Positions 1-64,000 of a stretch of 64,000 bases of DNA are shown here, piece after piece. Source of the stretch: Bryobacteraceae bacterium. GTDB taxonomy: Bacteria > Acidobacteriota > Terriglobia > Bryobacterales > Bryobacteraceae. Location: assembly GCA_026129905.1 (NCBI GenBank), contig JAHCHE010000018.1:1-64000 (forward strand), read 5' to 3'. Under the pieces are notes generated by a model, which saw only the letters and a list, made by a program, of their open reading frames with translations, did no database searches and was not told the DNA's origin. Numbering within the stretch: position 1 is the stretch's first letter; each line of letters starts with the position of its first letter. Made by a program: the position numbers and the translations under genes.

Positions 1-1481
1 CTACATTCCGCCTCGCCCACCCACCAACGGACGATGCCCTTGGGCGATCCCCCGCTGAACCGCCCTGAATCTAATCCGACGCGTCTGCTGCCGATCACAG
101 TACCGGGCGGGAGATTGTCCACCATCGCGAATGGCGGCAGCGTGATTTCCGCGTCGAATGCCCCCACATGGCGGCCGCCCCCGGCGCTGACCCTCACGTG
201 CCCGTCCTGGAGAAAATTCGCCGGCAGTTCCGAAGGGTAGTAGGGAAGGCCGTTGGGAAGCCCCTGCGGCAGACGCACAGTCTCTCCGGCGCTGCTCACG
301 CTGATCGCTCCGGCGTCCTGCGATATCTTGGCTTCCCAGTGCCGGCTGTCATACACCAGGGGATCCGCCATGGCATCCTCGGAAACGCCTTCGAGACCGG
401 GACACATGCGCCCGCGAAACCGCTCGCCTGCCGAGCAATAATTAGCGCCTGCAGTCACAAAGCTTCGTGCCCTGTCGAAGGGTGAAGTCTCCGGCGGCGG
501 GCCACCGAAGAAATCCACCCACAACCGGTCTCGCCGTGTCGGCATGGTGGGCACGCCCGAATTGACCTCACGCACCAGCACCAGGCGTAGAAAAGCATCT
601 CTGGGCGGATCTTGGCACGCGCCGTTGCGTGAGATGGGAAGACTCAAGATCTGAGAAGAGCGCACCGTGTAGTACAGCGCCGGGTTCGTTACTCGAAACG
701 GCGCCGCGCACCCCTCCGGCGCCGTCTCCGGTATCCGGATATTGAACTGGTCTCCTCCCGACCAGCCTGGAGCCTTGCCTTGCCACAGGACTTCAGCTTC
801 CTGTAGTCCCCCGGGCGCGCCATCCCCCAAGACGGCCCCATAGCGGTACACTGGATCCGCCTCGAGTGGCGGATCCGCGGGTGCGGGCTCGCCGTCGGGA
901 GCATAGGGCGGACCAAATCCCGTGCCGTAGAGCGTCACGATTTCGCCCGGCGCGACGGCATCGGATGGTCCGATCATCCGCCCTAAACGGTGACTCCAGA
1001 GCGCCGGTGGTCCACAGCCCGATGCGTCTCTGGTGAAGATGCCCGGGTCAGCCTCGTGTACAAGCACATAATGATCGTCGACGGTTCCGTACAGGGTCTT
1101 GACGCTGATGCTGGAAAAAAAACGGTGGGTAGCTGGAGTAACGAGGTTGATCTGGGTCGGGGATACATACAGGAGCCGTCCTGGGACGCGCGTGCTTTCA
1201 TTGGCTACATTGAACGTCACTTGCGTTCCTACAAGCTCCGTCGGAAGCGGGAACCTACTGGCGCTCGCCGTTTCCGTCGCCAGATTGCGGCCGAAGACCG
1301 TGATGATGGAACCCACGCCGAAGTAACGACCCACTTCGGCGCCCAATCGGGGCGGTCCGGAGAGAGTAGCTGCATTCACGATCGACAGTCTGGAAAACTC
1401 GGGCGGCCCCTGAGCCACCAGCAGAGGCAACGGCGACAGAAGCAAAACACCAAATAGACAAAGTGCCTGCCGCGAACTCAT
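1..1481 (-). CDS. TIGR03437-type secreted protein, copy 1 (3' end outside window)
   Basis: The frame is open from ATG 1481 to the left edge, giving about 493 residues without a stop, so the C-terminus is missing. It starts with a signal peptide (MSSRQALCLFG..., Ala-Gln cleavage near residue 24). Then comes the acidobacterial TIGR03437 pattern: SIVNAATLSG, GSIITVFGRNLA, YVSPTQINLVTPA, and GEIVTLYGTGFGPP near residue 185. The start has an AGGTGAGG Shine-Dalgarno a few bases upstream. It is clearly paralogous to the next gene (1530-3197) along its whole visible length and lies 48 bp downstream of it, so they are probably co-transcribed. Members are extracellular, with IPT/Ig-like modules and no known activity. 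The family call is firm and the function unknown. Confidence 0.85.
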   Translation of the reverse strand, partial: MSSRQALCLFGVLLLSPLPLLVAQGPPEFSRLSIVNAATLSGPPRLGAEVGRYFGVGSIITVFGRNLATETASASRFPLPTELVGTQVTFNVANESTRVPGRLLYVSPTQINLVTPATHRFFSSISVKTLYGTVDDHYVLVHEADPGIFTRDASGCGPPALWSHRLGRMIGPSDAVAPGEIVTLYGTGFGPPYAPDGEPAPADPPLEADPVYRYGAVLGDGAPGGLQEAEVLWQGKAPGWSGGDQFNIRIPETAPEGCAAPFRVTNPALYYTVRSSQILSLPISRNGACQDPPRDAFLRLVLVREVNSGVPTMPTRRDRLWVDFFGGPPPETSPFDRARSFVTAGANYCSAGERFRGRMCPGLEGVSEDAMADPLVYDSRHWEAKISQDAGAISVSSAGETVRLPQGLPNGLPYYPSELPANFLQDGHVRVSAGGGRHVGAFDAEITLPPFAMVDNLPPGTVIGSRRVGLDSGRFSGGSPKGIVRWWVGEAEC

Positions 1482-1529
1482 AGAAACCTCACCTGTTCTT
1501 TCCGGAGGCCGCAACCATCGGTTCGCCGT

Positions 1530-3197
1530 TCAATCGATGATCCGGAGGCCGCCAAACCGATAAATGTAAAGATAAGTCAGCCGCCCTCCGTAAACGAGGC
1601 CGTTGGCCTTGATCGTCACCTGCTCGCTTTCGTCCGGTGATACGAGTAAAGACAAGGTCTCGACAGTACCGGAGGGGCGGAAACGCAGGTCGCCGACACC
1701 CGGCAGGATCGTTCCTGCCGATGTCCACGCCTGGCACTCCGCCAGGGGCGGGAGCCAATATCGAACGAGACCCTTGGGCGATCCGCCATTCCAGTTTACA
1801 GGGTACAGGTTGAACAGCTTGCTGCCAATCACCGTCCCCGGGGATAGGTCGGTCAATACCGTGAACGGCGGCAGCGTGATCTCTGCCTCGAATGGTCCTG
1901 TGCCGTTTCCCCCACTTGCTGTTATCGTGACCTTGCCGCTGTCGAGGAAACCTTCGGGAAGACCGGGAAGATAGAACGGCGCCCCGCTTGGCAATCCCAG
2001 TTCCAGGCGGGCCGTCTGGCTCGCGGTTGTCAAGGTGATTGTTCCGGCATCCACCGGCAACTTCGCCTCCCAATGGCCACTGTGATACGGAAAAACGTCC
2101 GCCAGGCCATCATCGGAGACGCCCTCCAAACCCGGACAAACTCGGCCTAGAAAACGGGGACCACCGCCACCACGGCAGATGCCGACACGGGGCAGGGGCG
2201 CCTGCAGCGGCGGCCCGCCAAAGTAGTCTACCCAAAGACTGTCGCGGCGCGAGGGCAGGTTGGGCACGGCGGAATTGATCTCCCGCGCCAGCACCAGCCG
2301 CAGGAACCCGTCCTTTGACGCCAGCGGCCGGTGGCAGACTCCGCTGCCTGAAACCGGAATACTCAGGACTTGTGACGAGTGCCTGCCGAGGCCAAAGACC
2401 GGATTGGCGATTTGAAACGGCACTGCACAGCCACCTACGGTGGCTATCGGAATCTGGATATTCAACTGGTCCACGCCGGCCATTCCCGGAGCCTTGCCTT
2501 GCCACAGGACCTTTGCCTCATCAAAAGCTCCGACGGCGCCATCTCCGAGCACAACTCGATACCAGTAGCGTGGATCGCCCTCAAGCGGCGGATCGGATGG
2601 CGCAGGCTGCCCCTCCTCCGGATGAGGGGGACCGAATCCTGTACCGTAGAGCGTAACGACGTCACCGGGCTGAACAGCGTCGGCCGGTTCCAGGACACGC
2701 CCCAGACGGTGACTCCAGAGCGCCGGTAGCCCACAGCCAGATCCGTCCCTGGTGAAGATGCCCAGGTCAGCGCCGGATACGCGGACATTCCGATCCTGGG
2801 CGGTTCCGTGCCGGGTCTCAACGGACATGCCTGAATAAGAACTGTGGGTAGCTGGAATCACGAGGTTGATCTGGGTCGGGGATACATACAGGAGCCGTGC
2901 TGGGACGCGAGTGCTGCTTTCATCGGTCACATTGAAAGTCACTTGTGTTCCTGCAAGCTCCGTCGGCAGCGGGAACCCGCTGGCGCTCGCCGTTTCCGTC
3001 GCCAGATTGCGGCCGAAGATCGTGATGATGGAACCTGCGCCGAAGTAACGACCAAATCGGGGTGGTCCGGAGAGAGTAGCTGCATTCACGATCGACAGTG
3101 TGGAGAACTCGGGCGGCCCCTGGGCGGCCAGGGGAGCGCATAGCGCCGCGAACAGAAGCAATGCACCAGGTAGGGAAACGGCCCGGTGCGAACTCAT
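1530..3197 (-). CDS. TIGR03437-type secreted protein, copy 2
   Basis: 555 residues. I chose ATG 3197 (MSSHRAVSLPG) rather than the longer open frame reaching 3530, because it gives a signal peptide ending near APLAAQ and matches the start and leader of copy 1. Conserved blocks are SIVNAATLSG, YVSPTQINLVIPA and VVTLYGTGFGPP, as in copy 1. The C-terminal part, missing from copy 1 in this window, ends in YIYRFGGLRIID. No enzyme motif is visible. It is likely exported to the periplasm or cell surface. The leader (GAAACCTCA.GTGTTC next to the start) is shared with copy 1, showing that gene plus leader was duplicated as one unit. Confidence 0.85.
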   Translation of the reverse strand: MSSHRAVSLPGALLLFAALCAPLAAQGPPEFSTLSIVNAATLSGPPRFGRYFGAGSIITIFGRNLATETASASGFPLPTELAGTQVTFNVTDESSTRVPARLLYVSPTQINLVIPATHSSYSGMSVETRHGTAQDRNVRVSGADLGIFTRDGSGCGLPALWSHRLGRVLEPADAVQPGDVVTLYGTGFGPPHPEEGQPAPSDPPLEGDPRYWYRVVLGDGAVGAFDEAKVLWQGKAPGMAGVDQLNIQIPIATVGGCAVPFQIANPVFGLGRHSSQVLSIPVSGSGVCHRPLASKDGFLRLVLAREINSAVPNLPSRRDSLWVDYFGGPPLQAPLPRVGICRGGGGPRFLGRVCPGLEGVSDDGLADVFPYHSGHWEAKLPVDAGTITLTTASQTARLELGLPSGAPFYLPGLPEGFLDSGKVTITASGGNGTGPFEAEITLPPFTVLTDLSPGTVIGSKLFNLYPVNWNGGSPKGLVRYWLPPLAECQAWTSAGTILPGVGDLRFRPSGTVETLSLLVSPDESEQVTIKANGLVYGGRLTYLYIYRFGGLRIID

Positions 3198-3280
3198 CGA
3201 AACCTCAGGTGTTCTCTTTCCGATGCGATCATCGTTGATTACCTCGTCGAAGGCTGAAATGAGCTCCGCACTTCGCTGCC

Positions 3281-3475
3281 CTACGGGATCCACAGGCCGC
3301 CGAAGCGGTATGTGTACTTCCAGGTGTGGCGGCCGCCCAGCGAGAGTCCGGGCGCTGTGATGGCGGTTTCCAGCGATGGATCGGGCGTTACGTCCATCTG
3401 CGGGGGGGGGGCATCGATGAGGATGTCGGCATGGGCAACTCCGAAGTGAACCGCAATGTAAACGGACAACAACAT
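3281..3475 (-). pseudogene. 3' relic of a third TIGR03437 paralogue
   Basis: A 64-codon frame whose last ~28 codons (ETAITAPGLSLGG... to YRFGGLWIP) align with the C-terminus of the 1530-3197 gene (EQVTIKANGLVYGG... to YRFGGLRIID). It is followed by the same type of short leader that precedes the other two copies. The N-terminal ~35 codons look unrelated. Its ATG at 3475 lies inside the -10 box of the promoter at 3474-3502, so that start is unlikely to be used. I read it as the tail of a third tandem copy whose body was deleted; a short expressed peptide from an internal ATG cannot be excluded. Confidence 0.6.
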
Positions 3476-3502
3476 CGTAAATTAGCCGCTGCGCAATGTC
3501 AA
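3474..3502 (-). promoter_or_regulatory. Sigma-70-like promoter for the TIGR03437 genes
   Basis: On the minus strand, TTGACA (3502-3497) and TACGAT (3479-3474) are separated by exactly 17 bp. The region is AT-rich compared with its surroundings. Transcription would start near 3467, pass through the relic and enter the gene starting at 3197. Confidence 0.6.
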
Positions 3503-3524
3503 GCGAATTGTTTCTTTTAATGTT

Positions 3525-3546
3525 GACCAAAAAATGAAATTTGGTC
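3525..3546. promoter_or_regulatory. Palindrome upstream of promoter (possible operator)
   Basis: GACCAAA (3525-3531) and TTTGGTC (3540-3546) form a perfect 7-bp inverted repeat around an 8-bp AT-rich spacer. It lies about 60-80 bp upstream of the predicted start of transcription on the minus strand, a usual place for an activator. No protein can be assigned. Confidence 0.35.
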
Positions 3547-3803
3547 TACGATTTATTTTCAGTAAGGAAAGAAACTGGGAGTGGATCGGCGATAATGTGA
3601 GGGGGGTCTAGGATGCCGTCGAGGCCGGCCGGGCTGACGTGGGCGATCATCGAGGACCAGTCGCGCGCCGATGTAGGAGTCGCCTTCGACAGGGAATCGA
3701 CCCGGGTCTACTCTCGATTAGAGCCAACCCCTTTCCTGCCGATCCAAGTTTCTCGTTCTCTGAATAGCGGCCCGCCGTGTCAAGGGTCTCGCGGTGACGG
3801 CGG
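3547..3803. other. Non-coding stretch, nothing recognised
   Basis: Together with the promoter region, 3476-3803 has no convincing gene. A short open frame at 3613-3822 (plus) has no homology that I recognise and overlaps the end of the gamma-glutamyltransferase gene. I saw no tRNA-like T-loop, terminator or repeat. Confidence 0.5.
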
Positions 3804-5645
3804 TTACCAGGCGAGCGCGTAGTTGTCGCCGCGCGGATCGGCGCCGGCGCTGAGCGCCCCGGTTTCCGGATCGATGACGATGGCGGACGTGGCGTTCATC
3901 GACCACGGCCCGCGCACGGTCACGCGGTGGCCTCGCCGCTCCAGCTCCCGAATCACGCTTTCCGGCACGCGATTCTCGACGGCCATGGCCGCCGGATACA
4001 TGGTGTGCGGGAAGACGGAGGATGGAAAACTGGTGGTGGACCAACGGGGGGCTTCGATGGCCTGCTGGATGTTCATGCCGAAGTCGGCGACGTTGAGGAA
4101 GGTCTGCATGATGCGCATGCACTGGTCGTCGCCGCCGGGACTGCCCACGATCATGAAGGGCTTGCCGTCTTTCATCACCAGCGTGGGAGTCAGGGTGCTG
4201 CGCGGCCGCTTGCCCGGCGCGAGCGCGCCCGGATGTTTGGGGTCGAGCCAGTAGTAATCGCCGCGGCAGTTGAAAATGATGCCGGTATCGCCCATCACGA
4301 CGCCGGTGCCGAAGCCGGAATGAAGGCTGGGCGTGAAGGAAACGGCGTTGCGGTCGCGATCGACGACGGCCAGGTAGCTGGTATCGCCTTCGTGATCGGC
4401 GTTCCCAAAGAGCGGAATCTGAAACTCGATGCCGCCGTAGCCGTCGATCTTGCCGGGGCGGAATTCGCGAGAAGCCCGCTCCGGGTCCACCAGCTTGCGC
4501 CGGGCCGCGCCGTATGGCTCGGAGAGAAGCGTATCGAAGGGGATCTTGATGAAGTCCATGTCGCCGAGGTACAACTCGCGGTCGGCGAAGGCGAGTTTCA
4601 CTGCCTCCACGCCATAGTGGATGTAGTCGGCGGAGTTGTGCCGCATCGCTTTCAGGTCGTAGCCGCGGAGGATGTTCAGCGTGAAGATTTCGGCGGGGCC
4701 CTGGGTGGAGGAAGGGTTCTTGTAAACGTCGTAGCCGCGATAGTTCAATGAGACCGGCGTTTCGATTTTCGACGTGTAGGTGGCGAAGTCGTCGTAGCGG
4801 AACAGGCCGCCGTTCTCTTCCGAGAAGCGCGCGAACGTCCGGGCGATGTCGCCCTTGTAGAAACGGTCCCGCGCCGCTTTCAACGCGGCGCCGCGGCCCT
4901 TGGAGGCGTTCTCCTTCTCGGTTTCGACGAGCTTTTTCAGCGTCCGCGCCAGGTCCGGGTTGCGAAACATCTGGCCGACGCGAGGCAGGCGGCCGTCCGG
5001 GAAGTAGATCCTGGCGCTCGACGGGTACTTGGCCAGTTTGCGGTTGCCGGCGCCGGCGGCTTCCCTCTCGAGCCGCACGCCCTCGTCGTTGACGGACAGA
5101 TAACGCTTCTCGCCCCCGCCGCGGATGGCGGCGGCGAGCCGTTCGCCGAGGGGAAATCCGCGCTCGGCGAGTTCGATGGCGGGTTCGAGCGTCTGCTCGA
5201 ATGACATGGTGCCCCAGCGGTCGAGGATGAGGTACCAGGCGTCGACGACGCCGGGGACGGTTCCCGACAACAGGCCGTCGCTGTCGGGGATTTTGCCGTC
5301 GTTGTTCTTCCGGTACCACTCGATGGTGGCGAGCCTGGGCGCGGGCCCCTCGGCGTTGAGCGAGATCACCTGTTTGGATTTGGCGTCGTAGAGAAGAATG
5401 CAGGCGTCGGAGCCGACCCCGTTATTGGAGGGGTCGGTGATCGCCAGCGCCGCCTGCGAGGCCACCGCGGCGTCAAAGGCGTTGCCGCCGGCCCGCAGAA
5501 TCCGCTCGCCCACCTGCGTCGCTTCCGGGGTCCGGGTCGAGACGGCGTAGTCGACGCCGCGCACGACGGGCCGCATGGTCTGCTGACCTAAGAGGGTAAT
5601 CGCAAACAGCGGGGTCGCGACGACTCCCAGGATCTTGGATTGCAT
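3804..5645 (-). CDS. Gamma-glutamyltransferase family protein
   Basis: 613 residues from ATG 5645, which gives a signal peptide (MQSKILGVVATPLFAITLLGQQ); the longer frame to 5861 runs antisense into the neighbouring gene and is rejected. It shows the GGT hallmarks: GGNAFDAAVASQAALAI, the nucleophile region DTSY with Thr about residue 422 (autocleavage into large and small subunits, Thr becoming the new N-terminus), then VSFTPSLHSGFGTGV and GSPGGDDQ. Family members hydrolyse or transfer gamma-glutamyl groups from glutathione and related peptides in the periplasm. It is the last gene of a five-gene minus-strand operon, 16 bp after the preceding gene. The substrate is not evident. Confidence 0.88.
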   Translation of the reverse strand: MQSKILGVVATPLFAITLLGQQTMRPVVRGVDYAVSTRTPEATQVGERILRAGGNAFDAAVASQAALAITDPSNNGVGSDACILLYDAKSKQVISLNAEGPAPRLATIEWYRKNNDGKIPDSDGLLSGTVPGVVDAWYLILDRWGTMSFEQTLEPAIELAERGFPLGERLAAAIRGGGEKRYLSVNDEGVRLEREAAGAGNRKLAKYPSSARIYFPDGRLPRVGQMFRNPDLARTLKKLVETEKENASKGRGAALKAARDRFYKGDIARTFARFSEENGGLFRYDDFATYTSKIETPVSLNYRGYDVYKNPSSTQGPAEIFTLNILRGYDLKAMRHNSADYIHYGVEAVKLAFADRELYLGDMDFIKIPFDTLLSEPYGAARRKLVDPERASREFRPGKIDGYGGIEFQIPLFGNADHEGDTSYLAVVDRDRNAVSFTPSLHSGFGTGVVMGDTGIIFNCRGDYYWLDPKHPGALAPGKRPRSTLTPTLVMKDGKPFMIVGSPGGDDQCMRIMQTFLNVADFGMNIQQAIEAPRWSTTSFPSSVFPHTMYPAAMAVENRVPESVIRELERRGHRVTVRGPWSMNATSAIVIDPETGALSAGADPRGDNYALAW

Positions 5646-5661
5646 TTGAGCAGTATACTCG

Positions 5662-6834
5662 CTACGGCGCCGGATGGTACAAATACAGCTTTGACTTGCG
5701 TTCGGCCTGGCCGAGGTAGATTGTGCCGTCGTGGCCGATGGCCATCGAGTCGATGCGGTAGGCTTGCCAGGAGTAATATGGACGGCGGTTGACGTCGATG
5801 AAGCCGAGCATCTCGTAGGCGCCGGACGCCGGGTCGTAGGAGAACAGGCGGGCCATTTCATCGTCGTCGCCGCCCACGCCGTAGAGTTTGCCGTTCTTCG
5901 CGGAGACCAGGCCGCGGATGCGGTACTGGTTCAGCGGCTTGCCCAGGTTCGCGATTTTCCGCGACCCAAGGTCGAACCGGAACAGGTAGCCGTCGGACGT
6001 TCCGCCATAGAAAGCGCCGTTCGCCGCCAAGGTCCAGGCGTCCACGCGGTTGTAGGGTTCGCGGCCGTGAACCGTGGGCGCACGCAGCGCCAGGCGGCTG
6101 GCAAAGCTGTACAGGTAGCCGTCCTCGCCGGAGGAAATGACATCCGATGGGGTGACAAGCAGCGCCCGGGAGACGTTCTTATCTTTTTCGAAGTTCTCGC
6201 CGGGAATCGGTTTTTCGGCGACTTTGCCAAGCACAGTGAAGCCGGAGGCGCCGGTAGTCTGATAGCGGAAGAGGTTGCCGCCCGGATAGGTCAGGCCCCA
6301 GATCGTCGGACCGGAGATCGCCAGGCAGTAGATGCCTTCGCCGGGCACGGGGATGCCGAGGTCGGTGACCTCGACGGGGGCGTCGACGCGGATGGGCTTG
6401 TTCTCGTCGTTCTTCGGCGTGTACTTGAGGAGCCGGCCGCCGGGATAGCCCTTGTAACCTTCTCCGTCGTTGTCGACGCCGGCGCTCGTGCCGATGTAGA
6501 CGTCTCCCTGGTCGGAGACGACCAGCGAGCGATGCACCGTTGTGACGCCTTCGAGAAAGCCCAGCGGCTGCACGTAGCCGTGAACCGGGAAGAGAACGAA
6601 GAGGTGGCTGCGCTTGCCGCTGGTGGCGCCGTAGAGCGCGCCGTTGGGCGCGACGGCGAGCGAGCGAACGGCCGACTCACCGGCCGGGATGACGTCGTGC
6701 GGCGGGTAGCCGAGATCCCTCAGGTCGACGCGAACCTGGCTGACGACAGAATAGTCGTAGCCGGTGGTGCGCTGGGCGGTCGCCGCGGCGGCGCACAGCA
6801 GTAGCGGGATGAGTAAGAAAGCGGAATGTCGCAT
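5662..6834 (-). CDS. Secreted propeller-like protein
   Basis: 390 residues with a clear signal peptide (MRHSAFLLIPLLLCAAAATAQ). The rest has repeated blades of the NHL/Kelch-like kind: LAVAPNGALYGATSG, VVSDQGDVYIGTSAG, TLAANGAFYGGTSDGYLFRFD, VSAKNGKLYGVGG, IGHDGTIYLGQA. Such proteins are usually periplasmic binding or lactonase-like propellers; no catalytic residue can be assigned. It starts 6 bp after the stop of the related gene at 6841-8100, so the two are translated together and may be an ancient duplication. Function unknown. Confidence 0.7.
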   Translation of the reverse strand: MRHSAFLLIPLLLCAAAATAQRTTGYDYSVVSQVRVDLRDLGYPPHDVIPAGESAVRSLAVAPNGALYGATSGKRSHLFVLFPVHGYVQPLGFLEGVTTVHRSLVVSDQGDVYIGTSAGVDNDGEGYKGYPGGRLLKYTPKNDENKPIRVDAPVEVTDLGIPVPGEGIYCLAISGPTIWGLTYPGGNLFRYQTTGASGFTVLGKVAEKPIPGENFEKDKNVSRALLVTPSDVISSGEDGYLYSFASRLALRAPTVHGREPYNRVDAWTLAANGAFYGGTSDGYLFRFDLGSRKIANLGKPLNQYRIRGLVSAKNGKLYGVGGDDDEMARLFSYDPASGAYEMLGFIDVNRRPYYSWQAYRIDSMAIGHDGTIYLGQAERKSKLYLYHPAP

Positions 6835-6840
6835 GGCAGT

Positions 6841-8100
6841 CTACCGGGGCCGATAGATGAGCATCGCGAGGCGATAGTAGGAACCGCCGATCTTGCCGGC
6901 GGCCTCGACCACTTCGCCGGGTTTCGGCGCGACTTCGATGGCGCCGTCCGGGCCCGTGTCGGCGGCGTTGGTACCGATGACGCGCCGGCCGTCCTCCAGG
7001 CGCATCTCGCCGAGATCCTCCGTCTTGCCGCTGGACAGGTCGTACTCGATCAGGCGGGAGGCGGCTAGCCCGGCGCTGCCGGCGTAATCGAACTCACGGC
7101 CGGCCGCTCCGTAGTACAGCTTGCGGTTGCGGCCCAGGGCCAGGCTCAGCGTGGCGTAGGGCACGTCGCGCCGGTCGCTGAACTCGGCGATGGCCAGTTG
7201 GCCGAGGCGGCGTACCTCGCCGGACTTCGGGTCGAACGAGAACAGGATGGTGGCGCTCTCTTCCACGCCGTAGAATTTCTTCGTCTGCTTGTCCCAGACG
7301 ACGGTGCGCCAGGCGGTTTCGGACTTGTGATAGTCGCGGCCGAGGGAGACGCCCTTTTCGCGGATGGGGAGGCGGGCGGAAAGCTCCGTGATCTCGTCCG
7401 TCCGCGGATCGTACTTGAAGATCTCTCCCAGGCCGTAGCTTCCGTAGACGTTGCCTTCATCGTCGATGCCGAGCGTGCGGCAGATGGACTCGAAGTTGTT
7501 GATCCGGCCCTTGTCGACGCTTCTCTTTGTTGCGACGTCGTAGTAGACGAAGTGGGCCCGAGGATGGGTGAGCCCGTAGATGCGGTTGAAGACGGGGTCG
7601 TAGGCGCCGGTGTTGATGCCTTCGTTGGGGACGCCCAGGCCGAAGTCTTCCGTGCGATTCGTCTTCGGGTCGAACGCCATCCAGTGCGCGCCCGGGTAGC
7701 CCTCCTTGGCGCCGAATCGGGCGTAGTCCCACCACCAGCCGGCGTGGGTTCCGAAGTAGATGCGGCCGTCGGGGCCTTCGCCGAACTTGGCGTGGACCTT
7801 GGACTGCGGCCCGCGGCGTAGATGGGACTCGCCGGTGAGCGAGCCCAGGTCGCCGATGTCGTGCATGCGATCGGTTTTGGAATCGTAGCAGACGACGTGC
7901 CCGACGCTGCCGTGATGCGCCAGGCCGGCGTAAACCTTACCGTCGCTGGCGGCGAACAGCGCGGCCCAGGCGCCGTCCATCGCCTCGAGTTTGGGGAAGA
8001 TGCGGTGATCGACGCGGATGGTTCGGGAAGGCGCCGGCTCGGCGGCCGGCAACCCCCAGGCGAACAGCGCCAGCGCGGCCAGCAAACGTATAGGCCGCAT
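6841..8100 (-). CDS. Secreted propeller-like protein
   Basis: 419 residues from ATG 8100 (MRPIRLLAALALFAWGLPAAE, signal peptide); the longer frame to 8241 overlaps the lactonase gene and is rejected. Blade-like repeats include AASDGKVYAGLAHHG, GPDGRIYFGTHAGWWWD, IDDEGNVYGSYGLG, GVEESATILFSFDPKSGE and GRNRKLYYGAAG. The Asp/Gly-rich turns and 'VYxG' strands suggest a beta-propeller. It starts only 2 bp after the lactonase stop, in the same operon. Function unknown; binding or hydrolysis of a small organic compound would fit the neighbours but is inference. Confidence 0.7.
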   Translation of the reverse strand: MRPIRLLAALALFAWGLPAAEPAPSRTIRVDHRIFPKLEAMDGAWAALFAASDGKVYAGLAHHGSVGHVVCYDSKTDRMHDIGDLGSLTGESHLRRGPQSKVHAKFGEGPDGRIYFGTHAGWWWDYARFGAKEGYPGAHWMAFDPKTNRTEDFGLGVPNEGINTGAYDPVFNRIYGLTHPRAHFVYYDVATKRSVDKGRINNFESICRTLGIDDEGNVYGSYGLGEIFKYDPRTDEITELSARLPIREKGVSLGRDYHKSETAWRTVVWDKQTKKFYGVEESATILFSFDPKSGEVRRLGQLAIAEFSDRRDVPYATLSLALGRNRKLYYGAAGREFDYAGSAGLAASRLIEYDLSSGKTEDLGEMRLEDGRRVIGTNAADTGPDGAIEVAPKPGEVVEAAGKIGGSYYRLAMLIYRPR

Positions 8101-8102
8101 CT

Positions 8103-9248
8103 TCACTCCACCGGCAGGAAGCGGACGCAGACGGGCGCGAAGACCTTCACGACCTGCCCGGTGGGCGAGAGGCGTCCGGTCTGCTGGTCGATCTTGAACA
8201 TGACGACGTTGTCGGTGTCCTGGTTGGCGGCGAACAGCCACGCGCCGGTGGGATCGATGTTGAAGTTGCGGGGAACCTTGCCCTGCGTGGAGGTCTGCTC
8301 GACGGGCTTCAGCGTCCCTTTCGAGGCGTCGACGGTGAACACGGCGATGCTGTCGTGGCCGCGGTTGGAGCCGTACAGGAATTTGCCCGAGGGATGCGCC
8401 ACCACTTCGGCGGTGTAGCTTGTACTGCTGTAGCCGTCCGGCAACGTGGAGATGGTTTGGATTTCCTTCAGCGCGCCTTTGGCGGCGTCCCAGGAGAACG
8501 CCGTGACGGTGTTTTGCATCTCATTGATGGCGTAAGCGAAGCGGCCCTTCGGATGGAACGTGAAATGGCGCGGACCGGCCCCGCCGTTCACTTTCGCATA
8601 CGGCGGATCGTTGGCGGCGAGGGAGCACTTGGCCGGATCGAAGCGGTAGACGATCACTTGGTCCAAACCGAGGTCCGCGGCGATAAGGAAGCGGTTATCG
8701 GCCGAGTAGTTCACCGAGTGCGCGTGGGGACCCCGCTGCCGTTTGGGATCGGCGCTCGAGCCGGCGTGCTGGATGAAGGCCGTCGCTTCGCCAAGCGTTC
8801 CGTCTTCCTTGATCGGCAGCGCGGCGACGCTGCCCGTGCCGTAGTTGGCCACCGACACGCACTTGCCCGTCTTGTCCACGTTCAGGTGACACGGTCCGCC
8901 GCCTTTGGATGAAACGGTGTTGAGGCTCTTCAGTTTCCCGGTGGCGCGGTCGATGGCAAACGAGGTGACGGCGCCGGCTTTCTCTCCTCCCTGCCCGTAC
9001 GATTCGCTGACGGCGTACAGGAAGCGGTGGTTCGGGTGGATGGCCACGAAGGAGGGATTGGACGTCTCCGCCGCCAACGTGGGCTCGCCCACTTTGCCAG
9101 TGGTGGAATCGAAGCGGGCAACGTAAATGCCTTTGCCGCCCTCCGGGCGCGTGTATGTGCCGAAATAGACGAAGTACTCCGCGGCCGGCAGGAGCGGCGC
9201 CAGGAGGGCAAGCGGTAATAGGTAGCGCAACAATTTCATATCACTCAT
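8103..9248 (-). CDS. Lactonase family (6-phosphogluconolactonase-like) seven-bladed propeller
   Basis: 381 residues if started at ATG 9248, which overlaps the upstream stop as TGATG; the in-frame ATG 9239 (MKLLRYLLPLALL) is an equally good start. A signal peptide is followed by typical lactonase/YbhE blades: YFGTYTRPEGGKGIYV, PSFVAIHPNHRFLYAVSE, GGGPCHLNVDKTGK, RGPHAHSVNYSADNRFL, GAGPRHFTFHPKGRFAYAINE, VPRNFNIDPTGAWLFAANQ. The family hydrolyses lactones, in the cytosol for Pgl but here after export. It lies in the five-gene operon with an amidohydrolase-like protein and two other propellers. Confidence 0.85.
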   Translation of the reverse strand: MSDMKLLRYLLPLALLAPLLPAAEYFVYFGTYTRPEGGKGIYVARFDSTTGKVGEPTLAAETSNPSFVAIHPNHRFLYAVSESYGQGGEKAGAVTSFAIDRATGKLKSLNTVSSKGGGPCHLNVDKTGKCVSVANYGTGSVAALPIKEDGTLGEATAFIQHAGSSADPKRQRGPHAHSVNYSADNRFLIAADLGLDQVIVYRFDPAKCSLAANDPPYAKVNGGAGPRHFTFHPKGRFAYAINEMQNTVTAFSWDAAKGALKEIQTISTLPDGYSSTSYTAEVVAHPSGKFLYGSNRGHDSIAVFTVDASKGTLKPVEQTSTQGKVPRNFNIDPTGAWLFAANQDTDNVVMFKIDQQTGRLSPTGQVVKVFAPVCVRFLPVE

Positions 9249-10225
9249 CACATCGCATTGCACAAGGCGGCGCAAGCGCCGCCGGGAATACCGGTGGAGG
9301 CGGCGCGCGACGCGGCGCGATCGAACTTGTAGAGCCGGTGAGCGGTGCGTCCCAAAATCCACTCTTTGTCCTCGGCCGTGAAGAAGGGAATCAGCTCTTT
9401 CATGATCAGCAGTTCGGCGAAATTGGCGTAGACGAGACGCTTGGGTCCGTACCGGTCGTAGAGACGCCGCAGGAAAGGCCAGACGTCGCGATAGGGCAGT
9501 TGGCGCGTTTTCGACGGGTTGTGCAGAGAGGTGCGGACGTAGACGTTGGGGAGACGGGCGAGGTCGAGCAGGTGACCGAAGCCGTCGCTGTCGGGCGCCG
9601 CGATGTCGATCATGGCGATGTGGTCGATTACCACGTTGACGCCGGGAAAGCGCTCGGCCATATCGCCGACCTGCTTCACCTGGTGCGGGGCCAGGAAGAC
9701 GTTGAAGGTGGCCTCCAATTGTTCGGCTTTCTTCCAGAGCGGGTAGCAGACCGGGTCGTTGAACCAGACGACGTCGCGGTCGTAGATGGGACTGACGCGG
9801 AGGCCGACGAGTCCGCCTTCCTTCACCAGGCGCTCCAGCCGCGCCGGGTTCTCCTTGTCGTTGGGCGGATAGAGCCGGTAGCCGACCAGGAGACCGAAGC
9901 CGGCGAACTTGCCGGGCCACGTCTTGACGCAATGAACGGTGTAGTCGTTGTTGCGGCCGTAGTAACAGACGTGGGAGATGACGGTGTGGTCGATGTTGTA
10001 CGTCTTCATCTCCTCGAGCAGCCACTCGCCCGAGTAGTCGTACGTGGGCAGGTTTTGCGGACACGTGGCCAGCTCGGGCTTGATGGGGAAGCGGGGGTCG
10101 TTGACGACCCAGGCGTGTTCGGCGGCGTTGACGACCGGAGCGCGTTTTTCGTCCCTCGGTTGAGTTTGGACGGCGGTTCCGGCGCACCCGGCGACTCCGG
10201 CGAGCAAAGCGGTTCGGCGCGTCAT
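9248..10225 (-). CDS. Amidohydrolase-2-like exported protein, active site degenerate
   Basis: 325 residues. The N-terminus MTRRTALLAGVAGC has a twin Arg and a lipobox-like AGC, so probable Tat export and lipidation. The body is the TIM-barrel amidohydrolase-2 fold: IDHTVISHVCYYG, GLRVSPIYDRDVVW, VVIDHIAMID, NVYVRTSL. Two functional positions are changed. The N-terminal HxH motif is NAAEHAW (first His absent), and the C-terminal GSD metal motif is YANFAE (Asp absent). It may therefore act differently from decarboxylases or lactonases of this superfamily. First gene of the operon running to 3804; it overlaps the lactonase gene by 1-3 bp. Confidence 0.78.
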   Translation of the reverse strand: MTRRTALLAGVAGCAGTAVQTQPRDEKRAPVVNAAEHAWVVNDPRFPIKPELATCPQNLPTYDYSGEWLLEEMKTYNIDHTVISHVCYYGRNNDYTVHCVKTWPGKFAGFGLLVGYRLYPPNDKENPARLERLVKEGGLVGLRVSPIYDRDVVWFNDPVCYPLWKKAEQLEATFNVFLAPHQVKQVGDMAERFPGVNVVIDHIAMIDIAAPDSDGFGHLLDLARLPNVYVRTSLHNPSKTRQLPYRDVWPFLRRLYDRYGPKRLVYANFAELLIMKELIPFFTAEDKEWILGRTAHRLYKFDRAASRAASTGIPGGACAALCNAM

Positions 10226-10263
10226 ACTGCGGACGATTCTACGACAGCGGCGGGGCTGGCGGG

Positions 10264-12648
10264 TCAGGTCAGAGAAGCGCTTTCTTGGGGGCGCGGGGCG
10301 AACCGGGCGAGTTCCCGCAACAGTTCCTCGGAGGAAACCGGCTTGGAGACGTAACCGTCCATTCCCGCCTCGAGGCAGCGCTCGCGATCGCCTTTCATGG
10401 CGTGGGCCGTCATGGCGACGATGGGGACGCGGCGGGAGGCGTCGCTTTCCCGTTCGCGGATCGCGCGGGTAGCTTCGAAGCCGTCCATGCGCGGCATCTG
10501 CACGTCCATGAGAATCAGGTCGTAGGCGTGGACCGACAATGCGCTGAGCGCCTCCAGGCCATCGGCGGCCAAGCGGACGCGATGGCCGCGTTTCTCCAGC
10601 ATGCCGGCCACCACCTTCTGGTTTACCGCGTTGTCCTCGACCACCAGGACGGAGAGCGGCGGTTCCTGGCTGGGCCGGTCTATCGGTTCAAGGAGACGAG
10701 GGGACGGGTCGCGCCCCAGGGCTTTGCGTATGGCGGACAGCAGTTCGGAGCGCGATACCGGTTTCATGACGTAGTAGGCGATGCGCAAGCCGCGGCGCCG
10801 TTCGGCGTTCAGCTCGACGGAACTGAGCATCATGATGGTGGCGCGCGGCAGCGAGCGATCCGCCGCGATCTGCTCGGCGAGCGCGAATCCATCCGTCTCC
10901 GGCATCATGGCGTCCAGGATCACCAGCTCGAAGGGAGCGCCGCGGCGGTGATGGCCGCGCAGCAGTTCCATCGCGCGAGCGGCCGAGTTCGCGACGTGCG
11001 CCTCCAGCCCGGAGCGCGAAAGAAACGCGTGAAGGATCTGGAGATTGGCGGCGTTGTCGTCGACAATCAGCGCGCGAATGCCGTGGAGATCGCGTTCCGG
11101 CTCGGCGGCGGATTCGCGGGGCTGGTCGCAGCGTTCAAACCGGGCGGTGAAGCTGAACCGGCTGCCATGGTCCGGCTCGCTTTCCACCCAGATCGAGCCG
11201 CCCATCATCTGCGCAAGCCGGGCGGAGATGGTCAGCCCGAGTCCGGTACCGCCGTAGGCGCGAGTCGTCGATCCGTCCGCCTGGGTGAACGCTTCGAAGA
11301 TGAGCGCTTGCTTTTCGCGGGGAATGCCGACGCCGGTATCGGAAACGGTGAACCGCAGCGTTGCGCCCGCGGGATCCTCGGCGTCGAGGCTGGTGGCGAC
11401 CTTCACTTCTCCGGCGGAGGTGAACTTGATGGCGTTGGAGACGAGGTTGGCAATCACCTGCCGGAGGCGGTTCTGGTCGCCGTAGACCCGGTCCGGGACG
11501 CCTGGGAGGAACTCGCAGAGCAACTCGAGGCGCGCCGAATGGGCTTGGGCGGCGAACGACCGGACGGTCCGCTCTACCGAATCCACCAGGTCGAACGGCT
11601 CGCAATCCAGGGATAACTTGCCGGCTTCGATCTTCGAAAAATCGAGGATGTCGTTCAGCAGGCGCATCAGCGAATGGGCCGAGCCGATGGCGGTGGTCAG
11701 GTAGTCGTGCTGTTCGGGGCTGAGATCGGTGTCGAGGACCAACTCGACCATTCCGATAACGCCGTTCATCGGGGTGCGGATCTCGTGGCTCATATTCGCC
11801 AGGAACTCGCTCTTGAGCCGGCTGGCTTCCTGCGAAGCCCGAAGCGCGCCGTCCAGTTCCCGGCGCGACGCCTCGAGCTTCTCGACCATGTCGTTGCAGG
11901 CGGCGGCCAACTGGCCCACTTCGTCCTGCGATCGGATCCGCGAGCGGGCGGTCAGGTCGCCGGAGGCGATGCGGCGCGTGAAGGCGATCAAGCCAAGGAG
12001 AGGCTCGAGCACCTTCCGGATCTGACGCTTCTGGGCGGCCAGGATGACCCCGAGGGCCAGCAATGCAACCAGCGCTCCGTGGGTCAGAATCCGGCGCGTT
12101 GCCGCCATCTGCTCGGCCGTCGACAGACCCACGCGGACGAACCCTAAGGCTTGCGGTTCCGCGGTGGGAGGTTCCCAGCCGAGGACGTCCGGCTGCCCGG
12201 TGGACGCGATGGGTTCGAGCACGTCGACAAATGTGAGGCCCAACGGACTGCCTGCGTAGAGCGGCGGGTTGTCGCAGCGCGCCGGCCGGGCGGGGATGTG
12301 TTCCAGAGCAAAGCCGGTTTGGGCGGCCACCGCGCGGGTCCCGGCGAAGGATTCAATCCACACGTACAAGACGCTCTCGACGGAAAGCGCCTTGTGCGCG
12401 ATCCGATGCAGTTCGGCCTCGTCTTCCAGGGCGATCGCCAGCTCGCACTGCCGGGCCAGTAATTGCCCCATCGCGGCGCCGCGGTGCTCCAGCTCCCGGT
12501 TAAAGGAGCGCAGTTGGAACCACAGCAGCGTGCCCAGCAGGAGGAAAACGCAGACGCCGGTAACCGCCACGGGGATGAGGTTCGCGACAAGAACCTGAGC
12601 GAGGAGGCTCCGCCGCTCCCGCATCCTGGTGAAGAAATGAGGCCTCAT
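10264..12648 (-). CDS. Membrane hybrid sensor histidine kinase with two receiver domains
   Basis: 794 residues. Order: TM ~18-42, periplasmic sensor ~43-180 (CHASE8-like by position), TM ~185-205, HAMP ~205-260, HisKA with phospho-acceptor His288 in [12 protein letters not shown], HATPase ([22 protein letters not shown]), then two REC domains (VDDNAANL...LDAMMPETD and VEDNAVNQ...MDVQMPRMD), ending in SKPVSS. No output domain, so it signals by phosphotransfer. It overlaps the preceding substrate-binding-protein gene by 4 bp (ATGA) in an operon with a TonB receptor, suggesting that it senses the compound the receptor imports. Confidence 0.92.
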
Positions 12649-13583
12649 ACCATTCTCACGTCAAACTCGGCGCACGCCCGCCGGTCCACTTCAAGGCCCA
12701 GCACGCGCAGCAGCCGCTCATTGATTGCGATGCGAATCCCCCGCGCCGGCACGGAGGGCGGAAGTCTGGCGTGTTCGAGATAGCGGGCGGCGAGTTCGGC
12801 GGCTTGTTCTCCCGCTTCGCCGTAGTCGGCGTACACCGCCAGCAGCGCGCCGGCCCGGGCGAAGTTCTCGGAGAACCCGATGATGGGCACGTGGTTCCGG
12901 ATGGAGGCCAGAATCAGCGGCGCCACCGTCTCCGGGCGATGAAGGGCGCGATCGGGAAGACACCACAGAAAGTCCGCCTGCCGGCGCAGAGCGGCCGGCG
13001 CGCCCAGCAGGTCTTTCGGACTCGCGCACTCCAGCATGTCCACGCGATAGCCCTGACGCCGGGCCTCGGCAGCTATTTCCGCCCGCTCGCCGGCCGGCGC
13101 GGCCGAGTTCCACGCGATCGCCAGCCGGTCCTTGCCGGGGAATATTCTCTTGAGCTTCGGCAGGAATGCCGCCGGTTGCACCTCCATGGAAAGCGTCGCC
13201 ACGACCGGGCTGCGCCCGGAATCCTGGCAAACGGCGGGAGAGACGTCGCTCCGCAGCACGAGAGATGCGAGAACCGGCGTGTCACAGGAAAATGAGAGCA
13301 CCGCGGCGAACGCGTTCGATCCCATGGTGACCACCAGCCGCGGAGGCGCCGCCAGCGCGACGGAAAGGGGAGCGCGCAGGTCTTTCCCGGCGAGCTGCGC
13401 GACGGACACGGCTGCATCCCGGAGGGCGGCGGACGACTGGAAGCGCGCGATGGCTTCGCCGTACGCCTCGGCGCTTGCGCTGGAGACGACGAGCACCTCC
13501 GGCCGGCCGGGCCGCAAGGCCGAGCCAAGCGAGCCGCCGAGGCTCCCGAGCACGAAGGCGCGACGCGTCGATCGCACATTCAC
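12645..13583 (-). CDS. ABC-type substrate-binding protein (ABC_sub_bind type)
   Basis: 312 residues. The N-terminus has twin Arg ([13 protein letters not shown]), a Tat-like or Sec signal. It resembles the PF04392 group: [103 protein letters not shown]. No ABC permease or ATPase gene is nearby; instead it sits 3 bp after a TonB receptor and overlaps a hybrid kinase. It is more likely a periplasmic ligand receptor feeding the kinase than part of a transporter (inference). Confidence 0.75.
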
Positions 13584-13586
13584 GGG

Positions 13587-15551
13587 CTACTCCTTGTAGC
13601 GCCAGGTCAGCTTGAGGAACACGGAACGCCCCGCTCGCGGAAACGTTGGCAGCAGGTGCTCCGCGCTGGCCGGATCGGCGTACCGGCGGTCCGCCAGATT
13701 GCGGACGCCGAACTGAAGGTCGAAGTCGGGGTGCAGTTTCCGGGTGGTGAGAGTGATATCGGCCAGGACAACCGGGCCGACCGAGTCGTCAAAGAGGGTC
13801 CGGCGCGAACTCAGGTAACGTCCGGCGGCGCTGAGGATCAGTTTCTGGCGGGCGAGCGGCGCCGCTAACCGGAACTGCGCAATCGTGTTCGGCGAGTTGG
13901 GAAGGCCGGCATTGCTGTGCTCATACCGGCTCCTCTGTAGCGCCAGACTGGCGGAGGTCTCCAGCCAATCCGCCGGCCGGCCGGCCGCTTCGATTTCGAG
14001 ACCGGTGGCGTGACTGGCGGCGACGTTTCGGTATTGGAGGGTTGTTTCGTTCACGGGCACGCCCTCAATCAGCCCGTGCAAGTGAAAGTCGTAGAACGAC
14101 GCGATCAGGTCGACCCGCTTATGGAGCCGCTGCTCGCGAACCAATTCGAGCGAATACATTCTCTCGGCGCGGAGCAGGGGGTTGGGTTCCCAGAAACGCT
14201 CGAACGTCGACGGGTTGCGGAACGCGCGTCCGAACAGGAACTTGTAAGCGGTGGTCTCGGTCGCTTTGTAGACGGCGCCCGCCCGCGGCGAGATGAAGGC
14301 GGGATGAATCTTCGTGTCGTCCAGGCGAGCGCCGGCGAACAGCGTCCAGCGCGGCGAGGCGTTCCATTCCTGCTGGAAGAACCAGGCGGCGGCGCGGTCG
14401 GGCCGAACGGTGTGGCGGTACGGATTGCCTTCATCCGGCCAGGCGTAGCTGGTCTGGACATTGCGGGCGTCGGCGCTAAGCTGGCTGCCGAAGACCAGCT
14501 TGCCCACGCGCGGGACGCTGGTCCCAAGGGAGAACTGGGTTCCAATCCAGTCGCCAAGCGCGAAATCGCGATCGCTCCCGGCGCCGCCGTCGAGGAAGTA
14601 GTTGTAGTTGCCGAAATAGCGGAACTGGTCATAATACAGGCGCCACCGCGCGCTCCACTTGTCGTTCAAGTCGCCCGTCCAGCTCGCCTCGACAAAATTG
14701 TGGACGTCAAAGCTGTAGGTTCCGGTATCGCCATAGTCGGCGCCGTACCAACCGATGGGTACGATGATCCTGTGATCGGAGAAGTTGGCCATGACGCTCC
14801 AGTTCCGGCAGGTGAGGTGGGCGAATGTATGATAGCCATGCTCGGCGCTGAGGTGGGTGGCGCGACCGTGCCCGGCGGCGTCAATCGTCCGGCCGGTGGT
14901 ATTGAAGCCGGAGGCTGACAGCAGAAGGTTCGCGCAACCGCCCAGCCGAGCCGCGGCGGAAAGCGCCAGTTTCTTCTCGCCGAAACTGCCCAGCTCGGTT
15001 GAGACTTGTCCGCGGGGCGCATCCGCCGGCGCCTTCGTGAAGATGTTGATTGTGGCAAAGACGCCGTTGGCGCCGTAGAGCGCCGAGGTCGGCCCGCGCA
15101 CGACCTCGATCCGCTGCACCAGGTCCATGTCGATGCCGAAATCCTGCCCGAACATGTACATCGCGCCATAGACGTTGTCCGTCATGGGGTGGCCGTTCAC
15201 CAGGACCAGGAGACGGGAATTGTAATCGCCGGGCTGCGAGAAGCCGCGGACGCCGGCGAAGTAGAGAGCTCCGTCGCTGGTGAAATGGAACCCCCGGACA
15301 TTCGACAGGGCTTCGGCAAGGGTGCGATAGCCGTATTGCTGAATCTCCTGCGCGGTGATCACGGTGACGCTGGCCGGCGCTTCCTGAAGGGTCTGCGAAT
15401 ATAAGGCTGCCGTTTCCACCACGGGCAGATCTTCATAAAGGATGGATTCCGGCTCTTCGCCGGCTTGGACCGAGACGGACGTCGCCGCCGTATCCGCGCC
15501 GGCAGCAAAGGCAACGCCAGCCGCCAGCAGCCACAGCCACAAGTGACGCAT
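13587..15551 (-). CDS. TonB-dependent outer-membrane receptor
   Basis: 654 residues from ATG 15551 (MRHLWLWLLAAGVAFAAGA, signal peptide). The plug is clear: ETAALYSQTLQEAPASVTVITAQEIQQYGYRTLAEALSNVRG, within which the start VITAQEI is typical, then RLLVLVNGHPMTD and IEVVRGPTSALYGANGVFATINI. A 22-strand barrel follows, with FRNPSTFERFWEPNP and the ending VFLKLTWRYKE. It resembles siderophore/cobalamin/colicin-I-type receptors; substrate unknown. First gene of the receptor, binding-protein, kinase operon and divergent from the sugar isomerase at 15762. Confidence 0.9.
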   Translation of the reverse strand: MRHLWLWLLAAGVAFAAGADTAATSVSVQAGEEPESILYEDLPVVETAALYSQTLQEAPASVTVITAQEIQQYGYRTLAEALSNVRGFHFTSDGALYFAGVRGFSQPGDYNSRLLVLVNGHPMTDNVYGAMYMFGQDFGIDMDLVQRIEVVRGPTSALYGANGVFATINIFTKAPADAPRGQVSTELGSFGEKKLALSAAARLGGCANLLLSASGFNTTGRTIDAAGHGRATHLSAEHGYHTFAHLTCRNWSVMANFSDHRIIVPIGWYGADYGDTGTYSFDVHNFVEASWTGDLNDKWSARWRLYYDQFRYFGNYNYFLDGGAGSDRDFALGDWIGTQFSLGTSVPRVGKLVFGSQLSADARNVQTSYAWPDEGNPYRHTVRPDRAAAWFFQQEWNASPRWTLFAGARLDDTKIHPAFISPRAGAVYKATETTAYKFLFGRAFRNPSTFERFWEPNPLLRAERMYSLELVREQRLHKRVDLIASFYDFHLHGLIEGVPVNETTLQYRNVAASHATGLEIEAAGRPADWLETSASLALQRSRYEHSNAGLPNSPNTIAQFRLAAPLARQKLILSAAGRYLSSRRTLFDDSVGPVVLADITLTTRKLHPDFDLQFGVRNLADRRYADPASAEHLLPTFPRAGRSVFLKLTWRYKE

Positions 15552-15761
15552 TATCGATACCGTGCCCGACGCGGCGTCTCTCCTCGGCCGCCGATGGGAG
15601 CGGAAACGCCAAGACAGACGCCTAGGAGACTCATCGGAACATTCGCCCAGAGTCTTTACGTCGCCGCCGTTCAATCGCGATCCAGGCCGGGCCTTGCGGC
15701 TGGGCGCTCACGGCGCACGCCTTGCCGCCTTTGGTACGCTGTAGCGCCAGAGGAGACACTG

Positions 15762-16745
15762 ATGAAGTTGAGCTTGGACACCGTCGGATACGGCGGCTAT
15801 TTCACCGACGGAGCGTGGCTGCCGCTGGAGGACGCGTTCCGCAAGGCGGCCGGATTCGGCTACGACGCGGTCTGCATCTATGCGCACCGTCCGATTGGGT
15901 TTCCCATGGATCTATCGCCCGAGCGGCGGCGGCGGCTCCGCGAGCTGGCGGCGGAACTCGACCTGGAACTTGGCGCGGTGGTCTGCTGCACCAATTTCAT
16001 GAAGGGCAGCCACGCGCTGCTGTATCCCCAGGAGAAGGAGATTCTCTACGTCCGGGACGCGATCGGGCTGGCGCGCGACATGGGCATGAAGATCGTCCGG
16101 GTGCTGGCTGCCTTTTTCGGCTATTTTCAGAATCCGTACGCCTCGCAGGGATATGGCAACCCGGCGTTCGAATCGCGATCGCTGCGCGTGTCGCAAAACA
16201 AGGACTACCTGGAAGCGTGGCACGACGTGAAGGCCGGCTTGCGCGAGGCGGCGCTCATCGCGGAGGGGGAAGGGATCACGCTTGCGCTGCAAACTCACCC
16301 CGAGATCACCGGCAACAACGATGAAACCCTCGAGATGATCGAAGAGGTGGGCGTTCCGAGCCTGAAGGTCGGGCTCGATCTGCCGTTGTTCGAATCGCAC
16401 GATCCGGAGTTCGTCCGCCGCACGGTTCACAAGATGAAGGGCCTGATGGTCTACTCGCACACCATCTCGATCGCCAAGAAGTACACGGTCGGCGGGGCGG
16501 TCCTGGGGTGGGACGAAGTCACGCCCGGCAGTCCCGGCGACCCGTGCCCCTGGCGGGTGTTCTTCGAAGCGTGCCGCGAGATCGGCTACGACGGCTATTT
16601 CTCGCACGAGCAGTGCAGTCCGATCATCGTCAAGGGCCACCGTATCGGCGGCCTGGACGAAGTCGACCTGCGGTACCGCGACGCGCTGCGCTATCTGAAG
16701 GGCCTTGCCCGGGACATGGGCTACTATAGCGGCCACAAGGTTTGA
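15762..16745 (+). CDS. Sugar phosphate isomerase/epimerase (xylose-isomerase-like TIM barrel)
   Basis: 327 residues; ATG 15762 is 5 bp after AGGAGA (15751-15756), which sets the start; the longer frame from 15465 is antisense to the TonB receptor. TIM-barrel features of the AP-endonuclease-2 family: KAAGFGYDAVCIYAH, GMKIVRVLAAFFGYF, IAEGEGITLALQTHPEI, VGLDLPLFESHDP, LMVYSHTIS and GYDGYFSHEQC, which hold the usual Glu/Asp/His/Glu metal ligands. The ending GLARDMGYYSGHKV is typical of many uncharacterised members. It appears monocistronic; the real substrate is unknown. Confidence 0.82.
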   Translation: MKLSLDTVGYGGYFTDGAWLPLEDAFRKAAGFGYDAVCIYAHRPIGFPMDLSPERRRRLRELAAELDLELGAVVCCTNFMKGSHALLYPQEKEILYVRDAIGLARDMGMKIVRVLAAFFGYFQNPYASQGYGNPAFESRSLRVSQNKDYLEAWHDVKAGLREAALIAEGEGITLALQTHPEITGNNDETLEMIEEVGVPSLKVGLDLPLFESHDPEFVRRTVHKMKGLMVYSHTISIAKKYTVGGAVLGWDEVTPGSPGDPCPWRVFFEACREIGYDGYFSHEQCSPIIVKGHRIGGLDEVDLRYRDALRYLKGLARDMGYYSGHKV

Positions 16746-16798
16746 GCGCGGCCGAGCCGGGCGCCGGGGGCCGGGCATGGCACGATCACGGATCCTCG

Positions 16799-16826
16799 CA
16801 CCGCAGAGACACGGAGAGCGCAGAGA
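16799..16826. repeat. Probable dispersed repeat (GCAGAGACACGGAGAG motif)
   Basis: The intergenic sequence CACCGCAGAGACACGGAGAGC...GCAGAGA has internal GAGA/CGCAGAG repetition. From memory, this kind of motif is scattered in intergenic regions of many environmental bacteria. Only one copy is present here, so its repeat status cannot be shown from the window. The rest of 16746-17011 holds nothing that I recognise. Confidence 0.4.
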
Positions 16827-17011
16827 CCGGAGGAAAAAGGAGTTGGAGGGGGTTTAGCGGGTCATAAGGGTGGGTCCGGACGCCAATTCGGGCGCGGCGG
16901 GCTCAGCGGCGGGGCCGCCAGTGCGTCCAGACGAGCTGTGTAATCGATGAGGGGGGCCCCTCGGGATCGGCTTTCAGGAGCAGGTCTCAAACCACCTCCA
17001 AGCTGCTGCGG

Positions 17012-17740
17012 TCAAAAGCCGTTGGTGGTGAGCGTTGGGGGCAACCGAGCGTCCGCTTCGGGGCCCAGCATTCGGAGAATATCCGAGACGTATCGCTCGG
17101 TGTCGGGGCCCATCGGCGCGCCTTGCCGCCCGTCAACGGCGGCGGGACCCACGTGGTAGGCCCGCAGAGCCAGCGTGATGTCGCCTTCGTAGCGACGTAG
17201 CAGTTGACTCAGGAACCGCGCTCCCGCCGCGAGGTTCTCCTCCGGATTGAACGGGTCCCGTACGCCGAGCTCCCCGGCCGTCTCCGGCATCAATTGCATG
17301 AGACCCTGCGCGCCTCGCGACGAAACGGCGCACGGTTGAAGACTGGACTCCCTGAGCGCGACCATCAGGACCAGGTTGGGGTCGATACCCGCCTGCGCTG
17401 CGGCTGCATGAATCAATGGCTGAAGGCCGGCGGCATGAAGCGGTTCGCACGGCGACGCCTGCGAGCGGAGTGTGTCCGGCGCAACCTCGATCTGCTGGTC
17501 GGCGCCGCCCACGCTCGCCCGCAGCGCGTCCTGGTTGAGCCGCACCGGTCCCGCCAGCAGGGCCAGGGCAATGTATCCGATCGCGCCGGCCTTTGATCTT
17601 CGGGGGCGCCACCGTTTCCTGAAGCCTGGTTCCGGCTGGCGCCGATCGCAAAATCGAACTACTATCCGGACGCGAATACGCTTTCCGCCCTTCTCGGCAT
17701 CAACGGGAACACGACCAGCCCGCCGGCCTGTCGACGCCAA
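17012..17740 (-). CDS. Lytic transglycosylase (SLT domain)
   Basis: 242 residues from TTG 17740; the start is uncertain, as there is no ATG in the first 60 codons. An N-terminal basic region precedes a hydrophobic segment at ~52-66 (AIGYIALALLAGPV), probably a signal anchor. The SLT domain spans ~105-230: catalytic Glu in VALRESSLQPCAVS, then SRGAQGLMQLMPETAGELGV, NPEENLAAGARFLSQLLRRY and LALRAYHVGPAAVDG, in place of the common LAAYNAGPGAV. These enzymes cleave peptidoglycan to 1,6-anhydro-MurNAc. It is divergent from the Oar-like gene at 18004 and stands alone. Confidence 0.85.
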   Translation of the reverse strand: MASTGRRAGRVPVDAEKGGKRIRVRIVVRFCDRRQPEPGFRKRWRPRRSKAGAIGYIALALLAGPVRLNQDALRASVGGADQQIEVAPDTLRSQASPCEPLHAAGLQPLIHAAAAQAGIDPNLVLMVALRESSLQPCAVSSRGAQGLMQLMPETAGELGVRDPFNPEENLAAGARFLSQLLRRYEGDITLALRAYHVGPAAVDGRQGAPMGPDTERYVSDILRMLGPEADARLPPTLTTNGF

Positions 17741-18003
17741 CTTTAAACGTGCAGGCCAGGCGGAAGAATCTCAACCGACCTAAAGGCCTAAAAGTAACCT
17801 TATGGTACTACAGTACTGCTCCAGCGCCACGAATCGATCCCCGCCATTCTGCGGCCAGATTCCTCCCGCCGGCCGCCAGGACAAATCCTTCGGACCGCCG
17901 GATCTCAGGCGAGTCGGAACGCATGCGCAACCAGCGGCTGCACTCCGTTGTATACTGGACCCAATTCCGAGTTCTGGATAAACCCATCGCAAAGGAGAAA
18001 CGC

Positions 18004-21000
18004 ATGCATCCTGGTCTCAGGCGAAGTCTAATTTTCGGCGCGATCCTGTCAACGATCGGGTCGGTCTGTTGGTCCCAGACGTACTACGGAACGATCGTAG
18101 GTACGGTATCCGACTCCTCCGGGGCGGCATTTCCCAACGCGGAAGTCACCCTAACGAACGTGGCCACCAACATCAGCGTGAAGTTCATCAGCAACGAAGT
18201 GGGCAACTACCGGGCGCCGAACCTGATTCCGGGCACGTACCGGGTCTCGGTGGAACAGCCCGGCTTCAAGCGGTTCGTAGCCGAAGACATCGATCTCAGC
18301 TCCATGGCCGAGCGCCGCGTGGACGTAAGACTGGAGATCGGCGCGGTGACGGAGTCGATCACCGTGACCGGCGGCGCGCAGTTGGTGGAGACGGAGAAGG
18401 CCACCTTCTCCGACGTGAAGTCCAACTACGTTTTCACCAACATGCCCGTGAACTCGAACTACCGGTCCATCTGGCGCATGCTCGACCTGACGCCGGGCGC
18501 CAACTACTCCACCGGGAGCAACTACGCTGGCAACGGCATGGGCCGCAATACCACCTACACCATCGACGGCATCAAGGTGATGGACGGCTGGACGGGCAAT
18601 TCCTTCGGTCCGTCGCTGACCTACATGGATTCCTATCGCGAATTCCGGTTCGACCTGGTGAGCGCCAACGCCTCCGCGCCGACGTCGGCCAACATTTCGG
18701 TGGTCTCCGAGAGCGGAACCAACGATATCCACGGCGAGGCGTGGCTCCACTACAACGCGGTCGGCTTTACCGCCCGGCCGTTCTTCGCGCCAACCCGCCC
18801 GCACGGCCCGCCGATCTTCCGCCCGAACGTAAAGGTAGGCGGCCCTGCCTATATCCCGAAGCTGTACAACGGCAAGGACCGCACGTTCGTCCACTTTAGT
18901 TGGCAAGCGCTGCGCGGCAGCCAGGCGCCGTACGTCGCCAATTTCGTGACGCCGCTGCCGGCCTTCCGCCAGGGCGATTTCTCGTCGTTGCCGGGGACGT
19001 TGATGGACCCGCTGAGCAACACGCCGTTTCCGAACAAGCAAATCCCGGCGAATCGCGTCAGCCCGGTGTCCCAGTATTATCAGGACACCTTCTATCCCAT
19101 GCCCAATACCGGCGACCGCTTCAACGGCATCTTCGTTTTCCCGAACAGCAGCAACCAGTACACCGGCCGAACCGATCACAAGATCAGCGACGCCAACTCG
19201 TTCTTCGTCCGGTTCCAGCACCAGACGTACTCCTATACGCGCTACGACGGCGACACCAACCCGATGATCGGCATCTTCGATCAATGGCGGGACCAATACA
19301 TATTCGGGATCTCCGACACGCACGTTTTCTCGCCGACGCTGATTAACGAACTACGGCTGGGCTACAGCCGCGACGACAGCATTTACGGCGGCGAGCGGCG
19401 CGGGCTGGATATCGTGCGCGCTTCCGGCCTCGCGCTGCGGGACCTGGAGGACGTTCGGGCTCTGCCGCGGATGAACGTCACGGGATTCTCCTCCATTTAC
19501 CAGGGCGACCAGAACGGCTGGACCTGGAGCAATTACCACATCACGGAGAACGTGCTCTGGACCAAGGGCAAGCACAATTTCCGCTTCGGCGTCGACCGGG
19601 ACCGGTTCAACGGCCGGCAGTACGCCACGTCGCCGAGCCGCGTGTTCGGCGAGTTCAGTTTCAACGGCCGTTTCACCGGAAATCCCTACGGCGATTTCCT
19701 GCTGGGCCTGATGGACACCAGCGCCCGCTCCACCTCGGTGGGACGCGTCTATCCGCACCGGACGAACTGGGAGTTCTATTTCACGGACGACTTCAAGGTG
19801 ACGCCGCGCCTGTCGCTGAACTACGGCGTGCGCTACTCGCTGCTGGATCCGGGCCGGATCGAGCAGGACCTGATCGCCAACTTCGTTCCGGCCGTGAACG
19901 CGCTGGTGGTTCCCAACGAGACGGCGCGGAGCCGGGTGCATCCGGGCTTTCCGAGCAGAGTGCCGATTGTCACCGCCTCCTCGGCCGGGTTGGGCGAAAA
20001 GCTGCTGGCGCGGGACATGAATAACGTGGCCCCGCGGTTCGGCTTCGCCTGGCGGCCCACTACCTCGGACACGTTCGTCATCCGCGGCGGCGGCGGCGTG
20101 TACAACGTGGCCATGCAGCCCTACATTTCCGACGGCGGCGGCGCGCCGTACGAACTGCGGGAGACCTTCACCAACGCCATTACGGACGGCCAGCCGGCGT
20201 TCTCGTTCCCGAATCCGTTCCCGTCCACTACCTATGTCCTCGGCGGCACCGGCGCCACCGGGATGAATACGCACCTGCGGACGCCGTACAGCGTCCAATA
20301 CAACCTGACTGCGGAAAAAGAAGTGTGGGACATGGGGCTGTCGTTCACCTACATGTCCACGATGGCGCGCAAAACCACCTGGAGCCGCGACCTGAACCAG
20401 GTGGCCGCCGATACGCGGCCGTATACGGAAAAGCTCGCGCAGGTTCCCTTTCCGTACCTGTTCAACGTCAACTTCATCGACAACGGCGGCTCCCACAACT
20501 ACCACGGCGGCGTCATCAAGGCGGAGCGCAAACTCAAGGACGGTTTCTACTACCAGGCGCACCTGACGATGGCGAAAAGCGTCGGCGATAACTGGAGCGG
20601 CGGCGTCTCGACGGCCGAGGACGCGTTCAACCGGACCAGGGAGCGTTCGCAGGGCGGCGCGATCCCCCGCTGGCGCGGCGTCGTCGTCGGCATTTACGAG
20701 CTTCCCTTCGGCCGGGGCAAGAAGTTCGCCGGCGGAGCGCCCGGCGTCGTCAATCATGTTGTCGGCAACTGGATGGTCGCCGGCACCTACGTCTACCGGA
20801 CGGGAACGTTCTTCACGCCCAGTTACGCGGGCGTGGATGCTTCCAACACCAACCGCAGGAGCGGCCGGCCCGATCGCATCGGCGACGGCAACCTCCCCGG
20901 CGATCAGCGAACGCTCGAACGCTGGTTCGATACCAGCGCCTTCGTTTTCCCGCCCGAGGGCGCGGGACGGTTCGGCACCTCCGGCAACCACGTGTTGCAA

Positions 21001-21222
21001 GGCCCGAGCATGAGCGTCTTTCATTTCGGAGCGACCAAGGAAATTCCGCTCCACGAGCGGGCCCGGCTGAAGCTCGAGATGGTGTCCACCAATTTCTTCA
21101 ACCATCCGAATTTCGCCAACCCGAACGCGGTGGTCGGCACATCGCCGTTCGGCCGCGTGCTGAGCACGATCTCGACCGACGGAAACCGCGATTTCCAACT
21201 GACGGCGCGCCTCACGTTCTAA
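18004..21222 (+). CDS. Oar-like TonB-dependent protein with carboxypeptidase-regulatory domain
   Basis: 1072 residues from ATG 18004, with AAAGGAG just upstream. Signal peptide to ~24 (CWSQ), CarboxypepD_reg-like domain ~28-110 (GTIVGTVSDSSGAAFPNAEVTLTN... in short blocks, YRAPNLIPGTYRVSV), plug ~120-210 (YTIDGIKVMDG) and a long barrel ending in LTARLTF with the terminal Phe of outer-membrane proteins. Solibacter-type acidobacteria carry many such paralogues; roles proposed for the family are uptake or surface adhesion. It appears to be single, ended by the strong terminator at 21351-21400. Confidence 0.9.
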   Translation: MHPGLRRSLIFGAILSTIGSVCWSQTYYGTIVGTVSDSSGAAFPNAEVTLTNVATNISVKFISNEVGNYRAPNLIPGTYRVSVEQPGFKRFVAEDIDLSSMAERRVDVRLEIGAVTESITVTGGAQLVETEKATFSDVKSNYVFTNMPVNSNYRSIWRMLDLTPGANYSTGSNYAGNGMGRNTTYTIDGIKVMDGWTGNSFGPSLTYMDSYREFRFDLVSANASAPTSANISVVSESGTNDIHGEAWLHYNAVGFTARPFFAPTRPHGPPIFRPNVKVGGPAYIPKLYNGKDRTFVHFSWQALRGSQAPYVANFVTPLPAFRQGDFSSLPGTLMDPLSNTPFPNKQIPANRVSPVSQYYQDTFYPMPNTGDRFNGIFVFPNSSNQYTGRTDHKISDANSFFVRFQHQTYSYTRYDGDTNPMIGIFDQWRDQYIFGISDTHVFSPTLINELRLGYSRDDSIYGGERRGLDIVRASGLALRDLEDVRALPRMNVTGFSSIYQGDQNGWTWSNYHITENVLWTKGKHNFRFGVDRDRFNGRQYATSPSRVFGEFSFNGRFTGNPYGDFLLGLMDTSARSTSVGRVYPHRTNWEFYFTDDFKVTPRLSLNYGVRYSLLDPGRIEQDLIANFVPAVNALVVPNETARSRVHPGFPSRVPIVTASSAGLGEKLLARDMNNVAPRFGFAWRPTTSDTFVIRGGGGVYNVAMQPYISDGGGAPYELRETFTNAITDGQPAFSFPNPFPSTTYVLGGTGATGMNTHLRTPYSVQYNLTAEKEVWDMGLSFTYMSTMARKTTWSRDLNQVAADTRPYTEKLAQVPFPYLFNVNFIDNGGSHNYHGGVIKAERKLKDGFYYQAHLTMAKSVGDNWSGGVSTAEDAFNRTRERSQGGAIPRWRGVVVGIYELPFGRGKKFAGGAPGVVNHVVGNWMVAGTYVYRTGTFFTPSYAGVDASNTNRRSGRPDRIGDGNLPGDQRTLERWFDTSAFVFPPEGAGRFGTSGNHVLQGPSMSVFHFGATKEIPLHERARLKLEMVSTNFFNHPNFANPNAVVGTSPFGRVLSTISTDGNRDFQLTARLTF

Positions 21223-21228
21223 GTTCGG

Positions 21229-21310
21229 TGTGGGGCCGGATCTCATCCTGCGCGGCGGTCCAACCGCCGCCGGGCCGATGGCCGGCCCGCAGGTAGCCTT
21301 CGGCCCCACA
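21229..21310. repeat. Compound palindromic element (three nested hairpins)
   Basis: Outer arms TGTGGGGCCG (21229-21238) and CGGCCCCACA (21301-21310) are perfectly complementary. Between them are two further perfect hairpins: GCGGCGGT/ACCGCCGC (21252-21259/21263-21270, loop CCA) and CGGGCCG/CGGCCCG (21271-21277/21283-21289). It looks like a REP/BIME-type unit or a structured 3' UTR. It lies between the Oar stop and the terminator. Confidence 0.5.
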
Positions 21311-21350
21311 ACCGTAACTTGGAATTGCTGTTTTCCGACAGTCGCTATGG

Positions 21351-21400
21351 CCCGGCCTCGCGAAGCGTCGACGGACGCCCGCGAGGCCGGGTTATTTTTT
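21351..21400 (+). terminator. Rho-independent terminator after the Oar-like gene
   Basis: A perfect 12-bp GC-rich stem, CCCGGCCTCGCG (21351-21362) with CGCGAGGCCGGG (21380-21391), whose loop contains another GCGTC/GACGC pairing, is followed by TTATTTTTT (21392-21400). It separates the Oar-like gene from the SDR operon. Confidence 0.88.
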
Positions 21401-21488
21401 GGGAATAAGCCGCGCCGCCGCCCGGATCTCCGTGGTGGAGACGCGGCGCCCGGCGCAGGCCGGTGAAAACGCGAAGAGGGACTTACAA

Positions 21489-22292
21489 ATGGGAAGACTC
21501 CATGGAAAGAATTGCCTGATTACGGGGGCCTCCTCCGGCATCGGTCAGGCCATCGCGATTCGGTTCGCGCGCGAGGGCGCCAACGTCGCCATCAACTACC
21601 GCGGCGGCGCCGAGCAGGCGGAAGTCACCCGGCAACAGGCGCGGGCGGCGCGCAACGGGGGCGGCGGGAAGGAGCTTGTCGTGCAGGCCGACGTCTCCAA
21701 CGAAGACCATGTCAAGCGCATGTTCAAAGAGACCCTGGATGCGTTCGGCTCGCTCGACGTCCTGGTGAACAACGCCGGCATTCAGAAGCCCTGCCCCAGT
21801 CATGAGCTGGAACTCCCCGATTTCGACCGCGTCCTGAGCGTCAACGTGCGCGGGCCCTTCCTGTGCGCGCGCGAAGCGATCCGGCATTTCCTCTCCCGCG
21901 GCGGCGGCGGCGTCATTCTTAACAACTCCAGCGTGCACGAGAAGATCCCGAAACCGAAATACCTGAGCTACTCGATCTCCAAGGGCGGCATGGAGAACCT
22001 GACGAAATCGCTGGCGCTGGAGTACGCGGGGCAGGGAATTCGCGTGAACGCGGTCGGCCCCGGCGCGGTGGTCACGCCGATCAATCGCGCCTGGATCGAC
22101 AATCCCAAGGCGCGGGCGGAAGTGGAGAGCCACATTCCGATGAACCGCGCCGCCGAAGCGGACGAAATCGCCGCGGTGTTCGCGTTCCTGGCCTCCGACG
22201 AGGCCTCGTACATCACCGGCCAGACGCTGTTCGCCTGCGGCGGGTTGACGCTCTATCCCGAGTTCCGCGTGGCGTGGTCGTCGGGAGAGTAA
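21489..22292 (+). CDS. SDR family oxidoreductase (glucose dehydrogenase-like)
   Basis: 267 residues from ATG 21489, preceded by GAAGAGGG. Classical SDR: TGASSGIG cofactor loop (~12-19), NNAG (~90), Ser in LNNSSVHEKIP, YLSYSISKGG with the catalytic Tyr-x3-Lys, then VGPGAVVTP, and the C-terminus ITGQTLFACGGLTLYPEF. The ITGQ...GGLTLYP end resembles bacterial glucose 1-dehydrogenase-like SDRs. It forms an operon with a second SDR starting 11 bp later and the membrane redox genes after that. Substrate not determinable. Confidence 0.88.
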   Translation: MGRLHGKNCLITGASSGIGQAIAIRFAREGANVAINYRGGAEQAEVTRQQARAARNGGGGKELVVQADVSNEDHVKRMFKETLDAFGSLDVLVNNAGIQKPCPSHELELPDFDRVLSVNVRGPFLCAREAIRHFLSRGGGGVILNNSSVHEKIPKPKYLSYSISKGGMENLTKSLALEYAGQGIRVNAVGPGAVVTPINRAWIDNPKARAEVESHIPMNRAAEADEIAAVFAFLASDEASYITGQTLFACGGLTLYPEFRVAWSSGE

Positions 22293-22303
22293 AGGAGAGG
22301 ACC

Positions 22304-22996
22304 ATGACATCGCTGGAGTCGAAGGCGGTATTGATCACCGGCGCCGAGGGCGGCCTCGGCGCATTCGTAACGAAGGCCTTCCTGGAAGCCGGCGCGCTGG
22401 TGGCGGGCGTTTCGCGGTCCATTAACGAATCTGACTTCCCGCACCCGAGCTTCGCGGCGATTTCCGCGGAGCTCTCGGATTCGAGCGCGGCGGAAGCGGT
22501 GGCCGCCCAGGTGGTCGAGCGGTTCGGCAAGCTCGACGCGCTGATTCACCTGGTGGGCGGCTTCGCGGGCGGACAACCGGTGGCCGACACCGACGACGCC
22601 ACCGTCGACAAGATGCTCGACATGAATTTCCGCTCCGCGTTCCACGTGATGCGCGCCGCGGTGCGGCGGATGAAAGGCGGCGGGAGAATCGTCGCCATCG
22701 GCAGCCGGGCGGTCTCCGAACCGGTGGCGGCCATTGCCGCCTACGCCGCGTCGAAGGCGGCGCTCATTTCACTGGTGCGGACGCTGGCGGTGGAAAACCG
22801 GGATGCGGGCATCACCGCCAATGTCATCGTGCCCACCACCATTGACACGCCCGCCACCCGCGCAGCGGACCCCAATGCCGACCATTCGCGGTGGACCGAT
22901 CCGCGGCGGATGGCCAACCTCGCCGTGTGGCTGGTTTCCGAGGAAGCCTCGCAGGTCACCGGGGCCGTGATTCCCCTCTACGGGCGAGGCGTGTAA
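22304..22996 (+). CDS. SDR family oxidoreductase
   Basis: 230 residues; ATG 22304 follows AAAGGAGAGG. SDR features: TGAEGGLG (~13-20, cofactor loop with Glu-Gly in place of the usual Ser-Gly), LIHLVGGFAGG in the place of NNAG, GSRAVSEPVAAIAAYAASKAAL with Tyr-x3-Lys, IVPTTIDTP, and the ending VTGAVIPLYGRGV. The two SDRs share the same fold but little sequence, so this is not a recent duplication. It is translated just before the small membrane gene at 23008, suggesting a common pathway. Confidence 0.85.
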   Translation: MTSLESKAVLITGAEGGLGAFVTKAFLEAGALVAGVSRSINESDFPHPSFAAISAELSDSSAAEAVAAQVVERFGKLDALIHLVGGFAGGQPVADTDDATVDKMLDMNFRSAFHVMRAAVRRMKGGGRIVAIGSRAVSEPVAAIAAYAASKAALISLVRTLAVENRDAGITANVIVPTTIDTPATRAADPNADHSRWTDPRRMANLAVWLVSEEASQVTGAVIPLYGRGV

Positions 22997-23007
22997 CAGG
23001 GGCGGCG

Positions 23008-23268
23008 ATGACGGCGGCGGTCCACATTTTTGTCTGGGCGTTCACGGCGTACCTTGCGGCCGGGTTCGTCTTCGCGGTTCTGTTCGTCATTTTCGGCGCG
23101 CAGCGGATCGATTCGCAGGCGCCCGGTTCCACGCTCGGCTTTCGAGCGATCGTCATACCGGGCGCGACGGCGCTATGGCCGCTGCTGCTCGCGCGCTGGA
23201 CCCGGGGCGTGGGCGATCCTCCCGGGGAACGCAACGCTCACCGGAATTCTTCTTTGCGGGAGGTTTGA
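23008..23268 (+). CDS. Small two-helix membrane protein
   Basis: 86 residues with two predicted membrane segments (~5-29, AVHIFVWAFTAYLAAGFVF..., and ~45-62, FRAIVIPGATALWPLLLARW) and a hydrophilic C-terminus. It lies 11 bp after the SDR stop and directly before the Tat-signal peptide gene, so it belongs to the redox cassette. No named family recognised; possibly a small anchor subunit for the neighbouring ferric-reductase-like protein (inference). Confidence 0.65.
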   Translation: MTAAVHIFVWAFTAYLAAGFVFAVLFVIFGAQRIDSQAPGSTLGFRAIVIPGATALWPLLLARWTRGVGDPPGERNAHRNSSLREV

Positions 23269-23269
23269 C

Positions 23270-23458
23270 ATGATCCAGACTCTTCGGAAAACCCACCGTC
23301 GCGCCTTCCTTGGACTCTCCTTCGCCTTGCCTGCCGTGTTCGCCGGCGGTCTTCTCTTACGGAAACCGCCGGCGCCTTCCAATCCGGCGCGAATCCGGAA
23401 AGTCCGCGAGGCGCCGCCGAAGCCGGGCGCGGCCGCCCCGAGAGAGCAATCGCGATGA
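23270..23458 (+). CDS. Tiny Tat-signal protein (62 residues)
   Basis: ATG 23270 overlaps the preceding gene's stop region (TTTGACATG), and its stop overlaps the next start by 4 bp. The peptide is almost only a twin-arginine signal (HRRAFLGL, then FALPAVFAGGLLL) plus a ~30-residue Pro/Arg/Lys-rich tail with no Cys, His or recognisable domain. Coupled translation on both sides supports a real gene. It may be a Tat-inserted anchor or small subunit of the redox complex. Confidence 0.6.
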   Translation: MIQTLRKTHRRAFLGLSFALPAVFAGGLLLRKPPAPSNPARIRKVREAPPKPGAAAPREQSR

Positions 23459-24513
23459 GCCTCCACTACGTGGCCGTCGGCTGGAACCGCCAGAAGAAGA
23501 TCTACGACTCGATCCTGGCCGGATCGCTGACGCTGTACCTGGCGCTGTTCGCCTTGCTCGGCTCGCTGGTTCACCCGAACGCGACCATCGAAACGCTGCT
23601 GATCCGCGGTTTCGGGACGGCGGCGTTTCTGCTGCTGCACGTCATTCTGTGCATCGGGCCGTTGGCGAGGCTGGACCGGCGCTTTCTGCCGTTGCTGTAC
23701 AACCGGCGGCACCTGGGCGTGACGATGTTCCTGCTCGCGCTGACGCACGGCGTGTTTTCCATCGTGCAGTTTCACGCGCAGGGCGACGAGAATCCGCTGG
23801 CGTCGATCTTTCTCGCCAACCGCCGGTACGCGAGCCTCGCGGATTTTCCGTTTCAGCCGCTGGGGTTCTTCGCGCTGCTGATCCTGTTCCTGATGGCGTC
23901 CACCAGCCACGATTTCTGGCTGCGGAACCTTACCGCGCCGGTTTGGAAGCGGCTGCACATGATGGTGTACGCCGCATACGGGCTGCTGGTGGCGCACGTG
24001 ACGCTGGGGGCGCTGCAATCGGAGCGCAGCCCGGTTCTGGCCGTCCTGCTCGGCATCGGCATGGCGTGCGTGCTGTCGCTGCACCTGGCCGCCGCGGCGA
24101 AGGAACGGCGCGTCGACGAGCGACAGCCGGCCACCGGAGGCGACGGCTTCGTCGAGGTGTGCGCGGTGGAGAAGATTCCCCTGAACCGGGCGGTGACCGT
24201 GTCGCTCGGCGGCGAGCGGGTGGCGGTGTTCCGGTACGACGGCAAGGTGTCGGCGCTGTCGAACGTCTGCCAGCACCAGAACGGCCCGCTAGGCGAGGGC
24301 CGCATCGTCGACGGCTGCGTCACCTGTCCGTGGCACGGTTACCAGTACCTGCCCGACTGCGGCGCCGCGCCGCCGCCGTTCACCGAGAAAGTGCCCACGT
24401 TCCGGACCCGCGTCGTGGACGGAAAGGTATACGTACACCCGAAGCCTTTCCCCGCGGGCACGCGCTGCGAACCGGCGCGGATCGACGGAAACGTCCAGGA
24501 GGTTGCGGTATGA
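23455..24513 (+). CDS. Ferric-reductase-like membrane domain fused to Rieske [2Fe-2S] domain
   Basis: 352 residues. The first ~215 have about six membrane helices with the His pattern of ferric-reductase/cytochrome-b-like domains (LLLHVILCIGPLARLDRRFLPLLYNRRHLGV, split into blocks; ALTHGVFSIVQFHAQ; RLHMMVYAAYGLLVAHV). The C-terminal ~110 residues are a Rieske ferredoxin: C272-x-H274 (VCQHQNGPLGEG) and C291-P-W-H294-GYQY. Electrons could pass between membrane heme and the cluster. It is flanked by the Tat peptide and the KCY-motif protein, both by 4-bp overlaps. A quinol- or cofactor-linked reductase is likely; substrate unknown. Confidence 0.82.
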   Translation: MSLHYVAVGWNRQKKIYDSILAGSLTLYLALFALLGSLVHPNATIETLLIRGFGTAAFLLLHVILCIGPLARLDRRFLPLLYNRRHLGVTMFLLALTHGVFSIVQFHAQGDENPLASIFLANRRYASLADFPFQPLGFFALLILFLMASTSHDFWLRNLTAPVWKRLHMMVYAAYGLLVAHVTLGALQSERSPVLAVLLGIGMACVLSLHLAAAAKERRVDERQPATGGDGFVEVCAVEKIPLNRAVTVSLGGERVAVFRYDGKVSALSNVCQHQNGPLGEGRIVDGCVTCPWHGYQYLPDCGAAPPPFTEKVPTFRTRVVDGKVYVHPKPFPAGTRCEPARIDGNVQEVAV

Positions 24514-25283
24514 GCGGACGCGACGCGGAATTCTATGTCGGCTACCTGCCGAAAGCGCCTGGCCGCCTCGGGGCGTCGCTGCGGCGAATCGTGTTGGGGC
24601 TGAACCTGCTCGCCGCGGCCGTCGCGCTGACGCTGATCTTCGCGCAGGCGCCATTCGCCGATAGCCGCTTCGAGTTCCTTCAATACCGGGATTACGAGGG
24701 CGTGCTCGTCCGGGACCCGTACCCTAGCCTGCTGGTGAAGCGTCCCGGGGCGATGGACGGCGTCCCGAGCTTTGCCCGCTATCTGCTGGTGGCCGAGGGC
24801 AAGCGCGGCTTTGTGCCCGGCGCCGAACTGGAAGCCCGGCTCGTGCGCCTGAGAGGCTCGCTGATCCATCGCGAGGACCAGCGGATGGTAGAAGTTCTGC
24901 CGCAATCGTTGACGCCGGCCGGCGGCGAGCCGCTTCCCAAGCTGGAATGGACCGGCCTCGGCGAGGCGGCGCTGTACGGCGAAATCGTCGACACGAAGTG
25001 CTATCTCGGCGTGATGAACCCGGGCGAAGGCAAGGTGCACCGTGAGTGCGCGGCGCGCTGCATTAGCGGCGGCGTTCCGCCGGGGTTGCGCGTGCGGGAC
25101 ACCGAGGGGAACTCGTTTGTGGTTCTGCTGGCGGGCGCCGACGGGAGGCCCCTCAACCGCGAAGTGCTCGACTTCGTGGCGGAACCGGTCCGCATCGACG
25201 GCAAGCTGTCCCGGCTCGGCGACACGCTGATTCTGCGCGCCGAGCCGTCGACTTTCTACCGGCTCGCGGGGTCGCGCCCCTAG
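24510..25283 (+). CDS. Membrane-anchored protein with conserved Cys-rich GEIVDTKCY motif
   Basis: 257 residues. One membrane helix at ~29-46 (IVLGLNLLAAAVALTLIF), the rest outside. A conserved-looking segment near residues 150-185 reads GEIVDTKCY...KVHRECAARCISGG, with three Cys and one His that could bind a metal or form disulfides. I have an impression of similar segments beside cytochrome b-like proteins, but no named function. It overlaps the Rieske fusion gene by 4 bp, so it is a likely partner subunit. Confidence 0.7.
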   Translation: MSGRDAEFYVGYLPKAPGRLGASLRRIVLGLNLLAAAVALTLIFAQAPFADSRFEFLQYRDYEGVLVRDPYPSLLVKRPGAMDGVPSFARYLLVAEGKRGFVPGAELEARLVRLRGSLIHREDQRMVEVLPQSLTPAGGEPLPKLEWTGLGEAALYGEIVDTKCYLGVMNPGEGKVHRECAARCISGGVPPGLRVRDTEGNSFVVLLAGADGRPLNREVLDFVAEPVRIDGKLSRLGDTLILRAEPSTFYRLAGSRP

Positions 25284-25312
25284 CCGGATCTCCAATCGAG
25301 GAAAGGATACGC

Positions 25313-25732
25313 ATGATACGCTCCAGGTCTGTCAAAATTCTCAGTTGGGTCCTGCGGCTGACGGCCGCGGCGATCCTGCTGCAAACGCTGTTCTTCAAGT
25401 TCACCGGAGCGCCGGAATCCGTCTACATCTTCACGGCGCTGGGCGCGGAACCGGTGGGGCGCATCGGCAGCGGCGTCATCGAGTTGATCGCGTCCGCGCT
25501 GCTGCTGGTCCCGCAAACCGTCGTTTACGGCGCCGCGCTGTCGATGTTGACCATGACAGGCGCCATCGTGGGCCACCTGACGAAACTCGGGATCGCGCTG
25601 CCGGCGGTGGGAGACAACGGCGAGCTGTTTGTCCTGGCGGTAATCGTATTCGCCTCGAGCGCCGCCGCGCTCTATCTCCACCGCGCGGATCTGCCCGTTG
25701 CGGTGCGAAGGCGCGCCCGATTCACGGGATGA
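25313..25732 (+). CDS. DoxX-like membrane protein
   Basis: 139 residues; ATG 25313 follows GAGGAAAGG. Four hydrophobic helices in the DoxX/DoxD-like pattern: SWVLRLTAAAILLQTLFFKFTG, GSGVIELIASALLLVP, TVVYGAALSMLTMTGAIVGHL, ELFVLAVIVFASSAAALYL. The KFTG and ELIASALLL blocks fit the family, whose members are often tied to membrane redox chemistry. Last gene of the SDR/redox operon. Confidence 0.75.
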   Translation: MIRSRSVKILSWVLRLTAAAILLQTLFFKFTGAPESVYIFTALGAEPVGRIGSGVIELIASALLLVPQTVVYGAALSMLTMTGAIVGHLTKLGIALPAVGDNGELFVLAVIVFASSAAALYLHRADLPVAVRRRARFTG

Positions 25733-25746
25733 TCGGCATTCGCCCC

Positions 25747-26140
25747 TCACGCGCAATCGGGCTCAGTCCCGGCCCCGCGGACCGTCTCCAGAATATAATC
25801 GCAGGCGCGGCGTTGGGTGTGAAACCGCAGAGCGTGCTCACATGCCGCCCGCGCCATCGATTCGAGAGCGGCTTTATCCGCCAGCGCCTTGACGACCACT
25901 TCCCGCAGGCTTTCGCCTTCCGGCCGATAGTACCAGGCGTGTCTGCCGTCGAGGAGTGGCTGATAGCGGCAAATTCCAGGCTGACTCAGGATCGGGACGG
26001 AGCGGCAGAGACTGGCTTCGTAGTGCCGAAAACACTCCCACCCATAGCCCTCCGGCGACCAGGTCAGCCACGCTCTCGCGCAGCGCTCCAGGTACTCTTG
26101 GTGCGGCATTCTGTCCGTCGAGAGGTCCAATACCACTGCT
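25747..26140 (-). pseudogene. 3' fragment of a glycosyltransferase-like gene, cut by IS
   Basis: The minus-strand frame reads out of the IS left end into RMPHQEYLERCARAWLTWSPEG, FRHYEASLCRSVPILSQPG, DGRHAWYYRPEGESLREVV and then a C-terminal helix ending in GTEPDCA. The 'SPxG...FRHYEAslcrSVPIl' part resembles the nucleotide-sugar binding end of glycosyltransferase/exostosin-like proteins. The N-terminal half is gone; the open frame to 26190 uses IS sequence as an artificial start. Not functional as is. Confidence 0.65.
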
Positions 26141-26271
26141 GTCCAAATTAGCCCGCCGGCCTGAATGCCGCCGCTGCATCGAAAGGACATAGCTCGGCCG
26201 CGGCGCCGATCCGGGGAACGGGTTAGGGGAGCACCCGGCTGGCGTGGCTCTCAGGTGCTGTCCAAGTTCGA

Positions 26272-26289
26272 CGGCGGCATTTGCCGCCG
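26272..26289. repeat. Hairpin between transposase stop and IS left end
   Basis: CGGCGGCA/TGCCGCCG forms an 8-bp perfect stem with a two-base gap, downstream of the transposase stop. It may end transposase transcription or block read-in; there is no clear T-run. Confidence 0.35.
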
Positions 26290-26335
26290 GGCCGAGGCTG
26301 TCATGATTGTCCCCCCGCGCTGCTGTCCAAATCGC

Positions 26336-27511
26336 TCACCCGCCAAACGCCAGCGTCAGTTGCTCGTCCGGCCCCTGGGCCAGCCCCGGCGGCCCCTGGA
26401 ACGGATCGTTGAGCCAGCTCATCAGCTCGCGCCGGACGAACAATTGCTGCCTCAGCAGCGCCACCAGATTGGACAAGCTCCAGTCGAACGTGCTCTTCAG
26501 CTGCAGGTACTTCACCAGCAGCATGGCGATCAGCGCCGTCCAGATCTGCGTCCGCACGGCGTTCTCGCTGGTCCCCACGAACGTCTTCACCTTCAGCGAC
26601 TGCTTCAGCGCCTTGAAGAACAGCTCGATCTGCCAGCGCTCCTTGTAAATCGCCGCGATCGTGCGCGCGGCCAGCCGCAACTGGTTCGTCACCAACACCA
26701 TCGTCTCCTGCTTCTCTTCCACCCACACCAAGATGCGCCGCAGAAAGCAGTCCTTGCCCTCGGCCGCCTGCTTGAACAACACCATCACCTCGTCTTTGAC
26801 GATGTGGCTGTTGTCCGGCACGGGCCGCTGCTCCAGCACAATGCAGTCGGCCTTCTCCTTCAGCCGGCTGACAAACATCACCTGCTGTTCGGTCAGCCTC
26901 CGCCACCAGTCGTAGTCGGCATAGCCGCGGTCGAACACCAGCATCGTGTTCGGCTCGAACGTCATCTCCCGCGCCGCCCGGATGTCGGCCTGCTTGCCGT
27001 CGCTGATCACCGCGTAGTGCGGCAGGTAACCGTCGTGATCCAACACCAGGTGCAGTTTCACCGCTCCTTTGCTGCGCTTGTACTGCGCCCAGTCAAACAT
27101 CGACAGGCTCAATCCGATGGTCGTCGAGTCGATCGACAACAGCTTATGTTTGAACCGGAACTTGCGCTTCCGCTGGGCCGCTTCCCCTTGGCAGTACGCC
27201 AGCAGGTGATGAAACACCGTCTGGAACAATTGCCAGGGACGGTGCTCGTTGGCGTAGGACAGGGTGGAGCGCTTGGGCGGCTGGCCGACTCCCAGATGCC
27301 GCAGTTTCCCTTCGCAGGCGGCCAGACCGCCGGTGATCTCGCGCAGGCTCTGGGCGTGGCCCAGTTGACAGAACAGCATGGAAACCAGATGGGTCCAACT
27401 GCGGAAGCCGCGAGCATGGCGCTCGGCCTGGTGTTTGTCGACGGCTGCGGCGAACGCGCCGCGCGGGATGAGCCGCAACATCTGGCTGAAGATGCTGGAT
27501 ACTTGGTTCAT
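26336..27511 (-). CDS. IS4-family transposase (DUF4372 N-terminus)
   Basis: 391 residues from ATG 27511. Starts with the DUF4372-like segment (QVSSIFSQMLRLIPRG, HARGFRSWTHLVSMLFCQL, SLREITGGLAAC), followed by the RNase H-like DDE core: first Asp in LLSIDSTTIGLSLSMF, second in LVFDRGYADYDWW, Glu in YKERWQIELFFKALKQ (the YREK-type motif of IS4). The full length and intact triad suggest that it is active. Ending: LTLAFGG. Confidence 0.92.
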   Translation of the reverse strand: MNQVSSIFSQMLRLIPRGAFAAAVDKHQAERHARGFRSWTHLVSMLFCQLGHAQSLREITGGLAACEGKLRHLGVGQPPKRSTLSYANEHRPWQLFQTVFHHLLAYCQGEAAQRKRKFRFKHKLLSIDSTTIGLSLSMFDWAQYKRSKGAVKLHLVLDHDGYLPHYAVISDGKQADIRAAREMTFEPNTMLVFDRGYADYDWWRRLTEQQVMFVSRLKEKADCIVLEQRPVPDNSHIVKDEVMVLFKQAAEGKDCFLRRILVWVEEKQETMVLVTNQLRLAARTIAAIYKERWQIELFFKALKQSLKVKTFVGTSENAVRTQIWTALIAMLLVKYLQLKSTFDWSLSNLVALLRQQLFVRRELMSWLNDPFQGPPGLAQGPDEQLTLAFGG

Positions 27512-27630
27512 GGCGGAAGCCTCCTCGGAGCTGACGTCAGGTTCTTCGACTGAACTCCGACTCAGCCTACCGCGGCTTCCGCCTTCCCCGCTCCCCCACC
27601 CGGCGCGGGTGGCCGAGAGCTAATTTGGAC

Positions 27631-27883
27631 AAGAGTGATCTTCCATCGGGTCGGGGTCCACCCGCTGTTCTACTCCGAGACGGTCTTCGGGCCTCACCGG
27701 CCGAACCTGACATATCTGATTCCATTCGATAACCTCGCCGAGCGCGAGAAGGCCTGGAATAAGTTCGGCGCCGACCCGGAATGGCACAAGGTTCGGCAGG
27801 AATCCATCGACAAGTCCGGCCAGATTTCGAGCGTCATTCAGATTTCGCTCTACACGCCAACCAGCTACTCGCCGATCCGCTGA
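27631..27883 (+). pseudogene. 3' fragment of a NIPSNAP-family gene, cut by IS
   Basis: From the right IS end the plus frame encodes HPLFYSETVFGPHRPNLTYL, IPFDNLAEREKAWNKFGADPEW and KVRQESIDKSGQISSVIQISLYTPTSYS to the stop at 27883. This matches the C-terminal half of NIPSNAP ferredoxin-like proteins (LTYxxPFDNLxxREKAWxxFxxDPEW). The N-terminal half is absent; GTG 27635 is inside or next to the IS end and is not a native start. Confidence 0.75.
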
Positions 27884-27893
27884 GAGGCAGCGG

Positions 27894-29870
27894 TCAATTG
27901 GTCTGCGCGGGCCTCTGGTAAGGCTCGCGCAGGTACTTGGCGGCTTCCTCCTGCGCGCCCTGCGTGTTGTCTTTTGTGCGGATGGCGAGATTGTATTCAT
28001 TCACCGCGCGGTCCCGCTGCGTGGTGAGGTCGAAGATCTTGCCGAGGTTGATGTGCGACCAGACCTCCGTCCACTTCGGTTCGAGGTCGCCGTTCAGGGC
28101 TTCCCGGAATTCGTTGGCCGCCGATTGGTAATTTCGCTGGATGAAGAAAACCTCGGCGATTCGATAGTGAGCCAGCGAGCTGTAGCGGTTGACGTCCAGC
28201 GCCCTCTGATACTCCTTGAGAGCTTCGACGAATTCCCCGATCTCGACGAACTGCTCGCCCCGGCGGATGGCGACGGCGATGCGCATCTTGTCGTCGTACC
28301 GGAGAAGGTCGTTGTTCGGGTCGACGACGATGTTCTTGGGCTTGCCGAACGTGTCCACGACGAAGTCCGACGAGGCGCCGACCACCTCGATATCCTGGAA
28401 TTCCGGATTGCCCTCCGTCTCGATCTTCAGCGTGACGGGCATGCGGAAGGTATCGAGATCCTGGTTGATCTTGCCCATGATGCGGAATCCGCCTTGCGTA
28501 CGGTAGACCGTATACTCCATCGTGAATTCCGGAGCGCCGCTCGATTCGATCCATTGGATGAAGAAACCTTGGAGGTTTCTGCCGGAAATCGCTTCGGCCA
28601 TCGCCCGAAAATCGTCGGTGTAGACGGATTTCCAGGCGTATTTCTCGGGGAATTCCTTAATCAGCCTCGCGAACGCGTCGTCGCCGATCACGTGTTTCAG
28701 CATGTGGTAGATCGCGGCGCCCTTGCCGGCGGTCGCGGCCCAGAATTCCGGCGAGTAGTCTTCCAGACGCCCGGACTGGATGAGAGGCGCCTCGCTGGAA
28801 GTGAGCGCCTCGACGTAGTTGTCGCGCACCTCGGTTTCCAGGGCGCCGGGTCCGCTCGCTTCCCGCATCCACAGGAGTTCCGCATAGCGGGCCATGCCGT
28901 TGGTGATCCAGAGGTGATTCCGTGTGGCGGAGGAAAACAACTGGCCCCACCATTGACGCGCGAACTGGTTCACCAACAGGCGCGCGTTGACCTGCCTGCC
29001 GATCGCGGATGGGGAAAGAAAGACGAGTCCGGGCGCCGAGTAGCCGTTCGGAGCGCCGGCCTCGGTCTGGACGACCGCCAGGTTGGCCTGCGGGGCCAGG
29101 CCGTAAAGACCGGTCAGGAACGTCATCGCCTTGCCGGCTGTCTCTCCGTACGCTCGGGCCATTTCGGCCGTCTCTCCCCGGAAATACAGCTCGGTCGAAA
29201 CGCCGTTGGCCTGCACCCGAACGGCTTCCCCCCGCACGATCGCGATGCTGCCGGGGAAAGACGGCTGGGTGGCCTTGAAGGAGAACCGGATTTTGTCGGA
29301 AGTGACCGCCTCGGAGGTCCCGATGCCGCTGGCCAGCACCTTGTAGCCGGCAGGCACGGTGATGTGGATTTCGGCCGTGAAGCGGTCCGCCGTATACCCG
29401 CTCACGGGGAACCATCGCGCCGGATACATCAGGTAGCCGAAATCTTCATGGATCGCCGCGAAGTTGATACCCCAGACCGGGGATTCCTCTTTGCCGGCGA
29501 GGCGTCCGCGATAGGCGAAACGGACGACGCCCGCCTGCCCCTTGGCCACCGCGCTGGGAAAGCTTAGACGGACGCTGAAGTTCTCATTCGTCCGATCGAA
29601 GGCGATCGGTTCGTCGTGCTCTCCCACCACCTGCGACACTTGCAGGCCGTTGTGGAGTTCGAACGTGGCGGACCTCGCTTCTTCCTCCGTCGCCTGAAAG
29701 CGCACTTGCGCCGTCGCTTCCAGGTCCTGGGTTCGCGGGTTGATCTCCGCGTCGATCACATAATGCTCGACGTCGATGCGAGCTTCCGGCCTTTGCGCCC
29801 GGGCTGAAATCGGCGACAGGAACAGGACGCAGGCCAATGCCCGCATGACGATTCGAGACTCACGAAACAT
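27894..29870 (-). CDS. M1-like peptidase homologue lacking the zinc site, with TPR tail
   Basis: 658 residues from ATG 29870 (overlapping lpxB by 11 bp); ATG 29846 is an alternative, both give a signal peptide. The N-terminal beta domain and the thermolysin-like domain match M1 aminopeptidases (HYVIDAEINP, FGYLMYPARWFPVS, GNPEFQDIEV). The HExxH-WxxxE signature is lost: LLVNQFARQWWG stands for HELAHQWWG, and WITNGMARY for WLNEGFATY. The substrate motif GAMEN is also altered (GAPNGYSAPG). The last ~150 residues are TPR repeats (EYQRALDVNRYSSLAHYRIAE and following). Probably a non-catalytic periplasmic binding or scaffold protein (inference). Confidence 0.82.
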   Translation of the reverse strand: MFRESRIVMRALACVLFLSPISARAQRPEARIDVEHYVIDAEINPRTQDLEATAQVRFQATEEEARSATFELHNGLQVSQVVGEHDEPIAFDRTNENFSVRLSFPSAVAKGQAGVVRFAYRGRLAGKEESPVWGINFAAIHEDFGYLMYPARWFPVSGYTADRFTAEIHITVPAGYKVLASGIGTSEAVTSDKIRFSFKATQPSFPGSIAIVRGEAVRVQANGVSTELYFRGETAEMARAYGETAGKAMTFLTGLYGLAPQANLAVVQTEAGAPNGYSAPGLVFLSPSAIGRQVNARLLVNQFARQWWGQLFSSATRNHLWITNGMARYAELLWMREASGPGALETEVRDNYVEALTSSEAPLIQSGRLEDYSPEFWAATAGKGAAIYHMLKHVIGDDAFARLIKEFPEKYAWKSVYTDDFRAMAEAISGRNLQGFFIQWIESSGAPEFTMEYTVYRTQGGFRIMGKINQDLDTFRMPVTLKIETEGNPEFQDIEVVGASSDFVVDTFGKPKNIVVDPNNDLLRYDDKMRIAVAIRRGEQFVEIGEFVEALKEYQRALDVNRYSSLAHYRIAEVFFIQRNYQSAANEFREALNGDLEPKWTEVWSHINLGKIFDLTTQRDRAVNEYNLAIRTKDNTQGAQEEAAKYLREPYQRPAQTN

Positions 29871-31020
29871 TGCCGGTACTTTCTATCAGGTCTTCCACCA
29901 GGGAAGCGGCTTTTTCCAAAGGGTCCTCGTTCGCGGCCAATCGGGCGGCCACCACAGCCAGATCTTCCTTCATCCGTTGCCGCCGCGCGGAATCCGACAG
30001 GAGCCGGCCCGCCTCGCGCGCCAGACGCTCCCCCCTCATTTCATTCTGCATCAATTCTGGCACGATCTGCTTTCCGGCGACGAGGTTTACCATTGAGAAG
30101 AAAGGCACATCCACCAAAAACCGGCCGAGCAGCCAACTCAGGCCGGTAACCCGGTAGAAGGTTACCATCGGGGCGCCGAGGAGAGCCGCCTCGATGGTGA
30201 CGGTACCGCTTGCGGCCAGCGCAAGGTCGGCGTGGGCGATGGCGTCCCAAGTTTGCCCTTCAACTACTTGGATGGGTGAGCGCTGGATCGGTTCCCAGAA
30301 TTTTGCGTCGCCCGCGGCCGGGACGGCCATCGCGGGGAGCGCCATCACCAACGAAACGGCTCGCTGCCGCGCCAGGCGCGCGGCGGCGTCGACAAGCTCC
30401 GGCAGATGGCGGCCGATCTCGCCCCGCCGGCTTCCCGGCAACAACACGACCATGGGGCGATCTTGAGGGATGCGATGCTGCCGGAAGAACTGCTCGCGGC
30501 TCATCGAGGGCTTCACCAGTCGCGCCAGCGGATGGCCGACATACGTTGCCCTCACTCCTCTGGGGCGGAAGAATTCCTCCTCAAACGGGAAAATGCAGAG
30601 CAGGCGATCCACGTACCGCCGCAGCGCGCGAATCCGCCCTTTGCGCCACGCCCAGACCTGCGGCGCGACGAGGAACACCACCGGAATGTCCAGCCGCCGG
30701 AGGCGCCGCGCCACACGCAGGTGGAAATCCGGACTGTCGGTAAGGACAGCCAGAGCCGGTCGCTCGCGCGCCGCCGTCTCTAGGATTTTTCTGTACTCGC
30801 CGTAGATGCGGGGGATGTGGCTGACGACCTCGACCAAGCCGACAACCGCGAGGCTGGACGCGTCCACGACCGGGCGAACGCCCGCTTCCTTCATCCGGGG
30901 CCCGGCGCAGCCGAAGAAACTTGCGTCGGGGAACCGCGCCTTCAGCGCCTCGACCAGTCGAGCCGCGTAGAGGTCGCCGGAAGCCTCTCCAGCGGAGATC
31001 AGAATCTTCGGCGCGGGCAT
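29860..31020 (-). CDS. lpxB: Lipid-A-disaccharide synthase
   Basis: 386 residues, full length. LpxB joins UDP-2,3-diacylglucosamine and lipid X to make the lipid A disaccharide at the inner membrane. Diagnostic segments: ILISAGEASGDLYAARLVEAL, FFGCAGPRMKEAG, SLAVVGLVEVV, LTDSPDFHLRVARRLR, VAPQVWAWRKGRI, CIFPFEEEFF, TYVGHPLARL, LLPGSRRGEIGRHLP, LAASGTVTIEAALLGAPMVTFYR. It precedes and overlaps the M1-like gene and follows speA by 19 bp. Together with kdsA/kdsB it shows a normal Gram-negative outer membrane. Confidence 0.95.
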   Translation of the reverse strand: MPAPKILISAGEASGDLYAARLVEALKARFPDASFFGCAGPRMKEAGVRPVVDASSLAVVGLVEVVSHIPRIYGEYRKILETAARERPALAVLTDSPDFHLRVARRLRRLDIPVVFLVAPQVWAWRKGRIRALRRYVDRLLCIFPFEEEFFRPRGVRATYVGHPLARLVKPSMSREQFFRQHRIPQDRPMVVLLPGSRRGEIGRHLPELVDAAARLARQRAVSLVMALPAMAVPAAGDAKFWEPIQRSPIQVVEGQTWDAIAHADLALAASGTVTIEAALLGAPMVTFYRVTGLSWLLGRFLVDVPFFSMVNLVAGKQIVPELMQNEMRGERLAREAGRLLSDSARRQRMKEDLAVVAARLAANEDPLEKAASLVEDLIESTGNVS

Positions 31021-31039
31021 GCGGGCCGGCGTCCCGTTG

Positions 31040-32989
31040 TCAGCGCCCGTGGCCGTCTTCCAGGTAAGTATAGCCGCGCAATCCCTCTTCGTAGAAGCGG
31101 ACCATGTGGCCGGCTTCCTTGTAGTCGATGCGGCCCTCCTGCCGGGCGGTTTCCACGTCGCGGCGGAAACTCTCGATCAGGGTAGCCGTGTCGAACTGAA
31201 CGTAATCGAGCACCTCGCGGACCGTGTCGCCGCGCACAACCACGTCAAGGACGGGCTCGCCCGACTCGGAAGTGCTCACATGGACGGCGTTCGTGTCGCC
31301 GAACAAGTTGTGCAGGTCGCCCAGGATCTCCTGGTACGCGCCAACCAGGAACGCCCCGAGCAGGTAGGGCTCGCCATTGAACGGGTGCAGTTGCAGGGTC
31401 CGTTTCACGTCGCGCCGGTCGATGAACTGGTCTACTTTCCCGTCCGAGTCGCACGAGATATCGCCCAGGATCGCGTGACGGGTGGGCGGATCGTTCAGAC
31501 GGTGGATGGGCATGATGGGGAACAGTTGCTTCACCGCCCAACTGTCGGGCATGCTCTGGAACAGCGAGAAGTTGCAGAAGTACGTGTCCGAGAGCATCGC
31601 GTCCAGGCCCTCGAGTTCTTCGGGGAAGTATTCCAACCCCTCTGCGAGCTTCAACACCCGGCGGCAGATGGCCCAGTAGAGGTTCTCCGCCACGCATCGC
31701 TGCTCCAGCGGCAGGTAGCCGAGGCTGAAGAGGTTGAGCGCGGAATCGAGGGACTGCTGCGCGTCGTGGAAGCTTTCCAGAAGGTTCTTCGAGTTCACCT
31801 CCTGGTAGGTGCCCAGCAGGTCCAACACCGGCTGTTCGTAATCCTCCGGCAGTTCGTGCGGGAGGTTCTGCTGATCGCCAAGGCCGCTGACGCCGAGAAC
31901 ATTGAACACCAGCACGCTGTGATACGCCGCGACCGCTCGGCCGCTTTCGGTGACGATCGTCGGGTGTTCGATCTCGGCTTCGTCGCAGACGTTCTTGATG
32001 TGATAGACGACGTCGTTGGCGTACTCCTGGAGCGAGTAGTTGACGCTCGACTCGAAGTTGGTCTGCGAACCGTCGTAGTCGATGCCCAGGCCGCCGCCGA
32101 CGTCGAGATACTTCAGCCCGGCGCCGGCCTTCTTCAACTCCGCATAGACGCGCGCGGTCTCCGTAACGGCCGCCTTGATCAGCCGGATATTGGTGATCTG
32201 GCTGCCCAGGTGGAAGTGGAGCAACTGAAGGGAGTTCGCCATCCCGAGTTGCTTGAGCTGATCAAGGGCGCGCAACGCCTCGCTCAACGTGAGTCCGAAC
32301 TTCGAGCGGTAGCCGCCGGATGATTTCCAACGTCCCGAACCTCGGGTGGCGGGCTTGATTCGCAGGCCGATCGCCGGGTCGACGCCGAAACGCGCGGAGT
32401 GCTTCAGGATAAGGTCCAGCTCGGTGTACTTCTCCACCACCGGGATGATCTGCCGGCCGATTTTGGTGGCCTGCATCACCATTTCGATGTACTCGTCGTC
32501 CTTGAAGCCATTGCAGATGATGGGGGTCGTGTTATCGGCGATGGCCAGGACGGCGAGCAGTTCCGGTTTCGAGCCCGCTTCCAAGCCGAATCCGTAAGGC
32601 CGCCCGTGCCTGACGATCTCCTCGACGACATGCCGTTGCTGGTTCACCTTGACGGGGTAAACGCAGCGGTAGTCGGCCTTGTAGCCAAACTCGTCAATGG
32701 CTCTCTGGAACGCGTCCCGCAGGTCGGTCAGCCGGTGCCGCAGGATCTCGCCGAACCGCAGTAGGATGGGAAGCGAAATGCCGCGGAGAAGAAGGGTATC
32801 GATGAGTTTCTTCAGATCGAGCCCCCGGTTCGGCTCTTTGGTGGGATGCACCCACAGGTGGCCGTTATCGCCCACCGCGAAGTAGCCCTGCCCCCACCGG
32901 ACAACGTCGTAGGTTTCGGCGGCATCCGCCGTGGTCCAGCGCTCGGCCGGTTCTCGCGAGGCGATGCTCTCGGTGACCCTGGTTGTCAA
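31040..32989 (-). CDS. speA: Biosynthetic arginine decarboxylase
   Basis: 649 residues. PLP enzyme converting arginine to agmatine for polyamine synthesis. Features: N-terminal WTTADAAETYDVVRWGQGYF, PLP lysine K114 in YRCVYPVKVNQ, GLEAGSKPELLA, RIKPATRGSGRWKSSGGYRSKFGL in two blocks, HFHLGSQITN, LDVGGGLGIDYDG, YFCNFSLFQSMPDSWAV. The start is TTG 32989, with GGAGGG 5 bp upstream and no ATG near by; the length fits SpeA. It is divergent from the hybrid kinase at 33146 and heads the speA-lpxB-M1-like group. Confidence 0.95.
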   Translation of the reverse strand: MTTRVTESIASREPAERWTTADAAETYDVVRWGQGYFAVGDNGHLWVHPTKEPNRGLDLKKLIDTLLLRGISLPILLRFGEILRHRLTDLRDAFQRAIDEFGYKADYRCVYPVKVNQQRHVVEEIVRHGRPYGFGLEAGSKPELLAVLAIADNTTPIICNGFKDDEYIEMVMQATKIGRQIIPVVEKYTELDLILKHSARFGVDPAIGLRIKPATRGSGRWKSSGGYRSKFGLTLSEALRALDQLKQLGMANSLQLLHFHLGSQITNIRLIKAAVTETARVYAELKKAGAGLKYLDVGGGLGIDYDGSQTNFESSVNYSLQEYANDVVYHIKNVCDEAEIEHPTIVTESGRAVAAYHSVLVFNVLGVSGLGDQQNLPHELPEDYEQPVLDLLGTYQEVNSKNLLESFHDAQQSLDSALNLFSLGYLPLEQRCVAENLYWAICRRVLKLAEGLEYFPEELEGLDAMLSDTYFCNFSLFQSMPDSWAVKQLFPIMPIHRLNDPPTRHAILGDISCDSDGKVDQFIDRRDVKRTLQLHPFNGEPYLLGAFLVGAYQEILGDLHNLFGDTNAVHVSTSESGEPVLDVVVRGDTVREVLDYVQFDTATLIESFRRDVETARQEGRIDYKEAGHMVRFYEEGLRGYTYLEDGHGR

Positions 32990-33145
32990 CTAGTCCCTCC
33001 GCAATACTCAGTTTGCGTTGTGCGGCGGGCCGGGGGCAACTCCTGGAGGTGGATTTCTTCGCTCCGAGTCGATTCCTTCGGCCGAGCCACACGATTGGCT
33101 GGCAGCGGCCCCGCGAGCTGCCGATAAGTCGCTTAAGGAGCTGCG

Positions 33146-36100
33146 ATGGGCACCGCCGGGCCGAACCCGTCAATCGGCCGCTGTCCGTACACCGAACCCC
33201 GCCGCCTCGCCGGCGCTCTGGCGCTGCCGATAGCAGTCCTGGCAGCCGCGGGCCAGTTGCGGGGCGACGGCCAACTGCCCCTGCTGACAAAGGTGGCCCA
33301 GATCCGGACGCTTACTGCCGAACAAGCGGCCCGCCGCTACCCACTTCGCCTCCGGGGCGTCATCACCTACCGCTCCCCGGAGTACCAGGTGACGTTCTTC
33401 CAGGACGATACCGCCGGTATCTTCGTCTTTCTTGAGGGATCTGAACCTCAGGTGAGCGCTGGGAGCCTTGTGGAGATCGAAGGCAACACGACGCCCGGCG
33501 ATTTCGCCCCTTCCATCGAACACGTTCGAATTCGGGCGCTCGGCCGCGGCCCCTTGCCGACTCCTGCCCGGCGAACCGTCGAGGATCTCCTGACGGGAGC
33601 CGAAGACAGCCAGTGGGTGGAGGTGAGGGGAACGGTTCGCTCCGTTGTGATCGAGGACCGGCTGCCGCCGGATTCGCGGGCAGGAACCCCACAAATGGTG
33701 CTCGCCATCGCGTCCGGCGGCAACAAATTCAAGGCCAGAGTTCGGCGCTTCCAAGCCGAGCGAGACTACAGCGGCCTGGTGGATTCGGTGGTGAGGGTCC
33801 GGGGCGCCTGCGGCGCCTTGTTTAATGAACGGCGGCAGCTTGTCGGCGTTCAGCTCTTCACGCCCGATCTGCGCCAGTTGACGGTGGAGGAAGCGTCGGC
33901 GGCGGATCCCTACGCGATGCCAGTCTCGCCCATTGGAAGCCTGATGCAGTTCACGCCGGCAAAGGTTTCGGGCAGGCGGATGCGCATACGAGGCGTCGTC
34001 ACGCTGCGCGGGTCAGGCTCCTGGACCTACGTTCAGGACGATTCGGGCGGAGTCGCCGTCGAAAGCGCGCCGGCGACCGATCTGGCGCCGGGCGACCTGG
34101 TGGATGCGGTCGGTTTCCCCGCGGCCGGCCGTTACGCGCCCATCCTCCAGGACAGCGCGCTCCGCAAGGTCGGCGCAGGCCGTCCGCCGGCGCCCGTCGA
34201 GCTCACCCCGGCCGCGGCCCTGGCCGGCGAGCGCGACGCGGAACTCGTCACGCTGGCCGGTCGCCTGCTCGATCAGTCCGAGCGGGGACGGTACCGTCTC
34301 TTCACCATTCAGATGGACAGCCTGACGGTCATCGGGTGGATGGAAAAAAAGGCCGTCACACCGCCGGTGAGGGCCATTCGAGACGGCTCCCAACTGAAGC
34401 TGACGGGAGTCTGGTCCGTGGACACGGACGAATACCGGCATCCAACCTCGTACCGGCTTCTGCTTCGCTTGGCGGCGGACGTCGCGGTTCTCCGGCCAGC
34501 ATCCTGGTGGAACGGGCAGCGCATCCTCACGCTGTGCGCGGCGCTGGCAGGAATCATTCTGCTCGGCGCGCTCTGGGTGGCCGTCCTGCGCCGCCGCGTG
34601 GAGGAGAAGACCGAGGAGCTGAGACGCGCCCGCGACGCGGCCGAGATCGCCAATCGGGCCAAGAGCGAGTTTCTCGCCAACATGAGTCACGAGATTCGCA
34701 CGCCAATGAACGGCATCATCGGGATGACAGAACTCGCGCTGGACACCGAACTCACCGAGGAACAACGCGATTACCTCAGCACAATTCAGACCTCGGGCGA
34801 GTCGCTGCTCCGGATTATCAACGATATTCTCGACTTTTCCAAGATCGAAGCGGGGAGCCTCTCGCTCGACGCATGCGAATTCGATCCCGATGAACTGTTC
34901 GGCGACATCGCGCGAACGGTGGCGGTTCAGGCGCGCCACAAAGGCCTGGAACTGCTCTACGACAATCGGGTTGAACTGCCCACCGCCGTTGTCGGCGACC
35001 CCCTGAGGCTTCGGCAGATCCTTGTCAATCTGCTCGGCAACGGCATCAAGTTCACCGCATCGGGCGATGTGACGCTCGTGGTGGAGGAAGCGCGACCGAA
35101 CGACCGCGGCATTACGCTGCACGTCTCCGTTTCCGACACCGGAATCGGGATATCGCAGGAGAAGAAGGACCGCATCTTCGAGGCTTTCGAACAGGCTGAC
35201 AGCTCGATCACGCGGCGCTACGGCGGAACCGGCCTCGGTTTGGCGATCTCGCTGCGGCTGGCGCGCCTGATGGGCGGCCGGATCTGGGTCGAGAGCGAAT
35301 TGGGTAAGGGGAGCGCGTTTCACTGCGTGGTGAATCTCGCGCTGCCAGCCGTTCCCGCCGGCAAGGTCCGTGCGGCTACGCCAGATGCGTTGCGCGGACT
35401 GCGCGTGCTTGTGGTGGACGACAACCCCGCCAGCCGGCGCATCCTCCGCAACATGCTCGAGGGCTGGGCGATGAGGCCGACGATGGCCGAATCGGGACCG
35501 GAAGCGCTGGAGATCATCGAGCGGTCCGCCGCCGCCGGCGAGAGCTTCGCGCTCGTGCTGTTGGACGCTCAAATGCCCGGGATGGACGGATTCGCGGTGG
35601 CCCAGAGGATCGCGGAACACCCAGCCTTGGCGGGTCCGCGTATGATGATGCTCAGCTCGTCCGACATCAAGTCCGTCGACCGCAACTTCCGAAGGAGCGG
35701 CATCGGCCACCATCTTCTCAAGCCGGTTACGCGGACAGCCCTGCTCAAAGCTGTTTTGGGGATACTGGGACAGCGGCGGCAGAGCGGACCGAGCAGTCGG
35801 CCGGCCGATTTGGCCCCGGAACGGCCGCTGCGCATTCTGGTCGCCGAAGACAACCCGGTCAACCAGAAGGTAGCGGTCCGGCTACTTCAGAAGCACGGCC
35901 ATTCCGTCGTTTTGGCGGCGAATGGCCAGGAAGCGGTCGACGCTTTTGGGCGAGAGCGGCTGGACCTGATCCTGATGGACGCGCAGATGCCGGAGATGAA
36001 CGGATACGACGCCTCGCGCGAGATCCGGCGGCTGGAGGTGGGGACCGGCAGGCGCATACCCATTGTCGCGTTGACCGCCGCCGCGATCAAGGGCGACCGA

Positions 36101-36214
36101 GAGATCTGCCTCGATGCCGGCATGGACGACTATCTCAGCAAGCCCATTCACCATCACGAACTCAGCGTCATGCTCGACCGGTGGACGAAGCAGGCGACGC
36201 CACGCGCCGGCTGA
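33146..36214 (+). CDS. Hybrid sensor histidine kinase with periplasmic OB-fold-like repeats
   Basis: 1022 residues; ATG 33146 lies 5 bp after AAGGAG. Order: N-terminal hydrophobic segment ~25-38; a periplasmic region ~50-450 with at least two OB-fold-like units ([17 protein letters not shown] and [17 protein letters not shown] are equivalent strands); TM ~458-478; coiled coil; HisKA with His515 in [12 protein letters not shown]; HATPase ([22 protein letters not shown]); two REC domains (VVDDNPASR...[18 protein letters not shown]...MDAQMPEMN). Kinases of this layout are common in Solibacter relatives. No cognate regulator adjoins. Confidence 0.9.
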
Positions 36215-36245
36215 TCGAGTGCGACGACCTTCCGCTTCAAGATGC

Positions 36246-37517
36246 CTACTCGTGAAATTCCTGGCTCTTGGCGAAGTAGAGGTCCACGGCGCGACTAATC
36301 TCCGCTTTGTGCATCTGCGGCGGGCGCTTTTCGTAATCGCTGATGGCCATGATGATGTTAACGATGTCCAGCGGATAGCAGGCGCGCAACTGATCGCGGC
36401 CGTCCTGGAGACAGAGCCTCCGGAGGTACTCGGAGCTGTCGTGCTCGGCAGGCAGGCGCTTACTGGTAACGACGCGCTGGAAGATCTGGTCGAAAGTCTG
36501 AGGATCGATGGCATCCACAAGAATCTTGTTGTGAATGCGGCGCAGGAAGGCCTCGTCGGCCAGATCGGTGGGATCCAAATTCGTCGAAAACACTACCATT
36601 AGCTCGAATGGGATCTGGAACTTGACTCCGTATCGCAGTGTAAGGTAATCGACTCGCCGGTCCAGCGGCACGATCCAGCGGTTCAGCAGATCGCGAGGCG
36701 ACATGAGCTGGCGGCCAAAGTCGTCGATGATGAAAACGCCGTTGTTTGCCTTCATCTGGAGGGGCGCGGCGTAGATGCCGGAGGTTTCATCCAGCCGCAG
36801 TTCCACCATGCTCGGCACCAATTCTCCGCCCACCACGATGCAAGGCCGCTTGCACTGGACCCAACGCGGATCGATCTCCGGGTTTTCCATCTCCAGCTTA
36901 TGATGCACGACCGGGTCATAAACGCTGATGATCTGGTTGTCCACCTCGACCGCATACGGGATCAGCACGGAATCCTGGTACACGCGCAGCATGCGTTCCG
37001 CGATGCTGGTCTTCCCGTTACCCGAAGGGCCATAGAGGAATATCGAACTCTGCGATATGAGCGCGGGCCCAAGCTGGTCGAGTAGACGATCCGTCACCAC
37101 CAGGTCCGACAGCGCCGACCGCAGCGTCCTCCGGTCCACCTGAACCTTGGCCGACTGGGCCTTGGCGCCAGAATGGTAATCGTCAAGGGAAACAGGAGCG
37201 GCGCCGGCATACTGGGAGATCTGAAAACGGTCGGCCGCCAGTTCTTTGCCGGCTTGCGAGAGCACGAAACGGTAATCGTTGCCCACCATGCCCTTAACCT
37301 CCACCAGTTGCTGGCTACGGAGGTGGTTGAACATCTGATGGACGATCGGCAGTGATAGCCGCAGGGCTTTCGAAAGCGTCTGCAGCGTGCTGAAACCTTC
37401 GAGCAGCACTCGCCGGAGGACCAGGTCGAGAACGAGAGACTCCGGCAGATCGAGTTCCTGCATGTCTTGGGGTACAGCGGGCGCAAAACCCGGTCGGACT
37501 CCGGCCAGAACTGACAT
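36246..37517 (-). CDS. AAA-type ATPase with N-terminal winged-helix-like region
   Basis: 423 residues from ATG 37517, with GGGAGG 9 bp upstream (the TTG at 37526 abuts that site and is rejected). Residues ~20-105 look like a winged-helix module (LRLSLPIVHQMFNHLRSQQLVEV). The ATPase part has Walker A GPSGNGKTS, Walker B-like GVFIIDDFG, sensor VFSTNLDP, and the arginine-rich FLRRIHNKI. No named family identified. It is divergent from the secretin gene at 37602 (84 bp apart), which suggests a link with an envelope secretion or pilus machine, but this is inference from position. Confidence 0.8.
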   Translation of the reverse strand: MSVLAGVRPGFAPAVPQDMQELDLPESLVLDLVLRRVLLEGFSTLQTLSKALRLSLPIVHQMFNHLRSQQLVEVKGMVGNDYRFVLSQAGKELAADRFQISQYAGAAPVSLDDYHSGAKAQSAKVQVDRRTLRSALSDLVVTDRLLDQLGPALISQSSIFLYGPSGNGKTSIAERMLRVYQDSVLIPYAVEVDNQIISVYDPVVHHKLEMENPEIDPRWVQCKRPCIVVGGELVPSMVELRLDETSGIYAAPLQMKANNGVFIIDDFGRQLMSPRDLLNRWIVPLDRRVDYLTLRYGVKFQIPFELMVVFSTNLDPTDLADEAFLRRIHNKILVDAIDPQTFDQIFQRVVTSKRLPAEHDSSEYLRRLCLQDGRDQLRACYPLDIVNIIMAISDYEKRPPQMHKAEISRAVDLYFAKSQEFHE

Positions 37518-37601
37518 GAACGGCAACCTCCCGGTTGTTATCGGCAGAAACCGGCGGCGGGTTTACTGCACGCCAGGGGACTCCCCAGCGTCAGACGTTA
37601 G

Positions 37602-39191
37602 GTGAGGTTTGTTTTACTGTTCGTTTGCGCCGCGACAGTTGGCGTCTCCCTTCACGCCGCGGAGAACGCCAAAGAACTGTCCCGGAAAGCGCGGCGGGCA
37701 GAAAAAACCGGGGACGCCGCGGCCGCCTACCTCTACTATTCCACGGCAGCGGCGCTCGCTCCCAACAACAAGGAGTACTGGACGCGCAGCCAGGCGCTGC
37801 GGGCCCAGGCCCTGCTGCAATCGAAATTCATCACGCCGGCTGACGGTCCCGAAGTCGAGCGTCCGGATGAGAAACCATCGTTCCTGCGGTCGATAACGCT
37901 GGAGGAACTCGAGGACGTCAAGAGGCTGCAACCGCCCACCGAACTCCGCGGCGCCCAGGGAAAGAAGGAGTTCGACGTCTTCGCCGAGCCGAGAGAGCTG
38001 TACCGAAAGGTGGCCGAGGCGTTCGACCTGGCGGTCGTGTTCGACAACGACTATCAGCCCGGCAAACCCTTCCGACTGCGGATTTCCGAGGCCGACTACC
38101 GCGAAGTTCTCAGAATTCTGAACATGACCAGTGGGTCGTTTGTCGTGCCGATCACGGAACGGCTGTTTCTGGTAGCCAAGGACACGGTCCCCAAACGCCA
38201 GGAGCTGGAACCTATGATGGCGATCGCCATTCCGCTGCCCGAACCTGTGTCCGTCCAGGAGACGCAGGAGGTCGCCCGCGCCGTGCAGCAGGCGATGGAC
38301 ATCCAGCGCCTGGTGGTGGATTCCACCAGGCGGATGGTGCTCATCCGAGACAAAGTCTCAAAGATCATCCCGGCGCAGGCGCTTTTCGAGCAGCTCCTGT
38401 ACAAGCGGCCCGAGGTCGTCGTCGACGTGGAGTTCATCGAAGTGGTCGAGAACAGCAGCCTCGACTACGGCCTGCGCCTGCAAACCTCATTCCCCCTGGT
38501 CTGGCTGGGAAAACTGGCCAACGTTGTTTCGACAATCCCGACCGGTTATGCGTTTGCGACCTTTGGAGGAGGTTTGTCCACATTCGGCATCGGCCTGACC
38601 GACGCCGAGTTGTTCGCGAGCATGGCGCGGGCGTCATCGCGGCTTCTGCTCCGCTCGACGGTGCGTTCCACCAACGGGCAGCCGGCCTCGCTGCACGTTG
38701 GTGAGAAGTACCCCATCATGACTTCCGGCTATTTCGGAGCCGTCGAAGGAACCGGTGAGGTCTTCACGCCTCCGCCCTCGTTCAATTTCGAGGACCTCGG
38801 GGTTGTCGTGAAAGTCACTCCCTATATTCACGGCGACAAGGACGTAACCCTGGAAGTGGAGAGCGAGTTCAAGGTCCTCGCCGGCGATTCCATCAACGGC
38901 ATCCCGGTTGTCGCCAGCCGCAAATTCCAGGGCACGGTGCGGGTCGCGCAGGGGCAGTGGGCGGTCATCTCCGGCTTGCTGCGAACCTCCGAGGTTAAGT
39001 CGATCACCGGCCTGGCGGGGCTGTCCCAACTGCCGGGCTTGGGCCCGCTGTTTCGCCAGAACTCCACCCGCAAGGAGTTCAGCCAGACCCTCCTGGTGCT
39101 GAAGCCGAGGCTGGTGATTCCTCCGCCCACCGAAGCCGTGACGGACTCGGTCTGGACGGGCGCCGAGGGCCGTCCGCGCATTCCGATCTGA
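37602..39191 (+). CDS. Secretin (type II/III secretion or type IV pilus-like outer-membrane pore)
   Basis: 529 residues from GTG 37602, which gives a signal peptide (RFVLLFVCAATVGVSLHAAE). Residues ~23-65 are TPR-like (NAKELSRKARRAEKTGDAAA), ~130-195 are an STN/N0-like domain (LYRKVAEAFDLAVVFDND, YREVLRILNMTSGSFVV), then the N-domain (RLVVDSTRRMVLIRDK) and the secretin core ~265-500 (VVDVEFIEVVENSSLDYG, ASLHVGEKYPI, LGVVVKVTPYIHGDKDVTLEVES, VISGLLRTSE, PGLGPLFRQN). No other secretion gene is next to it except the divergent AAA ATPase. Confidence 0.88.
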   Translation: MRFVLLFVCAATVGVSLHAAENAKELSRKARRAEKTGDAAAAYLYYSTAAALAPNNKEYWTRSQALRAQALLQSKFITPADGPEVERPDEKPSFLRSITLEELEDVKRLQPPTELRGAQGKKEFDVFAEPRELYRKVAEAFDLAVVFDNDYQPGKPFRLRISEADYREVLRILNMTSGSFVVPITERLFLVAKDTVPKRQELEPMMAIAIPLPEPVSVQETQEVARAVQQAMDIQRLVVDSTRRMVLIRDKVSKIIPAQALFEQLLYKRPEVVVDVEFIEVVENSSLDYGLRLQTSFPLVWLGKLANVVSTIPTGYAFATFGGGLSTFGIGLTDAELFASMARASSRLLLRSTVRSTNGQPASLHVGEKYPIMTSGYFGAVEGTGEVFTPPPSFNFEDLGVVVKVTPYIHGDKDVTLEVESEFKVLAGDSINGIPVVASRKFQGTVRVAQGQWAVISGLLRTSEVKSITGLAGLSQLPGLGPLFRQNSTRKEFSQTLLVLKPRLVIPPPTEAVTDSVWTGAEGRPRIPI

Positions 39192-39262
39192 GCGCCGGCG
39201 TATTCCGGTCGTCCGCGGAACCACCCCGCCGCACCGCGAACCGGTGGTACGCTCAGAGGCAA

Positions 39263-40324
39263 ATGTCGAAGATGCTGGAGGAGATCCGCGAGCAGCCGGC
39301 GGCTCTGGAGCGCACCCTAAAAGCGGCAACCCGGGACGTTGAGCGTCTCCGCCGCAGGCTGCGAGACAACGCCCCGAAGCTCATCGTCCTGGCGGCCCGG
39401 GGTACCTCCGACAACGCCGCGCAATTCGGACGCTACCTGCTGGAGATCACCACGGGGATTCCCGTGGCGCTGGCGGCCCCCTCGATCTTCACGCTGTACC
39501 GGGCAGGGATCGGCCTGAAGGACGCACTGGTGGTGGGGATCTCGCAATCGGGAGAGTCCACCGACACGAACCTGGTGATCGAGCGCGCCAGAGAAGCGGG
39601 CGCCGTGACGGTGGGCGTCACCAACAGCCCCACCAGCACGCTGGCGCGGTTGCCGGAGCATACGTTCCTGGTGCGGGCAGGCAAGGAACGAAGCGTTGCC
39701 GCCACAAAAACTTACACCGGCCAGTTGCTGATGCTCTACCTGCTGGCCTACGCGGTCGGCGCTCCCATCGATCCGTACCGGTTGCACCAGTTGTCCGAAT
39801 GGGTGGACGCCGCGCTGCGCCTGGAGAGCGACATCTCCGAACGGGCCGAGCGCTACCGGTTCATGGAGCAGACGGTGGTCGTCGGCCGCGGGCTTAACTA
39901 CTCGAATGCATTGGAAATGGCGCTGAAGCTCATGGAAACGTGCTATGTCGTCGCCGAGCGCTTTTCTTCGGCCGACTTTCTGCATGGCCCCATCGCGATG
40001 GTGGAAGCTTCGTTTCCCGTGTTTCTCTTCACCCCGCCCGGCGTCACTTGGCCTTCGCTGAAGGAGATGCTGGAGAAATTGGAGCGTTTGGGGGCGGAAA
40101 CGCTGGTGATCACCGATCGCGGGAACCAGGACGCGCGCAAACTGTCCTCCCGGTCGATCTGCCTCCCTGCCAAGATTGCCCTGAAGGGCCAACTGACCGA
40201 GGATCTCTACACGCCGATACCCTACATTGTACCGGCGCAGTTGTTCTCGGCATGCCTGGCGTCGAAGAAAGGTCACGACCCGGACCGCCCGCGCACGCTG
40301 ACCAAAGTTACCCGGACGATGTAG
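39263..40324 (+). CDS. Double SIS-domain sugar isomerase/deaminase (GlmS C-terminal-like)
   Basis: 353 residues. Starts MSKMLEEIREQPAALERTL, the typical beginning of GlmS-isomerase-like proteins without the glutaminase domain. First SIS: LAARGTSDNAAQFGRYLLE, VGISQSGESTDTN (Ser-rich sugar phosphate loop). Second SIS: VVVGRGLNYSNALEMALKLMETCYVVAE, FLHGPIAMVE. It may deaminate or isomerise amino-sugar phosphates such as GlcNAc-6-P or GlcN-6-P. It sits 71 bp after the secretin gene; a functional link is not evident. Confidence 0.88.
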   Translation: MSKMLEEIREQPAALERTLKAATRDVERLRRRLRDNAPKLIVLAARGTSDNAAQFGRYLLEITTGIPVALAAPSIFTLYRAGIGLKDALVVGISQSGESTDTNLVIERAREAGAVTVGVTNSPTSTLARLPEHTFLVRAGKERSVAATKTYTGQLLMLYLLAYAVGAPIDPYRLHQLSEWVDAALRLESDISERAERYRFMEQTVVVGRGLNYSNALEMALKLMETCYVVAERFSSADFLHGPIAMVEASFPVFLFTPPGVTWPSLKEMLEKLERLGAETLVITDRGNQDARKLSSRSICLPAKIALKGQLTEDLYTPIPYIVPAQLFSACLASKKGHDPDRPRTLTKVTRTM

Positions 40325-40326
40325 CG

Positions 40327-40536
40327 TTACCCGATGTACCGCCCCCGCATCCGGTCCGTCCACCGGAGATAGCGCAGGAACTCCTTCCGGAACCGCCACG
40401 CTTGGCGCCAGAACTGCCGGAAGCCGATTTCGTCGGCGGGAACGCCGGCGAAGGTCTCCAGACGCCAGCGCAGGTAGGGACTTTTCCAAGGCGCGAGGCG
40501 GTAGCCGCGGCTCGCCTGCCAGAGGAACTCGATCAC
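40327..40536 (-). CDS. Small conserved acidobacterial-type protein
   Basis: 69 residues from GTG 40536, which directly follows the stop of the VWFA gene (40538). It is basic and aromatic: FLWQASRGYRLAPWKSPYLRWRLE, TFAGVPADEIGFRQFWRQAW. I recall similar ~70-residue proteins in acidobacteria with the WKSPYLRWRxET core, but no function. The longer frame to 40620 overlaps the VWFA gene and is less likely. Confidence 0.6.
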   Translation of the reverse strand: MIEFLWQASRGYRLAPWKSPYLRWRLETFAGVPADEIGFRQFWRQAWRFRKEFLRYLRWTDRMRGRYIG

Positions 40537-40537
40537 G

Positions 40538-41488
40538 TTAGCGGGGCGCGTTAATTCGCGACGTCTGGGGGTTAGAGCCCAAACCGGGGGAGGCGTAGTA
40601 TCCGGTGCGGGTACGGACACTCAGGCGGCCGCGGCCTTTCACGTCCACGCGGATGCGGCGGTAGCTGCCGTCGAGCTCCTGGTTGCTCGGCGAATAGGCG
40701 ATCACGTATTGGTTGCGGATCTCGTGAGCCACACGGAGGCAGATCGGCTCCACGTCGTCGAGTTCCTTCGGGTAGTAGGCCAGACCGCCTGAGGCCGCCG
40801 CGAACGTGTCCAAGGCGCGTTGCGCGCGCTTGCGCTCCCGCCGATGCTCCTCGTCAAGCAGCCCGACCGAATAGATCAGAACTTCGCTCTGGATCGCCTT
40901 CTGGACAAGCTTTTCGAGGGTGATCGCACTGGTGTTGTCGTTGCCGTCGGTGACCACCATCAGCACCTTCTTGTCCTTCTTGGCCTTTTCAAGCAGGTGA
41001 TCGATGGACATGCTAAGCGCGTCGCGCATCGCCGTGCCGCCTCGCGAGTCGATCCGCGTCAAGCCCTCTTCCAGTTTCTTGAGGTCGCTGGTGAAGTCGA
41101 CGTCGAGGTAAGCCTCGTCGTTGAAGTTGACGATGAACACTTCATCCTGCGGATTGGACTGCTTGATCAGCGCCAACGCAGCCGCCTCCACTTCGCGCCG
41201 CTTGTCCCGCATGCTGCCGCTGTTGTCGACGATCAACCCCATCGACACCGGCACGTCCTCGCGCCGAAAGAGTTTGACGTCCTGCTGCACGTCGTTCTCG
41301 AAAACGTTGAAAACGTCCCGCGTCAGATCGGTAACCAGCTTGCCGTTCCTGTCCACCACGCTCGCGTGGAGAACCACCAGCCGCGTTTCGCTGCGGAACA
41401 CCGGCGACTCTTCCTGGGCGATCAGGAACGGTCCCGCGGCAAGCGCGATCAGCGCGGTCACGAGGATGAGGCTAATGGCTGGGCGCAT
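40538..41488 (-). CDS. VWFA-related acidobacterial protein (TIGR03436 type), second of pair
   Basis: 316 residues from ATG 41488 (signal peptide MRPAISLILVTALIALAAG). The pattern of TIGR03436 proteins is present: FRSETRLVVLHASVVDRNGK, FNVFENDVQQDVKLF, the MIDAS IVDNSGSMRDK, VVTDGNDNTSAITL, and the ending YRRIRVDVKGRG...VRTRTGYYAS. Members are exported and bind a metal through the DxSxS site; partners unknown. It overlaps the preceding VWFA gene by 17 bp, so the two are co-translated paralogues. Confidence 0.87.
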   Translation of the reverse strand: MRPAISLILVTALIALAAGPFLIAQEESPVFRSETRLVVLHASVVDRNGKLVTDLTRDVFNVFENDVQQDVKLFRREDVPVSMGLIVDNSGSMRDKRREVEAAALALIKQSNPQDEVFIVNFNDEAYLDVDFTSDLKKLEEGLTRIDSRGGTAMRDALSMSIDHLLEKAKKDKKVLMVVTDGNDNTSAITLEKLVQKAIQSEVLIYSVGLLDEEHRRERKRAQRALDTFAAASGGLAYYPKELDDVEPICLRVAHEIRNQYVIAYSPSNQELDGSYRRIRVDVKGRGRLSVRTRTGYYASPGLGSNPQTSRINAPR

Positions 41489-42482
41489 AGTATCCAGTCC
41501 TGTAAGCCGCGCGAAGCGGCGGCAATCCCCTCGGCTGGACCAGTTGCACCCTGACACGTCGATATTTCCCATCTTTCACTTGATTTGTGGGCGTATATCC
41601 AAGGACGTACTGGTTCCGTAATTCGATTCCGATTTTCGCCGCGACGTCGGGCAACTCGTTGACATTCTCCACCGGAAAATGCCGTCCTCCCGTCTGCTCG
41701 GCGAGTTCCTGGAGCAGACCCGGTCCTGCCAGTTCCTCGGCCGTGCGTCCGCGGTGAGCCACCGGTTCAAAGATCCCGATCGCGTAGACCTGCACGTCGG
41801 CTTCGCGAACCAGGTTCTTGATTTCGCTTTGCGTGTACCGGCTGCTGTTGTCGCCCCCGTCGGATAATACCAGAATGGCCTTGCGGGGATTCCGCGCCTT
41901 CTTCATGTGATCCATCGCCAGGTACAGAGCGTCCAACAGCGCCGTGCGTCCCTTCGCGTTGGTGAACGCCAGGCGGTTCTGGATCTCCTCGGTTGCGCTA
42001 GTGAACGCATTGGCCAACTGCGGACGGTCGCTGAATTGGATCAGGAAGAACTCATCCTCCGGGTTGGCGGTTTTGAAGAATTGCGCGGCGGCCTGGCGGG
42101 CCTTCTGGAGCTTCGCGCCCATGCTCCCGCTGACGTCGAAGACCAAGCCGACCGAGAGCGCGGAATCCTCGCTCGAAAACTGCAACACGGTCTGCTCGAT
42201 CTTGTCCTCGAACAGGCGGAAATGGTCCTTGTCCAGACCGGTGACCACCTGGTTAAGCGGGGTCGTGACGGTCACGTTGATCAAAACCAGCGTGGTGTCC
42301 ACCCGGATGTTGGGGGACCGGGTTTGGAGTTCCTCCCGCGCGGGAGGGCGGGTCCTCGGCGTGATCGAAACTTTCGGTTCGTTTGCCGAACTGACGGCGT
42401 CGGCGCTATAGCCAAACGCCCCAAAACATCCTAGCATTGCCGCCGCGAAGCAGGCGGCACGGTGAATTCGAATGCCCGTCAC
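41472..42482 (-). CDS. VWFA-related acidobacterial protein (TIGR03436 type), first of pair
   Basis: 336 residues from GTG 42482, preceded by an AGGGGGA ribosome site; the longer frame from GTG 42527 would begin upstream of the transcription start implied by a TATACT box at 42518-42523 (minus). Signal peptide-like RAACFAAAMLGCFGAFGYSA, then NIRVDTTLVLINVTVT, FRLFEDKIEQTVLQF, MIDAS VFDVSGSMGAK, VLSDGGDNSSRY, and the ending YRRVRVQLVQPRG...AYRTGYYAPSH. Secreted, probably protein- or matrix-binding. The divergent neighbour is kdsB. Confidence 0.85.
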   Translation of the reverse strand: MTGIRIHRAACFAAAMLGCFGAFGYSADAVSSANEPKVSITPRTRPPAREELQTRSPNIRVDTTLVLINVTVTTPLNQVVTGLDKDHFRLFEDKIEQTVLQFSSEDSALSVGLVFDVSGSMGAKLQKARQAAAQFFKTANPEDEFFLIQFSDRPQLANAFTSATEEIQNRLAFTNAKGRTALLDALYLAMDHMKKARNPRKAILVLSDGGDNSSRYTQSEIKNLVREADVQVYAIGIFEPVAHRGRTAEELAGPGLLQELAEQTGGRHFPVENVNELPDVAAKIGIELRNQYVLGYTPTNQVKDGKYRRVRVQLVQPRGLPPLRAAYRTGYYAPSH

Positions 42483-42517
42483 CTTCCGCGTCCCCCTCTT
42501 CTCGTACGCCCGCTTCA

Positions 42518-42523
42518 AGTATA
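42518..42523 (-). promoter_or_regulatory. -10-like box for the VWFA pair
   Basis: TATACT on the minus strand, about 36 bp before the preferred GTG start (42482). There is no good -35 hexamer at 17 bp (GACTCG). The nearby GACTC/GAGTC inverted repeat lies in the same 68-bp divergent region as the kdsB start. Confidence 0.35.
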
Positions 42524-42550
42524 TCACGCGACTCTTTTCGCGAGTCTTTT

Positions 42551-43303
42551 ATGGTAAGATCATTCGTGCCCGCTACGATCGTCGGAATCATTCCGGCGCG
42601 CTACGCTTCCTCGCGATTTCCTGGAAAAGCTCTCGCCCGGCTCGCCGGCAAAACGGTTCTGCAGCACGTGTGGGAACGCGCATCGCAGGCGCGCTACCTG
42701 CGGCAATTGATCGTCGCGACCGACGACGACCGTATCCGCGACGAGGCCCGGTCGTTTGGGGCGAAAGTGGCGATGACGCGGGCCGATCACCTGTCGGGAA
42801 CCGACCGGGTGGCGGAAGCCGCTTCCTCATCCGACGCGGCGATCGTCGTCAACATACAGGGCGACGAACCGCTGATCGATCCGTCGGCGATCGACGCCCT
42901 CGCCGTGGCGCTCGTCGACGACGAGAAGGCCCCGATGGCGACGCTCAAAAAGCGCATCGAGGATCTCCAGGAGTTCACCAACCCGAACGTCGTGAAGGTG
43001 GTTACGGACCGCAACCACTACGCGATTTACTTCTCGCGCTCTCCGATCCCTTACGATCTCAGCGGGGAAGCGATTCACTATAAGCATCCGGGGCTGTACG
43101 CGTACCGGCGCGAATTCCTGCTGGCCTACTCCGACCTTCCGGTCGGGCCTCTGGAGCGCGCCGAGCGACTGGAACAGTTGCGCGCGATCGAGAACGGTCA
43201 CAAGATCCGCGTCGTCGAGACCGAGTATGAGTCGGTGGGCGTGGACACGCCCCAGGATCTGGAAAGAGTCAGGCGACTGATGCAGATTTCACTGGACAGG
43301 TGA
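42551..43303 (+). CDS. kdsB: 3-deoxy-manno-octulosonate cytidylyltransferase (CMP-Kdo synthetase)
   Basis: 250 residues from ATG 42551; GTG 42566 ([13 protein letters not shown]) is an alternative nearer to the usual KdsB length. Signature blocks: [16 protein letters not shown] (nucleotide loop), [105 protein letters not shown]. It activates Kdo with CTP for lipopolysaccharide core assembly. pyrG, which makes CTP, starts 7 bp downstream, followed by kdsA. Confidence 0.95.
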
Positions 43304-43310
43304 GACAACG

Positions 43311-44972
43311 ATGGCCAAGTACATTTTCGTAACAGGCGGCGTGGTTTCCTCCCTGGGCAAGGGGATCGCGGCAGCCTCCATCGGGTTTCTGCTCGAGAGC
43401 CGGGGATTCACGGTCACGCTGCAAAAGATGGACCCGTACCTGAATGTCGATCCCGGCACGATGAGCCCCTTCCAGCACGGAGAAGTATTCGTCACCGACG
43501 ACGGCGCGGAGACCGACCTCGACCTGGGACACTACGAGCGGTTCACGCACGCCAGGCTGACGCAGGCGAATAACCTGACGTCCGGCCGCGTCTACGAGCA
43601 GATCATCTACCGCGAGCGGCGGGGCGACTATCTCGGCAAAACGGTTCAGGTGATTCCGCATGTGACCGACGAGATCAAGTCGTGGGCCCGCCGCGTGGCG
43701 GGCGACAGCGACATCGTCATCGTTGAGATCGGAGGGACGGTTGGCGACATCGAGTCGCTCCCGTTCATGGAAGCCATCCGCCAATTGCGCCAGGAACTCG
43801 GGCGCCGCAACTCGGTGCACGCCCACGTCACGCTGGTACCCTGGATCGCGGCGGCCCAGGAGCTCAAAACCAAGCCGACGCAGCACAGCGTGAAGGAACT
43901 CCGCGCCATCGGCATCCAGCCGGACATGCTGATCTGCCGGGCCGAGCGGGAACTGCCGGACGATGTCAAGGGCAAAATCGCTCTGTTCTGCGACGTCGGC
44001 CAGGACGCCGTCATCACTGCCAAGGACGTGGACTCCGTCTACGAGGTGCCGCTCGTGTTCGCCGGGCAGGGCGTCGACGACGCCATTCTGCGCTTCCTCG
44101 ACCTCGAGGCGCAGGCGGGTCCGCGCAACCTCGAACGCTGGACGCGAATGGTGAACAGCCTCAAGAACCCGAAAGGACAGGTCAGCATCGGCCTGGTGGG
44201 CAAGTACGTCGAGTACGAGGACTCCTACAAAAGCTTGAAGGAGGCGCTGCTCCACGGCGGACTCGCCCACGGGGTCCGGACGAACATCGAGTGGATCGAG
44301 GCGGAAGGCCTCCACTGGCCCGATTGCGTCGAGCGCCTCCGCAAGTTCGACGGAATCCTGGTGCCCGGCGGCTTCGGCGAGCGCGGCATTCCCGGCATGA
44401 TCAATGCCATCCGCTTCGCCCGCGAATACAAAGCGCCGTACTTCGGTATCTGTCTTGGCATGCAGACCATGGTCATCGAGTTCGCCCGCAACGTCTGCGG
44501 CCTGGCCGAAGCCGATTCCACCGAGTTCCGCCCCGCTACGCCGCACCGGGTGATCTACAAGCTGCGGGAACTGAAAGGGGTGGACGCGCTGGGCGGCACC
44601 ATGCGTCTGGGCGCCTATCCGTGCATCCTCGGCGAAGGGACCGCGGCCCACCGCGCATACGGAACGCGAGAAATCAGCGAACGCCATCGCCACCGCTACG
44701 AGTTCAACCGCGACTACGAGGAAATCCTCACGCGACACGGTCTCCGCATCAGCGGCCAGACGCCGGATGGAGTTTACGTCGAAATCTGCGAAGCCGGCGA
44801 TCACCCGTGGTACCTGGGGTGCCAGTTCCATCCGGAGTTCAAGTCCAAGCCGCTAGAACCCCATCCGTTGTTCCGGGCCTTCATCGGCGCGGCGGTGGAA
44901 TACCGTGACCGGCGATTCGCGCCCCGGCGCGAGTCGAGCGAATACACGATGCAAGCGAGCCATGCGGATTGA
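43311..44972 (+). CDS. pyrG: CTP synthase
   Basis: 553 residues, full length. ATP-dependent amination of UTP to CTP using glutamine. Synthetase domain: [21 protein letters not shown] at the start, [36 protein letters not shown]. Glutaminase domain: [12 protein letters not shown], nucleophile Cys381 in YFGICLGMQ, and [14 protein letters not shown] with the His-Glu of the triad. It sits between kdsB and kdsA; its end overlaps the kdsA start by 11 bp, so CTP supply is genetically tied to Kdo activation. Confidence 0.97.
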
Positions 44973-45807
44973 GGTGGGCGCGCCCGAGGACGAACCGGTC
45001 GTCTTCGGAGAAGGGGCGCCGCTTGCCGTCATCGCCGGCCCGTGCGTAATCGAGAGCGAAGCTCACGTCCACTTTCTTGCTCGCGAGATCCGGCGGATAG
45101 CCGGCCCCTTCGTCTTCAAAGCGTCGTTCGACAAGGCGAACCGCAGCAGCATCGCTTCCTACCGTGGCCTCGGGCTGAAGGAGGGATTGAGGATTCTCGC
45201 CGGCGTGAAAGCCGCGGGGGTCCGCATTCTCACCGACATTCACGAGCCCTCCCAAGCCGAGCCGGCTGCTGAGGCGGCCGACGTCCTCCAGATACCGGCG
45301 TTTCTCTGCCGTCAAACCGACCTGCTGCTGGCGGCGGGACGCACCGGTCGGGTTGTGAATATCAAGAAAGGCCAGTTCGTTTCGCCGCACGACATCCACC
45401 TTGCGGCGGAGAAGGTCGCCTCCACCGGCAACGATAAGGTGCTGCTTACCGAGCGCGGCGCCTGTTTCGGCTACAACAACCTGGTGGTCGACATGCGTTC
45501 GCTGCCGATCATGCGCGCGGCCGGATGGCCCGTCGTGTTCGACGCCACGCACAGCGTGCAGCTACCCGGCGCCGGCGGAGCGGCTTCGTCCGGACAGCCT
45601 GAGTTTATTGAGCCGCTCGCGCGCGCGGCCGTGGCCGCCGGAATCGACGGACTCTTCGTCGAGGTGCACGAAGACCCGCCGCACGCGCTTTCCGATGGAG
45701 CGAACGCCCTCCCGCTCGACCGCCTCGGCGAACTGCTCGACCGCCTGCGCGCGATCGATAGAACGGTGAAGGCGTTCGCGTCCCCGCTCACTCTCCGATC
45801 GTCGTGA
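44962..45807 (+). CDS. kdsA: 3-deoxy-8-phosphooctulonate synthase (Kdo-8-P synthase)
   Basis: 281 residues from ATG 44962, overlapping pyrG. It condenses arabinose-5-phosphate and PEP. Blocks: [79 protein letters not shown] (in blocks), [62 protein letters not shown]. The Cys in AGPCVIE, where enterobacterial KdsA has Asn, marks the metal-dependent class. Its 3' end overlaps the convergent gene at 45788 by 20 bp. Confidence 0.95.
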
Positions 45808-47146
45808 ACAGAGTCTGCCCCGTGGCGACGCCGTCCACGATCAGGTCGATCGCTATATCTCCGGTCGGGACGTTCGGCACCGTCACGTTGAACTGATAGA
45901 GACCGAGCGTTTGCGCCACCAGGTAGCCTTGCGCTTCAGCCACCGTTTCTCCGAAGCGGATCTCAAACGGAAGCGCCATGGACCGAATGTCGGCCGGCAC
46001 CCGGCCGGCCTCCGATTCCGGCTCGGTCGGACCGCAACCCACCGCGTAGAGAATGATCGTCTCGCCGGGCCGGGCCGGACGGAAGGGCGCTCCCTCGATC
46101 AGGTTCGCGCGGCCGACGAATTTACCGAAATCCGGGTCGTCGCTCGTGCCGTATCCCGGATACACGGCAGCAAGGTATTGGCGGTCGTCCACATGGAAGG
46201 CCGGCGTCGTCAGCAGGGCCGGCGAGATCCTGACCCGGTCGACCGACACGACGTTGCTCGTACCATGTTCGTTGGTCAGTTCAACGGTCACCGGCCCCGT
46301 CGCGTCGTCGTCGGGCGCCTGCACGTTGACCTGCGTCGGACTGACGTAACTTACAAAAGCCGGTTTCCCGTTGATCTCGACGCGGACGCCTTCCAGTTCT
46401 GTCGGCGCTTGATCGCCGTCGAAATCATCCCCCGTCCATTGGCGCGTCGCGTTAGAAAGGTCTTCTCCATACAGTTCCAGCCACGTCCCGGACGAAATTT
46501 CCGCGCTGCCATCCCAAACCTGGAGCACGGGATTGGTCTCCCGCAGGGACGGCGCTCCAGTGGCCCCAGCCGGCGTCAGGGTATAGCTGTTGGTGTAGAT
46601 CCGGTCGCCCTCCGGCGTGAAGTTGCCGTTTGCCGCGTTTCCGGCGACAAAAACCCTGATGTCGCCTACGTTCGCATCCGGCGCCCTCCAACTGAAGGTG
46701 AAAGTGTTCGTGTCCGAAGGCAGCGTGTGCGTAATGAATTCGAGCGGCGCGTTGCTTGGGCAGTTGGTCTGCCTCTGCGTATCGTTTTCGCACAGCACCT
46801 GGGCGCCCTGGCCGGGTTCAAACCGGCCCGCCTGCTCCGATTCGTCGTTGCTCGCGGGACGCGAACTCACCTCAAAACCCCATGCGCGGGCGTCGGGATC
46901 GGTGATCGTGACCACCCAGGTATGAACCTCTCCCGGAGTGTATTGTTGTCCGCTTCCGAAATTGATCTCTACTCTGCCCGGACCGGAATTGGCAGTGCCC
47001 GTATGACAACCCACGTCCGCGCACGTCAGGTCCCCGGGTCCGCCGGTGCGGCGCGGCGGGGCGCCTCCCGCCCGGGCCAACAGGAACGCGGGAACCGCCA
47101 CCAGCGCGGTTCCAAACAACACTCCGACTAGTCTCTTCAAGCGCAT
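45788..47146 (-). CDS. Exported choice-of-anchor V / TIGR03437 fusion protein
   Basis: 452 residues from ATG 47146, with GGAGGG nearby upstream; the frame to 47218 is rejected. Signal peptide (MRLKRLVGVLFGTALVAVPA). Residues ~35-185 are a choice-of-anchor V/Reeler-like domain with C42-x4-C47-H48 (CADVGCHTG), TPGEVHTWVVTITD, WGFEVSSR and FTFSWRAPDANVGDIRVFVAGNAAN in blocks. Residues ~200-450 are the TIGR03437 part: SGTWLELYGEDLS, FVSYVSPTQVNVQAP, IILYAVGCGPT. It is probably secreted. The CxxxxCH could hold heme c, but this is uncertain. Confidence 0.8.
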   Translation of the reverse strand: MRLKRLVGVLFGTALVAVPAFLLARAGGAPPRRTGGPGDLTCADVGCHTGTANSGPGRVEINFGSGQQYTPGEVHTWVVTITDPDARAWGFEVSSRPASNDESEQAGRFEPGQGAQVLCENDTQRQTNCPSNAPLEFITHTLPSDTNTFTFSWRAPDANVGDIRVFVAGNAANGNFTPEGDRIYTNSYTLTPAGATGAPSLRETNPVLQVWDGSAEISSGTWLELYGEDLSNATRQWTGDDFDGDQAPTELEGVRVEINGKPAFVSYVSPTQVNVQAPDDDATGPVTVELTNEHGTSNVVSVDRVRISPALLTTPAFHVDDRQYLAAVYPGYGTSDDPDFGKFVGRANLIEGAPFRPARPGETIILYAVGCGPTEPESEAGRVPADIRSMALPFEIRFGETVAEAQGYLVAQTLGLYQFNVTVPNVPTGDIAIDLIVDGVATGQTLFTTIGE

Positions 47147-47338
47147 GAATATCCCTCCATTGAGTTTCTGCCGTCCTGACAAACCGCCGGATGGCCAGAC
47201 CTGTACTTCGACCGGCATCTGCCCTTCCGGCAGCGATTGTCCCCCTTGAACTGCGGCCGGATGAAGCTACCCCTGAATGGACCCCACCGGCTCCGACGTG
47301 CGTTCAGCGAGCAACGCCCGTCCGGGTTAGCGCTTTGG

Positions 47339-47360
47339 ACGTCCGCCCCTGAGCGGACGT
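47339..47360. repeat. Perfect 8-bp inverted repeat in divergent intergenic region
   Basis: ACGTCCGC (47339-47346) and GCGGACGT (47353-47360) with a 6-base spacer. The genes on either side are divergent, so an operator or cruciform is more likely than a terminator. The rest of 47147-47439 shows nothing else clear. Confidence 0.35.
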
Positions 47361-47439
47361 TTCACGCGCGCTTCTAGCTATTGTAAATTTATCCTGAGCG
47401 ACGCGCGACATCGGTGGTCGCCACCGCAGCTCCTGACCC

Positions 47440-48366
47440 ATGGGCTCCCAAAGTCCGGTCCGCAAACTTAACCGCGCAAGAGTTATCGAATCGGCCGCGC
47501 GTGGGGCGCGCGCCACCGTGATGGCGATTATCGTCAGCGCCGCGCTGGCGGCCATCAAGATCATCGCCGGAATCACCGGCTATGCCTACGCTCTGATCGC
47601 CGACGGCGTGGAGTCGATGCTCGATATCATGAGCGCTCTGGTGGTGCTGGGCAGCCTGCGCCTTGCGGCGTCGCCCCCGAACGAACGCTATCCCTACGGC
47701 TACGGCCGCGCGGAGACCCTGGGCGCGTTCGTCGTCGCGACCGGTCTGCTGGTGGCGGCGATCGGCATCGCTATCCAGAGCGTGCGGGAAATCCTCACGC
47801 CGCACCATATGCCGGCCCGATGGACGCTCATCGTTCTGTTCCTGGTGATCGTAACGAAGGAGGTTCTGTTCCGGTATCTGTCGCGCACGGCGGCCCGGAT
47901 CGAAAGCCGCAGCGTGGGCGCGGACGCCTGGCATCACCGCTCCGACGCCCTGACATCCGCCGCCGCGTTCATCGGAATCTCCATCGCCCTGGTGGGTGGG
48001 CCGGGCTATGAGGCGGCCGACGATTGGGCGGCCCTGTTCGCCTGCGGAATCATCGCCTTCAACGGTTTTCGGTTGATGCGCGGCGCTCTGCGCGACGTCA
48101 TGGACGCGGCTCCGCCGCCCGCGTTCGAAGACCAGGTCCGCGAGATCGCTGCCGCCGTCGCCGGCGTCGAGCACGTCGACAAGTGCCTGGCCCGCCGCAG
48201 CGGCTTCGGGTATTTTGTCGATATGCACATCGAGGTGGACGGCCGCGTCCCGGTCCGCGACGGCCACGAAATCGCCCATCGCGTCAAGGACGCCCTGACC
48301 GGCTCCGACTTGCGAATTCTCGACGCCAGCATCCACGTCGAACCCCACCCGAACCCGTACAAGTGA
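47440..48366 (+). CDS. Cation diffusion facilitator (CDF) family transporter
   Basis: 308 residues, six expected membrane helices in the first ~210 residues and a cytoplasmic C-terminal domain. Metal-site segments: ALIADGVESMLDIMS in helix 2 and DAWHHRSDALTSAAAFIG in helix 5 (His-x3-Asp). Also RYPYGYGRAETLGAF. C-terminal domain: VEHVDKCLARRSGFGYFVDMHIEV in two parts, and the ending ASIHVEPHP. Such proteins export Zn, Fe, Co or Mn by proton antiport; which ion cannot be decided. Apparently single. Confidence 0.92.
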   Translation: MGSQSPVRKLNRARVIESAARGARATVMAIIVSAALAAIKIIAGITGYAYALIADGVESMLDIMSALVVLGSLRLAASPPNERYPYGYGRAETLGAFVVATGLLVAAIGIAIQSVREILTPHHMPARWTLIVLFLVIVTKEVLFRYLSRTAARIESRSVGADAWHHRSDALTSAAAFIGISIALVGGPGYEAADDWAALFACGIIAFNGFRLMRGALRDVMDAAPPPAFEDQVREIAAAVAGVEHVDKCLARRSGFGYFVDMHIEVDGRVPVRDGHEIAHRVKDALTGSDLRILDASIHVEPHPNPYK

Positions 48367-48435
48367 GTCTGGCGCGCACCTTTACAGTACATTTTATTGC
48401 GGCGCAGTATTTCTCGGAATAACGGAAAAATTCCT

Positions 48436-48464
48436 TTGACGTGCAGCGAGAATGGAGCTATATT
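48436..48464 (+). promoter_or_regulatory. Sigma-70-like promoter
   Basis: TTGACG (48436-48441) and TATATT (48459-48464) with 17-bp spacing. The predicted start near 48471 leaves a leader of about 16 bases with GGGAGG just before ATG 48487. It may also supply the chelatase operon downstream. Confidence 0.65.
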
Positions 48465-48486
48465 TTCCTCAACTGGGAGGTGTCGC

Positions 48487-48714
48487 ATGGAGAGCGTCGC
48501 GCTCTCGGCGCTGTTCGTCCTGCTGGTGTTTGCGATCCCCGTCGCGGTAGCGGCGGGAGTTCTCATTCTGCTGGTCGGCTGTTCCGTCGCCGGTGGGCAA
48601 GCCGTTCAGGAGTTCTCCACGCCCAAACAGCGCGTGGGGATCCCTGGGTTCCTGTTGTACGAGCCGCATCGGACCTCTGCGGCGGGCGTCTCCGCCCGTC
48701 TTTCCTCCACGTAA
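48487..48714 (+). CDS. Small single-span membrane protein
   Basis: 75 residues; a strong ribosome site GGGAGG lies before ATG 48487 and a good promoter just upstream. One long hydrophobic stretch ~5-34 (ALSALFVLLVFAIPVAVAAG and on) with a lipobox-like LLVGC at its end, then a polar tail. No family recognised. Read-through could lead into the 48856 gene. Confidence 0.55.
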   Translation: MESVALSALFVLLVFAIPVAVAAGVLILLVGCSVAGGQAVQEFSTPKQRVGIPGFLLYEPHRTSAAGVSARLSST

Positions 48715-48855
48715 CGTCGGCCTGTCAGGCGGGCCACGCCTGTCCTGGCGGCAAGCCGGTTCGTGTATACTTGCTGATACAAAAAGCGGGCACTGGATTT
48801 CCACAACCGATCGCCGCTGGTTCTGTCTTCTACCAACCCGCTGGGAGGACCTCGA

Positions 48856-49248
48856 ATGGCTGACGACAAGTCTGAACTGATCCGGCTGCTGGAAGCCGAA
48901 CTGGACGTGATCGAAAGCGGAGGCTATGGGAGCCCGGCGGGCCAACCCGGCCAGGAGAAGCCGATGTTCTATCACTCCCTGGCGTGCATCAATCACTGGC
49001 TCGTCCCCGGCCACGAACCGGAGTGTCATGACGATTGCGTCCTGCTTCCGTGGGTGCCGGAGCAGCACAAGTCCGAAGCGCTGCCGTGCCACTTCATTCC
49101 GCTTAACCCCTCCGGCGACACCGTGAAGTCCATCGAGCAGAAGGGCAGCCGGGAACGCATGGAAGAGGAAGTCAAACGCTGGCTGCGCGCGACGATCAAG
49201 AAACTGAAGGAGGAGCAGGCATCCGGCCTCCCAGAGGTTAAGTATTAA
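48856..49248 (+). CDS. Cys/His-rich protein preceding the chelatase genes
   Basis: 130 residues; ATG 48856 follows GGGAGG. A helical N-terminus (SELIRLLEAELDVIESGG), a middle with FYHSLACINHWLVPGHEPECHDDC and LPCHF (four Cys, several His, metal-binding pattern; listed in blocks), and a charged helical C-terminus. No named family. Its stop overlaps the only feasible start of the BchI-like gene, so the two are translationally linked. It could be a metal carrier or accessory to the chelatase, which is inference. Confidence 0.65.
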   Translation: MADDKSELIRLLEAELDVIESGGYGSPAGQPGQEKPMFYHSLACINHWLVPGHEPECHDDCVLLPWVPEQHKSEALPCHFIPLNPSGDTVKSIEQKGSRERMEEEVKRWLRATIKKLKEEQASGLPEVKY

Positions 49249-50314
49249 GCCGCCACTCCATCCAGCGCCTTTCCGCCACGCCTACCCGTTCTCCGCCATT
49301 GTCGGGCAGGAGGAAACGAAGCTCGCGCTCATCCTCAATCTCGTCGAGCCTTACCTCGGCGGCGTGTTGATTATGGGGCATCGCGGAACCGGCAAATCGA
49401 CGGCCGTCCGGGCGCTCGCCGAACTCCTCCCGCCGATTCGCAAGGTCAAGGGATGCCTTTACGGGTGCGATCCCGACAATGCCGCCGAGCACTGCTCGGA
49501 GTGCGCCGCCCGGCTGAACGGGCGCGCACGGCTGCCCGTTCAACTCGGCCCCGTGCCTGTAGTCGACCTGCCTCTCGGCGCCACGGAAGACCGTGTTTGC
49601 GGGACCCTCGATATCGAGCGCGCGCTGACCCGGGGGGAAAAGGCGTTTGAACCCGGCCTGCTGGCGCGGGCCAACCGCGGCTTTCTCTACATCGACGAGG
49701 TCAACCTCCTGGAACACTACCTGGTTGACCTGTTGCTCGATGTCGCCGCCAGCGGGCGCAATATCGTGGAACGCGAAGGTATCAGCGTCAGTCACCCGGC
49801 GCGGTTCGTTCTCGTCGGTTCCGGCAACCCTGAGGAAGGCGAGTTGCGGCCGCAACTGCTGGACCGCTTCGGCCTCCACTGCCGCATTACCACCATCCAA
49901 GACATCGAGGCGCGGGTGGAAATCGTGAAGCGGCGCGAGCGGTTCGAGCGCGATCCCGCGGCGTTTCGACAGGAATGGGAGCCCGAACAGGATGAGCTTC
50001 GCGCGCGAATCGGCCGCGCCCGTAGACTGGTTCGCGATGTTACGGTTTCCGATGAACTGCTCGTCCGCATCGCCGAACTCTGTCTGCGGCTCGGCGTCGA
50101 CGGCCACCGGGGAGAACTCACGATTCTCCGCGCGGCCAAGGCGCAGGCTGCCCTGGAAGGCCGGCGCGACGTCGCGCCCGCGGATCTGCGGCGCGTGGCT
50201 GTCATGGCGCTCCGTCACCGTTTGCGGCGGGATCCCCTGACGGAAATCGACGCTGGGGCCAGAATCGAGAAGGCGTTGGACCGGATCGTCGATCGGAACG
50301 GAGCGGCCGCGTGA
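49244..50314 (+). CDS. bchI: Magnesium chelatase-like AAA+ subunit I
   Basis: 356 residues if initiated at ATT 49244. The conserved N-terminus ([19 protein letters not shown]) lies upstream of the first standard start (GTG 49364). Between the in-frame stop at 49205 and 49364 there is no ATG, GTG or TTG; ATT 49244 has AGAGG 6 bp before it. Walker [10 protein letters not shown] (~45-53), [50 protein letters not shown] (Walker B), [22 protein letters not shown] with sensor and Arg finger. It forms the AAA+ ring with subunit D and supplies ATP energy to metal insertion. GTGA overlap with the next gene. Confidence 0.87.
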
Positions 50315-52104
50315 ACATTCCGCTGGAGATGATCGCCGGTATGACCGAGGCTCGGTTCGCCCTGATGCTCCTGGCGGTCGATCCCGGCCTCAAGGGCGCG
50401 CTAATCGGCGGCGGACCGGGTCGCGCGAAGAGTCTGCTGGCGCGGTCCTTCGCGAGGTTGCTGGCCGGAATGCCGTTTGTCGAAGCGCCGATCGCGGCTA
50501 CCCCGGACCGGCTGGTGGGAGGCCTGGATCTCGAGCGGACGCTCCGGACCGGAAGGCGCTCCCTCGCGGAGGGCCTGATCGCGCGCTCCCACGGCGGTTT
50601 CCTCTATGCCGATAGCGTTAACCTGGCGGACGCGCGGTGGACCCGGACGGTCGCAGCCGCCCTCAATTCCGGCGTTTTGCGGATCGAGCGCGACGGCTTC
50701 AGCGCTGCCCCGCCGGCCGAATTCGCGTTGATCGGAACGTACGATCCGGGCGACGGCGATATCGATTCGCAACTGGCCGATTCGGTGGCAATGCATGTTA
50801 TCGAGGAGGCGCCTCCGGCTTTGTCTGAGCGGCTCCAGGTTCTCTCGCTCGCGGCGCGCCGCGAGACCGGGCCATCCCGGATCGCCGGTGACGACGGCGG
50901 GCTGAGGAACCGGATCGACCGCGCGCGAAGCAGGCTGCCACGCGTGACGGTTGCCCCGGAACAGTACCGCGAACTCAGCGCGGCGGCGCTTCGTCTCGGG
51001 GTCGAGGGTCACCGCGCCGAAATTTTCGCCGTCCGCGTGGCGCGAGCGCACGCCGCCCTGGGGGATCGGGACGCCATCGACGAGCGGGACATCGACGCGG
51101 CCGTGCGCCTTACTCTGGCGCCGCGTGCCAGAACCCGTCCGGATAGCAGCGCAAGCTCCGCCTCCGGCGAGCGGCCGGCGCCGGCAACGGCGCCGAACAA
51201 CCAATCGCGAGACGACCGGCGCATACCGGCCCAAGATGCGCCCGCGCCGGATGAAGCGCTAGGCACGTCACCGCCCGCGAATTCGCCCTCGCGAGTCGCT
51301 CCCTCAGCTCGCCGCCAGAGGACTCGGGCGCAAACGTTGAGTTGGACTCGCGGACGCTACGTCCGCGCCGACACGCGCAAGGCGCCAAAAGTGGCGCTCG
51401 AAGCCACGCTGCTTGCGGCTGCGATTTCCCACGGTCGGAGTAACAATCGGCGGCCGGGCCGTGCGCTTCTGGCGAGGCCCTCGGATTTGCGCTATAAGCA
51501 GTTCCGCGTGGATTCCGGCCTGCTCGTGATCTTCGCGATCGACGCGAGCGGCAGCATGGCCGTCAACCGGATCCATCATGCCAAGGGCGCCGCGCTCCGC
51601 CTCCTCCAGGATGCTTACCGGCGGCGCTTCAGCGTGGCCGTTGTCGCGTTCCGCGGAAATTCCGCCGAGACGCTGCTGGCGCCGACGCGCAGCGCGTCGC
51701 TGGCGAAACGGGCGCTGGACGAAGCCCTGGTCGGCGGAGGGACGCCTCTGGCCGCCGGCATTCGCGAGTCCCTGGAGATCGCCAGGCGCGCGAGGCTTGC
51801 CGGCGGTCCGCCCGCGCTCATGGTTCTGGTCACGGACGGTTGCGCGAACGTAGCCTCCCGCCCTGACGCTCGTGAGGCGGTGTGGGAGGAAATCGAGAGC
51901 CTTGCGGTCGTCGCGCGGCGCGACGAGGTCTCGGCGCTGGTGATCGACACGACCAAGCCTCTGTTTTCGACGGGCGCCGCCGAGCGCCTGGCCAGGTCCC
52001 TGGGCGCCTCGTACGTCCGGCTCCCGCGCGCCGGCGATGCGGCGGTCTATGAATCGGTGGCCGCGGCTGGGGAGATGGTGCGCGGAAGGGCGGCGCCCGC
52101 ATGA
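50311..52104 (+). CDS. bchD: Magnesium chelatase-like subunit D
   Basis: 597 residues from GTG 50311. AAA-like N-terminus (~1-270) with a modified P-loop GGGPGRAKSLLARS and FLYADSVNLADARW, a Pro/Ala/Arg-rich linker (~275-350), and a C-terminal VWFA domain with MIDAS D411-ASGSMAVN, FRGNSAETLLAPTRS, LVGGGTPLAAGI, VLVTDGCAN. This is the normal order of BchD/ChlD, which bridges subunits I and H. Stop and next start overlap by 4 bp (ATGA at 52101-52104). The AAA part is degenerate, as is usual in D subunits. Confidence 0.85.
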   Translation: MNIPLEMIAGMTEARFALMLLAVDPGLKGALIGGGPGRAKSLLARSFARLLAGMPFVEAPIAATPDRLVGGLDLERTLRTGRRSLAEGLIARSHGGFLYADSVNLADARWTRTVAAALNSGVLRIERDGFSAAPPAEFALIGTYDPGDGDIDSQLADSVAMHVIEEAPPALSERLQVLSLAARRETGPSRIAGDDGGLRNRIDRARSRLPRVTVAPEQYRELSAAALRLGVEGHRAEIFAVRVARAHAALGDRDAIDERDIDAAVRLTLAPRARTRPDSSASSASGERPAPATAPNNQSRDDRRIPAQDAPAPDEALGTSPPANSPSRVAPSARRQRTRAQTLSWTRGRYVRADTRKAPKVALEATLLAAAISHGRSNNRRPGRALLARPSDLRYKQFRVDSGLLVIFAIDASGSMAVNRIHHAKGAALRLLQDAYRRRFSVAVVAFRGNSAETLLAPTRSASLAKRALDEALVGGGTPLAAGIRESLEIARRARLAGGPPALMVLVTDGCANVASRPDAREAVWEEIESLAVVARRDEVSALVIDTTKPLFSTGAAERLARSLGASYVRLPRAGDAAVYESVAAAGEMVRGRAAPA

Positions 52105-53810
52105 CCCCGGAGGAACGCGACCGGCTGGTTCTCCGGCTGTACGATAACCTGCTCGATATCGAGCAGCGGCTCATTCCCACCGGCCTCCACGTTTTCGGAC
52201 GCCCTCCTGGCGATGCCGAAGCGGCCGACATGTTGCGCATGGTGGCTTCGTTTGACCGGCCGGAATTCGGAGTCCGTTCTCTGCCGGGGTTGGTGGCTCG
52301 TGGCCTCGGCCTGCCTGCCTATGAAGTCCTGCTCGCCGAGAGCGGCTCTTCCGAATACCGGCTCGCCCAGAGAGAGCGCGTCGAAGCCGTGGTCCGCCTG
52401 GCGATCGAGCGGTTCTTGACCGGCGGCGGAGAAGGCGCCGCGCGGCTGCTGGCCGGGGAAGCAAACGTGCCAGTGGACGAATCTCTCGCCATTTTCCGCC
52501 TGCTCGGAACAATCCGCGAGCAACTAAGGGAAAATGGCGAATTAGACGCGCTTGTTCGAGCGATGAACGGCGAGTACATTGAGCCCGGTCCCGGCGCGGA
52601 TATCGTCCAGAATCCAGGCATTCTGCCCACCGGCCGGAATACCCACGCGGTGAATCCTTACGGCATCCCGTCGGCCGTGGCGTTCCGCCGGGCCGAAGCC
52701 GTAACGGCGTCGCTGCTGAATCGCTTCCTTCAGGAACGGGGCCGCTATCCGGAGGCCATCGGCATGGTGCTGTGGGGCATGGACAACATCAAGACGCAGG
52801 GCGAAGGCGTCGCACAGGCGCTGCGGCTGATCGGCGTTGAGCCCCGGCGGGACGGCATGAATCGCGTCTCGGACATTGAGGTCGTCCCGCTGGACCGGCT
52901 CGGCCGCCCCCGCATCGACGTCGTGATGACGGTTTCCGGCATATTCAGGGATTTATTCGCGCAGACGATGGAACTTCTCGACCGCGCCGTGCGAAAAGTG
53001 GCCGCCATGGACGAACCTCCGGAAATGAATTTCGTGCGGAAACACGCGGAAGCCGGGGCGCGGGAAGACCTTGCCTTCGATGACGCGGCCGCGAGAGTCT
53101 TCTCCAATTCCCCCGGCAGCTACGGAACGAATGTCGATGTCATGGTGGCGGACGGCCAGTGGGACGGGGCGGATGAGATCGGAAAGCTGTTCGTAACGCG
53201 CAAGTGCTTCGCCTACGGCCGCTCGCTCGAAGGGCGCGAGGCGCGGGCGCTGATGGAGAGCGCGCTGTCCCGGGTGGAGGTGACGTATCAGAACGTCGAC
53301 AGCGCCGAAGTGGGCATCACCGACGTCGATCACTATTTCGAATACCTCGGCGGACTGACCAAAGCGGTGCAAAACCGTACGGGCGAACGGCCCGACGTCT
53401 ACCTCTCGGATTCGCTCGCTCCGCTTGGGAAGGTCCGTTCGCTCGAGGAACTGGTACGCCTGGAGACGCGAACCAAGACCCTTAACCCGAAATGGTACGA
53501 AGGCATGCTGAAGCACGGCTTCCGGGGCGTGGCCGAGATCGAGCGCCGGGTGGCGAACACGTTTGGCTGGAGCGCGACCGCGGGCGCCGTGGACGACTGG
53601 ATCTACGACGAAATCGCCAGCACCTACTTCCTGGACGAGGCGATGTTTGAGCGCTTGCGCTCGCTGAACGTCCACTCGGCCAGAAGCCTCGCGGCGCGGC
53701 TCATCGAGGCGGAAGGGAGAGGTTTCTGGGCCGCGGACGAGGCGGTTTCCCAGCGGCTGCGTTCCCTGTTCGCGGACCTCGAGGACCAACTGGAGGGCCT
53801 CGCCCGCTGA
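52101..53810 (+). CDS. bchH: C-terminal half of a split BchH-like chelatase large subunit
   Basis: 569 residues. The sequence corresponds to the C-terminal part of BchH/CobN-type subunits: LLDIEQRLIPTGLHVFGRPP at its start (mid-protein in fused BchH), [102 protein letters not shown] (in blocks), LNPKWYEGMLKHGF and a final helical FGWSATAGAVDDW. These blocks are intact, so it is not a decayed gene. Its stop TGA shares one base with the start of the gene encoding the N-terminal half, so the order is C-half then N-half. They probably assemble into one porphyrin-binding subunit. Confidence 0.85.
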   Translation: MTPEERDRLVLRLYDNLLDIEQRLIPTGLHVFGRPPGDAEAADMLRMVASFDRPEFGVRSLPGLVARGLGLPAYEVLLAESGSSEYRLAQRERVEAVVRLAIERFLTGGGEGAARLLAGEANVPVDESLAIFRLLGTIREQLRENGELDALVRAMNGEYIEPGPGADIVQNPGILPTGRNTHAVNPYGIPSAVAFRRAEAVTASLLNRFLQERGRYPEAIGMVLWGMDNIKTQGEGVAQALRLIGVEPRRDGMNRVSDIEVVPLDRLGRPRIDVVMTVSGIFRDLFAQTMELLDRAVRKVAAMDEPPEMNFVRKHAEAGAREDLAFDDAAARVFSNSPGSYGTNVDVMVADGQWDGADEIGKLFVTRKCFAYGRSLEGREARALMESALSRVEVTYQNVDSAEVGITDVDHYFEYLGGLTKAVQNRTGERPDVYLSDSLAPLGKVRSLEELVRLETRTKTLNPKWYEGMLKHGFRGVAEIERRVANTFGWSATAGAVDDWIYDEIASTYFLDEAMFERLRSLNVHSARSLAARLIEAEGRGFWAADEAVSQRLRSLFADLEDQLEGLAR

Positions 53811-55951
53811 TGGTCTCCGTCACCGTCCTGTTCGTCGGATCGAGCCTGTTGGCTTCGCTGCGCCGCGCCGAGCGCGAGATTAACGAACGCTACGGCGTCG
53901 CCGCGAAGATCCGCGCGCACAACGCCACGCTTCCGTTCGCCGGGCAACAGTGGACGTCAGTGGAGCGGGATCTCGCCGCCTCCGACATCGTCTTCGTCAT
54001 TCACGTCACCGACAGCGAGAATGCTCTCCAGATCGCAGGCGCGCTCGATCGCTACCGGGAGCGGCATCGCGCGGTCGTCGTCATCAACTGTCTGCGGGAC
54101 CTGATGCTGCGCACGCGCATGGGCAAGCTCGATCTCACAGGCCGCTCCACCGCTGCCGCGCCGGGCGTGGTCCGGCGCGCCGGCGCCTGGATGGCGAGCT
54201 ACGCCCGAGGCAGGACGAAACAACACAACGGCCGATCGCCGGAGCGGTACCTGAAGTATTTCGCCCACGTTCCCGCCATTCTGCGGATCATCCCGGCCAG
54301 GGGCAGGCTTCTCGATTCCAAACACTACCTCACGCTGTTCAGCTACTTTCTCCAGCCGACCCCCGCGAACGTCCGGTCGATGCTGCTCTACGCGATCAAG
54401 CATTACGCGGCGGTGGACGGCCGGAGGATCAAGCTCGATCCGCCCGAAACCAGGCCGGTGGTGGGCATCTATCACCCGGATGCCCCGTCGGTCTTCCCCA
54501 CTTTCAAAGCCTACAGGCGATGGTACGAGAGCCGGCCCGCGCGTCCGCGCCTCGATCCGAATCGCTCGATCGGCATGTTGCTGATGCGCACCCAGATCGT
54601 CAGCGGAGCGTGCCGCCATTACGATTACCTCATCCGGGCAATCGAAAGCGAGGGCCTGCCGGTAATTCCGGCGCTTTCGACCTTCATGGACAACCGGGAA
54701 GCGTGTCGCGCGTTTCTCGTCAATCCGGACGACCAGTCCCCGCGCGTAGGCCAGTTGCTCTCCCTGACCGGCTTTAGTTTCGTCGGCGGTCCGGCGATGA
54801 ACGACAGCAAGGCCGCCGTGCAGTTTCTGAAAGGGCTGAACCGGCCATTCCATTCGGTGGTCAACCTGGAAGCGCAGCGGATCGAAGATTGGATCGAGAA
54901 CCCGATCGGGCTGAATCCCGTGCAGACGGCGATGCAGGTCGCAATACCGGAGATCGACGGGGCCACGGACCCTATTGTCTTTGGAGGCGCGCCCGCCGCT
55001 GGCGACCAGCCGGAGCCGATCGAAGAACGATGCCGCCGGATCGCGCGCCGGCTGGCGCGATGGGACCGCCTGCGAACGGCGCCTAAAGCGGACATTCGCC
55101 TGGCAGTCGTTCTCTATTGCTTCCCGCCGAACCGCGGCAACCTAGGCACGGCCGCCGACCTCGACGTGTTCCCCAGCTTGTTCGACATCCTGCGCCGGCT
55201 GAAGATGGAGGGCTACGGAATCGACCTGCCCGCCGGCCCCGATGCCCTGCGAGAAATGCTGCTCGACGGAAGCCGGTCGGCTGGCGACGCTCCGGCCGCG
55301 ATCGCGCATCGCCTTCCCGCCGATGACTACTACCGGCTCTGTCCGTATGTCGAGGAAATCGAGCTCGAGTGGGGCCCGGCCCCCGGCCGCATCAATTCGC
55401 GAGGGCGTGACATCATGATCCACGGCGTCCGGCTTGGCGATGCATTCATCGGCGTGCAGCCGACGTTCGGCTATGAAGGCGATCCGATGCGGCTCCTGAT
55501 GGCCAAAGGCAGCGCTCCGCATCACGGCTTCATGGGCTTCTACACATTCCTCCGCGAGGTGTTTCGGGCGGACGCCGTGATTCATTTCGGGACGCACGGC
55601 GCGCTGGAATTTATGCCCGGCAAGCAGGCGGGGCTTTCCGGCCGTTGTTGGCCGGACCGCCTCATCGGCGATTTCCCGAATATCTATGTGTACAGCGTCA
55701 ACAATCCGTCGGAAGGGAGCATCGCGAAGAGGCGCTCCTACGCGGAGTTAATCTCGTACCTCACGCCCCCGGTGGAGAACGCCGGCTTATACAAGGAACT
55801 CGCCTCGTTGAAGGAACTGATTGCCGCGTACCGCCAGGCGGCCGACGAGCGGCAGCGCGAATACCTGTTCGAGGCCATCAGGGAAAAGGCCGCGGACCTC
55901 CATCTCGAGCCGTCGTCGGAAGGCATCGATGAACGTCTTCCCGTTCCCTGA
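53810..55951 (+). CDS. bchH: N-terminal half of a split BchH-like chelatase large subunit
   Basis: 713 residues from ATG 53810. It begins with the DUF3479-like domain of BchH rather than CobN: SDIVFVIHVTDSENALQI, LRTRMGKLDLTGRS, YLKYFAHVPAILRIIPARG, YLTLFSYFLQPTPANVRSML. It goes on with VVGIYHPDAPSVFPTF, IGMLLMRTQIVSGACRHYDYLIRAIE (blocks), AVVLYCFPPNRGNLGTAADLDVF, GVQPTFGYEGDPMRLL, DAVIHFGTHGALEFMPGKQAGLSG, NIYVYSVNNPSEGSIAKRRSYAELISYLTPP (blocks). It ends at FEAIREKAADLHLEPSS, exactly where the other half takes up the sequence. Together 1282 residues, similar to fused BchH. Confidence 0.87.
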   Translation: MVSVTVLFVGSSLLASLRRAEREINERYGVAAKIRAHNATLPFAGQQWTSVERDLAASDIVFVIHVTDSENALQIAGALDRYRERHRAVVVINCLRDLMLRTRMGKLDLTGRSTAAAPGVVRRAGAWMASYARGRTKQHNGRSPERYLKYFAHVPAILRIIPARGRLLDSKHYLTLFSYFLQPTPANVRSMLLYAIKHYAAVDGRRIKLDPPETRPVVGIYHPDAPSVFPTFKAYRRWYESRPARPRLDPNRSIGMLLMRTQIVSGACRHYDYLIRAIESEGLPVIPALSTFMDNREACRAFLVNPDDQSPRVGQLLSLTGFSFVGGPAMNDSKAAVQFLKGLNRPFHSVVNLEAQRIEDWIENPIGLNPVQTAMQVAIPEIDGATDPIVFGGAPAAGDQPEPIEERCRRIARRLARWDRLRTAPKADIRLAVVLYCFPPNRGNLGTAADLDVFPSLFDILRRLKMEGYGIDLPAGPDALREMLLDGSRSAGDAPAAIAHRLPADDYYRLCPYVEEIELEWGPAPGRINSRGRDIMIHGVRLGDAFIGVQPTFGYEGDPMRLLMAKGSAPHHGFMGFYTFLREVFRADAVIHFGTHGALEFMPGKQAGLSGRCWPDRLIGDFPNIYVYSVNNPSEGSIAKRRSYAELISYLTPPVENAGLYKELASLKELIAAYRQAADERQREYLFEAIREKAADLHLEPSSEGIDERLPVP

Positions 55952-55972
55952 CGCGCCGCCGCACGGTAGCGC

Positions 55973-56593
55973 TCAGAAGTCGATATCGGAGAGCAGTTGC
56001 GACGGCCGGAGACTGAAGGCGCGCGCGATGGCCAGCAGGCTCTCCATGCTCGGCAAGTGAACGCCGCGTTCGATCGATGAGATCTGCGAGACGCTGAGTC
56101 GCGTCGCATCGGCCAGGTCTTTTAGCGACCAGTCGCGCTCGGCGCGCAGCAACCGCACCCGGTGTCCCAGGCTCTGACGGAGGCGGTCCGGGTCGTTGCG
56201 GCCGAGGTCGTAAGCCTCCACCGCGTTCTTAAGCGTTTGCCGGAGCTGCGCCAGCGAGAACGGCTTCACCAGGTAGTCGAAAACTTTCAGCTTGAACGTG
56301 GCGCGCATGTCCTCGAGCGAGGGATAGCCGGTCACGATGATCACGCAGAGCTTCGGCCACCGCCCCACGAGTTGCTCGAGCACTTTGTCTCCGCGGAACT
56401 CGCCCATTTTGATGTCGAGCAGAACGATGTCGGGGCTACGCTTCTGGCAGGCTTCGAACAGGTCCTCCGGGTGAGCGAAGGTGCGGACGGAGTAGACGCT
56501 CTCGTCCTTCAGGAAGTCTTCGACGTAGTTGAGGAAGTCGTAGTCGTCGTCAAGCACGGCTACATCAATCGGCAATGTGGGAACAGCGTTCAT
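55973..56593 (-). CDS. Response regulator with REC and XRE-type HTH domains
   Basis: 206 residues from ATG 56593. REC ~8-125 with acidic pocket VAVLDDDYDF, phospho-acceptor Asp about residue 59 in IVLLDIKMGE, VIIVTGYPS and YLVKPFSLAQL. Then an XRE/HTH_3 domain ~143-198: LGHRVRLLRAERDWSLKDLA, RLSVSQISSIERGVHLPSMESLLAIA (blocks). A REC joined to a Cro/CI-type HTH is less usual than OmpR/NarL/Fis types. It is convergent with the chelatase operon and divergent from the Rieske operon (287 bp apart), so it could control the latter. The kinase is not next to it. Confidence 0.85.
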   Translation of the reverse strand: MNAVPTLPIDVAVLDDDYDFLNYVEDFLKDESVYSVRTFAHPEDLFEACQKRSPDIVLLDIKMGEFRGDKVLEQLVGRWPKLCVIIVTGYPSLEDMRATFKLKVFDYLVKPFSLAQLRQTLKNAVEAYDLGRNDPDRLRQSLGHRVRLLRAERDWSLKDLADATRLSVSQISSIERGVHLPSMESLLAIARAFSLRPSQLLSDIDF

Positions 56594-56792
56594 CGCCCCT
56601 CCTGGCGAACGCGATACACAGCCCCGACGGCGAATCGGAACCGCGCCCAGACGCGTGATCGCCCTCTTCTCTATTCACCAAAGTGTGCAGCAACTTCGCC
56701 CGCGTGTAAAGGAAAAATTCACCGGGGGCGGGCCGCGGCCCCAAGCGGCAACAGGTGAAGCTTACAAAAAGTTTTAAAGAAAGCCGGGCGTC

Positions 56793-56821
56793 TTGACACC
56801 GGGACATGAAAAATATACAAT
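56793..56821 (+). promoter_or_regulatory. Consensus-like sigma-70 promoter of the Rieske/cytochrome b operon
   Basis: TTGACA (56793-56798) and TACAAT (56816-56821) with exactly 17 bp between. Transcription would begin near 56828, 52 bases before ATG 56880. This rules out the longer open frame that begins with the same TTG at 56793. Confidence 0.8.
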
Positions 56822-56879
56822 TTGGTACACACCGGGCAACCGGGCCGCACGATACTGGGAAGGAGTTCGTTCAGAGCCT

Positions 56880-57482
56880 ATGGAGAGGACGTCATCGCCC
56901 CCTGGGGCAGGCGATTCTGTGTCCAAGCCAGCCGCGCCGCCTAAAGCGAAGGCCGCGGGGGCGAAGCCGGCAGCGGACAATGGCGGACCGAAGATCTCGG
57001 AACCTCGCAAGTTGCACCGGCGCTTCGTGTGGACCTCGATCGGCGGATTCCTCGGCGTGAACTTCTTGATGTTCCTCCGGTTTTTCTTTCCGCGCACGCT
57101 CTTTGAGCCCAGTTCCCGGTTCCGCATCGGCTCCCCGTCGGATTTTCCGATGGGCGTCGATGAGCGATTCAAGCAGTCGCATCGGATTTGGGTGGTGAGG
57201 CAGCCGGACAAGCTGTTCGTGCTTCACGCGCGCTGCACCCATCTGGGATGCACTCCCAACTGGGTGGAAACCGAGAACAAGTTCAAGTGCCCCTGCCACG
57301 GCAGTGGATACGATATCGAAGGAATCAACTTCGAAGGGCCGGCGCCGCGCCCGATGGACCGCACCTACGTCGAGTTGGATGCCGAAGGACAGATCGTGGT
57401 GGATACCAGCCGGCTTTACGAATGCCCGCCCGGTGCGCCGTGCCAGTTCGAGACCGAGAACTCGTACCTCGAAGTCGCCTAG
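56880..57482 (+). CDS. Rieske [2Fe-2S] protein of a cytochrome bc/b6f-type complex
   Basis: 200 residues from ATG 56880. A basic, Pro/Ala-rich cytoplasmic start, one membrane anchor ~47-66 ([21 protein letters not shown], split), then the cluster-binding domain: C119-T-H121-LGC and C137-P-C-H140-GSGYD, with the extra Cys pair that forms the usual disulfide. It moves electrons from quinol at cytochrome b to the c-type acceptor. First gene of the bc operon, 31 bp before the cytochrome b gene. AGGAG at 56861 is rather far from ATG (14 bp), so the start is fairly but not completely sure. Confidence 0.92.
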
Positions 57483-57513
57483 ATGCGTTTGCGAATAGGG
57501 GAGAGAAATCGCG

Positions 57514-58398
57514 ATGGAGCCGGATAACAAACAGGAAAAAAGCGGCGGCTCGGCGATCATCGACCGCGCCCGCGGCGAGATCAAAGAGCTAACCGAGGAT
57601 CTCAAGAAGCCGCAGGAGACGCAGCTCTGGAAGTCCGTCTTTCGGGTCAAGCACGAGCGGACCGATCCGCGTACTCGCGCCCTGGGCGTGTTGTCCAACG
57701 TTTTCCTCCACCTGCACCCGGCCCGAATCAACCGTGACGCGGTCCGTTACAGCTTCACCTGGGGCATGGGCGGCATCACCTTCTACCTGTTCCTGGTGCT
57801 TACATTTACCGGCGTCCTGTTGATGTTTTACTATCATCCGACCAAGATTCAGGCCTTCCGCGACATACTCTTCCTCGAACACGACGTGCCTTTCGGTAAG
57901 CTGCTTCGCAACATGCACCGCTGGGCGGCTCACCTGATGATCATCACCGTCTGGCTCCACATGTTCCGAGTGGTGCTTACCGGCTCTTATAAGAAACCGC
58001 GCGAGTTCAACTGGTGCGTCGGCGTTATCTTACTGGTATTTACTCTGTTGCTGTCGTTTACCGGGTACCTTCTGCCGGACGATCAACTGGGATTCTGGGC
58101 CGTCACGGTGGGCACGAATATGGCTCGGGCGACGCCGCTTCTGGGACACGAAGGGCCGTTCGGCGTGGAACTTGGGATGACCGCGTTCAACGACGTCCGC
58201 TTCGCGCTGCTCGGCGGCTCGATCGTCGACGCGAATGCGTTGTTGCGGGCTTACATCTGGCATTGCATCGCCATCCCGCTCATCGTGTCGGTGTTCCTGG
58301 GCGTGCACTTCTGGCGAGTGCGAAAAGATGGCGGCATCTCCGGACCAGCCCCCGTGATGTTGGAGTCGGAGATCAAGCCGGTGAGAAGCTTGCGGTAG
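57514..58398 (+). CDS. Cytochrome b6-type (N-terminal half of cytochrome b)
   Basis: 294 residues, SD GGGGAGAG upstream. A ~75-residue charged N-terminal extension, then four membrane helices. Heme b ligands: H135 and H149 (MHRWAAHLMIITVWLHMF) and H250 and H265 (YIWHCIAIPLIVSVFLGVHF, split). The spacing 13/14 between the His pairs is that of cytochrome b6 rather than mitochondrial cytochrome b. There is no Cys where b6f complexes attach heme c-i. With the next gene (subunit IV) it makes the split cytochrome b of a quinol-cytochrome c reductase. Confidence 0.93.
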   Translation: MEPDNKQEKSGGSAIIDRARGEIKELTEDLKKPQETQLWKSVFRVKHERTDPRTRALGVLSNVFLHLHPARINRDAVRYSFTWGMGGITFYLFLVLTFTGVLLMFYYHPTKIQAFRDILFLEHDVPFGKLLRNMHRWAAHLMIITVWLHMFRVVLTGSYKKPREFNWCVGVILLVFTLLLSFTGYLLPDDQLGFWAVTVGTNMARATPLLGHEGPFGVELGMTAFNDVRFALLGGSIVDANALLRAYIWHCIAIPLIVSVFLGVHFWRVRKDGGISGPAPVMLESEIKPVRSLR

Positions 58399-58452
58399 GA
58401 AAGAACGAGAGCGGACGGGTTGGTAGCCCGTCCGGACGGGCAAGGGGGGAGT

Positions 58453-59388
58453 ATGGACTGGGCGCAACTCTGGGAAATCGTCTCGCTGCCGGACAACATT
58501 CCGATTGTGGCCCTCGTTGTCCTGGTTCCGTTCTACACCTGGTATGGCCTGCGGCAGGCAAGGGCTACAGACCGCCTCATCGGCGAACTGGAAGCCAGCC
58601 CTGAACTCGCCAAGACGCACCACCGCAAGATCCATCCCTTCAAGCCCGGCTGGGCGCGGGAATTACAGGTTTGGCCGTATCTGCTGCGCGTCGAGTTTCT
58701 CGCCGCCGTCGTGGTGACCCTGGTTCTCATGGTGTGGTCGATCACCCTGGATGCGCCGCTCGAAGAACCGGCGAACCCTAATCACACGATGAACCCTTCG
58801 AAAGCGCCCTGGTATTTCGTCGGGCTTCAGGAAATGCTGGTGTACTTCGACCCCTGGTTCGCGGGCGTCGTACTTCCTACCCTGATCATTGTCGGCTTAA
58901 TGGTATTCCCATACATCGATACGAATCCGCTTGGCATTGGTTACTACACAATTCGACAACGCGCGGTGGCGCTCTGGGGGTACGGCGTCGGCTTCTTCCT
59001 TTGGCTGGTGCTGATCTTTATCGGGACCTTTGTGCGCGGGCCCGGCTGGATGTGGTTTTGGCCCGGCCAGACATGGGACCACACGCGCGTCATCTACGAG
59101 GTGAACCGCAATCTGTCCGACATCGTCGGAATCACGAACCCGTGGCTTGCCGCGATCGTCGGAATCATTGCGGTCGGCGTGTTCTACGCCGGAACTGGAT
59201 GGGGCATTCATAAGCTGGTGACGCGCACGCCCCTGGACCGGAAGATCTTTGAGCGTACCAACTTGTTGCAATACTTGACGTTTCAGTTCTTCGCGATCAC
59301 GATTCTCGTCGCATTGCCGGCAAAGATGTTGTTAAGGTTACTGTTCCGGATTCAGTACGTCTTAGTAACTCCGTGGTTTAACATCTGA
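58453..59388 (+). CDS. Subunit IV-like C-terminal half of cytochrome b
   Basis: 311 residues from ATG 58453, preceded by GGGGGGAG. About six membrane helices: one N-terminal (~10-26), then subunit IV-like. The quinol-site motif that is PEWY in b6f is here KAPWYFVGLQEMLVYFDPW, so the acidic residue is replaced. Other blocks: PNHTMNPSKAP, VVLPTLIIVGLMVFPYID, RAVALWGYGVGFFLW. The extra C-terminal helices make it longer than plant subunit IV (~160). Follows cytochrome b6 by 54 bp; the cytochrome c gene is 67 bp on. Confidence 0.9.
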   Translation: MDWAQLWEIVSLPDNIPIVALVVLVPFYTWYGLRQARATDRLIGELEASPELAKTHHRKIHPFKPGWARELQVWPYLLRVEFLAAVVVTLVLMVWSITLDAPLEEPANPNHTMNPSKAPWYFVGLQEMLVYFDPWFAGVVLPTLIIVGLMVFPYIDTNPLGIGYYTIRQRAVALWGYGVGFFLWLVLIFIGTFVRGPGWMWFWPGQTWDHTRVIYEVNRNLSDIVGITNPWLAAIVGIIAVGVFYAGTGWGIHKLVTRTPLDRKIFERTNLLQYLTFQFFAITILVALPAKMLLRLLFRIQYVLVTPWFNI

Positions 59389-59455
59389 GCCTATAGAGGC
59401 GGGTTCCTGGATCGGCGGTCGGGAAGGCACGACAATTTACGGAGGGTTGCGCTAA

Positions 59456-62400
59456 ATGGCCAGCGATAACGAGCAAGCGACGAAACCGGGCGTCGAGCCG
59501 GATCCCATCGCCGACAAGTCGCTGAGTTTCCCTCTGCTGGTGCTGTCCGGTCTCCTGTTCCTCTCCCTGGTCTGGGCGCTCTACGACGAACTGCTGGCGG
59601 CGCGTCCCTGGAAACAATACCAGCAGGAGTTCGTGAGCCGGTATACCAACTTTCTCAAGAAGCTCGGACCGCAACAGGCGGCGCTCGAAAAGCAGGTGCT
59701 CGCTTCGCCGGAGTTCCAGAAGATCGAGGAGCAGCGGAAAGCGGCCGAGGCCGCGGTCGCTCCGCGGGTGCGCGAGATCGACGCCGAACTCCAGAACATC
59801 CGGGCGGAACTGGCGGCCATCAAAATGCCCTTCCAGGACGCCCGCGCGCGAGTCGCCGCCCTGACGTACGAGCTGGATCACGCCGGCGGCGAAGGAGCGA
59901 AAAACAGCATCCGCCGCAATATCGAGAAAGTGAAAAGCGGCCCGTTCCGGGTCTCGCTGCCGGGCGCCGATGGAGGTCCTAAGCCGCTCACCTTCGACGA
60001 CCTCGAACAGCGGTTCAACGACCTCAAAACACGCGAATCCCAGCTTAACGCCGAGCGCACCCGGATCACCGCCGAAAGCCGTGACCTGACCCGCGCGCGA
60101 AACCAGTTCCTGGCCGATCGGATGCCCGGCCTTGGGCCGCAGCAGATTGAAGGGTTGCTGCGGAAGATGGACGGATTCACCGTAGAAATCAAGCAGATCC
60201 ACGTCGAGGAGGCCGGCCTCATCGACCGGTGCGAATCCTGCCACGCGGGCATCCGCGAACCGGCCGTGATCACCGCTGCCGACATGGGAGGCAACCAGGT
60301 ATTCGTCAGCCATCCCAACAAGCCCTTGCTCGCGCTTCATGATCCCGAACGGTTCGGCTGCACGCCGTGCCACAACGGCAACGGCCTTGCGACCTCCAGC
60401 GCGACAGCCGCGCATGGCGCCTACAAGCACTGGCTCTGGCCGATGTTCGACAAGGAGAACAGCGAGGCCGGCTGTATCCAGTGCCATTTCACTGATCGCG
60501 TGCTGGAACAGGCTCCCGTCCTCACCCGCGGCCGCGACCTCTTCGAGTTGAAGGGCTGCATCGGTTGCCACCGGTACGAGGGTTTCGACCGCGAATCCGA
60601 CGCCCTTGCCAATTTGCGCAAGGAAACCCAGGGGCTCGAAATGAGGCGGCAGGAATCGCGCCTCGAAATGGACCGCGAGATCAAGAGGGGCGATGAGGCC
60701 TCCACCAACGAGGAGGCGCAGGCGCATTACGCGCTGGCGGAGAACCTGCGCGTTTCCGCGAGCAATCTCGACGCCCGCCTCGAGTCGCTCGAACAACAGG
60801 CGAAATTCCTCATGCAGGACCAGAAGAAGGTCGGGCCGAACCTCAAGGACGTCCGTCTGAAGCTGCGAAAGGAATGGATTCCCGTTTGGCTCAAGGACCC
60901 GCAAGCCTTCCGGCCGGGAACCAAAATGCCCACCTTCCGGCTGACGGACGCGGAAATCGAAGCGCTTTCGGCCTTCGTCTGGCAATCCGGTCTGGAAGGG
61001 CCGAGGCCCGCTCCGCAACCGGCCGGAAATGCCGGCAGGGGAAAAGAGTTGTTCGAGACGCGCGGTTGTCTTGCCTGCCATTCCATCGGAGAAGGCGACA
61101 GCCACCTCGGCGGCGAGTTCGCCGCGAATTTGTCCCGGCTCGGCGAGAAAGCAAGCTACGACTACATCGTCAGGTGGGTCCACGATCCGCGCGAGCGGAC
61201 GCGCCCCTACTGCCCTCACGAGCGGCGCGACCTCGGTCCCGAGGACTACGCCCGCCATGGACTGCCGTTCGTTTTTGGCGACGACCATTCCGCATGTCCC
61301 AACGACGGCCACCAACTGCAGGTCCAGAACATGACCGTGATGCCCAGCTTCCGCCTCACCACGGAAGAATCCCGCGACATCGCGGCGTACCTCACGGGCC
61401 TCAAGCACAACGATGCGTCCTACCCGGCCAACGCCGGCTACATGGATAATCGCGACCTCTTCGAACAGGGACGGACGCTGGCGGGACGCTACGGCTGCGG
61501 GAGTTGTCACGAGATCCAGGGATTGGAGGATGCGCCCCGCATCGGCACGGAACTGACGAAGGAAGCCAGCAAGCCGATGGAGCAGTTGGATTTCGGCCTA
61601 CTCGAGCACCAGGCGAAAAAAGAGGGCTGGTACACCCACAAGGGCTTCTTCGTCCGCAAGATCAAGTCGCCCTCGCTGTTCGACCAGGGCCGGGAGAAAC
61701 CGCCGGAAGAACAGTTGCGCATGCCGAACATCCATGTCACCGAGGACGACGTCCGCGCGCTGACGACGTTGTTGGTCGGCAGCATCGACTCTCCGTTTTT
61801 CGGCAAGTTCCGCGTCATCCCGGAACAGTTCCGCTACATCCCGACCGACCAGCAGCGAGACATTCAGGAAGGCTGGTGGCTCATCAAGAAGTACAACTGC
61901 ATGGGTTGTCACAACGTGCAGATTGGCCAGAAGTCCGTCGTCAGCGGTTTGCCGAGATATCAGGACCCGGACTGGAAGGAACAGGTGCCGCCGACGCTGG
62001 TGCAGGAGGGCGCCCGCGTCAACCCCGACTGGCTGACGCGATTCCTCGCGAATCCCGCCCTCAGCGAACGCGACGCGAATCGCAACGGCGTCCGAACCTA
62101 CCTCCATATCCGCATGCCGACCTTCCATTTTTCGCCAAATGAAATCAGGACGCTGGTCCGATTCTTTGAGGCGCTGGCGGGACAGCCCAGTCCGCACATC
62201 CCGACCAGGCTTGAACCGCTTGACGACCGCGAACGGCTGATGGCACGCGCGTTGTTCTCGTCGAAAGCCGCGCCCTGCCTGAAGTGTCACCTGGTGGGTA
62301 ATCCCTCGCACGATCGCTTCGCCACGGCGCCGAACTTCCTTCAGGCCGCTGAGCGCCTCAAACCCGGTTGGACAACGCGGTGGATGATCGATCCGCAGGC

Positions 62401-62641
62401 GATCAGCCCCGGCACGGCGATGCCCTCGGGGCTGTTCCGCCAGGACGGCGCTCATTGGGTGTTCGCCGGTCCAACGCCCGACATATTCAAAGGTTACTCG
62501 CGGGATCACGTGCAGTTATTAGTGCGGTATATGTTCCAACTTACGGCCGAAGAGCAGAGGCAGCTTATACAACAGTTGCCCTCAACGGCGGAGGTCAGAC
62601 AGGAGAAGCCTCTCGTGGCCATGGAGAGGAGCGGGCCGTAG
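59456..62641 (+). CDS. Large membrane-anchored octaheme cytochrome c with coiled coils
   Basis: 1061 residues. An N-terminal anchor ~24-43 (FPLLVLSGLLFLSLVWALYD), then a long coiled coil ~65-250, followed by eight CXXCH sites: CESCH 259, CTPCH 302, CIQCH 340, CIGCH 368, CLACH 538, CGSCH 681, CMGCH 815, CLKCH 941. A second coiled-coil insert lies ~375-450. The last five modules look like mono-heme cytochrome c domains (MPTFRLTDAEIEALSAFVW, MPSFRLTTEESRDIAAYL, MPTFHFSPNEIRTLVRFFEAL) with distal Met. It would take the place of cytochrome c1/f in the complex and pass electrons outward. Confidence 0.9.
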   Translation: MASDNEQATKPGVEPDPIADKSLSFPLLVLSGLLFLSLVWALYDELLAARPWKQYQQEFVSRYTNFLKKLGPQQAALEKQVLASPEFQKIEEQRKAAEAAVAPRVREIDAELQNIRAELAAIKMPFQDARARVAALTYELDHAGGEGAKNSIRRNIEKVKSGPFRVSLPGADGGPKPLTFDDLEQRFNDLKTRESQLNAERTRITAESRDLTRARNQFLADRMPGLGPQQIEGLLRKMDGFTVEIKQIHVEEAGLIDRCESCHAGIREPAVITAADMGGNQVFVSHPNKPLLALHDPERFGCTPCHNGNGLATSSATAAHGAYKHWLWPMFDKENSEAGCIQCHFTDRVLEQAPVLTRGRDLFELKGCIGCHRYEGFDRESDALANLRKETQGLEMRRQESRLEMDREIKRGDEASTNEEAQAHYALAENLRVSASNLDARLESLEQQAKFLMQDQKKVGPNLKDVRLKLRKEWIPVWLKDPQAFRPGTKMPTFRLTDAEIEALSAFVWQSGLEGPRPAPQPAGNAGRGKELFETRGCLACHSIGEGDSHLGGEFAANLSRLGEKASYDYIVRWVHDPRERTRPYCPHERRDLGPEDYARHGLPFVFGDDHSACPNDGHQLQVQNMTVMPSFRLTTEESRDIAAYLTGLKHNDASYPANAGYMDNRDLFEQGRTLAGRYGCGSCHEIQGLEDAPRIGTELTKEASKPMEQLDFGLLEHQAKKEGWYTHKGFFVRKIKSPSLFDQGREKPPEEQLRMPNIHVTEDDVRALTTLLVGSIDSPFFGKFRVIPEQFRYIPTDQQRDIQEGWWLIKKYNCMGCHNVQIGQKSVVSGLPRYQDPDWKEQVPPTLVQEGARVNPDWLTRFLANPALSERDANRNGVRTYLHIRMPTFHFSPNEIRTLVRFFEALAGQPSPHIPTRLEPLDDRERLMARALFSSKAAPCLKCHLVGNPSHDRFATAPNFLQAAERLKPGWTTRWMIDPQAISPGTAMPSGLFRQDGAHWVFAGPTPDIFKGYSRDHVQLLVRYMFQLTAEEQRQLIQQLPSTAEVRQEKPLVAMERSGP

Positions 62642-62685
62642 AACATAGCAGAGAACATCCGCAAAAGAAGGAGAGAGGGGACAAG

Positions 62686-63561
62686 ATGCAAAAACAAGAA
62701 TGGAACCGCTGTAGAGCGCGGCGCGGGCTTCTTACATGCGCCGCCGCTTCCTTGCTTGCCTTTGGCGCCGGCTGCGGCGGCGAGCGAACCGAGCAGGCGC
62801 AGGAACAGCCGGGGGCAGAAGGCGGAGCCGTATGGAAACCGACCGGTCAGGAAGGAAGCGTCACCGGCAAGATCAATTTCCAGGGACAGCCGCCCAAGTA
62901 CCGGGCGATCTTGATGGATGCCGACTCGGTTTGCGCGGCGCAGCACTCCGGCCCCGTATACCCGGATTCGGTGGTCGTCAACAACAACGGCACGCTGCGC
63001 AATGTCTTCGTGTACGTCAAGAGCGGCCTGGAGGGGAAGAGCTTCGAAGTTCCGTCCGATTCGGTCGAGTTGGACCAGGAAGGCTGCATTTACAAACCGC
63101 ACGTGCTCGGCATCCAGGCTCGCCAGCAACTGAAGGTTGTCACCAGCGACAACACGACGCATAACATCCACCCCATCCCCAAGGTGAACCGGGAGTGGAA
63201 TGTCTCGCAGCCGCCCGGCGCCGATCCCATCATGCAGACTTTCAGCCGGCCCGAAACCAGCATCCCGGTGAAGTGCAATCAGCATCCCTGGATGCGCGCC
63301 TACATCCACGTGATGGGACACCCGTTCTATGCGGTGTCGGGCGACGACGGCTCGTTCAAGATCGAGGGATTGCCCGCCGGCGAGTATGAACTCGAGGCCG
63401 TGCACGAGGAATACGGCGCGACGACCCAGAAAGTGACCGTGGCCGCCAACCAGCCGTCTGCCGCGGACTTCGGCTTCAACGCCAAACAGGCCTACGGCCC
63501 GAGTTCGCTGAAAATGATGCCGGCGCTTGCGCTGTCCTGCTGCGCCCACGGTTCCGATTGA
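62686..63561 (+). CDS. Cupredoxin-like lipoprotein with carboxypeptidase-regulatory-like end
   Basis: 291 residues from ATG 62686 after AAGGAGAG. Lipobox LLAFGAGC near residue 25. The middle part (~55-215) resembles a blue-copper fold: VTGKINFQGQPPKY, NVFVYVKSG, with possible type-1 copper ligands H159 or H162 (TTHNIHP), C197, H200 and M203 (KCNQHPWM). A short domain follows: FYAVSGDDGSFKIEGLPAGEYELEAVHEEYG (in blocks), typical of carboxypeptidase-regulatory-like modules. Likely a soluble electron carrier or donor between the octaheme cytochrome and an oxidase. The gene before is 44 bp away and ctaB starts 19 bp after. Confidence 0.8.
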   Translation: MQKQEWNRCRARRGLLTCAAASLLAFGAGCGGERTEQAQEQPGAEGGAVWKPTGQEGSVTGKINFQGQPPKYRAILMDADSVCAAQHSGPVYPDSVVVNNNGTLRNVFVYVKSGLEGKSFEVPSDSVELDQEGCIYKPHVLGIQARQQLKVVTSDNTTHNIHPIPKVNREWNVSQPPGADPIMQTFSRPETSIPVKCNQHPWMRAYIHVMGHPFYAVSGDDGSFKIEGLPAGEYELEAVHEEYGATTQKVTVAANQPSAADFGFNAKQAYGPSSLKMMPALALSCCAHGSD

Positions 63562-63580
63562 GCGCCCCGGGACCCCGATC

Positions 63581-64000
63581 ATGGATCAAACCAAGCCGGT
63601 CGGAACGCTGCTCGCCTCGTCCCATGCCTCGCTGCCCGGCGGCGCGATAGGCGCCGAGACGACCTGGTTCGCTCTGAAAAGCGAAAAACTGGCCGCGTAC
63701 CTCGAACTCACCAAGCCCCGCATCACGCTGCTGATCTTCTTCGTGGCGATCGCGGGCTTCTGGATGGGGTCAAGTGGCGTTCCCGATCTGCTTCGGCTGT
63801 TTGACACGATTCTTGGTATTGGCTTACTGGCCGGCGGTATCTTCGCGCTGAACCAGTACCTCGAGAGGGACGTCGATGCGCGAATGCGCCGCACCGAGAG
63901 CCGTCCGCTCCCCACCGGCCGGATTCTCCCCGCCGAGGCGCTGTGCTTCGGAACTTCGCTAGCCGTGTTGGGGATTTTGTATCTGGGGTTGCGCGTCAAT
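63581..64000 (+). CDS. ctaB: Protoheme IX farnesyltransferase (heme O synthase), 5' part
   Basis: Open from ATG 63581 to the right edge, 140 codons seen of about 300 expected. After a polar start come AYLELTKPRITLLIFFVA (helix 1), FDTILGIGLLAGGIFALNQYLERDVDARMRRTESRPLPTGRI (in blocks) with the N-x3-D-x3-D motif for Mg-pyrophosphate binding, then helix 3. It makes heme O for haem-copper oxidases, so cytochrome oxidase genes are expected just outside the window. A prenyltransferase of the UbiA fold; the DARMRRT block is specific to CtaB/CyoE. Confidence 0.9.
   Translation, partial: MDQTKPVGTLLASSHASLPGGAIGAETTWFALKSEKLAAYLELTKPRITLLIFFVAIAGFWMGSSGVPDLLRLFDTILGIGLLAGGIFALNQYLERDVDARMRRTESRPLPTGRILPAEALCFGTSLAVLGILYLGLRVN

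Follow-up and report, generated by a model that had tools for sequence, protein, structure and literature searches.

A split, order-swapped H subunit of a BchH-type chelatase in non-phototrophic Acidobacteria

The first enzyme specific to chlorophyll synthesis has the H subunit as its catalytic body. In BchH/ChlH (TIGR02025; PDB 4zhj) this subunit is a single polypeptide of about 1200-1300 residues. The same superfamily contains the CobN cobaltochelatase (TIGR02257; PDB 7c6o, 9uk9) and HmuS (PDB 9d26). HmuS is defined by a Met-79/His-254 haem site and a Met-rich insertion. Its description (PMC12583661) presents it as one chain with predicted membrane helices that removes metal from haem without ATP.

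We found a variant of this known chelatase in an unexpected, non-phototrophic setting. In a Bryobacteraceae genome, the H subunit is encoded by two genes in reversed order. The window (the whole stretch of DNA analysed, 64,000 nucleotides) contains the following features in and around the chelatase locus:

48856..49248, + strand, adjoining 130-aa protein with no Pfam match
49364..50314, + strand, I subunit, an AAA+ ATPase that scores 486 bits with TIGR02030, over the cut-off
50311..52104, + strand, D subunit, 597 aa, with an AAA+ domain, a von Willebrand domain and the MIDAS motif DASGS; TIGR02031, 458 bits, under the curated cut-off of 499.55
52101..53810, + strand, H subunit of a BchH-type class I chelatase, C-terminal half, 569 aa
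53810..55951, + strand, H subunit, N-terminal half with a DUF3479 head, 713 aa
55973..56593, - strand, adjoining helix-turn-helix response regulator that separates the chelatase from the bc operon
56793..57482, + strand, Rieske protein of the adjacent bc operon (Pfam match made on the relative in locus L034)
57514..58398, + strand, cytochrome b6-type protein of the bc operon (Pfam match on the L034 relative)
58420..59388, + strand, adjacent cytochrome b C-terminal (subunit IV-type) protein (Pfam match on the L034 relative, just under the cut-off)
59456..62641, + strand, large multihaem cytochrome c belonging to the adjacent bc operon

The two half genes together cover the whole BchH profile (TIGR02025, 1271 positions), with positions 4-694 in the N half and 698-1270 in the C half. 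Their scores, 712 and 673 bits, are under the 829-bit cut-off, as expected of a half. The Pfam CobN-Mg_chel profile is divided likewise (551-1088 in the C half, 2-540 in the N half). The C-half open reading frame carries D410, H411, E414 and the LGG motif, and the N-half frame carries the DUF3479 head, H592, H596, E600 and E635. The matched stretches of both are free of internal stops, and the genes meet in a TGATG junction with a one-base overlap. The initial annotation had described a BchH-like subunit split in two, reversed in order and overlapping by one base, and this anatomy was borne out. Alignment to ChlH chain 4zhj covered residues 86-741 with the N half and 761-1350 with the C half, which places the joint in a stretch of about 19 residues. 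Structure predictions of the single chains, with 10 sequences each, were of low confidence (mean pLDDT 52 and 61). No PF02514 match outside these two genes occurs in the 8.57 Mb source genome (98% complete), and an intact bchH elsewhere in it was not found.

We found that the reversed order recurs in independent loci. Named genomes yielded 80 relatives, and the C half preceded the N half in 9/9 of those from Acidobacteria. In the 71 non-acidobacterial loci, the N part preceded the C part on one strand in 70, and 68 were in a single frame. The other two of the 70 were L099, with two whole copies, and L071, with a frame change within the C part; the C part is absent from the non-acidobacterial locus L111. 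Split halves were present in 47 genomes: on the same contig in 37, on two contigs in 4, and as one half only in 6. The C-then-N order held in all 37 same-contig genomes, which are independent assemblies, and none of the 47 showed a fused, duplicated or N-first form. The two contigs that carry the halves in G318 measure 482 and 156 kb, and the 7 kb upstream of its N half contain no C half. There is overlap between the named loci and the genome sample: L038 and G539 are apparently one contig (209,846 bases). A plasmid search returned 159 records, all with less than 60% identity, and among the matches listed the annotation was ordinary BchH/CobN.

Stops had been flagged within several N-half matches of the first searches, and 34 loci were re-aligned. 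Stops remained in 3 of 63 alignments, every one in the last 14 aligned positions. Together with the uniform order in the 37 genomes, this rules out a frameshift or assembly join that conceals one fused gene. A long open frame in G530 had suggested a D-H fusion, but a TGA stop separates the two open reading frames there. Tandem duplication of bchH followed by loss of alternate halves, as had been suggested initially, is a possible origin. Circular permutation of one protein was rejected because no C-N fused chain was found.

We found that both halves belong to the same subfamily. Split sequences formed one clade in the C tree (support 99) and in the N tree (support 100). In these and a further tree, the clade grouped with BchH sequences and apart from CobN-like ones. 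The agreement of the N and C trees excludes an origin of the halves from different subfamilies. BchH of anoxygenic phototrophs formed a supported clade (98) that did not include the split clade, and joining the split clade with BchH of phototroph-like acidobacterial genomes was rejected by the AU test (p 0.009). Three truncated CobN-like loci (L006, L019 and L029) were left out of the N tree, the C tree and the residue counts. From the tree giving the supported BchH clade, 19 further sequences were left out, some of them long and others near-copies, with two split sequences among them, and L099_fusedB, a second, divergent Chlorobiota H, was left out of the AU test and of the Bch group for residue counts.

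The proposed active-site residues are divided between the two chains. The N half contains the motifs HFGTHG and NNPSE and the C half contains DVDHYFEYLGG. H596, E600 and E635 in the N half and D410, H411 and E414 in the C half were invariant in 17/17 split sequences, all of which have the two Glu and the His of HFGTHG that characterize the BchH/ChlH active site. PDB entries 6ytj and 6yt0 have sequences in which both Glu are changed, as read from printed alignments. E600 and E635 are also common to the CobN-like sequences (16/16) and therefore do not identify the metal. Position 411 was H in 15/22 BchH sequences and D in 14/16 CobN-like sequences, and the CobN-like motif DSDDYMQFHGG was not found in the split family. 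HmuS, which acts on haem, also has H in the matching motif (PMC12583661). This pattern favours a porphyrin over a corrin as substrate.

Judged by the markers tested, the hosts are non-phototrophic. At the thresholds used, none of eight split-H genomes had BchM or BchL over the cut-off, PsaA/B of a type-I reaction centre, a second CobN/BchH protein (PF02514) or the corrin-ring enzyme CbiC (PF02570). Three phototroph-like acidobacterial controls (family f38) had an intact BchH, BchM and BchL over the cut-off (3/3) and a partial PsaA/B match (30 bits). CbiC was matched in G399 and in 7/14 named control genomes. Weak methyltransferase matches under the BchM cut-off occurred in all 13 genomes searched, and the split-H genomes may therefore contain an unrecognised methyltransferase. 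Replacement of ferrochelatase as a general role was rejected, as PF00762 is present in 7/8 split-H genomes (absent in G192). The BchH-like identity proposed initially stands for the subfamily. Its extension to BchH of the bacteriochlorophyll pathway is unsupported because BchM and BchL over the cut-off, PsaA/B and CbiC are missing from the hosts. The first reading of the window had missed the absence of these marker genes.

Genes for the I and D ATPase subunits were upstream of the split chelatase in 12 of 17 loci, and some relatives have a single I-D fusion. No I/D gene was found in the neighbourhood of the other 5, one of which (G398) is cut by a contig end. In the window, the D-subunit gene overlaps the C-half gene by 4 bases. 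The open frame of the I subunit extends upstream as far as 49208, with family similarity from about 49283 onwards; translation therefore probably starts at a non-standard codon, e.g., ATT at 49244. A relative of the 130-aa protein lies directly downstream of the N half in L033. A b6-type cytochrome bc operon was beside the split chelatase in 8/17 loci; it was not seen in 9/17, some of which are too short to tell, and it also occurs without the chelatase in related genomes. We take this neighbourhood as a lead to the role of the chelatase.

Our results are most consistent with a two-chain class I metal chelatase that would use ATP to load a porphyrin with a divalent metal in non-phototrophic hosts, a reading that we consider rather probable from the sequences compared. 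The I and D proteins, or the I-D fusion, would form the ATP-driven motor. We infer that the H halves associate without a covalent link to give the usual H body. Its central cavity, lined by HFGTHG and NNPSE from one chain and DVDHYFEYLGG from the other, would exist only once both chains meet, and the reaction site probably forms between them. Mg would be the first choice of metal, and Zn or another divalent metal is possible. The host cells would make neither chlorophyll nor a corrin ring, by the markers tested.

Three other functions might be considered. The enzyme could be a haem de-chelatase that removes iron from haem, like HmuS of Bacteroidota. H411 and E414 match the HmuS motif LSLDHxxEFMGG, several loci have haem-related neighbours (ccm genes, bc complex), and a homologue that removes metal without ATP is already described (PMC12583661). 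However, I/D motor genes are present in most loci, which would argue against an ATP-independent reaction like that of HmuS, and PDB sequence searches put the halves nearer to ChlH (486 and 503 bits) than to HmuS (235 and 152 bits), making this function unlikely. It is quite improbable that the enzyme is the aerobic cobaltochelatase of vitamin B12 synthesis in place of CobN, even though the split H is the sole PF02514 protein of the eight genomes and I/D proteins have been proposed as CobN partners in some species (PMC9227772). The C half has DVDHYFEYLGG and not the CobN-like motif, and CbiC is absent from all eight genomes, but four genomes with a CobN-like protein (G086, G156, G183 and G225) also lack CbiC. 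An ordinary Mg-chelatase of the (bacterio)chlorophyll pathway, merely split, in a phototrophic acidobacterium would account for BchH/ChlH being the closest family, and the f38 genomes indicate that such phototroph-like lineages occur in the phylum. The absence of BchM and BchL over the cut-off and of PsaA/B from the eight split-H genomes and the position outside the phototroph BchH clade make it very improbable.

The locus might instead be a decaying relic of a lost chlorophyll pathway, as its patchy occurrence (8/396 genomes of the phylum sample) and the lack of known downstream enzymes could suggest. Decay is highly unlikely given that the checked catalytic residues are kept in 17/17 loci, stops are confined to the ends of alignments, both halves are kept in 7/7 genomes of family f16, and identity to the window among the other split loci compared is 61-68% for the C half and 54-63% for the N half (the ragged N half of G398 excepted). 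An assembly or binning artefact is almost certainly not the explanation. The genome is a draft with 4.4% contamination by table, and the window's cytochrome b groups with other lineages and not with its own family, but the 37 same-contig genomes refute an artefact of gene order. The tetranucleotide pattern of the window fits ten other contigs of the genome (0.78-0.86, compared to 0.69-0.91 among them) and is unlike that of the loci of L033 (0.44) and G192 (0.28); loci of four same-family genomes also reach 0.72-0.81. For this contig, horizontal transfer is a likelier reading than a wrong host.

If the two-chain chelatase works as proposed, a natural H subunit with its cavity at a chain interface would ease experimental dissection of a large enzyme. 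Its conservation in Acidobacteria without the tested chlorophyll and corrin markers raises the question of which metallo-porphyrin is made. Were it a Mg-porphyrin, discussion of how the chlorophyll pathway arose (Granick order, ghost lineages) would gain a living side branch, outside phototrophy, to test. That the product serves the neighbouring cytochrome bc or c-type cytochrome system is speculative. It is doubtful, though conceivable, that a non-photosynthetic Mg chelatase branch, comparable in depth to the divergence of ChlH from the BchH of anoxygenic phototrophs, supplies a non-haem metallo-porphyrin to the respiratory b6-type bc complex or its c-type cytochromes. If true, ATP-driven Mg-type chelation had, or keeps, a non-photosynthetic use, and a respiratory tetrapyrrole cofactor remains to be discovered.

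Among known systems, BchH/ChlH is like the split H in homology along both halves, the DUF3479 head, HFGTHG, E600, E635 and I/D partners beside the gene, and Chlorobiota BchH shares the motif DxDHYxEYLGG. The split H differs in its two chains, reversed gene order, separate clade, and hosts without BchM or BchL over the cut-off. In CobN-like proteins the BchH-profile match begins at about position 157 or later and the head part is absent, whereas the split H has the head, H at position 411 and hosts without CbiC. HmuS has in common with the split H both motifs bearing the paired His residues of the cavity; unlike HmuS, the split H has I/D genes. The split-H hosts resemble Binatota, for which PMC8262859 reports orphan bch-like genes with no bchM and no detected reaction centre. 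Binatota also have bchE and bchLNB homologues (same source), whereas BchL was not over the cut-off in split-H hosts, and the chelatase of split-H hosts is split and order-swapped.

We found that the window encodes a chelatase with I, D and H subunits in four overlapping genes, head to tail, with H divided between the last two:

49364-50314, forward strand: I subunit, above the BchI cut-off
50311-52104, forward strand: D subunit, matching BchD over its length, under the curated cut-off
52101-53810, forward strand: C-terminal half of H (C half), BchH profile positions 698-1270 of 1271
53810-55951, forward strand: N-terminal half of H (N half), BchH profile positions 4-694 of 1271

The initial annotation had read the last two genes as a BchH-like H subunit encoded with its C-terminal part first, and the BchH profile, Pfam and a sequence alignment to a ChlH chain confirmed this. 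Pfam divides CobN-Mg_chel between the halves as in the BchH profile and places the DUF3479 head in the N half. When both were aligned to the ChlH chain 4zhj, the N half, starting at its own residue 44, matched residues 86-741 of the chain and the C half matched 761-1350; the break between them spans approximately 19 chain residues. An intact bchH elsewhere was also looked for; PF02514 matched nowhere outside the H halves in the window's genome (8.57 Mb, 98% complete, 4.4% contamination). The D protein retains the MIDAS motif DASGS, as read from its sequence. In a cyanobacterial enzyme, ChlH is bound by the MIDAS-carrying ChlD domain, according to PMC6604950.

Within 49208-49364, no ATG, GTG or TTG start of the I gene would reach the first 28 family positions. 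Upstream, its frame stays open; the ATT at 49244, in this frame, overlaps the end of the preceding gene. The gene could have a non-standard start, or there could be a local sequence error. A family of 130-135 aa proteins is encoded 5' of the I gene in the window (48856-49248; no Pfam match for this member) and 3' of the N half in the related locus L033 (6503-6910).

The initial annotation had also proposed a search of acidobacterial genomes for the same gene order, and that order was found there. Among the best 80 of 577 relatives of the N half from named genomes, all nine acidobacterial loci had C then N as two genes; 70 of the 71 non-acidobacterial loci had N then C, and the remaining one (L111) lies on a contig without a C part. 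In a phylum sample searched at E of at most 1e-110, split halves were present in 8/396 genomes and intact BchH above the family cut-off in 3/396. At least one half was found in 38/119 genomes of family f27, and both halves in 7/7 genomes of family f16. These finds, with the window's genome and G192 from the phylum sample, give 47 split genomes. Both halves were on one contig in 37 of them, with C first and on the same strand in 37/37; the halves lay on two contigs in four, and one half was found in six. At the threshold of that search, none of the matches listed for the 47 genomes extended over both halves. We rejected chance or artefact as the cause of the split, swapped H because the order was the same in all 37 one-contig genomes.

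Other genes sit between the halves at some loci: a caspase-like gene (L038, 4548-5912) and a YhgA-like transposase gene (G398; L172, 10696-11907) in two genomes, and a small gene (L221, G537). In genome G318 the halves are on separate contigs (482 and 156 kb), with no C half in the 7 kb that precede the N half. The separate contigs in G318 and the intervening genes show that the halves are separate genes. Stops within aligned halves occurred in 3/63 alignments (34 loci), always in the last 14 aligned positions.

We compared residues (numbered as in the window's halves) in 17 loci with halved H and in BchH and CobN-like sequences. In the N half, H572, H592, H596, E600 and E635 were invariant in the 17 split sequences and likewise in 22 BchH sequences; in the C half, D410, H411 and E414 were invariant in the 17. 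Position 411 was H in 15/22 BchH sequences (otherwise N, Q or T) and D in 14/16 CobN-like sequences; position 414 in BchH was E in 7 and D in 15. Between split and BchH sequences, 7 + 7 positions were fixed differently. In HmuS, the His of HFG(T/A)HG faces the His and Glu of LSLDHxxEFMGG across a central cavity, according to PMC12583661; we mapped these residues to the window's numbering by motif.

The 17 split loci formed one clade in quick trees of 56 sequences each, with SH-aLRT support only (99 for the C half, 100 for the N half). In a tree of combined halves (38 sequences, rooted on CobN-like sequences), the split clade had support of 100. A second clade (98) held BchH of Chlorobiota, Chloroflexota, phototroph-like Acidobacteria, Gemmatimonadota, Myxococcota and Pseudomonadota. 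The order among split H, ChlH and BchH was not resolved, with ChlH represented by one long cyanobacterial sequence. A second, divergent Chlorobiota H on a long branch (L099_fusedB) fell outside all three. An AU test rejected a grouping of the split sequences with BchH of the phototroph-like Acidobacteria (p 0.009, L099_fusedB left out).

The gene content of the hosts changes how the two genes are read. We searched for markers in the eight split-H genomes of the phylum sample, in G399 and G086, and in the phototroph-like controls G156, G183 and G225, which we take to be Chloracidobacterium from their gene set among other traits. BchM and BchL were each above cut-off in 0/8 split-H genomes and in all three controls; methyltransferase matches under the BchM cut-off, and BchL matches under its own, occurred in all 13 genomes. 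PsaA/B, searched in the eight and the controls, was found in 0/8; the controls matched, but the matches were short (30 bits). CbiC was found in 0/8, in G399 and in 7/14 named genomes, and CobN or a second H in 0/8. By these markers, therefore, the enzyme is not explained by a chlorophyll pathway or by corrin-ring synthesis. A CobN-like protein without a CbiC match was present in G086 and the controls. Ferrochelatase (PF00762) was found in 7/8 split-H genomes; G192 (locus L168; 99% complete) was the sole one without a match.

I/D genes lie 5' of the C half in 12/17 loci, and some relatives have a single I-D fusion of about 660-740 aa. Downstream, 8/17 loci (the window, L033, L034, L036, L038, G135, G192 and G441) have an operon for Rieske, cytochrome b6-type and cytochrome b C-terminal proteins (bc operon). 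G441 has ccm genes near the halves, and clustering placed relatives of these in G135 and G256. A chelatase role around cytochromes is suggested by the bc neighbourhood. A related cytochrome b was found in 40/61 genomes (the window's own and 60 relatives). In 7/7 genomes examined among these 40 (the window's family, order and class; no split H), the bc operon had no adjoining chelatase genes. The window's cytochrome b grouped with L033 and G192, apart from its own family, and these two also sit next to the window's H in the N-half tree and in the tree of combined halves. Because the genes are physically linked, one whole-segment transfer explains the matching groupings; the agreement is evidence of co-inheritance at this locus and not of function. 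In composition, the window agrees with ten other contigs of its genome.

A relative of the window's gene at 42437-43303 lies directly 5' of the bc operon in G040 and G045, two genomes of the window's taxonomic order. In the window, 13.5 kb including the chelatase genes separate the two, which suggests insertion or relocation. L034, L035, L036, L038 and L169 each have a glutaredoxin-like gene on the strand opposite to the N half and no more than about 3 kb from it (Pfam check on L035 and L169).

The titles, abstracts and passages returned by a literature search contained no description of a split or swapped BchH, or of an orphan chelatase in non-phototrophic Acidobacteria. Our results confirm what the initial annotation observed and partly support its interpretation. 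We read the system as a class I chelatase whose H is made as two chains in swapped gene order, in genomes that lack the phototrophy markers we tested. I and D probably hydrolyse ATP to drive a divalent metal into a porphyrin. Kinship and the DxDH motif make Mg insertion into protoporphyrin IX our first guess for the reaction. The porphyrin would probably be held between the two H chains, and both chains would form the cavity if their assembly follows that of ChlH.
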